This document shows, in pieces, positions 1-28,709 of a DNA stretch of 28,709 nt; within the stretch, counting starts at the first letter, position 1; every line of letters begins with the position of its first letter. The position numbers were made by a program, and so were the translations under genes. The notes beneath the pieces are model-generated. The model did not search any database and was not told the origin of the DNA. It saw only the letters and a list, made by a program, of their open reading frames with translations. Source of the stretch: a virus; the IMG/VR virus record IMGVR_UViG_3300030119_000625, positions 1 through 28,709 of that record. One strand, given 5' to 3'.

Positions 1-602
1 TCATTAATTTTAGCAGTGTCTTGCCAAATTGGATCATCACTATTATCAATTATTGCACCATAAACCATTTGTCGATAGGTATCAATAAAATCTAATTTCT
101 CTTTTGCATCGCCGTTTAGTAAAATAAAGTTCCTACGTATTTCTAATTTTTGTTTTACTGGATAGATGTTCACAGGAATCATTGTGCCTGTTTGTCTTTC
201 ACCAAACACTTTTGTAAGAATTAGATAAAGTGCAATACTGGTGTGTTGTCCGTCCCAGGCAATAAAGTTGTCGTCTTCTTTGTAAACCTGTATAGGCATT
301 ACCATAGTTTGGCTAAAATAGTTTAGGATCTTTAATACATGACGCATATTCAACGGACGTTGCATTGTTGAGTCAATTAGTATTTTACTAAAATCTACAG
401 GTATTGCTTTTACCAATGCCATGTCATTAAATGATGACCAATTGCCTTTATTACGTCTTTTGAATTCTTCTATGACTGCTTCTAGTTGTGCTTCAAATTT
501 TGGTGCAAGTTTGAATGCTTCTGTTATACGTGTTTGTAGAGATACGAAATTACTTTCTTTATGATTATATTGTTCGTTAACAATATCTGCGTGTTTACTC
601 AT
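1..602 (-). CDS. DGQH-motif (ParB-like) protein, 3' end missing
   Basis: Partial gene: 200 codons are readable from the ATG at 602 and the C-terminus lies beyond base 1. Around residue 113 the sequence reads FIAWDGQHTSIAL, the DGQH(R) type of motif found in ParB/sulfiredoxin-fold proteins, and it follows a segment (VDFSKILIDSTMQRPL) that resembles the strand-helix lead-in of that fold. The function is not known; nucleotide hydrolysis or DNA binding are possibilities only. It is preceded by AAGGA seven bases before the ATG and by a near-perfect sigma-70 promoter (673-700), so it is probably an early gene. Assignment to the ParB-like fold rests on the motif alone. Confidence 0.6.
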   Translation of the reverse strand, partial: MSKHADIVNEQYNHKESNFVSLQTRITEAFKLAPKFEAQLEAVIEEFKRRNKGNWSSFNDMALVKAIPVDFSKILIDSTMQRPLNMRHVLKILNYFSQTMVMPIQVYKEDDNFIAWDGQHTSIALYLILTKVFGERQTGTMIPVNIYPVKQKLEIRRNFILLNGDAKEKLDFIDTYRQMVYGAIIDNSDDPIWQDTAKIN

Positions 603-672
603 CTTATATCCTTTGTTATCGGCATATCCAGCCTAAGGTTAATTTGCAGTTTTTTTAGGACCGCTTAATAAT

Positions 673-700
673 ATTATACTTTCTTATTGAAAATTGTCAA
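673..700 (-). promoter_or_regulatory. Sigma-70 promoter, TTGACA-16-TATAAT
   Basis: On the minus strand TTGACA (700-695) and TATAAT (678-673) both match consensus exactly with a 16-base spacer. The predicted start of transcription is near 666, giving a leader of about 64 bases before the ATG at 602. Confidence 0.85.
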
Positions 701-730
701 CTGCCAAAAATCTCAATGATTATGGAGTTT

Positions 731-988
731 TTAATCTTTGAATGCTACTGCTTTAGGATCGCCACTAAATTTACGCCAGATTTTGTGTAAAACATAAAAC
801 CAAACCCCATTTATAGCAGGTTCAATCAGTGCTACTGCTCCAGCCTCAAATAGACTTGCACCAGTCATCACACTAACAACTGACATCGCAATAATGATAT
901 GTCCAGCGGTATAAATTAAGGCAAGTGCTAAACTGCTTGTTCCTAATTTTTTTAGTATATTAAATATACCTTGTTTAAATTCGCTCAT
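731..988 (-). CDS. DUF2061-family small membrane protein
   Basis: 85 residues with two hydrophobic segments (about 17-40 and 44-66). The pattern SVMTGASLFEAGAVALIEP followed by YVLHKIWRKF matches the DUF2061 family, whose members share a TG..xxA..x.xE core and end in an (Y)YxxHExxW motif. The family role is unknown; it acts in the inner membrane. It has its own promoter (1010-1038) and AAGGA upstream of the ATG. It is separated from the upstream gene by a terminator, so it is a single-gene transcription unit. Confidence 0.7.
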   Translation of the reverse strand: MSEFKQGIFNILKKLGTSSLALALIYTAGHIIIAMSVVSVMTGASLFEAGAVALIEPAINGVWFYVLHKIWRKFSGDPKAVAFKD

Positions 989-1009
989 ATTTTTTTCCTT
1001 ATATTTTAA

Positions 1010-1038
1010 ATTATATAGAAAAATTTGGTATTAGTCAA
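1010..1038 (-). promoter_or_regulatory. Sigma-70 promoter, TTGACT-17-TATAAT
   Basis: TTGACT (1038-1033) and TATAAT (1015-1010) are spaced by 17 bases on the minus strand. It lies between the terminator at 1042-1071 and the ATG at 988, which it would serve with a leader of roughly 15 bases containing AAGGA. Confidence 0.85.
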
Positions 1039-1041
1039 GAC

Positions 1042-1071
1042 AAAAAAAAAGGCGACCGAAGCCGCCTTTTT
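1042..1071 (-). terminator. Intrinsic terminator with UUCG loop
   Basis: Minus-strand hairpin AGGCGGC-TTCG-GTCGCCT followed by nine T. It stands 22 bases after the stop of the gene at 1093-1356. The flanking A run also makes it look usable from the plus strand, but there is no plus-strand gene to terminate. Confidence 0.9.
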
Positions 1072-1092
1072 AATCTAGTAAAAACTATACAA

Positions 1093-1356
1093 TTATACTT
1101 GTACGCCTTTTGCTAATGCTCTGTAACCAGCACCTACGATTGCCTTTGGTGCTTTACCTGTTCTGTATACTTTAACACCAGTTTTCTTGTTAGTGTTTAA
1201 GAACACAGGTACACCACTGAATCTTAATGCTTGAATTACAGCACCTGGGTTACCAGCACCAAATCTATTTTTGATAGCATTTGATGTTAATGCTTCACCG
1301 TTTAATAAAGCATTTTCTACTCTTTTTTGTATAGTCATAGTTTTAGTTTTAGCCAT
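1093..1356 (-). CDS. Small basic protein, winged-helix-like
   Basis: 87 residues from the ATG at 1356 (MAKTKTMTIQKRVENALLNG...). The frame is open up to an ATG at 1440, but that codon lies almost on the predicted transcription start, whereas the ATG at 1356 has GAGGAG eight bases upstream, so the shorter form is preferred; the 87-base leader is then untranslated. The segment QKRVENALLNGEALTSNAIKNRFGAGNPGAVIQALR followed in broken form by a beta-hairpin-like VPVFLNTNKKTGVKVYRTG suggests a helix-turn-helix with wing, of the kind small phage DNA-binding proteins have. No family is recognised with certainty. Confidence 0.7.
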   Translation of the reverse strand: MAKTKTMTIQKRVENALLNGEALTSNAIKNRFGAGNPGAVIQALRFSGVPVFLNTNKKTGVKVYRTGKAPKAIVGAGYRALAKGVQV

Positions 1357-1449
1357 TTGACTAACTCCTCTTCTGATTGCTGTTTTTTTCTGTACAGTAT
1401 TCGTATCAGTCGAAAAAACATTTTTTATTATGTCTAACATATTAATACA

Positions 1450-1478
1450 AATATACTATCTAAGGCTGTTTAAGTCAA
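1450..1478 (-). promoter_or_regulatory. Sigma-70 promoter, TTGACT-17-TATATT
   Basis: TTGACT (1478-1473), 17-base spacer, TATATT (1455-1450) on the minus strand, in the gap after the 2OG oxygenase gene begins its neighbour's region. It serves the gene at 1093-1356. Confidence 0.8.
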
Positions 1479-1505
1479 GGTTTTTTGGAAAAGTAGTTTA
1501 CCAAA

Positions 1506-2099
1506 TTATTCAAAGATGGACATATCACAATCTAAAACAGTGGCAACAAGATGTACTCTATCTTCTTCTCCACCGTTGAATGCATTATGATATTTTGTAT
1601 TGTCCGTTATCCATACTCCGCCATCTGCAGGCATATGACGTACTTCTGTATCGATACACATACGGGCACCAAAATTAGAAACAATTGGTATATGTAATCT
1701 AGGTTCAGGGTCTCTGTGCCAACTTAAAGTGGTACGAGGTAATTTCCAAAGCAACCTAACCCTACCAAGTTTATATTTTTTGGTAATAGAATCATACATT
1801 TCTTTAAAATAAGTGTCTTCAAATAGTTTTACAAATTCTGAATATTTCTCTTCATCGATAGGTTTTTCTCTTTGCACTTCTTCATAAGTGCTGTCAGGTT
1901 TAGTCCAAAACAATCCTCTTACGTTACCACCTGTGATTGAATTAGGATCATTTGGTACCTGTGTCAAACAGATTGCATTGATATCTCTTTCTCCCAATGG
2001 TGATTGTCTTGCTACTCTTGAATCAACTTCTTTTAATGCTTGTTGCATTTTGTCCAGATCGAATTTGAGTTCTGGATCTTTAAAAAATCCTTTTGGCAT
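1506..2099 (-). CDS. Aspartyl/asparaginyl beta-hydroxylase-type 2OG-Fe(II) oxygenase
   Basis: 197 residues. The double-stranded beta-helix signature of the aspartyl/asparaginyl hydroxylase family is visible: SWHRDPEPRLHIPI (metal ligands H128 and D130), then KYHNAFNGGEEDRVHLV with the distal ligand H171 and R181 positioned to bind 2-oxoglutarate. The family hydroxylates aspartyl/asparaginyl residues in proteins, and some members act on free amino acids such as proline. It starts two bases after the stop of the ALDH7 gene, so it is the last gene of the lysine-degradation operon; whether its substrate belongs to that pathway is unknown. The enzyme would consume 2-oxoglutarate and O2 in the cytoplasm. 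Confidence 0.8.
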   Translation of the reverse strand: MPKGFFKDPELKFDLDKMQQALKEVDSRVARQSPLGERDINAICLTQVPNDPNSITGGNVRGLFWTKPDSTYEEVQREKPIDEEKYSEFVKLFEDTYFKEMYDSITKKYKLGRVRLLWKLPRTTLSWHRDPEPRLHIPIVSNFGARMCIDTEVRHMPADGGVWITDNTKYHNAFNGGEEDRVHLVATVLDCDMSIFE

Positions 2100-2101
2100 C
2101 T

Positions 2102-3478
2102 TTAGTCTCCAAATTTAATACCTTGTGCTAATGGTAATGATTTTCCGTAATTTATTGTGACTGTGCTTCTACGCATATATTGTTTCCATGCATCAGATCC
2201 AGACTCACGTCCACCACCAGTGTCTTTTTCACCACCAAATGCACCGCCAATTTCCGCACCGCTTGGTCCGATGTTAATATTAACAATACCACAATCAGAA
2301 CCTACTGCTGATGTAAAGGTTTCTGCCTCTTGCACATTATCAGTGAATATACAAGAACTTAAACCTTGCGGAACTGCGTTATGAATATTTATTGCTTCTT
2401 CTAAATCGTTATACTTTAACACATATAAAATAGGTGCAAACGTTTCTGTCTTAATTAAATCACATTGTTCTGAAGCCTCAACTATTGCTGGTTTGACAGT
2501 GCAACCTTCTACAACTTCACCGCCATGAACTATGTAACCTTTTGCTTTGGCTTGTTGTAATACCGAAAGCATTCTGTCTGCTGATTCTTGATTTATAAGT
2601 GGACCAACTAAAGTTTCTTCTTTAAAATTATCTCCCACAGGCAAACTTGCATATGCAGACTTTAATTTTTCTAATAATACATCATACACAGAATTATGCA
2701 CAATTAATCTTCTTAAGGTCGTACATCTTTGTCCTGCCGTGCCAACTGCACCAAATACAATACCTCTTACTGCTAGGTCAATATTTGCGTGTTCGGAAAC
2801 TATCATTCCATTGTTACCACCTAATTCGTACAAACCTTTGCCCATTCTTGCTGACACTCTTGGAGCCAATGCTTTACCCATTGCTGTCGAACCTGTGGCA
2901 CTTAATAGATTTATTCTTGTGTCATCTGCCATCCATTCTGCTTGTTCTTTATCTCCCTCAACAACTTGCAATAAATCTTTAAATTTTAAATCAGGGTAAA
3001 AACATTCGCTGACTGCTTTGTCCCATGCTTCTTTACAACTTTGTGTAACTTGACTTGCTTTAGGCGAACCTTTCCAAACTACACTGTTACCACACACCAT
3101 TGCTAAACAATGATTCCATGCCCAAACGGCACAAGGAAAATTAAAAGCAGTAATGACTCCAACAACTCCTAATGGATTGTAAACTTCTTGTAATTTGTGT
3201 TCTGGTCTTTCACTTTGTATTGTCAATCCATATAACTGTCTTGATAAACCTACAGCAAAGTCACACATATCAATTGCTTCTTGAACTTCACCGATTGCTT
3301 CTGCGTGTATTTTTTTTGCATCGTGCATGATTGCTTTACCAATCACTTCAATGTCATTTCGTAAATGATTTCCAAACACTCTAATTAATTCACCTCTTTT
3401 AGGTGCTGGTACAGTTCTCCATTCTTTCTGTATATCTATTGCTTTGCTTATTATCTGATCATAATCATTCTTATTCAT
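2102..3478 (-). CDS. amaB: ALDH7-type alpha-aminoadipate semialdehyde dehydrogenase
   Basis: 458 residues from the ATG at 3478; a TTG four codons earlier is less likely. Oxidises alpha-aminoadipate semialdehyde (or its cyclic form, piperideine-6-carboxylate) to alpha-aminoadipate with NAD+. Diagnostic ALDH7 blocks are present: AFNFP (111-115, N113), VVWKGSP (K136), YELGGNNG with general base E218, AGQRCTTLRRL with nucleophile C252, and GGEKDTGGGRESGSDAW (415-431) near the C-terminus, which is the family hallmark. Compared with ALDH7A1-like enzymes of about 500 residues, some 50 N-terminal residues are absent; the first recognisable aligned block is WRTVPAPKRGELIR at 20-33. It overlaps the end of the dehydrogenase gene upstream by eight bases, so translation is likely coupled and the two steps are consecutive in lysine breakdown. 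Confidence 0.92.
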   Translation of the reverse strand: MNKNDYDQIISKAIDIQKEWRTVPAPKRGELIRVFGNHLRNDIEVIGKAIMHDAKKIHAEAIGEVQEAIDMCDFAVGLSRQLYGLTIQSERPEHKLQEVYNPLGVVGVITAFNFPCAVWAWNHCLAMVCGNSVVWKGSPKASQVTQSCKEAWDKAVSECFYPDLKFKDLLQVVEGDKEQAEWMADDTRINLLSATGSTAMGKALAPRVSARMGKGLYELGGNNGMIVSEHANIDLAVRGIVFGAVGTAGQRCTTLRRLIVHNSVYDVLLEKLKSAYASLPVGDNFKEETLVGPLINQESADRMLSVLQQAKAKGYIVHGGEVVEGCTVKPAIVEASEQCDLIKTETFAPILYVLKYNDLEEAINIHNAVPQGLSSCIFTDNVQEAETFTSAVGSDCGIVNINIGPSGAEIGGAFGGEKDTGGGRESGSDAWKQYMRRSTVTINYGKSLPLAQGIKFGD

Positions 3479-4493
3479 AAAGTTTACCAAATTTATTGCT
3501 TAAAAAAGTTTCCAATGGTACGTCCTCCTGTCTTTGGAAACCTTTACCTGTTAGTTTTCCTTCAGCATAGGCAAGAACAATAGCACACATTCCTGAAGCA
3601 GTTGTTCTTTGTATTGCACTGAAGTTATCATCACCATATATTTTTTTGCTGTATGTGACTTCTTGTAAAGTTCCATCTTTGATTCCTACCACACTACAAA
3701 ACATCACAATCACATCTGATGTTGTATATGGTACTTCTTGATCAAATAGGTCAATAAATTTTTCTTTGTTATGTTTAAGATTTAAATCATCTAATAAAAA
3801 CTTCATAGAAGTGTGATGACCGGGATATCTAATTGTTTTGTAGTCTAAAGTTTTTACCTTGCCTTCAAATGTTTCACACATACTTGCGGCTCCGCCTGAC
3901 GTGTTAAATGCATCATACTTGTCACCGTCAATATAGATTGTTTCTAAACCATCCAAAGGTTGTGTCTTTATGTGTTTGCCATTTCTGATGACATCGCAAT
4001 CGTTGATATATTCATTAATTAAACCTGATGTACTCCAAGTCAAATAGTAAGACATTTTATTGTTTGGATACTTAGGTAATGCTCCGCCTCTCATATTAAC
4101 TTTGTCTACTCTTTCAAATTGTTTCATAAGATTACTTGCAACAATGTTTATGGCTCCAGGCGCAAATCCACATTGTGGCATCATGAATACATCTGATTTA
4201 AATGTTTTTATATGGTCCGTAACTTTTGTATCTTCAGTCAAGTCAAAATATGCAACATTATTTTCGTTGCAAGAATCTGCAATTAATGGATTAGCATCAT
4301 AAGGTGCGGCTGAAACTATTATGTCTTGTTTAGATACGAAAGCATCTAATTCTTTTTTATTAAAAACATCTAATGCTTGAACTTCATCGGACCCGAATTT
4401 ATCTGCAACCGTTACGTTATGTTCAGTTGTTTTAAGGTATGCGTGGATTGTAGAACCAATTTTACCAGCACCTAATATTCCGATGTTTTTCAT
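3471..4493 (-). CDS. Saccharopine dehydrogenase-family enzyme (saccharopine or lysine 6-dehydrogenase)
   Basis: 340 residues. N-terminal Rossmann motif GILGAGKIGS (5-14), then FDLTED (83-88), PQCGFAPG (106-113) and RYPGH (222-226), all typical of the saccharopine dehydrogenase family. It would yield alpha-aminoadipate semialdehyde, either from saccharopine (releasing glutamate) or directly from lysine, as the related lysine 6-dehydrogenases do. Its length is closer to lysine 6-dehydrogenase (about 380) than to fungal saccharopine reductase (about 445), so the direct lysine route is a real alternative. The ALDH7 gene for the next step follows with an eight-base overlap. The only ribosome-binding-like sequence, GAGGA, is far upstream (about 15 bases). 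Confidence 0.85.
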   Translation of the reverse strand: MKNIGILGAGKIGSTIHAYLKTTEHNVTVADKFGSDEVQALDVFNKKELDAFVSKQDIIVSAAPYDANPLIADSCNENNVAYFDLTEDTKVTDHIKTFKSDVFMMPQCGFAPGAINIVASNLMKQFERVDKVNMRGGALPKYPNNKMSYYLTWSTSGLINEYINDCDVIRNGKHIKTQPLDGLETIYIDGDKYDAFNTSGGAASMCETFEGKVKTLDYKTIRYPGHHTSMKFLLDDLNLKHNKEKFIDLFDQEVPYTTSDVIVMFCSVVGIKDGTLQEVTYSKKIYGDDNFSAIQRTTASGMCAIVLAYAEGKLTGKGFQRQEDVPLETFLSNKFGKLYE

Positions 4494-4541
4494 ATAAAAG
4501 TAATTTATCTTTCCTCACTTTTTGATAGAACAATTTAGATT

Positions 4542-4778
4542 CTATCTGCCGTGCTTGGTAACAAATTTTTGTGGGCCGTCAGTGATAAACTCCATGCCAG
4601 ATTGACTACCAATATAAACTTTCTTTGCTTCATTGTATTGCATATGAAGTTTTACAGTTTTTTGAATTACCACACTCAAAAAACTATTTTCTTTGAAAGA
4701 AAGAACATCAGCATCTATTGTTTTACCAGTGTTTGTAGACTCCACTACCACTTTGTCATCAAAATGAATTGTCTGCAT
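4542..4778 (-). CDS. Small protein of unknown function
   Basis: 78 residues from the third of three tandem ATG codons (4784, 4781, 4778); AAGG six bases ahead favours the third. Alternating hydrophobic and polar residues (VVVEST.. DADVLSF..FLSVVIQ..VKLHMQ.. KKVYIG) suggest a small all-beta domain. It overlaps the end of the membrane-protein gene upstream. No family is recognised. Confidence 0.6.
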   Translation of the reverse strand: MQTIHFDDKVVVESTNTGKTIDADVLSFKENSFLSVVIQKTVKLHMQYNEAKKVYIGSQSGMEFITDGPQKFVTKHGR

Positions 4779-4983
4779 CATCATCCTTTTTATTGTTATT
4801 AATTTTGTCTTGAACTCCGTATAAACTATATAAAATGAAATCGGCCCAAATAAAATTGAACAAATAACCTATTGATGTGTATCTGACTCCTAGTAAAGCA
4901 GGCAAGAAAATTAGCACCATCAACATCATAAAAATGTAGTGCTTTACTCTGTATTCGGGTACTTGCCAGAACAACCAAGTCAT
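4759..4983 (-). CDS. Small membrane protein, two predicted helices
   Basis: 74 residues; hydrophobic stretches at about 17-32 and 38-53, and a very polar tail (NNNKKDDDADNSF). It starts immediately after the bS21 stop codon and its own end overlaps the next gene, so it is the second gene of the bS21 operon. Function unknown. Confidence 0.6.
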   Translation of the reverse strand: MTWLFWQVPEYRVKHYIFMMLMVLIFLPALLGVRYTSIGYLFNFIWADFILYSLYGVQDKINNNKKDDDADNSF

Positions 4984-5193
4984 CTATGAATTAATTCTTC
5001 TAATTTTTTCTGCTTTTTTGATATTGATCAGTCTTCTTTTTTGCGTTTCTCTTTTTACTTCGCTAGGCTTTTGATAATACTGACGTCTTTTCAATTCTTG
5101 AAATATGCCTTCCTTTTTCAACTTCCTTTTCATTACTCGAAGTGCTTTTTCAACATTTCCATTTCTTACTTCTATCTTCAACAGGTCCTCCAT
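4984..5193 (-). CDS. rpsU: Ribosomal protein bS21
   Basis: 69 residues with the bS21 pattern: VRNGNVEKALRVMKRKLKKEG, then a basic RRQYYQKPSEVKR tail (aligned to the family's E.RR..YEKPS..RR region). In bacteria bS21 sits in the small subunit near the 3' end of 16S rRNA and influences initiation at mRNAs with particular Shine-Dalgarno strength. Phage copies of rpsU are known from marine and freshwater phages. The ATG has GGAGG directly upstream (minus AATGGAGGAC). A consensus promoter at 5225-5253 starts the operon that continues into lysine degradation. Confidence 0.9.
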   Translation of the reverse strand: MEDLLKIEVRNGNVEKALRVMKRKLKKEGIFQELKRRQYYQKPSEVKRETQKRRLINIKKAEKIRRINS

Positions 5194-5224
5194 TTTATAC
5201 GTTTAGTTAGTTCAAATACTCTTA

Positions 5225-5253
5225 AATATAACATTATTTGCATATAAAGTCAA
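5225..5253 (-). promoter_or_regulatory. Sigma-70 promoter, TTGACT-17-TATATT
   Basis: TTGACT (5253-5248), 17 bases, TATATT (5230-5225). It lies back to back with the plus-strand gene at 5288 and starts the long operon bS21 to 2OG oxygenase (5193 to 1506). Confidence 0.8.
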
Positions 5254-5287
5254 CAGTCAGTTAAATATTATTAATGGAGCAGTACAA

Positions 5288-5464
5288 ATGGCTAAGAAAT
5301 CGGACAGAGTTCGCAGACGCGAACAGAAGAAAGCGGACAAAGCCATTAAGAATGCATCACGTTTAAGACCAAAACGTGCGACTGAAACTGTACCAAAAGA
5401 CGTTTTAAGTTTTCCAGAAACTCATATAATCACACTAGATGACCTTACTAAACCGAAAAACTGA
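5288..5464 (+). CDS. Small highly basic protein, only plus-strand gene
   Basis: 58 residues: MAKKSDRVRRREQKKADK at the start, a basic helix-like half, then an acidic/hydrophobic end (SFPETHIITLDDLTKPKN). The ATG is preceded by GGAG with eight bases between. The plus strand here has the look of a real coding sequence (start, ribosome-binding site, stop at 5464) while the minus strand holds no sensible frame. The basic N-terminal half could bind nucleic acid or the ribosome. No family is recognised. It is divergent from rpsU. Confidence 0.7.
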   Translation: MAKKSDRVRRREQKKADKAIKNASRLRPKRATETVPKDVLSFPETHIITLDDLTKPKN

Positions 5465-5481
5465 TAAATAGTGATTTTATA

Positions 5482-5934
5482 TTAGAGAGTTAACTTCATT
5501 CCATACCTAGCAAACTTTTCTCGCCAAGCATAAAAATTTGAATTATGATTTGCGTATGGATCTTTTTGTACTTCCACTTGATATTGATGCACCATCTCAT
5601 GTGCCAATGTTTCTAAAAAGTCTTTCCATGTTTTAAATCTATTATGCAATTCTATTTTGTATCCAAAAGTAGGATTATGATACGGCAGTTTGCTTTGGTC
5701 ACACGTACCTGCTTTGGAATATCTTCCGTCCCAATCCATATGAAGTTGTCCAATGCAACCTCTTAATCTTTTAACCTTGATATCTACAGGTTTCAGTTTG
5801 TTTTCAAACAAGGATCTATTCAGGATTGTGAACCAAGTTTTAGCAACCTGGTCCGTTGGTGTGTAATTTTTAATGCCCCCGCGTTTCATCAAGGCTCTTT
5901 TGATTCTCGCTTTGTGTGATATGGTGTGTCGCAT
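5482..5934 (-). CDS. SprT-like zinc metalloprotease
   Basis: 150 residues. AHEMVHQYQ gives the zinc-binding HExxH (H112, E113, H116), with H130 (YANHNSNFYAW) a likely third ligand. This is the SprT/Spartan-like arrangement; cellular relatives of Spartan cut proteins crosslinked to DNA. The first 25 residues are very basic (KARIKRALMKRGG). No clear Shine-Dalgarno sequence is seen at the ATG at 5934. It follows a second HEMVH protein gene (6005-6484) and is probably cotranscribed with it. Confidence 0.75.
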   Translation of the reverse strand: MRHTISHKARIKRALMKRGGIKNYTPTDQVAKTWFTILNRSLFENKLKPVDIKVKRLRGCIGQLHMDWDGRYSKAGTCDQSKLPYHNPTFGYKIELHNRFKTWKDFLETLAHEMVHQYQVEVQKDPYANHNSNFYAWREKFARYGMKLTL

Positions 5935-6004
5935 ACACGTATTTAATTTTTTTTGCGACCAAAAAAAATTGTGTTTTTAGAGTAATGTGCGTACTTAATA
6001 AAGA

Positions 6005-6484
6005 TTATTTTAGACTTTCTTGAGTCCAACCATGCTTTCCAAGGTCATTTGCTTCTGCCCATCTAATAAAAAGTCCTAATTCTTTGCCATGTGCTTCAAC
6101 TTCCCATGGCAGATCCCAATAATTTGTTTTGCTATCCACAACACTTTCAAGCCATTTTGTGGAACCACATCTGCTCAAATCGACCAATTCTCCTTTGGCA
6201 TATTGTTTGATGTGCACCATTTCATGAGCGATTGTTTCCATTATTCTTCGTTTGGATCCTGTGGCATCAACTGTCATAGTAAATTCTCTGGGCCTATGAT
6301 TGCTATCATCAAAATCAACTTCACCAAGTATACCATCTTCCTTGTATAGTGTTTTGGTAAAATCTAAATCAATTGTAATTTTTTTTCTTAGATTATTGGA
6401 AAACAATTTAGATGCACAATAGTCAATAAGACTGTGTGCTAGTTCACGTAAATTTTTATTTCCACCTGTGATGTAAACATTCAT
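6005..6484 (-). CDS. SprT-like zinc metalloprotease, second copy type
   Basis: 159 residues from the ATG at 6484; an in-frame ATG at 6499 overlaps the -10 element of the promoter and cannot be used from it. HEMVH at 87-91 supplies two histidines and the catalytic glutamate; PWEVEAHG (126-133) probably provides the third metal ligand, which differs from the histidine in the neighbouring gene. Sequence similarity to the neighbour beyond HEMVH is low, so this is not a recent duplication. The promoter lies only five bases ahead of the ATG, so the message would be leaderless. Confidence 0.75.
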   Translation of the reverse strand: MNVYITGGNKNLRELAHSLIDYCASKLFSNNLRKKITIDLDFTKTLYKEDGILGEVDFDDSNHRPREFTMTVDATGSKRRIMETIAHEMVHIKQYAKGELVDLSRCGSTKWLESVVDSKTNYWDLPWEVEAHGKELGLFIRWAEANDLGKHGWTQESLK

Positions 6485-6489
6485 TCTTA

Positions 6490-6518
6490 ATATTAACATT
6501 ATTTTTATTGTAAGTCAA
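6490..6518 (-). promoter_or_regulatory. Sigma-70 promoter, TTGACT-17-TAATAT
   Basis: TTGACT (6518-6513), 17-base spacer, TAATAT (6495-6490). The -10 ends five bases before the ATG at 6484. Confidence 0.75.
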
Positions 6519-6545
6519 ACAATATAATGTTAATAAAACGTAGAC

Positions 6546-7259
6546 TTATTGTACAGATGTTGCCGTTTTAATCTTAGGAAATAAAGCGTCAGTGCAAAAC
6601 AATTCTACATCCGCTTCATTAAGTCCTAAAGATTTCATTACTTTAGGTGTATGAGGATTTTGTTGTTGGTTATGGCAGTAATAATTTTGTGCTTTGATAG
6701 TTTCTTCTTCAGACGCAGTATTATTATAATCACAAATAGAATCAAAATACACGACTAGATTATCTAATGCCAATTGCACTATTGCTTTGGCTTCTTCGTC
6801 TGTTCTTACATTACCTGCCGCTATCATACTTCCACTGAAGATGTTTAATGCCCATTGTGGTAATTCTCTTTTTTTACTAGGAACAAATTCTTCCACTGCT
6901 TCTTTAAACCAATCTATCAATGGGTGTGCTTCGCCGCCAGAACTTTTTGAAAAATCATGAAATGCTCCGGTCATTTTATTTTTACCTGCGATGACATCAA
7001 AGCCGTATATAGGACCATTGTTATTTAAATTAGGAAATATGCAAACGTGCATCATCCATAATGCTTTCGACTCCCTAGCATCTACAACATCAATATGACA
7101 GCGTCTACAATCTTTGGTTTCCCACACTCGGTTTATCCAACCATTATCTGGTTGATTAAATTGTGCCATGCCCGGCTCTTGTATTTCTTTGCCACGTTTA
7201 TCAAATTCATTAATAATTTGTTTTTGACAATCAATTAATGTGTCCCAAATAAAACTCAT
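6546..7259 (-). CDS. pcyX: Ferredoxin-dependent bilin reductase (PcyX/PebS type)
   Basis: 237 residues from the ATG at 7259, chosen because GGGAG lies eight bases upstream; an in-frame ATG at 7274 lacks this. The family core is clear: CRRCHIDVVDARESKALWMM, HVCIFPNL, GPIYGFDVIAG and GAFHDFS. H71 and D88 are 17 residues apart, the same spacing as the catalytic H88 and D105 of PcyA. These enzymes reduce biliverdin IXalpha with ferredoxin. PebS (cyanophage) and PcyX (uncultured marine phages) both give phycoerythrobilin. It is in one operon with heme oxygenase, which supplies biliverdin. I name it pcyX because of the non-cyanobacterial context; PebS or PcyA cannot be excluded without a tree. Confidence 0.85.
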   Translation of the reverse strand: MSFIWDTLIDCQKQIINEFDKRGKEIQEPGMAQFNQPDNGWINRVWETKDCRRCHIDVVDARESKALWMMHVCIFPNLNNNGPIYGFDVIAGKNKMTGAFHDFSKSSGGEAHPLIDWFKEAVEEFVPSKKRELPQWALNIFSGSMIAAGNVRTDEEAKAIVQLALDNLVVYFDSICDYNNTASEEETIKAQNYYCHNQQQNPHTPKVMKSLGLNEADVELFCTDALFPKIKTATSVQ

Positions 7260-7260
7260 A

Positions 7261-7488
7261 TTATACACTCCCATCTATAAAAGGATCATCTATCTCTTCA
7301 CCTTTTATTGCTTTGATTCTATCCTCAAGCACACTAATCGCAGTTAAGATATGACCGCAATCTGTTTCCTGTACCCTACTTTTTAAATACTTTACTTCTT
7401 GTTGCAGTATATTAGTTCTTATTAGGTTACCAGAGAAGTCTTTTCTTGCTTCTCTTAAAGGAGATGTTTTACTTAACTTCACTGTCAT
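7261..7488 (-). CDS. Small helical protein between heme oxygenase and bilin reductase
   Basis: 75 residues; overlaps the end of heme oxygenase by 20 bases, with GGAG five bases before its ATG, and ends one base before the start of the reductase gene. A helical middle (NILQQEVKYLKSRVQETD) is flanked by polar ends. Unknown function; position suggests cotranslation with the bilin pathway genes, and it should be tested as a partner rather than assumed to be one. Confidence 0.65.
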   Translation of the reverse strand: MTVKLSKTSPLREARKDFSGNLIRTNILQQEVKYLKSRVQETDCGHILTAISVLEDRIKAIKGEEIDDPFIDGSV

Positions 7489-8014
7489 TCATCTCCTTGA
7501 ATAGTTCAGTTGCAAATTCAAAGCAAATTTTTGCTTCGTCTGCCATTGAATCTTTACACTTGCTTCTAATTTTTTCTTTAATGGCTTGAACATCATCATC
7601 AAATTGATATAGTTTGCCTGAACCTGGAACTTTCTTTTTAAGCATCTGTCCGCCACTTAAATCTCCCATGTGTCTAACGTAAACGTGAGCCATCACTTTG
7701 TCTACATCTTCTTTGATGGCAAAAATATGATCCATATATTTTCTTGTGGATGATTTAAGTTGTGGTTTCTCATCATTGCCCCACAGTTCGTTGAAGTCCT
7801 CCATTATGTTTGGTGCACGTCTCACTGTTGGCATATCATTAAACAAACCATGCATCATTGCAGTGGCTTCCAGTATATCATAAACGGCGTGTTGATTGTA
7901 TAAAAATTCTGCGTATCTTTTTGGTTCTACTTTACCTTTGAAGATCTCTTTTACAAATGCTTGTCTCTCTGCATTCTTATGGACCTCCCAGGTCAACTCT
8001 TTTAATTTACTCAT
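7469..8014 (-). CDS. ho1: Heme oxygenase (HO-1 family)
   Basis: 181 residues. Opens heme to biliverdin, CO and Fe2+ with electrons from ferredoxin or a flavoprotein. LKELTWEVHKNAE places the proximal heme ligand at H12; the distal helix reads HVYVRHMGDLSGGQ (110-123) with the glycines that allow heme access. The length matches bacterial HO-1 proteins, which lack a membrane tail. It precedes a bilin reductase in the same operon, so biliverdin is probably handed on, and iron is released as a by-product. GGGAGAG precedes the ATG. Confidence 0.92.
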   Translation of the reverse strand: MSKLKELTWEVHKNAERQAFVKEIFKGKVEPKRYAEFLYNQHAVYDILEATAMMHGLFNDMPTVRRAPNIMEDFNELWGNDEKPQLKSSTRKYMDHIFAIKEDVDKVMAHVYVRHMGDLSGGQMLKKKVPGSGKLYQFDDDVQAIKEKIRSKCKDSMADEAKICFEFATELFKEMNDSEVK

Positions 8015-8044
8015 TATTCTCTCCCTTTAAGAGAGATCCAAAAC

Positions 8045-8353
8045 TTATTCTTGTTCAACTATTACTTGGAGCGGAAAACCCCTGGTCCTAGCAGTATTGG
8101 TAACCTCAGTTCCTTTTTGTTCTGCGATCTCATATGTGTATATACCTACAACACAGGACCCCTCCTTATGAATCTTGAGTGTAAGTTCTTTGGCAGTTTC
8201 AATACTGTGGTGGAAAATGGTAGTTAAGATGTCTATTACAAAGTCCATAGGCGTGACATCATCATTCATTAGGATGACTTTGTAATTGTCAGGTTCTTTT
8301 ACAACCTGCTTTATTTTTTCATCAATTTGTACGTCTAATTCAGTTCCGGTCAT
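8045..8353 (-). CDS. clpS: ClpS, adaptor for ClpAP
   Basis: 102 residues from the ATG at 8353 (AGGA upstream); an ATG at 8401 is in frame but a strong hairpin lies between. ClpS brings proteins with destabilising N-terminal residues to ClpAP. The N-degron pocket is conserved: MNDDVTPMDFV (N30, D31, D32) and IHKEGSCVVGIYTYEIAEQK (H62), equal to N34/D35/D36 and H66 in E. coli. The length agrees with cellular ClpS (about 106). It lies between hsp20 and ho1 in a single operon. Confidence 0.92.
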   Translation of the reverse strand: MTGTELDVQIDEKIKQVVKEPDNYKVILMNDDVTPMDFVIDILTTIFHHSIETAKELTLKIHKEGSCVVGIYTYEIAEQKGTEVTNTARTRGFPLQVIVEQE

Positions 8354-8370
8354 ATTTGTCCTAATTGTTA

Positions 8371-8392
8371 GGTAGGGTGTTGCCACCCTACC
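8371..8392 (-). other. Strong intercistronic hairpin between hsp20 and clpS
   Basis: Perfect 9-bp stem GGTAGGGTG/CACCCTACC with a GCAA tetraloop (minus strand). It starts 12 bases after the hsp20 stop. There is no T run after it on the minus strand, so it is not a standard terminator; it could protect the hsp20 end from exonucleases or act as a partial or processed end that sets the hsp20:clpS ratio. Confidence 0.75.
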
Positions 8393-8403
8393 CATATCCA
8401 AAG

Positions 8404-8847
8404 TTACTTCACTTCGATAGTTCTTGCTTTCTTACCTTCTGGAATGATTCTTTCCATAGATATTTTTAGCAAACCATCTTTTAGTTCTGCTCCTTTGACT
8501 TCAACATCATCAGCAATAGTAAATGATTTTGCAAACCATCTCTTGCTAATTCCTCTGTGAAGCATACCGTCTATGTCCTTATCTTTGGCTTTCTCCTTAG
8601 ATTTGACTGTCAACATATTGTCCTTGTATTCTACATCTATGTCGTCTTTTGAAAAACCTGCAAGTGCAAGTTCCACGTCATATGTGTAGTCACCGGTCTT
8701 CACTATGTTGTACGGTGGAAAGTTTGTAGCAGTCATGGTATTGAAATTGTGATCATCAATCATTCTTTCAAAATGATCGAACACATTGTCAAATCCTACT
8801 GTTACTGGTCTTAATTGATTGAATATAGATAGTGCTTTATTTGTCAT
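8404..8847 (-). CDS. Hsp20 / small heat-shock protein (IbpA-like)
   Basis: 147 residues. The alpha-crystallin domain covers about 48-140: YNIVKTGDYTYDVELALAGF, KDDIDVEYKDNMLTVKS, and GLLKISMERIIPE near the end. As a holdase it would bind unfolded proteins without ATP. Phage Hsp20 proteins are common among T4-like marine phages. AAGGAGG stands before the ATG, one of the strongest ribosome-binding sites in the window, and both a sigma-70 promoter (8940-8969) and a T4-late-like octamer (8911-8918) lie upstream. Confidence 0.92.
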   Translation of the reverse strand: MTNKALSIFNQLRPVTVGFDNVFDHFERMIDDHNFNTMTATNFPPYNIVKTGDYTYDVELALAGFSKDDIDVEYKDNMLTVKSKEKAKDKDIDGMLHRGISKRWFAKSFTIADDVEVKGAELKDGLLKISMERIIPEGKKARTIEVK

Positions 8848-8910
8848 TGTTTTCCTCCTTATTAAGCAAGTTAATGTTAATGTAAGTCCTATCTAAGCAA
8901 CTTACACTAT

Positions 8911-8918
8911 TATTTATC
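8911..8918 (-). promoter_or_regulatory. Late-promoter-like octamer GATAAATA
   Basis: Minus-strand GATAAATA differs by one base from the T4 late -10 sequence TATAAATA and is 64 bases ahead of the hsp20 ATG. Such octamers occur by chance in AT-rich DNA, so confidence is low. Confidence 0.35.
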
Positions 8919-8939
8919 ACTTAATGTTGTGATATGTTT

Positions 8940-8969
8940 ATTATATAATGATTCTTTGCAAAAAATCAA
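8940..8969 (-). promoter_or_regulatory. Sigma-70 promoter, TTGATT-18-TATAAT
   Basis: TTGATT (8969-8964), an 18-base spacer and TATAAT (8945-8940), ahead of hsp20-clpS-ho1-pcyX. The leader would be about 85 bases. Confidence 0.65.
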
Positions 8970-8997
8970 GAGCAAAAATGAAAAAAAATTACCAAAA

Positions 8998-9621
8998 TTA
9001 TTGTTGCTGAAATCCATTGAGTCTTGCTATTTCATCGTTCTCAGGCGTCATTGCAATCATAGTATTAAAACTCATGCTTATTCTTGGTTGGTCTTTAGGG
9101 TTTCCTTCTACACTATGTTTTATCCAACTAGGAAAAATAATAATTTTAGATGGTGCAGGATCATAAGTTGCTTTTTGTGATGTGATTTGTGTGTACTTAG
9201 GCAGTCTTGGTAAAAAGTATTCAGCGTCATCATCCCTATAAAACTGTATTCTGCCTTGTTCAGGAGTGGCATCTATGTAATAAACTCCACTGAGTAAACT
9301 GTCTCTATGATTGTGCGGGTGGTTATAACTGCCTTTTGGATTTACATTCCACCAAAAATCGCTAATTTGTAACGTAGGCAATCCAGCCATTTTTGTACAT
9401 TGGTTAATGCTTGTATGTATTCCTTGAAGTAATACTTCTACTCCCACAGGCTTTTGTGATAGCAAGTCCTGTGCATCACTTTGCCAACCACCATAATTGC
9501 TTATTTTTCTGCCTGGAGAATCATTTTGCATTTTGCTAACATATTCTGCTAGTTCATAGTTATTAACCTGTTTCAAACTTCCTTGCCATATTATTGTTGG
9601 AAACCAAAGATCTGCTTTCAT
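8998..9621 (-). CDS. Putative 2OG-Fe(II) oxygenase (PF13759 type)
   Basis: 207 residues. The family layout is evident: FWWNVNPKGSYNHPHNH (histidines at 101-105), SLLSGVYYIDA, then IIIFPSWIKHSVEGNP with the distal H169 and R180 (QPRISMSFN) to bind 2-oxoglutarate. Close relatives are frequent in T4-like marine phages but their substrates are not known. It begins three bases after the gene upstream, with AAGGA before the ATG, and ends the operon that starts at the lipoproteins. Confidence 0.8.
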   Translation of the reverse strand: MKADLWFPTIIWQGSLKQVNNYELAEYVSKMQNDSPGRKISNYGGWQSDAQDLLSQKPVGVEVLLQGIHTSINQCTKMAGLPTLQISDFWWNVNPKGSYNHPHNHRDSLLSGVYYIDATPEQGRIQFYRDDDAEYFLPRLPKYTQITSQKATYDPAPSKIIIFPSWIKHSVEGNPKDQPRISMSFNTMIAMTPENDEIARLNGFQQQ

Positions 9622-9624
9622 AAA

Positions 9625-10056
9625 TTAATCCTTAGGATTGTTTAGTTTTTCGCTCATTACGTTAGTTAATGCAGGCTCTTCTTTTTTAGCAAATATTTTG
9701 TTTGCTTCATCAAATGAATATATTCTGTTTGCATTTAAAAGTTTGTATGGTTGCTTTCCTTTGTCAGGTGCAAAATAAAAAGTTTTTGCCTTGCTTAATA
9801 TGTAACCCAATAACCAATGTCCATCTAAACCTTGTGTATTAATAATAATGTTGTCAACCAATGCCACAACAGATATTAACCATTGTTCGTTAAGCATTCG
9901 TTCAAAGTCATATAGGTAAATGTTTAGATCATAATCAATTCCAGACATTGCTTTATTAAATCCTTCTTTCAAAGAGTCATCAAAATTTATTAGCAAAATT
10001 GATTTATTTGAATCGTGCAGAGAATCTGGTGGTGTAATTAATTTAACTTCGGACAT
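9625..10056 (-). CDS. Conserved phage-type protein of unknown function
   Basis: 143 residues. Alternating strands and helices (SILLINFDD, LNIYLYDFERML, VVALVDNIIINT, TFYFAPDKGK) suggest an alpha/beta fold such as a flavodoxin- or TIR-like one; this is inference from the pattern only. It lies between the coiled-coil membrane protein and the 2OG oxygenase with short gaps. No clear Shine-Dalgarno sequence. Confidence 0.6.
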   Translation of the reverse strand: MSEVKLITPPDSLHDSNKSILLINFDDSLKEGFNKAMSGIDYDLNIYLYDFERMLNEQWLISVVALVDNIIINTQGLDGHWLLGYILSKAKTFYFAPDKGKQPYKLLNANRIYSFDEANKIFAKKEEPALTNVMSEKLNNPKD

Positions 10057-10073
10057 TGTAATAATTTATTTGA

Positions 10074-12089
10074 TTATTTTTTGATATTCTTCCAAACTGA
10101 ATTGTTATTCTGTTCTTCGTTTTGAACATAGTTTTCAGCACCCAATTCAAAATTTAATGGCAGTACGGTTGTTAGGTCTGGTTTTACTCTTTGGGCTTGT
10201 ACTTTATTCTGGTTTGGTTCTCCTGATCCCTCATTATGAACGTCTTTTTCTTCGCGGATTTTTTTTTTGGTTTCCTCTTTCGAAACCTCTTTTTCTGCTT
10301 CAGCAATCATTTTGTTCCACTGATCAAGCGGCAGTGGAGGTTCTTCCTCTTCTTTGGGTTTATAGTTTTCCCAAGGTAACGTATCTATTATTCCTTTGAT
10401 GTACCATTCCTTATGGCGTTTAATTGTGTCTGTTGGATTATCTCTTTTCCATAATGCTTTTTCGTCTGACAATTTTTTCTCTTTTTGTTCATACTCTAAC
10501 AGTCTGCCTCTTTCAAAATCTGTGTATTCAGGCTTAATATCTTCTGGTGCATTTTGTTCTGCTTCTTTTAAAAGTTCATCTATTTGGTCTTGAGTTGGTG
10601 TTTTGTTTTCTTGTGCGGTTTTTGTAATCTCATCTGCAGTTTCTTTAATCTGTTTTAGTTCTTCTTCATAGTCTGCCTTATCTTGTACAGGTTCATATTT
10701 TTTATTAAACTCTTCATATCCTTCTACCTCAGCAGGATCAAATCCATCTTGTATGTCATTGCGACTTGCTAATTGCTCTTGCATTAACTTTTTATTTTCT
10801 TCTTGTTGTTTTACAATATCGCTTAATTTAAGACCTTTAGGTTTTTCTTCTTCTGCTCTGGCTTCAGCGGCAATGGCTTCAAGTTTTTTAATTTCTTGTT
10901 TTTCACGTTCTTTAAATTCTTTTATCTTAGATGCTGATAAGGGTTTATTGTAATTCCACCCATTGGATGATAAAGGTTTAGGTTCAACTTCTTCAACCTG
11001 TTCTTCTGGTTCGTCTACTTCAATTACAGGATCTTCCTGTTTGATGATAGGTTCAATCTTTTTTTTTGAAGGAGGAGCGTCTGGTCCGCTATTGTTTGGA
11101 CTTGACTTTGGGGGCAGTTTACCGTACTTGTCTTCGTGTCTCCACATAAAGTGATATTGGGAGGCAATTAAAAGCAATACAGCCAATGGATCAAATACAA
11201 ATATAATTGTAATTATTACCCATCTTACTGCTTCTTCAAGTAGGTTTCTGTCGGCTTCTTCACCGTAAACAAATTCTGCAATATATCTAATAGGACCAAC
11301 TTCTGATTCCAGTTTCATTACGTCACCTTTTAAAGGTTCAATCTCTAATAGGTAACCATCAATTCTGCTGTTGGCATCGAAAATATTCTTCTCAACTGCT
11401 TCTATTTTGACGTCAATGCTGTCTAATGACTGATCATTTTTGGATCTAATTTCATCTATTTTAAGTTGTGCTTTTTCAATCTGTTTGAGTAATGCTTCAC
11501 GTTCTGGTGCTTGTTGTTCTTTTAAAGCCAGTCCTTGTTTTACCCTTTTTGTTCCACCCCAACCTTTGTTGTTAGATGTAAATGCTTCAACATCTTTATC
11601 CAGCACTTCTAAACGGGCATAAGCATCGTCTATTTTCTTTTGCTCTATTGCAATGTCTTTATCGAATCTGTTGTTGCTGTTTTTATCTTTATTTGATATT
11701 CTATCTATTGTGTCGTTTTGTCTTTCAATATATTTTTCTTCAGCAATTATCTTACCTTCTAATATTTCAATCCTTTGTTCAACTGTATCACTGGCTAGAT
11801 TTTGCTCTATGTGTGCTTTGGAAAGGAATCCAAAGATACCCATGCTGGTAATAAACATTAAAACTACCACGGCAATGGTCAAATAACTCTTCAGCCACCA
11901 TTTTGCCCTCTTCCAATTCCTATGAAGCCACAATGCAGTGACTAATTTTCCGATCTCTAATGAAGTACCCATTATGATAATAGGCACAGCCGCCGCGGCA
12001 AATATAGCCACTAAACCTGCTACCGAATACCAAATCGCTACCGCTGATATAGTCAGGGCGGTGAATAATACTAACAGTCCGAAAAACAT
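10074..12089 (-). CDS. Large membrane protein with long coiled coil
   Basis: 671 residues. Three hydrophobic segments at the start (about 2-22, 25-45, 68-90), with a basic loop HRNWKRAKWWLKSY between the second and third; then a coiled coil of about 170 residues (95-265); a fourth hydrophobic segment (about 290-312); and a charged tail of 350 residues rich in E, K and P. By the positive-inside rule the coil would be periplasmic and the long tail cytoplasmic. No enzyme motif is seen. It follows two lipoproteins and a secreted protein, so an envelope function such as exclusion of other phages or remodelling of the cell surface is possible. No Shine-Dalgarno sequence is seen. Confidence 0.7.
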   Translation of the reverse strand: MFFGLLVLFTALTISAVAIWYSVAGLVAIFAAAAVPIIIMGTSLEIGKLVTALWLHRNWKRAKWWLKSYLTIAVVVLMFITSMGIFGFLSKAHIEQNLASDTVEQRIEILEGKIIAEEKYIERQNDTIDRISNKDKNSNNRFDKDIAIEQKKIDDAYARLEVLDKDVEAFTSNNKGWGGTKRVKQGLALKEQQAPEREALLKQIEKAQLKIDEIRSKNDQSLDSIDVKIEAVEKNIFDANSRIDGYLLEIEPLKGDVMKLESEVGPIRYIAEFVYGEEADRNLLEEAVRWVIITIIFVFDPLAVLLLIASQYHFMWRHEDKYGKLPPKSSPNNSGPDAPPSKKKIEPIIKQEDPVIEVDEPEEQVEEVEPKPLSSNGWNYNKPLSASKIKEFKEREKQEIKKLEAIAAEARAEEEKPKGLKLSDIVKQQEENKKLMQEQLASRNDIQDGFDPAEVEGYEEFNKKYEPVQDKADYEEELKQIKETADEITKTAQENKTPTQDQIDELLKEAEQNAPEDIKPEYTDFERGRLLEYEQKEKKLSDEKALWKRDNPTDTIKRHKEWYIKGIIDTLPWENYKPKEEEEPPLPLDQWNKMIAEAEKEVSKEETKKKIREEKDVHNEGSGEPNQNKVQAQRVKPDLTTVLPLNFELGAENYVQNEEQNNNSVWKNIKK

Positions 12090-12103
12090 AATACTGCTAA
12101 TAT

Positions 12104-12556
12104 TTATCTAATAAAACGCCAACCTAAGTAAGCCAGATCCTTACAAGCGGTCTCTTTATAGAACCTAGATTTATCTTTTTTTCCTATTTCGCTGAATAAA
12201 ATCCTACAATAACCAGTTCCTGTAGGAAAACTTGCAACAACTTTCACTGCTCCCCAACTTTCTTTTTCCTCATTGTACCATTTAGCCACCTTGCCCTCGT
12301 CTAGGTTATTAAGTACATAGAAAACTGTGTCACGTTGTTTTTCTTTGTCTTCCTTGCTTAAACTGTATTTTTTGGATAATGTGTAATTGTATAAAATATT
12401 TGCAGAACTGTTCACGTTGGTGTAATGCTGATTCACACTTTTGTAAGACACGGAATCGTTTACATTATGTTTATTACTAGCACAATTGGTTAGAAATAAA
12501 CTAATTAATCCTAGGATGAACAATCTCATAACTGCCGTCGAGTTTTTCACAAACAT
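12104..12556 (-). CDS. Lipoprotein, surface-antigen-like
   Basis: 150 residues. A hydrophobic segment ends in the lipobox LTNC with lipidated C25; an alternative start at the ATG at 12529 gives a more typical signal peptide (MRLFILGLISLFLTNC). The mature part ends with SWGAVKVVASFPTGTGYCR, and ETACKDLAYLGWRF, resembling small outer-membrane surface antigens, with two cysteines that could pair. It overlaps the gene upstream by 56 bases. Confidence 0.65.
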   Translation of the reverse strand: MFVKNSTAVMRLFILGLISLFLTNCASNKHNVNDSVSYKSVNQHYTNVNSSANILYNYTLSKKYSLSKEDKEKQRDTVFYVLNNLDEGKVAKWYNEEKESWGAVKVVASFPTGTGYCRILFSEIGKKDKSRFYKETACKDLAYLGWRFIR

Positions 12557-12836
12557 ATCCCTTCTTCTTCATTAAGTAACCTTTAAGGTTGATATGATAA
12601 TAATATTCTCTGCACTCTTTGGCTATCCCACTGTAAGCCAAAAAATCTTTTACACTATCATCACAAACCAATACTTCGGTTGTTTTGCTGTCTATTACCG
12701 TACCATTACCGTCAACTACTTTTACTGTTTCTGTTTTAAGATTGCAGTATTGCTCACTCCAAGGACCACCTGTTAATGCACTCGTAGTCCACAAAACAGA
12801 TACCAATAGTACGATTGCGATAATCAAGTATCTCAT
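12501..12836 (-). CDS. Secreted cysteine-containing protein
   Basis: 111 residues with a signal peptide (MRYLIIAIVLLVSVLWTTSALT, broken here by the cleavage region) and four cysteines in the mature part, likely forming disulfides in the periplasm. AAGGAC lies ahead of the ATG. It sits between two lipoprotein genes and its end overlaps the next. Family unknown. Confidence 0.65.
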   Translation of the reverse strand: MRYLIIAIVLLVSVLWTTSALTGGPWSEQYCNLKTETVKVVDGNGTVIDSKTTEVLVCDDSVKDFLAYSGIAKECREYYYHINLKGYLMKKKGYVCEKLDGSYEIVHPRIN

Positions 12837-12842
12837 TGGATT

Positions 12843-13412
12843 CTAGTCCTTTGAAATATCTTTGATATCTGTTTTAATGTTCGAAGCCTGCTCGATTGCT
12901 TTGTCATTATTATATGACTTAATTAAATCTTCTACGTCCTTCTTAGAAAGTTTAACTAAAACAAACGACCTGTAGTTGTTTAGGCTCGGATTGTACACAG
13001 TCATTTTCTTTTGAACTGAATACGTTCTCAATAGAGTTTCACTAATGTTATTAACAATAACATCTTGTGCTTCTAATATACCAGTCATGCTTTCTGCAGA
13101 ACCTTTTTCAGTATATTCAATGAAAGTTTTGTTATTCATTTCTCCATTGATTCTATCAGCAATTTTAGCCTTTGCCTTCATTGTAGACTTCTTCAAACTC
13201 ATCTCCATATCTGGCGACACTGCTACTGCTACTGCATAATAGAAACCTTTTCTAAAAATAACGCCTTCCTTGCCTGTATCTTTATGCTTCAAGTACCATT
13301 TGGGTACTGATCTATCTTTGTTTTCTAGGGGCAACTTCACCATAGTGTTAGAACACGCCGTTAAAACGAATCCTAAAAGTGCTATTGCTCCATACTTCAA
13401 AATGTTTTTCAT
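12843..13412 (-). CDS. Lipoprotein, LPP20-like
   Basis: 189 residues. Signal peptide with lipobox LTAC (C20). The mature part has VPKWYLKHK, YYAVAVAVSP and an amphipathic stretch with MKAKAKIADRIN, the order seen in LPP20-family lipoproteins. It would be anchored in the outer or inner membrane; residue 21 is serine, not aspartate, which by the +2 rule favours the outer membrane. AAGGAGG precedes the ATG and a consensus promoter starts at 13462, so this is the first gene of the envelope operon. Confidence 0.75.
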   Translation of the reverse strand: MKNILKYGAIALLGFVLTACSNTMVKLPLENKDRSVPKWYLKHKDTGKEGVIFRKGFYYAVAVAVSPDMEMSLKKSTMKAKAKIADRINGEMNNKTFIEYTEKGSAESMTGILEAQDVIVNNISETLLRTYSVQKKMTVYNPSLNNYRSFVLVKLSKKDVEDLIKSYNNDKAIEQASNIKTDIKDISKD

Positions 13413-13433
13413 TTTGCCTCCTTGTATGTGCTT

Positions 13434-13462
13434 ATTATAATAGAATGTGCCAAAATAGTCAA
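13434..13462 (-). promoter_or_regulatory. Sigma-70 promoter, TTGACT-17-TATAAT
   Basis: TTGACT (13462-13457), 17 bases, TATAAT (13439-13434). It drives the envelope operon that begins with the LPP20-like lipoprotein, with a leader of about 15 bases holding AAGGAGG. Confidence 0.85.
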
Positions 13463-13525
13463 GTGCAAAGGGTCTAAAGAAAATGGCATAAATCTTGGAC
13501 TTTTGACATTGATATTACCAAAATA

Positions 13526-14035
13526 TTACCGTTTTACAAAATATTCAAAGTTTTGGGTAGTTTCGTTCTTTTGAATTAACTTGGCGCCATTTCTAATATG
13601 GAATTTAGCCGCCATGTCGGTCAATGGGGATAGTGTGACCAAACGGTTCAAATGGTTAGACTTCTTAATCATTTTGAATACTTCGTCAACAATCATTTTG
13701 CCACCACCTTTTTGCAGGCTCCAGACAGTGTATGCTATTGCAATTGATCCTTGTACTCCTGCTCTATGTGTTGCTTGTAGATATGCATCCTTTGAAAGTA
13801 TGTCTAATTCTTCCACATTTTTTGGAATATCATTTACAAAGCCAAAACACATCACAGCCTTAATATGCCCATCGTGTTTCAGACCATAAATTTTTCTTCC
13901 ATAAGATGTTCTGAATTTTATATCTAGTTCTGGTCTTACTGGATCTTTAGAAATATCAACATCGGTAAGTTCGACCAAGGTTGCTTTGTTTAACCAATCA
14001 AAGTTAAGCCACTTTTTAATCTTTGTTATCTTCAT
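13526..14035 (-). CDS. GNAT-like acyltransferase-fold protein
   Basis: 169 residues. The central GVQGSIAIAYTVWSLQKGGG and later VTLSPLTDMAAKFHIRNGAKLIQ resemble the acetyl-CoA-binding and C-terminal parts of GNAT-like proteins that are common in T4-like marine phages. No substrate can be inferred. Its ATG overlaps the end of the tiny membrane-protein gene at 14016-14126, so translation is likely coupled. Confidence 0.55.
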   Translation of the reverse strand: MKITKIKKWLNFDWLNKATLVELTDVDISKDPVRPELDIKFRTSYGRKIYGLKHDGHIKAVMCFGFVNDIPKNVEELDILSKDAYLQATHRAGVQGSIAIAYTVWSLQKGGGKMIVDEVFKMIKKSNHLNRLVTLSPLTDMAAKFHIRNGAKLIQKNETTQNFEYFVKR

Positions 14036-14126
14036 CGTAGTGTCTGACCTTTATTAAAATATATAGCACTAATACACTGACAACACTGCCAACTGCAAGT
14101 AATCCTAATCCTGCTCCTACTTCCAT
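14016..14126 (-). CDS. Tiny membrane protein, 36 residues
   Basis: MEVGAGLGLLAVGSVVSVLV followed by LYILIKVRHYDEDNKD: one membrane helix and a charged tail. AAGGAG lies seven bases before the ATG at 14126, and the ATG follows the upstream gene's stop directly (TAA, ATG), while the end overlaps the GNAT-like gene. The tight fit and strong ribosome-binding site make it a real gene in spite of its size. Unknown function; a small lysis or membrane-altering role is only a guess. Confidence 0.7.
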   Translation of the reverse strand: MEVGAGLGLLAVGSVVSVLVLYILIKVRHYDEDNKD

Positions 14127-14345
14127 TTATGCTCCTTCATATTTTTCATTACCTTTATGCCAACCCACGTCTTCAATGTTTGGGCTATGACATCTTGGAC
14201 AACACCACCATTCTTCCAACGTTTCATCTTGGTCCAAATCCTGTGCGACTCCTCTCCATTTGCAATCCCAACAAACGAAGTTCCATAACTCATCTAAATC
14301 TCTACCTGAGTCTCCGGAATCATTATTCCTTTGTCCTGTAGCCAT
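14127..14345 (-). CDS. Zinc-ribbon protein
   Basis: 72 residues. Two cysteine pairs, CWDC (29-32) and CCPRC (48-52), form a likely zinc ribbon. The N-terminus is polar. Such small zinc-ribbon proteins are common in phages; partner unknown. Its start lies within the end of the gene upstream. Confidence 0.65.
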   Translation of the reverse strand: MATGQRNNDSGDSGRDLDELWNFVCWDCKWRGVAQDLDQDETLEEWWCCPRCHSPNIEDVGWHKGNEKYEGA

Positions 14346-14479
14346 TGTATAACTAACTCCATTATTTCGTTCCAGTCAGCATACAATTCATTAATCATTA
14401 GTTGTTGCTGATAGATAACGTAACTTAAAACTATTATTGCAAGACCACACACAAAAATAGCAATCTTTAAAAGGTTCAC
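14294..14479 (-). CDS. Small membrane protein with helical tail
   Basis: 61 residues: one membrane helix (about 5-23) followed by a helical, acidic stretch (ELYADWNEIMELVIQWLQDK). It overlaps the end of the 14476-14847 gene and its own end overlaps the zinc-ribbon gene by 52 bases. The shape (N-terminal anchor, periplasmic helix) is like an inner-membrane spanin, and a lysin lies three genes away, but the tail is short and the idea is weak. Confidence 0.55.
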   Translation of the reverse strand: MNLLKIAIFVCGLAIIVLSYVIYQQQLMINELYADWNEIMELVIQWLQDKGIMIPETQVEI

Positions 14480-14847
14480 TTGTTACCTTTCATAAGTGTA
14501 ATCTCAGTTGCCGCTTTTCTTCCTTTTTCATCATCGTCATCAGCGAAAACTGGAACTTGATTGCTTTTGTGCATTGTTGCTATACCTACTAATTTTCTTT
14601 TACCTGAGTAAAACATAGGTTCCTTCTTTTTACCACCGCTAACAGGAATCTTGTTGCCTAGCGGTACACCTGTTCTTTCTTCACCAGGATCAAACTTAAA
14701 TGTGCCTGTCTGCTTACGAGGTTTTAGTTTATCTAATCCTCGTGCTTTCAACCATTGTTTGTATTCTTCTCTTGCCTTACGCAAAGAAGAAGTATTAGGT
14801 AATATTTTTTTTAATCTTTTTGGTAACTTCAATTGTATAAATCCCAT
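14476..14847 (-). CDS. Conserved basic phage protein, unknown function
   Basis: 123 residues, basic, with a stretch LVGIATMHKSNQVPVFADDD that I associate with a family conserved in T4-like marine phages. The N-terminus (IQLKLPKRLKKILPNTSS) may bind nucleic acid. The promoter's -10 ends only six bases before the ATG, so the message would be leaderless. Confidence 0.65.
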   Translation of the reverse strand: MGFIQLKLPKRLKKILPNTSSLRKAREEYKQWLKARGLDKLKPRKQTGTFKFDPGEERTGVPLGNKIPVSGGKKKEPMFYSGKRKLVGIATMHKSNQVPVFADDDDEKGRKAATEITLMKGNK

Positions 14848-14853
14848 GTTATA

Positions 14854-14882
14854 ATACTACATTAATTATGTCTGATTGTCAA
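14854..14882 (-). promoter_or_regulatory. Sigma-70 promoter, TTGACA-17-TAGTAT
   Basis: TTGACA (14882-14877), 17 bases, TAGTAT (14859-14854), in the gap after the lysin gene. It serves the gene at 14476-14847 almost without a leader. Confidence 0.6.
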
Positions 14883-14883
14883 A

Positions 14884-15579
14884 TTACTTTTTGGTTTGTA
14901 AAGATTTAATTTTGTCCAATATAATTACTGAATATTGGTCATTAGTACTCCAAGCCTTCAATCCATTTACCAATTTAGTATAATCAATTACACCTGAATT
15001 TAATTGCTTGGATCTTTCAACCCTAAACTCTTCATATGCAGGATGTCTATTTAAAATGTCAATAACATCTGCAACACTGCCACATTTGGATTTATATTTT
15101 TTAACTCCAAATTTAGCATTAGGAATAGCCAACGGTTTCATGTGTGCAACATTTTTTAAATCCCAAGTTCTTACACCAAACAACGCATTACCTTCTGTAG
15201 CAAATCTACTTGTACCATAAGCAGACTCAACAATAGCCATTGCAACAATAATATCTCTTGGTACTCTTTGATCTGAAGCAGTAGTCCAGTTCAAATAATC
15301 TATGCACTTGTTCATAGACGTAACAAATTCAGCATTGTTTGTGAATATAAAGTCTGGTTCATGCAAACCAAATTCTTTTGCTAGTTCAACCATCTTCTTA
15401 TCTTCTTCTTGTTGAATACTTTTTACTACCCAAGGATTAGGTTTAAATGTACCAAATCCATATGCACCAACAATTACTAAAGAACATATTAAAATCTTAA
15501 CTAAAATAGATTTTATTTTACTGCCAGATGATGGCTTTTGTTTAGAAGTTTCAATTGTTTTAGACTGTAACCTTCCCAT
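14884..15579 (-). CDS. Membrane-anchored glucosaminidase-type lysin (Bax/FlgJ-like)
   Basis: 231 residues. An N-terminal membrane helix (about 24-44, SILVKILICSLVIVGAYG) is followed by a lysozyme-fold domain related to Bax and FlgJ: IVAMAIVESAYGTSR (E118 the likely catalytic acid) and GNALFGVRTW. It would cut peptidoglycan glycan strands. The N-terminal helix may serve as a signal-anchor, as in SAR endolysins, or hold the enzyme on the membrane outside. The promoter lies nine bases ahead of the ATG. Confidence 0.82.
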   Translation of the reverse strand: MGRLQSKTIETSKQKPSSGSKIKSILVKILICSLVIVGAYGFGTFKPNPWVVKSIQQEEDKKMVELAKEFGLHEPDFIFTNNAEFVTSMNKCIDYLNWTTASDQRVPRDIIVAMAIVESAYGTSRFATEGNALFGVRTWDLKNVAHMKPLAIPNAKFGVKKYKSKCGSVADVIDILNRHPAYEEFRVERSKQLNSGVIDYTKLVNGLKAWSTNDQYSVIILDKIKSLQTKK

Positions 15580-15588
15580 AGTACCATT

Positions 15589-15617
15589 ATTTTACATTAT
15601 TTTAGGAATGAAATCAA
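15589..15617 (-). promoter_or_regulatory. Sigma-70 promoter, TTGATT-17-TAAAAT
   Basis: TTGATT (15617-15612), 17 bases, TAAAAT (15594-15589), ahead of the lysin gene; the -10 ends nine bases from the ATG, so the leader is two or three bases. Confidence 0.55.
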
Positions 15618-15646
15618 GAGTAAATTTACCGCTATTTTATTGACTT

Positions 15647-15853
15647 TTATATGCTATTTTTGTCTTGTTCGCAATCAAAGGTAGAATTTTGGATCCTATA
15701 TCCGTATTCTTTAAATGTGTTGGTTATATCACTATGTTTTGCTGATGCATTTGCCATACATTCGCTTTCTGTTTTGTAAAATACTAATGGATCTTCTTCC
15801 ATAACAACGCATGGATTTCCTAAAACACAGACAATTATTAAAAACTTCCACAT
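15647..15853 (-). CDS. Small exported cysteine-containing protein
   Basis: 68 residues with a short N-terminal signal sequence (MWKFLIIVCVLG) and a polar mature part holding FYKTESECMANASA and FDCEQ. The two mature cysteines may form a disulfide. Cleavage is not certain: the hydrophobic segment is short. Downstream of the 83-residue gene by three bases. Confidence 0.55.
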   Translation of the reverse strand: MWKFLIIVCVLGNPCVVMEEDPLVFYKTESECMANASAKHSDITNTFKEYGYRIQNSTFDCEQDKNSI

Positions 15854-15856
15854 ACT

Positions 15857-16108
15857 TTATTTAAGTTCTTTTTTAGCAACATCATACCAATATATTCCAC
15901 TTTCACGTAAAGTGTCATTATCTGTCCGTAGTTGCTCCATTCTTCTCTTTATAATTTTCCATTGGTAATCTGAGATTACCTTGTTTTTATTTTGGAACTT
16001 TTCTATTCGTACCAGCACATCGTCTATTGTAGGACAAGTGTAATCTGGTACTTTAGGTGCCTTCTTTTTCAGCCTGGCCCAGTAAGACTTTTGTTTTACT
16101 GTACGCAT
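15857..16108 (-). CDS. Conserved small basic protein, unknown function
   Basis: 83 residues: basic start (KQKSYWARLKKKAP), then TIDDVLVRIEKF and a helix ending DNDTLRESGIYWYDVAKKEL. I recognise the ending as conserved in marine T4-like phages, with no known function. TAGGAG stands before the ATG. It is the first gene after the tmRNA. Confidence 0.6.
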   Translation of the reverse strand: MRTVKQKSYWARLKKKAPKVPDYTCPTIDDVLVRIEKFQNKNKVISDYQWKIIKRRMEQLRTDNDTLRESGIYWYDVAKKELK

Positions 16109-16193
16109 AACGCATCTCCTACAATATATTTAGACTTATGCTTATAAAAGATAAAACATTAGTTTGTGGTAATAAGATTATTAAACTGAAAAT

Positions 16194-16217
16194 GTGTAGG
16201 GGCCGAAACCCCTACAC
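16194..16217 (-). terminator. Hairpin at the 3' end of the tmRNA gene
   Basis: Nine-bp stem GTGTAGGGG/CCCCTACAC with a TTTCGG loop, then ATTTTC on the minus strand. It ends the tmRNA transcript; the T run is short, so some read-through into the small-gene cluster is possible. Confidence 0.75.
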
Positions 16218-16520
16218 CTGACTACTTCTGTTGCCCGGCTAGTCTTCTCCGCCAAGTGGCCGATTATTAGGCGGCAACCAATTCCGCATCAGCAAATATG
16301 CTGACTGGAACTGTCACTTCTGGTTTAAATGCTTTTGCATTTATAAGTTTGATCAATAACGCAATCACCCGGTAAACTCCATATGTCTTTATACAACTAG
16401 TCGAACCTATATCACCCCCGTAAAGCACACACCAGAATGTGTTTTGCGTGAACGATTTGGTGGAGGTGGTCGGTACTGCCCCGACGTCCTAAATGTTTAT
16501 TCCACACACTTCAACGTCTA
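16218..16520 (-). ncRNA. ssrA: Circularly permuted (two-piece) tmRNA
   Basis: Read on the minus strand, the order is acceptor piece, spacer, coding piece, as in alphaproteobacterial two-piece tmRNA. Acceptor piece (about 16520-16458): T-arm GTCGG-GGCAGTA-CCGAC, then CACCTCC-A-CCA with CCA encoded. Spacer of 38 bases (16457-16420). Coding piece from 16419: GGGGGTG, then the conserved GGTTCGAC. The 7-bp acceptor stem GGGGGTG/CACCTCC is complete and its third pair is G-U, the alanine identity element; the discriminator is A. CTAGTTGTATA (16400-16390) can pair with TAAACATTTAG (16499-16489) in 9 of 11 positions as the P2 joining helix. The stop codons lie in the loop of a CCGCC/GGCGG stem. The T-loop is not the usual TTCRANY. 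Ends are estimated. It would rescue stalled ribosomes. Confidence 0.93.
16267..16338 (-). other. tmRNA tag reading frame
   Basis: From GCA at 16338 the frame reads AKAFKPEVTVPVSIF then ADAELVAA and stops at TAA (16269-16267), followed by a second TAA: 23 residues. Ala as first residue and a hydrophobic-Ala-Ala end fit a tag for ClpXP. The resume codon is inferred from the A at -4 and typical Ala start; it could be a codon further along, giving a shorter tag. Confidence 0.8.
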
Positions 16521-16526
16521 CAATGT

Positions 16527-16555
16527 ATTTAAACTGATTTACGTTCAAATGTCAA
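16527..16555 (-). promoter_or_regulatory. Sigma-70 promoter of the tmRNA, TTGACA-17-TTAAAT
   Basis: TTGACA (16555-16550), 17 bases, TTAAAT (16532-16527); a TAAATA register with an 18-base spacer is equally possible. The start of transcription near 16520 agrees with the length expected for an acceptor piece. The -35 overlaps the last bases of the gene upstream. Confidence 0.7.
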
Positions 16556-16556
16556 G

Positions 16557-16754
16557 TTATTTGATTTTGACAGGAGACCAACGACCATCACTACTTCTTA
16601 CCTTATCTGAATGCCTAACTTCTACAGTAAACACTTTTGAGTCTTTGAAGTTTTTACCATGGGCGAAAGTAAATTCATGTCCATGTTTGGTTGCTGATTT
16701 CCAATAGTGTTGAAAATCCGATATTACTATTTTGTTTTTATTTGTTTTAATCAT
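16557..16754 (-). CDS. Small basic protein, unknown function
   Basis: 65 residues, rich in K, H and aromatic residues (DFQHYWKSATKHGHEFTFAH), strand-like in pattern with FTVEVRHSDKVR. No family recognised. It has a candidate promoter 12 bases ahead of the ATG (16767-16795) and no clear Shine-Dalgarno sequence. Confidence 0.6.
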   Translation of the reverse strand: MIKTNKNKIVISDFQHYWKSATKHGHEFTFAHGKNFKDSKVFTVEVRHSDKVRSSDGRWSPVKIK

Positions 16755-16766
16755 AACGATACTATC

Positions 16767-16795
16767 ATTAAAACATACTTTTTCAGAAATGTCAA
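16767..16795 (-). promoter_or_regulatory. Sigma-70 promoter, TTGACA-17-TTTAAT
   Basis: TTGACA (16795-16790), 17 bases, TTTAAT (16772-16767). The leader to the ATG at 16754 would be about six bases. Confidence 0.55.
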
Positions 16796-16808
16796 TGGGG
16801 AATTTGGC

Positions 16809-17033
16809 TTACTTGTTGCCGTTTACTTCGATGAGTCTTAGATTTGATGCTACTTCTCTACCTCTAAATTCTACTAATTCATAAGATATAGCCTGACCAT
16901 CTGTGAGCTCTTTTAGGTTAGATGCTTTAAGTGCCGACACATGAACAAACACATCCTTGCCACCGTTGTCTGGAGTGATGAAACCAAACCCTTTGGCAGA
17001 GTTGTACCATTTAATTTTTCCTGTATTTTCCAT
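16809..17033 (-). CDS. csp: Cold-shock domain protein
   Basis: 74 residues covering one complete cold-shock domain. Both RNA-binding motifs are intact: KGFGFI (14-19) and DVFVHVS (27-33), with the opening GKIKWYNSAKGFGFI typical of CspA. It would bind single-stranded RNA or DNA and remove RNA structure. Placed just after the terminator at 17074-17097; the only promoter-like sequence near is AATAAATA (17048-17041), a poor match to the T4 late octamer and almost on the ATG. Confidence 0.92.
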   Translation of the reverse strand: MENTGKIKWYNSAKGFGFITPDNGGKDVFVHVSALKASNLKELTDGQAISYELVEFRGREVASNLRLIEVNGNK

Positions 17034-17073
17034 ATGTCAATATTTATTAAATTTTAATTATTTTAAGGGGAAT

Positions 17074-17097
17074 CAAAGGGTGTAGAAACACCCTTTG
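17074..17097 (-). terminator. Hairpin terminator after the nucleotide-metabolism cluster
   Basis: Perfect 10-bp stem CAAAGGGTGT/ACACCCTTTG with a four-base loop, 11 bases after the stop of the 58-residue gene. The T run that follows on the minus strand is weak (ATTCCCCTT), so termination may be partial and supply csp by read-through. Confidence 0.7.
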
Positions 17098-17107
17098 AAT
17101 TTCAAGA

Positions 17108-17284
17108 TTACATTGAGTTTTTCTTCTCTTGTATTTCTTTTCTTCTTACTTTTGTCGCTTTGCCTAATAAGCCTAATGCTTTTCTGGCTCTTGCCGCCGC
17201 GGCTTTTACACCTTTTGTTTCGAATGCTTCTGACTCTGAGATGTACGCCTCATAGGCTTGTTTGATTTCGTCATGTGTTGCCAT
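17108..17284 (-). CDS. Small basic helical protein
   Basis: 58 residues from the ATG at 17284: MATHDEIKQAYEAYISESEA then GVKAAAARARKALGLLGKAT and a KVRRKEIQEKK tail. The Ala/Lys/Arg-rich helix recalls small histone-like or DNA-packaging proteins, but this is composition only. Its start overlaps the end of the HAD phosphatase gene by 14 bases. A consensus promoter inside that gene (17358-17386) can serve it separately. Confidence 0.7.
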   Translation of the reverse strand: MATHDEIKQAYEAYISESEAFETKGVKAAAARARKALGLLGKATKVRRKEIQEKKNSM

Positions 17285-17867
17285 GCTTCTTCTCCTTTAT
17301 AACGTTATAAATTTCCTGCCAATCCATAACTCTCCTGACAGGTAGTTTATTATCACTATTATATGTTTTATTGTGCGGGAGGTCAAGTAGTAATGCTACC
17401 AAACCTACTATGGCACCTGCAAAGGCATTGACTGGCTTATCTTCAATCCAAAACATATTTGAACCTTTCCATTTTGATAACGCCTCCTCTTTGCCTTCTC
17501 CAGTATCCAAAAATACAAAATCTTCAAACACATCACCAAAGTGATCTATCAAATTTCGTTTACGCAGTTTATTTGCTACTGCATCAGTGGATTGACTGGT
17601 AACAACAGTGAATTTGTACCCTTCTTCAGCCAACTTCTTGACTGTTTCAACACTCCCTGGCACAGGTTCTAAATAACCCATCCAAGCAGATTCATTGAAT
17701 ATCTTAATTAATGTTTTACTAAATCCTTGTGGAAGATGATACATCATATCTATATCATAATGACCTTTTCCTATTTGCTCAAAGCCATTTATTTTCATCC
17801 ATTTATGAAAGGCATCTTCCCATTGCAACAAGACTCCGTCGCAATCTGTAAGTATTAATTTAGACAT
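17271..17867 (-). CDS. HAD-family phosphatase, 5'-nucleotidase-like
   Basis: 198 residues. DCDGVLLQW at 8-16 gives the HAD motif I (nucleophile D8, acid D10), VVTSQ the motif II serine, and FWIEDKPVNA the acidic motif IV. The cap between motif I and II is helical, as in 5'(3')-deoxyribonucleotidases. Position beside glutaredoxin and ribonucleotide reductase suggests a role in nucleotide turnover; the substrate is not shown by the sequence. Overlaps both neighbours by a few bases. Confidence 0.8.
   Translation of the reverse strand: MSKLILTDCDGVLLQWEDAFHKWMKINGFEQIGKGHYDIDMMYHLPQGFSKTLIKIFNESAWMGYLEPVPGSVETVKKLAEEGYKFTVVTSQSTDAVANKLRKRNLIDHFGDVFEDFVFLDTGEGKEEALSKWKGSNMFWIEDKPVNAFAGAIVGLVALLLDLPHNKTYNSDNKLPVRRVMDWQEIYNVIKEKKHGNT
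17358..17386 (-). promoter_or_regulatory. Sigma-70 promoter inside the HAD gene, TTGACC-17-TATAAT
   Basis: TTGACC (17386-17381), 17 bases, TATAAT (17363-17358), within the HAD coding sequence. It would start a message of about 65 bases before the ATG at 17284. Confidence 0.65.
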
Positions 17868-18168
17868 TTAAATTAGTTTTTGCTAATTTTATTCCTGAAG
17901 TTTTTTCAACGTATTGATCTGCTAGTGTTTTTTCACACATAGAAATCACCATTATAAATTTTTTATTAATGGACAATTCAGCATCAGGATCTGGTGTTGC
18001 CATCCAAGGCATAAGACCCATACTCTGTTGCATTCTAACGAACGCCATTGGTTTTCTTACTTTGATTGTGTCCTCATCTTGTGAAACAAGTCTAGCAATC
18101 ATTTCTTCTCCAGTAGATACTTTAATTGCTACTATTGAATTTTCACTTATATTTTTTTCTATTAACAT
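17860..18168 (-). CDS. Sm-like small beta protein of marine phages
   Basis: 102 residues. SIVAIKVSTGEEMIARLVSQ and DTIKVRKPMAFV form the strand pattern of an Sm/Hfq-like barrel, and PWMATPDPDAELSINKK is a stretch I recognise from a family widespread in T4-like marine phages. An RNA-related role is plausible but not shown. AAGGAAAA precedes the ATG; it overlaps the HAD gene by eight bases. Confidence 0.6.
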   Translation of the reverse strand: MLIEKNISENSIVAIKVSTGEEMIARLVSQDEDTIKVRKPMAFVRMQQSMGLMPWMATPDPDAELSINKKFIMVISMCEKTLADQYVEKTSGIKLAKTNLNV

Positions 18169-18413
18169 TATTTTCCTTCTTTATCGAAATGCGCCTTAAG
18201 TTCTGTGTAACCACCTATATACTTACCGTCCAATATTATTTGTGGTACACTTCTGACATTTGGCACCGCTTCCAATAACTGTTCTATTGTCCATCCTGAA
18301 CCTATTTTTCTTTCTTCAAACTCTATGTTCTTTTGTTTTAATAATGCTTTAGCCATGTCGCAATATGGACATTGCATTTTGCTCCATACTATTGTTTCAA
18401 TTGTCTTTGACAT
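18168..18413 (-). CDS. nrdC: Glutaredoxin
   Basis: 81 residues. Active site CPYC at 15-18 and, later, SVPQI with the cis-proline and GGYTE for glutathione binding. It would reduce the C-terminal disulfide of ribonucleotide reductase, whose genes lie just upstream. It overlaps the DUF1178 gene by 17 bases with GAGG before its ATG and shares one base with the Sm-like gene. Confidence 0.93.
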   Translation of the reverse strand: MSKTIETIVWSKMQCPYCDMAKALLKQKNIEFEERKIGSGWTIEQLLEAVPNVRSVPQIILDGKYIGGYTELKAHFDKEGK

Positions 18414-18798
18414 CTGGTACCTCTATTACTCCTATTCCTTCATTATGCAGTTCTTTAATTTCTTTGTCAGTTGCTGTACCGTATATATGGTCATCACGTT
18501 CACCAGCCTCTGCTTTCCGGCATTCGGTAGCAAAACGATCTCCAACATTCTCACAGTTTTTGGATATCCAACTACGAAGATGTTTTACTGCGGCCCTACC
18601 ATTAAAGAATGCTGTGTTTTCTTTACTGCTTGACTTTTTACCAATATTTGGAGCCATCAATGCTCTGCGTATCTGTGTGTCATCACACATTGGACACGCA
18701 ATCATTTTTTTTCTTTTTTGTTTTAGATAGTCTTTTTCAGACGCAAACCATCCTTCAAAAGTATGATCATTGGTACAAAGTAAATTATATTTTGCCAT
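18397..18798 (-). CDS. DUF1178-family zinc-binding protein
   Basis: 133 residues. The family signature is present at both ends: LLCTNDHTFEGWFASEKDY and CPMCDDTQIRRALMAP (cysteines for metal at 8, 35 and 38), then VGDRFATECRKAE, IYGTATDKEIKEL and EGIGVIEVPD. DUF1178 is a bacterial family best known from Proteobacteria and has no assigned function. It is rare in phages as far as I know, so it was probably taken from a host. It lies between nrdB and the glutaredoxin gene. Its promoter's -10 is five bases from the ATG. Confidence 0.82.
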   Translation of the reverse strand: MAKYNLLCTNDHTFEGWFASEKDYLKQKRKKMIACPMCDDTQIRRALMAPNIGKKSSSKENTAFFNGRAAVKHLRSWISKNCENVGDRFATECRKAEAGERDDHIYGTATDKEIKELHNEGIGVIEVPDVKDN

Positions 18799-18803
18799 AG
18801 TTA

Positions 18804-18832
18804 ATTGTAACTTCTAAAAAGAAAATTGTCAA
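18804..18832 (-). promoter_or_regulatory. Sigma-70 promoter, TTGACA-17-TACAAT
   Basis: TTGACA (18832-18827), 17 bases, TACAAT (18809-18804). Only five bases separate the -10 from the DUF1178 ATG, so the mRNA would be leaderless. Confidence 0.8.
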
Positions 18833-19021
18833 TTACATATTTGTTCTTTGATCAGTAGGATCAATATGTTTGGACACTTCATCGTTTTTATCCAAATAAA
18901 AACTTAATATTGTAATTGCCACTGCCACTCCCATGATTACCCAAAGGAATATACCGTCTCGACTAGTGAGTAAAAGTAACAATACTTCTAACCCATTCAG
19001 GTCGGAATAGTCAACAGTCAT
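18833..19021 (-). CDS. Small single-pass membrane protein
   Basis: 62 residues with one membrane helix (about 26-45, IFLWVIMGVAVAITILSFYL) and polar ends. Its ATG overlaps the nrdB stop (TAATG), so it is translationally coupled to nrdB. Function unknown. Confidence 0.6.
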   Translation of the reverse strand: MTVDYSDLNGLEVLLLLLTSRDGIFLWVIMGVAVAITILSFYLDKNDEVSKHIDPTDQRTNM

Positions 19022-20121
19022 TATAGTGAAAATTTCTTAAATTGTCCTTTTTGGACATCTTGTTTTACGCCACCAATCAAATAAGATTCTACTTCTGTTT
19101 CTTGTGGCGCTACTTGTAAACCTTTTGATGATAACCAATGCTGTGTCCAAGGAAGAGGATTTTGACTTGCAGGTATATCATATATAGGATCATAACCTAA
19201 TGCTCTTAATCTTTTATTGCAAATCCATTCAACATATTGACCTAGTAACTTTTCGTTAAGTCCAATTATTGATCCATCTTTGAATAAATGTTTTGCCCAT
19301 GCTTTTTCTTCTTCAACACATTTTTTAAACATATCAATTACTGTTTTATCTAAACCTTTCATCACTTTTGTCATATCTTTATCGTCACCTTTTTGCCATG
19401 CTTTTATAACGTGTGTGGATAAGTTTAAGTGTGTTGCTTCATCTCTAGCAATTAATGATAGAATTTTTGCAGAACCTTCCATAAGTTTTAATTCACCAAA
19501 TGCGAAAGTACAAGCAAATGAAACATAAAAACGTAATCCTTCTAATAGATTTACATTCACCATTGCAAGGTACAATGCTTTCTTTACATCCATTATATCG
19601 CCTTTGCCTTTTACAACATAGTCTTGAGCAAGTTCGCTAAATTTATCATAGTTCTGTGTTACGGATACTGCTCTTTTCAAAATTTCTTTATCATCTAAGA
19701 TTGTGTCAAACACTTCTGAAGGATCAGAATATACATTCTTCATAATATGTGTGTATGCTCTACTATGAATAGTTTCAAAGAAGTCCCATGTAACAATACA
19801 ACCTTCTAACTCTGGGTTAGAACAGTAAGGTAAAAAGGATAAACATGGACCTCTACCTTGCACTGAATCTAAAAGTGTTTGATATTTTAAATTAGATGTG
19901 AAAATGTGTTTTTGTTCTGGTCTGAATCCTTGATAATCTGCTCTATCTTTTTGTAAAGATACTTCTTCTGCTCTCCAAAAATATCCTAGCATAGTTTGAT
20001 TTAATTTATCAAACTGTGGATACTTGAACACATCATATCTTTGCACGTTTTGATCCGCACCAAAGAACATAGGTTCTTTTGTAAAGTCTATATCTTCTCT
20101 ATTGAATACTGTTTTCGCCAT
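19021..20121 (-). CDS. nrdB: Ribonucleotide reductase class Ia, small subunit
   Basis: 366 residues. Holds the di-iron tyrosyl radical that starts ribonucleotide reduction. All metal ligands are visible: D85 (LLDSVQGR), E116 and H119 (ETIHSRAY), E194 (LLEGLRFYVSF), E228 and H231 (RDEATH); Y123 carries the radical. The length and block order match E. coli NrdB (376). It pairs with NrdA encoded just upstream in transcription. It has its own promoter (20138-20166) and no clear Shine-Dalgarno sequence. Confidence 0.96.
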   Translation of the reverse strand: MAKTVFNREDIDFTKEPMFFGADQNVQRYDVFKYPQFDKLNQTMLGYFWRAEEVSLQKDRADYQGFRPEQKHIFTSNLKYQTLLDSVQGRGPCLSFLPYCSNPELEGCIVTWDFFETIHSRAYTHIMKNVYSDPSEVFDTILDDKEILKRAVSVTQNYDKFSELAQDYVVKGKGDIMDVKKALYLAMVNVNLLEGLRFYVSFACTFAFGELKLMEGSAKILSLIARDEATHLNLSTHVIKAWQKGDDKDMTKVMKGLDKTVIDMFKKCVEEEKAWAKHLFKDGSIIGLNEKLLGQYVEWICNKRLRALGYDPIYDIPASQNPLPWTQHWLSSKGLQVAPQETEVESYLIGGVKQDVQKGQFKKFSL

Positions 20122-20137
20122 AACGTTTTAATTATCA

Positions 20138-20166
20138 ATTTTACCTTTTTTTTTGAAGTTTGTCAA
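20138..20166 (-). promoter_or_regulatory. Sigma-70 promoter of nrdB, TTGACA-17-TAAAAT
   Basis: TTGACA (20166-20161), a 17-base spacer that contains nine A in a row, and TAAAAT (20143-20138). The leader to the ATG at 20121 is about 10 bases. Confidence 0.75.
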
Positions 20167-20167
20167 T

Positions 20168-22588
20168 CTAAATTGTACAGGCTTCACATTCACCGTCTTC
20201 ATCTTCTGCTTTTGCAGGTTCTAATGTTGCTTCACCATTAACATGATGACCATTTAAATGACCATTTAATGGTGCTTCACCATTAATCTGCTCAGCATTT
20301 ACTTCATAATGCTCTTCTCTTGCCACTCCTGATGGTTGCACATCTTCCTCTTCTCCTTTGAAATCATAAGTGTTCTGATAGTAAGAAGTTTTCCAACCAT
20401 ATTTGTACGCAGTTAACATATCTTGAGCCATTGCTGAAATAGGCACTTCATTGTTTTCAAATTGTAATGGATTGTAACTCCAGTTGCCAGATATTGCTTG
20501 GTCAAAATATTTCTGCATCATTGACACAACTTTTATATAACCATCATTGTTAGGCATATCCCATAACAAAGTGTAATCATTTTTAAGTTTAGGAAACCCT
20601 GGCACAATTTGTTTCAAAGGTCCTTTTTTACTTTTCTTAATTGAAAGCAATGCTCTTGGAGGTTCTATTCCATTCGTTTCGTTACTAACAACGGAAGAAC
20701 TTTCTGACGGCATTTGTGCTGATAATGTGCTGTGTCTTAAACCATGTTTTGCAATATCTTTTCTTAGACTTTCCCATGCCATTCTTTGTTTGTGAGGCAC
20801 AATTTCATCTACTTCTTTCTTGTAGTGATCGATAGGCAGTAAGCCATCTGCGTATTTGGTTCTTTCAAACCCATCACACTTACCTTTTTCTTCTGCAAGG
20901 TCACATGATGCTCTTAAAAGATAGTATTGAAATGCTTCAGTTAATCTATCTACTGATTCCCAAGCACCTTTGTCTGAATATTTGTAACCTTGTTTTGCAA
21001 GATAGTGTGCTAAACCAATGTAACCTATTCCTAAACTACGTCTTGATTTAGTGCTTACTTCTGCCGCTTTTACTGGATAGTCTTGATAATCTATTACTTC
21101 GTCCAAGGAACGCACTGCTAAATCACATAAGTTTTCTAAACTGTCTAAATTGTTTAATTGTCCTACATTAATAGCACTTAATATACATAATGCAATTTCT
21201 CCTTTGTCGTCATCTATACCTTGAATAGGTGTTGTAGGTAGTGTAATTTCTTGACACAAATTACTCATAGACACTTTATCTTTGAATGAACTATGACTAT
21301 TTGCATGGTCCATGTTCATTATATAAATTCTACCTGTTTCTGCTCTTTCTTTTAAAAGGTCAAAAAACAATTCTTGTGCACCAATTGTTTTACGTGGTAT
21401 TGATTCATCTTTTTCATACTTCTTATATAGAGCATCAAATTTATCTGTGCCGAATGCATCATACAAACCTGGTACTTCATGAGGTGAGAACAAAGTAATG
21501 TCTTCTTCATTTATAAATCTTTCATAGAATAATTTAGATATCTGTATGGAATAGTCCATTCGTCTTACTCTATTATCTTCAGTACCTTTATTATTTTTTA
21601 ATACGAGTATGTCTTCTATCTCTTGGTGCCAAATAGGAAAGTGCACCGTTGCATTTCCACCACGCACACCATTCTGTGTACAACATCTTACAGTAGATTC
21701 GAATTTCTTTAGAAAAGGAACAACGCCTGTGTGTTGTACCTCACCACCTCTAATTTTAGAGTTGATGCCTCTGATACGTCCTGCATTGATTCCTATACCT
21801 GCTCTTCTGGCAACATATAAACCTATTGCCATATCACTAGAAAAAATAGAAGGAAGTGTATCATCACTGTCTACTAGAACGCAAGAAGCAAATTGTCTTA
21901 TTGGAGTTCTTACGCCTGCCATTACTGGCGTAGGTATATTAATTTTAAATGTTGATATTGCGTCATAATATTTTTTAATGTATGACATTCTATTTTTCTT
22001 TGGATAATTTGCAAATAAAGTTGCCGATATCATCATATACATATCTTGAGGAGTTTCAAACAATGCTCCTGTGCTTCTGTCTTGCACTAGATACTTGTCA
22101 ACAACTTGTCTTAATCCTGCATACGTAAAATCTAAATCTCTGTCTCTTTTTATCCAGGTATTCATTTTTTTAATTTCTGTTTTATTAAACTTTTCTACTA
22201 TTGCTTTATCATACACACCAACTCTAATATTTCTCATTATTAATTTTAATAAAGGAATATATTCATATTGTCCGTGTGCTTCTTTTCTTACATCATAAGA
22301 TAAAAGTCTTGCCGCGGCATATTGATAATTGGGTGCTTCTAATGAAATTAGATCATTTGCTGATCTAACTAAAATTTGTTGAACTTCTTTTGTAGTCATG
22401 CCATCATAAAATTGTATGTTGGCGTTAATTTCTATTTGTGAACTTGACACACCTGCCAATCCTTCACAAGCCTCTTCAACAACGAAATGAATTTTGTCAA
22501 TGTCTAATGGTTCTAAACGACCATCTCTTTTCTTGATTTGTATTGTTGAAGTATTAGTGATTGTTTCCTTAGATGTTGTTAATTCCAT
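20168..22588 (-). CDS. nrdA: Ribonucleotide reductase class Ia, large subunit
   Basis: 806 residues from the ATG at 22588, which has AGGA five bases upstream; a TTG seven codons earlier is in frame. N-terminal ATP-cone (KKRDGRLEPLDIDKIHF, residues 19-35). Catalytic residues: C236 (FASCVLV), N443-C445-E447 (SNLCQEI), C468 (ALCILS); the radical-transfer tyrosines are in SYYQNTYD. The C-terminal tail ends CEACTI, with redox cysteines C801 and C804 only two residues apart, compared with four (CESGAC) in E. coli. The linker before the tail contains a duplicated NGEA...NGH...NGH...NGEA segment. Two consensus promoters lie inside the gene upstream. Confidence 0.96.
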   Translation of the reverse strand: MELTTSKETITNTSTIQIKKRDGRLEPLDIDKIHFVVEEACEGLAGVSSSQIEINANIQFYDGMTTKEVQQILVRSANDLISLEAPNYQYAAARLLSYDVRKEAHGQYEYIPLLKLIMRNIRVGVYDKAIVEKFNKTEIKKMNTWIKRDRDLDFTYAGLRQVVDKYLVQDRSTGALFETPQDMYMMISATLFANYPKKNRMSYIKKYYDAISTFKINIPTPVMAGVRTPIRQFASCVLVDSDDTLPSIFSSDMAIGLYVARRAGIGINAGRIRGINSKIRGGEVQHTGVVPFLKKFESTVRCCTQNGVRGGNATVHFPIWHQEIEDILVLKNNKGTEDNRVRRMDYSIQISKLFYERFINEEDITLFSPHEVPGLYDAFGTDKFDALYKKYEKDESIPRKTIGAQELFFDLLKERAETGRIYIMNMDHANSHSSFKDKVSMSNLCQEITLPTTPIQGIDDDKGEIALCILSAINVGQLNNLDSLENLCDLAVRSLDEVIDYQDYPVKAAEVSTKSRRSLGIGYIGLAHYLAKQGYKYSDKGAWESVDRLTEAFQYYLLRASCDLAEEKGKCDGFERTKYADGLLPIDHYKKEVDEIVPHKQRMAWESLRKDIAKHGLRHSTLSAQMPSESSSVVSNETNGIEPPRALLSIKKSKKGPLKQIVPGFPKLKNDYTLLWDMPNNDGYIKVVSMMQKYFDQAISGNWSYNPLQFENNEVPISAMAQDMLTAYKYGWKTSYYQNTYDFKGEEEDVQPSGVAREEHYEVNAEQINGEAPLNGHLNGHHVNGEATLEPAKAEDEDGECEACTI
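20222..20285. repeat. Short repeats coding for the NrdA C-terminal linker
   Basis: A 12-base unit ATGACCATTTAA occurs twice in tandem (20246-20257, 20258-20269), flanked by two 19-base copies (20222-20240 and 20267-20285) that differ at one position. They encode NGH-LNGH between two NGEA blocks. Confidence 0.85.
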
Positions 22589-22623
22589 TGTCTTCCTATT
22601 CGTATTCAATTCCGTTTAAACTA

Positions 22624-23115
22624 TTACTTATCAGTTTCGCGTATGATTTTATTATATTGTTGAATATATCTTTTGTCAAATATATGTTCATCAAAACTTT
22701 CCTTGTTCTGGCAGTCTATAAACAACTTGCCTACCGTAATAATATAATAAAACTTAAGGTTGTTATTGGATTCTTCCTTTGCTACTGCTCTAATTATCGA
22801 GAATTTTTCCTTACTAAAACACTCTGTTAATTTGACAGTATACATAATTGCTAGGCATTTGTCAAAGGAATTATATGTATTTCTTTCTAAAAGTTGCCAA
22901 GCAGTGGGCCATGTGTTTGTTTTAAAGTAATCTGTTTTAGTATTAGTTAAAGGACAGTGCTGATATACATCCAAAACAGTTTGTATGCAACTTTTTTCTG
23001 TGGATAAATTGTTTCTTAAATTACGCCATGCTGACAAACGTTGTTCATAACTGGCATTGAATAAAATTTGACTAGTGGATAGATTTGATTGATATGTTGA
23101 GTGTTCCTGTTTCAT
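22624..23115 (-). CDS. Conserved marine phage protein, unknown function
   Basis: 163 residues. LSAWRNLRNNLSTE and the TNTWPTAWQLLERNTYNSFD stretch match a family I associate with T4-like marine phages, found near tail genes, with no function. It overlaps the end of the tail spike by 44 bases. Its last third contains two promoters for nrdA. Confidence 0.65.
   Translation of the reverse strand: MKQEHSTYQSNLSTSQILFNASYEQRLSAWRNLRNNLSTEKSCIQTVLDVYQHCPLTNTKTDYFKTNTWPTAWQLLERNTYNSFDKCLAIMYTVKLTECFSKEKFSIIRAVAKEESNNNLKFYYIITVGKLFIDCQNKESFDEHIFDKRYIQQYNKIIRETDK
22651..22679 (-). promoter_or_regulatory. Perfect sigma-70 promoter for nrdA, TTGACA-17-TATAAT
   Basis: TTGACA (22679-22674), exactly 17 bases, TATAAT (22656-22651): the full consensus, lying within the coding end of the gene at 22624. 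The leader to the nrdA ATG would be about 56 bases. Confidence 0.85.
22837..22865 (-). promoter_or_regulatory. Second upstream promoter for nrdA, TTGACA-17-TATACT
   Basis: TTGACA (22865-22860), 17 bases, TATACT (22842-22837), also inside the 22624-23115 coding sequence, about 240 bases before nrdA. Confidence 0.6.
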
Positions 23116-24685
23116 TCGCTATTGCGTGAGTATAATACAATACTGCCGTATTATTGCCTGTTAATCCTAGTTGTGCCGTAAAAGTTGGATCTGGTTGATT
23201 ACCTGGAGTAGTGCCTGTGTATCTAAATTCATCATCAAGTGTAATAGAATTTGTGTCTTTATCCACAAATATAGTTAAAGTTCCTGTTCGTTCATTGTCT
23301 GATGGATTACTTTTATACACATAAGATATTTCGTATTGTCTAGAAACTTCCGCAGGTAATTTTAACCATGGTGTGATTGTTGCATTTGTTGTTAGGTCTA
23401 ATGGTTGTAAATTTTCTGCTAACGTGCCTGAATGTTTACCTGTAATTTCTGGAACATAAACTTCATTTGCATTTGCGGTATCTATTGCTAGAGCATATGT
23501 TCTTCCAAAAAAGTCTGAATCACTTTTATTTCCTGTTGATTTGAAATCTATAATTGCATGAACTGGACTACCATCACCATTGCCATCATTTCCTACATTA
23601 AAAAATCTATTATTAGAACTAGTATTTTGTGTACCATTGAAAACTATTAATGCAGTTCTATCTATATCAATAAATTTTGTGTTCAAAAACTTATTACCAA
23701 CTGGTCCTTGTAAATGCGTTCCAACATTAACTGCATTTGGATCTTCTCCAATTAATATTCCTTGTCTGCACATCTCAATAATACAATTAGAAAATATATT
23801 GTCAACCATTAAGTCTGTGAATTGACTTACTAATGCATGAGAGAAACCTTCAACTCTTACTCTATCAAATAAATTATTGTTTGTTTGTGCAATAGTTTGT
23901 TGAGAGGATAATGTTTTTACTTTGATTCCAATGCTATTTGATGAATTAGCAGTTCCAGAAACCCAATCGGATTTAATTTGTAAATCTTTAAATTCACTAT
24001 TAGCACAATCTCTTAAAAGCAAACCTATATTATCTCCAGATGTTTCTAAAGACATACCTTCAATTTTAATTTCACGTGCTTGATTTAGTGTTGTTGTAGT
24101 TGCTTGGTCACCTGCCGAACTTGGTGTACGTGTATCATTTACAGTTTCAAACACAGGTTCATTGGCAGTTTGTATTAATATAGTTTTTGCACTGCCATCT
24201 CCAATTATATTTGCGTGAGGTGGTACTTTCAAACTTGTATTCAATTTATACTGTCCTGCAGGAATTTTTAGTGTTACTCTTGAACTTGGCACAGTTTTAT
24301 CTGTGTTTGCAAATAATTGATCTATTGCATATTGTATTTTGTCTGCTTGTTGTGAGTTATCGCCGTTTGCACCAAATGAACGTATAGAAACATTTTCGTC
24401 TAGTCTTTCTTGTAGTGTTCTAGATATTACAGGATCTCCTGTGGTTACAACAGAACTGTCTTTGTTGTAAACATATTGGTCTGCTAAATCAAATAAGTTT
24501 GTTTTCGTGGATAGTATTTCAGTATTTCCTACTGCTGGTGCTCCTTCAGCCACTGCACCGTTACCAATGTACAACTTTTGTGTATCTACTGCCCATGCTA
24601 GTTCACCACCAGCCAACTGAGGCACACCGTCTTGGTTCTCTCTACCTCTACGTACTTGAATTCTTGAAATTGAAACTATTGCCAC
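23072..24685 (-). CDS. Tail spike/fibre with beta-helix domain
   Basis: 537 residues, starting at GTG (24685) with AAGGAG upstream. The N-terminus (IQVRRGRENQDGVPQLAGGE, LAWAVDTQKLYIGNG) is the small attachment domain with the GELAWAxDTxKLYIGNG pattern found on many phage receptor-binding proteins. From about 95 to 380 the pattern SIRSFGANGDN, IPAGQYKLNTSLKVPPHANI and repeated short strands is that of a pectate-lyase-like beta-helix, the fold of polysaccharide-binding or -cleaving tail spikes. The C-terminal 130 residues are beta-rich. Catalytic residues cannot be placed. A late-type octamer lies 19 bases ahead. Confidence 0.85.
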   Translation of the reverse strand: MAIVSISRIQVRRGRENQDGVPQLAGGELAWAVDTQKLYIGNGAVAEGAPAVGNTEILSTKTNLFDLADQYVYNKDSSVVTTGDPVISRTLQERLDENVSIRSFGANGDNSQQADKIQYAIDQLFANTDKTVPSSRVTLKIPAGQYKLNTSLKVPPHANIIGDGSAKTILIQTANEPVFETVNDTRTPSSAGDQATTTTLNQAREIKIEGMSLETSGDNIGLLLRDCANSEFKDLQIKSDWVSGTANSSNSIGIKVKTLSSQQTIAQTNNNLFDRVRVEGFSHALVSQFTDLMVDNIFSNCIIEMCRQGILIGEDPNAVNVGTHLQGPVGNKFLNTKFIDIDRTALIVFNGTQNTSSNNRFFNVGNDGNGDGSPVHAIIDFKSTGNKSDSDFFGRTYALAIDTANANEVYVPEITGKHSGTLAENLQPLDLTTNATITPWLKLPAEVSRQYEISYVYKSNPSDNERTGTLTIFVDKDTNSITLDDEFRYTGTTPGNQPDPTFTAQLGLTGNNTAVLYYTHAIANETGTLNISIKSIH

Positions 24686-24703
24686 TTTTAAACTCCTTGC
24701 AAG

Positions 24704-24711
24704 TATTTATC
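24704..24711 (-). promoter_or_regulatory. Late-promoter-like octamer GATAAATA
   Basis: One base off the T4 late -10 sequence and 19 bases ahead of the tail spike start, a place where a late promoter is expected. The start of transcription would be about 12 bases before GTG, leaving AAGGAG in the leader. Confidence 0.55.
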
Positions 24712-24739
24712 AGGTGTTTGATATAAAGTTCAGAAGCAA

Positions 24740-25423
24740 TTAAACTGCGTACTTAACGTAATATTCTTCAACACGATCCCACCACTTTTTTCTGTATTTG
24801 TCATAATCATTTGGTGTGATATCAAACTGTTGATATTGAAAATCTCTACTACACATCAATACGTGTCCAGATTGAATATTAGTATCATATACTTCATTGT
24901 GTGCTTCAGCATATGCAACCAACTGTAAAAAGTAATCTTCTATGTACTCTTTCTTTTTGGGTCTATTGGTTTGCTTAAAGTCCATTATTGCAGGCTTTCC
25001 TTTCATAACACCTATCAAGTCAGTGGTACCTGCATATATTTTAGGGTGATACAAATTTACCTCAGTGCCCCAAAATTCATTGACATGAACTAATGCCTTG
25101 TCATGCACAACCTTTGCCATCTTGTGTGCTTGTTTTGAGTAAGGATTTGATCCTGGGTCTTTCCAGTCGCCAGTTATAATATAGTCTTCTAAAAATTTGT
25201 GCATTCGTGTACCTATGCCACTTGCTTCTTTTGTAATCATTCTAGCAGTTTCTTCACCCACTTTTTTACGCCACTCCATTAGATATGTTTTATCTTTTGT
25301 GCTGTCTAATATTGTTGTTACACTTGCTACTGCATTTCCATCTGGACACATATACATTCTTCTACCGTTAACACTAGAACGTTTTATTTCTTTGTAGTTG
25401 TATTTGTTTTGTATCAATGTCAT
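24740..25423 (-). CDS. PD-(D/E)XK nuclease (RecB/Cas4-like exonuclease)
   Basis: 227 residues. GTRMHKFLEDY (H75), YAGTTDLIGVM (D135), PAIMDFKQTNRP (D148, K150) and YFLQLVAYA (Q167) form the usual order of the RecB-like nuclease core. It would degrade or trim DNA ends with Mg2+. The family is common in T4-like marine phages. It has a consensus promoter (25460-25488) although its neighbours on both sides are virion genes. Confidence 0.85.
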   Translation of the reverse strand: MTLIQNKYNYKEIKRSSVNGRRMYMCPDGNAVASVTTILDSTKDKTYLMEWRKKVGEETARMITKEASGIGTRMHKFLEDYIITGDWKDPGSNPYSKQAHKMAKVVHDKALVHVNEFWGTEVNLYHPKIYAGTTDLIGVMKGKPAIMDFKQTNRPKKKEYIEDYFLQLVAYAEAHNEVYDTNIQSGHVLMCSRDFQYQQFDITPNDYDKYRKKWWDRVEEYYVKYAV

Positions 25424-25459
25424 TTTGTTACTCAGATGAATTGTGTTGTTTTTCTTAAT

Positions 25460-25488
25460 ATTTTATAACAAAGTTAAAGAGTTGTCAA
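25460..25488 (-). promoter_or_regulatory. Sigma-70 promoter of the nuclease gene, TTGACA-17-TAAAAT
   Basis: TTGACA (25488-25483), 17 bases, TAAAAT (25465-25460). The leader is about 30 bases; TAAC lies near but no strong Shine-Dalgarno sequence. Confidence 0.75.
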
Positions 25489-25824
25489 TTATTTTCTTTT
25501 GGCAGTGGCACGTTTTGCCATTTTCTCTACACTGTCAGAAGATTTCTTATCACTTACAGGTTCTGCATCTGAATCTGCTTTTGTTTTTAAATGTATTGTT
25601 GTGGAATCAAATTTTTTCACTATGTTTTTTAAATCAGGATTTGCATCATACATCTGTTTGAATCCATCGTAATTGATATTGGAGCCTCCGACATTGCTTA
25701 ACATCTTGCTCAAAGCCTGATAATTTAATATTGCAGGTTGAGAATTTGTGTCCGCTGTTGATATTAAGTTTCTAAATATCTGAATTAGTTTTGTGTCGGA
25801 GGCTTCCGAAATTAAGCCTTTTTT
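25489..25824 (-). CDS. -1 frame extension of the 454-residue virion protein
   Basis: The frame is open from the A9 run at 25819-25827 to a stop at 25489 and contains no ATG, GTG or TTG before a TTG at 25713, and neither that TTG nor the ATG at 25704 has a good ribosome-binding site. The upstream part reads like protein (EASDTKLIQIFRNLISTADT, then NSQPAILNYQALSKMLSNVG), followed by NINYDGFKQMYDANPDLKNI and a basic end. The most economical reading is that ribosomes slip -1 on A-AAA-AAG and add about 109 residues to the product of 25812-27176. If the site is a sequencing or assembly length error in the homopolymer, the two frames are simply one gene. Confidence 0.7.
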   Translation of the reverse strand, partial: KKGLISEASDTKLIQIFRNLISTADTNSQPAILNYQALSKMLSNVGGSNINYDGFKQMYDANPDLKNIVKKFDSTTIHLKTKADSDAEPVSDKKSSDSVEKMAKRATAKRK

Positions 25825-27176
25825 TTTGAACGAGATAAAACTTCTGCCAGTCTACGTGAAAGCCTTACTACAGATTCTCTTTTGCCTCTGTCTGCTGGTT
25901 CTTCACCGCCTGTTGCTGGTTCACTTGCTGAAAAGTCGTCTGCCTGATCTGGCATATCGTCATCACTTGCTGGTTCCTCTGCTGGTACCTCAGGTTCAGC
26001 ACCCATTTGTGTTGGTGCTTGTTCGCCTGTTACAATGGCTACGCCACCGGTTAGTGACTCTCTTGTAGTTTCTAGTGTTGAGTATAAACTCTCTAATGCT
26101 GGTTTAATCTGATTTTCAAATGCCTCTGATTGTTCAGAACCCATTTCATCTCTAATTGCATCTGTTAATTCTAATAAGCCTTCTGACATCATACTTGCTG
26201 TGTCTTCCATCCAACCAGTAACTTTGTCAACCATGTCTTTGGATGCCATTACTAATTGTGCTTCGTCTTCTGCGCCTTCTCTTACAACTGATTCATTTTT
26301 GCAATTTGCCGCATATAATTTTTCAAATTTATCATTACCGCAACCGTATTTGTCTTTTACTTTTTTAAGCATTTCATTTTTAGAACAACCACTTGCGTAA
26401 AGTTTTTTCATTTCGCCTACACAACCAGCCTCGTCAAACGTGTTGTCTTGTCCGTGCTCTTTTACTTTTTTGTTTTCTTTGTCTTTAGCCGCTTTTTTCA
26501 TTGGCTCTGTTTTGTTGCCATCTTTGTCTAAATCTATATAATCTGGTTTTGCTTTTTCATTCATAACTTTTGCTAATAAATCTTCTGCATCTTGTAAAGT
26601 GTACTCTTTGCCGTCTACTTTGAATTTATCGCCTTTTTTCATACCTGCCGCTTTGGCTTTTTGTACTGCCTGTGCAAACGCATTTCCTTCCATAGGTCCA
26701 TCTTGTGTTGCAATTTGATGTTGCACTGTGTCTAAACCTTTTTCTTTGATATCTTTAATCATGTCATTTAATATGTCATTTGCATAACTTTCATCATTGT
26801 CTTTAGGATTTGAGTACATATGAGCCTTAATTCTTTCAATTGCTTCTTTTTCATCAGCGGAATCAATAACTTCTTCTTTTGCATCTCTTTGAGCAATATC
26901 CCAAGCATTTCCACCTTCGTTTGTGTTTCGCTCGTCAATTGCTTTGTCTAATAAGTCTAATAACATTCTTTGTTTTTGATAGTCTTCAGAATCATTCAAT
27001 TTATCAAAACTCAATGCCCCTTGAATTTGACTTAATTTGCCTATGACCTTTTGTCTAGTGCTTTCTAATTGTTCTGTTGTGAAAGAGTGCAAGTTTACTT
27101 TTTCGCCAAAGATTTGAGCGAATTTATCGTTCACTTGCTCTGCTGTAATATCTGCTTTTAATTGGTCTAATCTCAT
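25812..27176 (-). CDS. Acidic virion-associated protein, short form
   Basis: 454 residues. The N-terminal third is helical (LDQLKADITAEQVNDKFAQI, then FTTEQLESTRQKVIGKLSQI); the middle has YIDLDKDGNKTEPMKKAAKD; the end is VMASKDMVDKVTGWMEDTAS, then a helical EGLLELTDAIRDEMGSEQSE, a Pro/Glu/Asp-rich linker and a basic tail (RLSRRLAEVLSRSKKKA). I recognise this arrangement from structural proteins of T4-like marine phages; a scaffold- or head-related role is likely but not shown. The stop is five bases after a slippery A-AAA-AAG. A late-type octamer is 20 bases upstream of the ATG. Confidence 0.7.
   Translation of the reverse strand: MRLDQLKADITAEQVNDKFAQIFGEKVNLHSFTTEQLESTRQKVIGKLSQIQGALSFDKLNDSEDYQKQRMLLDLLDKAIDERNTNEGGNAWDIAQRDAKEEVIDSADEKEAIERIKAHMYSNPKDNDESYANDILNDMIKDIKEKGLDTVQHQIATQDGPMEGNAFAQAVQKAKAAGMKKGDKFKVDGKEYTLQDAEDLLAKVMNEKAKPDYIDLDKDGNKTEPMKKAAKDKENKKVKEHGQDNTFDEAGCVGEMKKLYASGCSKNEMLKKVKDKYGCGNDKFEKLYAANCKNESVVREGAEDEAQLVMASKDMVDKVTGWMEDTASMMSEGLLELTDAIRDEMGSEQSEAFENQIKPALESLYSTLETTRESLTGGVAIVTGEQAPTQMGAEPEVPAEEPASDDDMPDQADDFSASEPATGGEEPADRGKRESVVRLSRRLAEVLSRSKKKA
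25818..25824 (-). promoter_or_regulatory. Candidate -1 frameshift site A-AAA-AAG
   Basis: In the reading frame of 25812-27176 the end is TCA AAA AAA AAG GCT TAA. A-AAA-AAG is the classic bacterial -1 slippery heptamer (as in dnaX). Eight bases after it the RNA can form TCGGA-AGCC-TCCGA (five pairs), the spacing at which stimulatory stems usually lie. Slippage enters the frame that runs to 25489. Confidence 0.65.
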
Positions 27177-27195
27177 AATTTATTGTACCTACGTT

Positions 27196-27618
27196 TTATT
27201 TATCAAACACAATGTCTAACAATGTCTGCTTGATTGTATTTAAATCTTCCCATGCTATTTCATACCGTATTTTGATAGTCTGCTTGTATTGTTCATCTTC
27301 GCTATTTTCCAACACACTCTTATAATTGACACATTCTAGGTATTTTTCTTGCAATCTGCGGTCTTTATCAACAATATGCTTGATATCTGTGTGGCCTTTG
27401 GCTTTAGCAACGGCACAGGCAACTGCTCCTGTTTTGCTGAAAAATGTAGCAATTTGCTTGTTGTATCGGAGATCTATCACAAGATGATTGTGTTTGTTCT
27501 TTCTGATTACAAAGTGCTTGATTCTAATGCTATTGCCCTTTTGAATAGGCACACAATATTTTTGAATAGACTTGTCTATTAATTCTGCAAGTTTAAGACT
27601 TAATTTTTCCTGGGTCAT
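27196..27618 (-). CDS. Conserved marine phage protein, unknown function
   Basis: 140 residues. Central strand pattern (RIKHFVIRKNKHNHLVIDL), then AVACAVAKAKGHTDIKHIVD; the end is helical. I recognise it as one of a set of small neighbours near head genes in T4-like marine phages. It overlaps the gene upstream by 26 bases. No function known. Confidence 0.6.
   Translation of the reverse strand: MTQEKLSLKLAELIDKSIQKYCVPIQKGNSIRIKHFVIRKNKHNHLVIDLRYNKQIATFFSKTGAVACAVAKAKGHTDIKHIVDKDRRLQEKYLECVNYKSVLENSEDEQYKQTIKIRYEIAWEDLNTIKQTLLDIVFDK
27197..27204 (-). promoter_or_regulatory. Late-promoter-like octamer GATAAATA
   Basis: 20 bases ahead of the ATG at 27176, overlapping the last codons of the gene at 27196. 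Good placement, but only an eight-base match with one mismatch to the T4 late sequence. Confidence 0.5.
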
Positions 27619-27811
27619 TGACTACCAACATAACGGAGTCTTTCATTTGAATTTTGGTAAGCAAACCTTTTCTAATGCAAGACTCTGCAACAAATTTTTC
27701 TCTCTCTGTTAAAATGTTCAACGCACACGGTTGCTCCATTTTGCGTAACAGATCCTCTTCTTCATTAGAGGTATAGATATAAAATTTATCTATAAGTTGA
27801 TTCATCAGCAT
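27593..27811 (-). CDS. Small conserved phage protein
   Basis: 72 residues. KFYIYTSNEEEDLLRKM and LTEREKFVAESCIRKGLLTK are stretches I know from a small family in T4-like marine phages, with no assigned function. AAGGAG precedes the ATG, which overlaps the upstream stop (TAATG). Confidence 0.6.
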   Translation of the reverse strand: MLMNQLIDKFYIYTSNEEEDLLRKMEQPCALNILTEREKFVAESCIRKGLLTKIQMKDSVMLVVNDPGKIKS

Positions 27812-28191
27812 TAGGATTGGCTCCTTACTCTTCTCATTATGTTTGTAATGACTGGCTCTAGGTCTTTTTGGTTTAATGTGGTTGTTGTTGGTTCGCCTTC
27901 TTTTGGTTTTGGGTTCTTTAATGTAACTTGATCTTGTTTTACACTATCTATTTCAAAGTCTTGTTCTCTGTTAGGACTGACAGGCAATGGAATTTTGGCA
28001 CCTGGTTTCATCATTTGTTTTGTGATTGCTTTGTCCATTCTTTGTCCTATGTTTTTTGTGCCGGTAGATTTTATATTTCCTGATGGCAACGTATTAGGCG
28101 GCACAGGTTTGCCAGTTTTTAATCTGCTTGGTCCTATTTTTTTAATTAAATCTTTGATGTACTCTGACTCTATAATTTCTTTGTATCTCAT
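27811..28191 (-). CDS. Head-region protein with capsid-targeting-like N-terminus
   Basis: 126 residues, proline- and lysine-rich. MRYKEIIESEY at the start recalls the T4 capsid-targeting peptide (MKTYQEFIAEA), which the prohead protease cuts after (I/L)xE; IIE-S or ESE-Y would be candidate sites. The rest (TGKPVPPNTLPSGNIKSTGT, LPVSPNREQDFEIDSVKQD) is low in structure. It overlaps its neighbours by one base on either side (TAATG). Confidence 0.6.
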   Translation of the reverse strand: MRYKEIIESEYIKDLIKKIGPSRLKTGKPVPPNTLPSGNIKSTGTKNIGQRMDKAITKQMMKPGAKIPLPVSPNREQDFEIDSVKQDQVTLKNPKPKEGEPTTTTLNQKDLEPVITNIMRRVRSQS

Positions 28192-28535
28192 TATTTTCTA
28201 ATTGCTTTACGTCTACCGTAACTTACTGATCTACCTGGTTTTCTAATTTTTGCTCTTTTTAAAGTGGTTGGTCTATTAAGTTTTGCAATACGTCTTGAAC
28301 CTGTTGCTCTTTTTGTACGAGCAGTCTTTACTTTGATAACTGATCCTCTTCTGGCTTTTGCTTTTTTAATTGCAAATATTGATCCAACTTTTTTGGGCTG
28401 AGTACAAACACCTGGTGATGCAACAATACGTCCTTTTCTGGGACCTGATGTACATCTATATTTCCGCACCATTTTACCACCGGTACGACTCCAAATCTGT
28501 ACTACGCCTTCTGATATGATTTCTTTGATTTGCAT
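28191..28535 (-). CDS. Very basic head-region protein, likely internal DNA-binding
   Basis: 114 residues. MQIKEIISE-GVV at the start fits the T4 capsid-targeting peptide with cleavage after ISE. The rest is strongly basic with no acidic stretch: WSRTGGKMVRKYRCTSGPRK, GRIVASPGVCTQPKK, then a long K/R/T/A tail. I recognise the RKYRCTSGPRKGR block from conserved virion-region proteins of T4-like marine phages. It may be packed with DNA in the head, as T4 internal proteins are. It ends with TAATG into the next gene. Confidence 0.65.
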   Translation of the reverse strand: MQIKEIISEGVVQIWSRTGGKMVRKYRCTSGPRKGRIVASPGVCTQPKKVGSIFAIKKAKARRGSVIKVKTARTKRATGSRRIAKLNRPTTLKRAKIRKPGRSVSYGRRKAIRK

Positions 28536-28568
28536 ACCAGTATTTAGTGATTATGTAGGGGTTGTTTA

Positions 28569-28709
28569 TTATCCAGGAAATTTAAGGAGCAGTACAACTA
28601 TGGTACTTAAGAGCCCTGCAACAATAGTACCAGTAGCACCAATGATAACTTTCACCATGCTCTTGTTACCTGACTGTATGTCCTCGTGGATATTTTCTAC
28701 CTTTTCCTC
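28569..28709 (-). CDS. C-terminal part of a small membrane protein (hemolysin XhlA-like)
   Basis: 46 residues and a stop are readable; the 5' end is beyond the window. A helical, charged stretch (EEKVENIHEDIQSGNKSMVK) is followed by one membrane helix (VIIGATGTIVAGLLSTIVVL) ending LLKFPG. This is the shape of phage XhlA-like proteins (short coil, then C-terminal anchor) that work with holins. The match is by shape only. Confidence 0.6.
   Translation of the reverse strand, partial: EEKVENIHEDIQSGNKSMVKVIIGATGTIVAGLLSTIVVLLLKFPG

Follow-up and report, generated by a model that had tools for sequence, protein, structure and literature searches.

A permuted two-piece tmRNA with a long, hairpin-bearing tag frame in a marine phage and its company of Clp genes

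We analyzed a 28,709-nucleotide stretch of viral DNA (the window; positions 1 to 28,709 of IMG/VR record IMGVR_UViG_3300030119_000625) in which an initial annotation, made from the letters alone, had described a circularly permuted tmRNA gene. The one gene that ARAGORN called in the window was a permuted tmRNA (16176-16550, minus strand). An Rfam search at gathering thresholds returned tmRNA_permuted (RF04321; 100.3 bits, E value of 1.1e-18, cutoff of 47) and alpha_tmRNA (RF01849; 98.2 bits, E value of 6.6e-26, cutoff of 50), each at about twice its gathering score, while no Rfam riboswitch reached threshold in the window. Covariance models and ARAGORN thus both detect the gene, an intact, alpha-type, two-piece tmRNA that spans approximately 16521-16217 on the minus strand, or extends to 16194 if its terminator is included.

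In the permuted order, the acceptor piece bearing CCA is encoded upstream of the coding piece (all tmRNA features are on the minus strand). The acceptor piece (16458-16521), delimited by ARAGORN, the Rfam alignments, and covariation, comprises the P2 5′ strands, the T-arm (16485-16469), the acceptor 3′ strand CACCTCC (16468-16462), the discriminator A73 (16461), and CCA (16460-16458). A 38-nt intervening segment (16420-16457) follows, which varies among relatives in sequence and length and which, from its position between CCA and GGGGGTG, is predicted to be removed to yield two pieces. The coding piece opens with the acceptor 5′ strand GGGGGTG (16413-16419), placed by sequence, Rfam, and alignment of relatives, and continues with the remaining 5′ tRNA-like domain (GGTTCGAC at 16407-16400) and the P2 3′ strands, ending in GUUUAC (16372-16412; Rfam alignment and P2 covariation). 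At its 3′ end lies the alpha-type element GACTA...GGCAACAGAA...TAGTC (16220-16244), located by the Rfam alpha_tmRNA alignment. The initial annotation had given the same motif order and spacer without naming a strand; both hold when read on the minus strand. Its G-U third acceptor pair is likewise present (G3-U70, the alanine identity pair) and stands, as U-G, in 25/25 aligned sequences.

The gene had also been credited with a consensus promoter and an end hairpin. The hairpin was found as a terminator-like 10-pair stem, GTGTAGGGG/CCCCTACAC, with a weak U-tract, ATTTTCAGTTT (16194-16217, minus strand). For the promoter, TTGACA (16555-16550) was read by eye 17 nt ahead of TTAAAT, within TTTAAATA (16533-16526), giving a promoter-like element at 16526-16555 on the minus strand, but a strict sigma-70 promoter scan returned no match. 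Relatives carrying the same type of tag (class a, below) have TTGACA and TTTAAATA in the same position, with a different sequence between the two. Because both elements recur despite the differing spacer sequence, the tmRNA is likely to have its own promoter, though one short of strict consensus.

To assess the structure, we aligned 25 distinct related phage genes, drew the structure from the window, and counted pairs. Standard pairs occupied 97.3% of pair cells, compared with at most 49.5% for slid structures; 40 cells were doubly changed, compared with 12.5 in shuffles, and covariation was 0.220, compared with 0.118 in shuffles. Compensatory swaps were evident in the T-arm (U-A/A-U/C-G and C-G/G-C) and in P2 (U-A/A-U and G-C/A-U). 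Compensatory changes had been expected in the acceptor stem as well, but this stem did not vary in 25/25 sequences, so its pairing is neither backed nor opposed by covariation. In one tag family, distinct types of T-arm/T-loop are each matched to a type of 5′ tRNA-like segment (alignment columns 41-57 and 110-125) (GTCGG..GGCAGTA, GAGGG..TTCGACT, and GCGGG..TTCAACT), suggesting that the tRNA-like domain may have recombined around a constant tag.

The tag frame identified by ARAGORN (16264-16338, minus strand) begins at the resume codon GCA (16338) and encodes 23 amino acids, AKAFKPEVTVPVSIFADAELVAA, followed by TAA TAA. Its type, designated class a, has the form AxAFKPEVTVPxSxFADxELVAA and was found as an intact 23-aa frame in 57 viral contigs, whereas the exact degenerate pattern occurred in 0/84,980 prokaryote genomes. 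A second family, class b (AxxKALGFADLTV...LRLAA), was found in 39 contigs. Since 50/122 of the first pattern matches lacked an ARAGORN tmRNA and may have arisen by chance, counts were restricted to ARAGORN-positive loci; three chance matches to the tag pattern (L128, L182, and L195) were left out. Among 71 such sequences (the window and those found in a viral scan blind to the tag, with two ARAGORN-shortened tags corrected), lengths were bimodal: 52 tags had 9 to 15 amino acids and 19 had 22 to 30. An AA ending is common to short and long tags, the exception being an ELVAV-ended subgroup of seven class-a contigs (L083, L086, L136, L138, L147, L161, and L163), an ending expected to weaken Clp recognition and that might slow degradation. 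The tag sequence gave no match by tblastn, and a BLASTN comparison of the tmRNA region with 50,697 phage records found nothing relevant. Length by itself was rejected as unprecedented, as rare alphaproteobacteria have tags of 21 to 32 amino acids, unrelated in sequence. The window tag belongs to one of several long-tag (22 to 30 aa) phage families, its own being phage-only and, as far as we have found, new.

Folding of the tag region gives two hairpins (z score of -3.30). One, at the resume codon (AAUGC/GCAUU; 16328-16341, minus strand), keeps its 5 pairs in 17/17 distinct sequences. The other, predicted by folding within the tag frame (16279-16313, minus strand), accounts for most of the extra length. 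Every member tested from three long-tag families had in-frame hairpins, built from unrelated sequences. In class a, 95.4% of cells in the in-frame helix were paired and covariation was weak; in class b, helices were 99.0% paired, compared with at most 36.0% when slid, and the third base of Gly7 covaried with the first base of Ser16 (A-U in 13, G-C in 4, and U-A in 1). This covariation forces residue 16 from Ser to Pro or Thr, an instance of RNA pairing imposing amino acid changes on a degradation tag. An RNA hairpin set within the reading frame best accounts for the additional length of the tag. The tag had a dN/dS of ~0.22 to 0.29 in both classes, a value rejected as proof of selection on the peptide and as clean evidence of peptide function because RNA pairing in the in-frame hairpins confounds it.

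The window also encodes ClpS, a Clp protease adaptor and possible partner, 7.9 kb from the tmRNA (8045-8401, minus strand; Pfam ClpS, 109.6 bits). Phages with long tags often carry ClpS along with ClpP, ClpA, or ClpX. ClpS was found in 28/44 class-a records and a ClpP-family protease in 10/23. The syntenic class-a relative G233 (148 kb) carries ClpA, two ClpP-like proteins, ClpS, and the tmRNA in one record, whereas the window has ClpS and the tmRNA only. The G233 ClpA scored 878 bits, under the equivalog cutoff of 993, has copies that are 82 to 93% identical in other contigs, and carries MGF in place of IGL/IGF at the presumed ClpP loop. In class b, a ClpX-type gene lies near ClpS in seven records and occurs without ClpS in an eighth; the single copy read from end to end is ClpX (533 bits; cutoff of 359). 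A third long-tag family lies in a 117-kb ClpA record. ClpS and ClpA/ClpX were present in 0/16 short-tag tmRNA controls (for ClpS, long- versus short-tag records, Fisher P value of 0.0004, which overstates independence because the records are fragments and kin), and ClpS occurred in only 18/50,697 phage records. On the other hand, the tag in a 180-kb ClpA record is short (13 aa), and no permuted tmRNA was seen in 48/50 other ClpA records. SspB was considered as a phage adaptor and rejected, as none was found in 36 records. SmpB was not found in 43 class-a records, mostly fragments, so that function of the tmRNA would depend on the host. No paper joining phage tmRNA with phage Clp was found in the open-access literature.

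G233 additionally carries DnaJ, GroEL, DnaK, and Hsp20, making an unusually complete set of chaperones and proteases, although its GroEL/DnaK end is possibly a host chimera; two further contig loci (L399:1061-4656 and L404:2-3194) were grouped with this set. One class-b locus (L491:664-3132) encodes a complete ClpX with an IGF loop, then an S21-like open reading frame (ORF), Hsp20, and ClpS; in the window, a 2OG-Fe(II) oxygenase precedes Hsp20 and ClpS where ClpX and the S21-like ORF stand in class b. On the minus strand of the window are also an SprT-like metallopeptidase (5482-5934; Pfam match) and another protein, which bears an HEMVH zinc motif (6005-6499). The HEMVH-motif protein has a homologue beside a ClpP-like protease gene in several relatives.

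The phage had been called T4-like and its tmRNA had been attributed to an alphaproteobacterial host. Matches to G233 were found for 62 window ORFs (opposite-strand shadow frames included) in one collinear block at 87 to 116 kb, and G233 has the same tmRNA gene in the same neighborhood. Sixteen window ORFs match the Pelagibacter phage Mosig (Kyanoviridae), the closest isolate with the same bilin-reductase/heme-oxygenase pair and the only phage record whose match extends over 80% or more of the window bilin reductase (55.7% identity). Between G233 and Mosig, NrdA is 71%, NrdB 65%, and the bilin reductase 56% identical, but Mosig capsid, portal, sheath, and terminase had no blastp match in G233. 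No T4-type capsid or tail genes lie within the window, and a Gp23 search found no match anywhere, with controls likewise silent. The T4-like label is unproven because G233 matches the enzymes of Mosig but not its structural genes.

As to origin, the RNA is indeed of the alpha type. In a tree of the tRNA-like domain, which rests on a short alignment with weak deep nodes, the window grouped with other long-tag phages (support of 0.86 to 0.95), apart from SAR11. Tags in 8 SAR11 genomes were all 9 amino acids long (ANESYALAA in 6/8), compared with 23 in the window. Any capture from a host would be old, because the tRNA-like domain groups with those of phages and the tag is absent from the prokaryote genomes searched; these comparisons give no sign of a recent capture from SAR11.

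Other genes of the window, all on the minus strand, include the tandem bilin reductase and heme oxygenase (6546-7274 and 7469-8014), arranged as in Mosig (55.7% and 44.6% identity), and a 69-aa ORF (4984-5193) with 58.9% identity to an annotated Mosig phage ribosomal protein S21. Adjacent and overlapping ORFs at 3471-4493 and 2102-3490 resemble, by eye, a saccharopine dehydrogenase and an aldehyde dehydrogenase, possibly a lysine-breakdown pair in a phage; the saccharopine-dehydrogenase-like protein had no match in a family search.

Taken together, the anatomy and its conservation make it very probable that this is a genuine, selected, and functional two-piece tmRNA that carries out trans-translation. 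In the scheme we favor, only the anatomy and conservation come from the present data, and every functional step is drawn from established tmRNA biology. The tmRNA would be transcribed from its own local promoter, and host tRNA-processing enzymes would trim it to two pieces held together by base pairing. Host AlaRS would charge it with alanine via G3-U70, and host SmpB would carry it to ribosomes stalled on mRNAs broken during infection, the period in which we infer it to be active. Addition of the 23-residue ...ELVAA tag would then send the stalled product to host, and perhaps phage, Clp proteases. The weaker Clp recognition expected for the ELVAV-ended relatives counts against this scheme, as do its reliance on the host for SmpB and an acceptor stem too uniform to show covariation. 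Delivery of tagged products to phage Clp proteins in particular is much less certain and seems unlikely.

Two readings would strip the gene of this role. It could be a functionless passenger or a decaying copy of a host gene, given that a gene of this kind is present in SAR11 host genomes, but the compensatory changes, the conserved synteny and promoter, and the phage-specific clade largely refute this reading, which we regard as very improbable. Alternatively, the phage RNA might compete with host tmRNA or SmpB as a decoy and so block host trans-translation, an action reported of phage DS6A, whose RNA lacks a tag (precedent cited in PMC11915505); the missing phage SmpB would fit. A decoy, however, needs no tag frame, resume codon, or stops, yet dozens of contigs conserve all of these intact, leaving this reading improbable.

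The remaining alternatives concern what the long tag does. The extra codons may serve only as an in-frame RNA helix that either sets the resume codon in position or makes the coding piece more stable, the peptide acting through its C-terminal degron alone. Hairpins formed from unrelated sequences in three families, the near-complete pairing in class b with its Gly7/Ser16 covariation, and the folding z score all speak for this; weak covariation in class a and the low dN/dS in both families, though confounded by pairing, speak against it. We consider it evenly balanced, and, concerning tag length alone, it is compatible with a functional two-piece tmRNA. The phage Clp parts might instead read the long tag preferentially and steer stalled or unwanted proteins to the phage's own unfoldase and protease. 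The frequency of ClpS and ClpP in class a, ClpA in G233, the full class-b ClpX beside S21, Hsp20, and ClpS, the 117-kb ClpA record, the empty short-tag controls, and the rarity of ClpS among phages are all consistent with such private tagging. It is nonetheless unlikely, since the records are fragmentary and related, the window itself has ClpS only, SspB is missing, the 180-kb record and most other ClpA records break the association, the ClpA loop is atypical, and tag conservation is partly driven by RNA. Also doubtful is a still more specific form, a dedicated marine-phage disposal pathway in which hairpin and peptide are jointly selected and the phage's own long tag is read by phage ClpS with ClpA/ClpP or ClpX; if it existed, the phage would control which proteins are destroyed during infection. 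The phage-only long-tag family, with its in-frame hairpin and frequent Clp genes, makes two questions directly testable: whether phages retag stalled proteins and whether they dispose of them with a protease of their own.

The initial annotation had held a tmRNA of this form in a T4-like phage to be worth a careful description, but the gene is of an already known kind. In 2022, Buchholz et al. described a two-piece tmRNA in Melnitz, a myophage of OM43, and related the RNA to Alphaproteobacteria; their count of phages with such genes was 53, of which 50 came from marine or aquatic samples (PMC9004378). Mosig has an annotated SsrA, and the tmRNA database paper lists 79 bacteriophage sequences (PMC11915505). 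Melnitz and Mosig share with the window a permuted alpha-type tmRNA in a marine phage. Mosig, however, has a short tag, GEDNFALAA, whereas the window, from another phage lineage, has a 23-aa tag with an in-frame hairpin, and Melnitz carries a glutamine riboswitch, unlike the window at the Rfam threshold. Alphaproteobacterial two-piece tmRNAs (RF01849/RF04321) have the same gene order, tRNA-like domain, P2, GGCAACAGAA, and tag ORF; those of SAR11 differ in their 9-aa tags and in standing outside the phage clade of the window's tRNA-like domain. Genes for ClpS, ClpP, ClpA, and SprT-like proteins occur in jumbo phage groups, as reviewed in PMC7824862, which makes no mention of tmRNA; PA5oct-type phages have ClpS. 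Here, Clp genes keep company with a phage tmRNA that has its own type of tag, and it is this long-tag hairpin family and its Clp company that, as far as we have found, are new.
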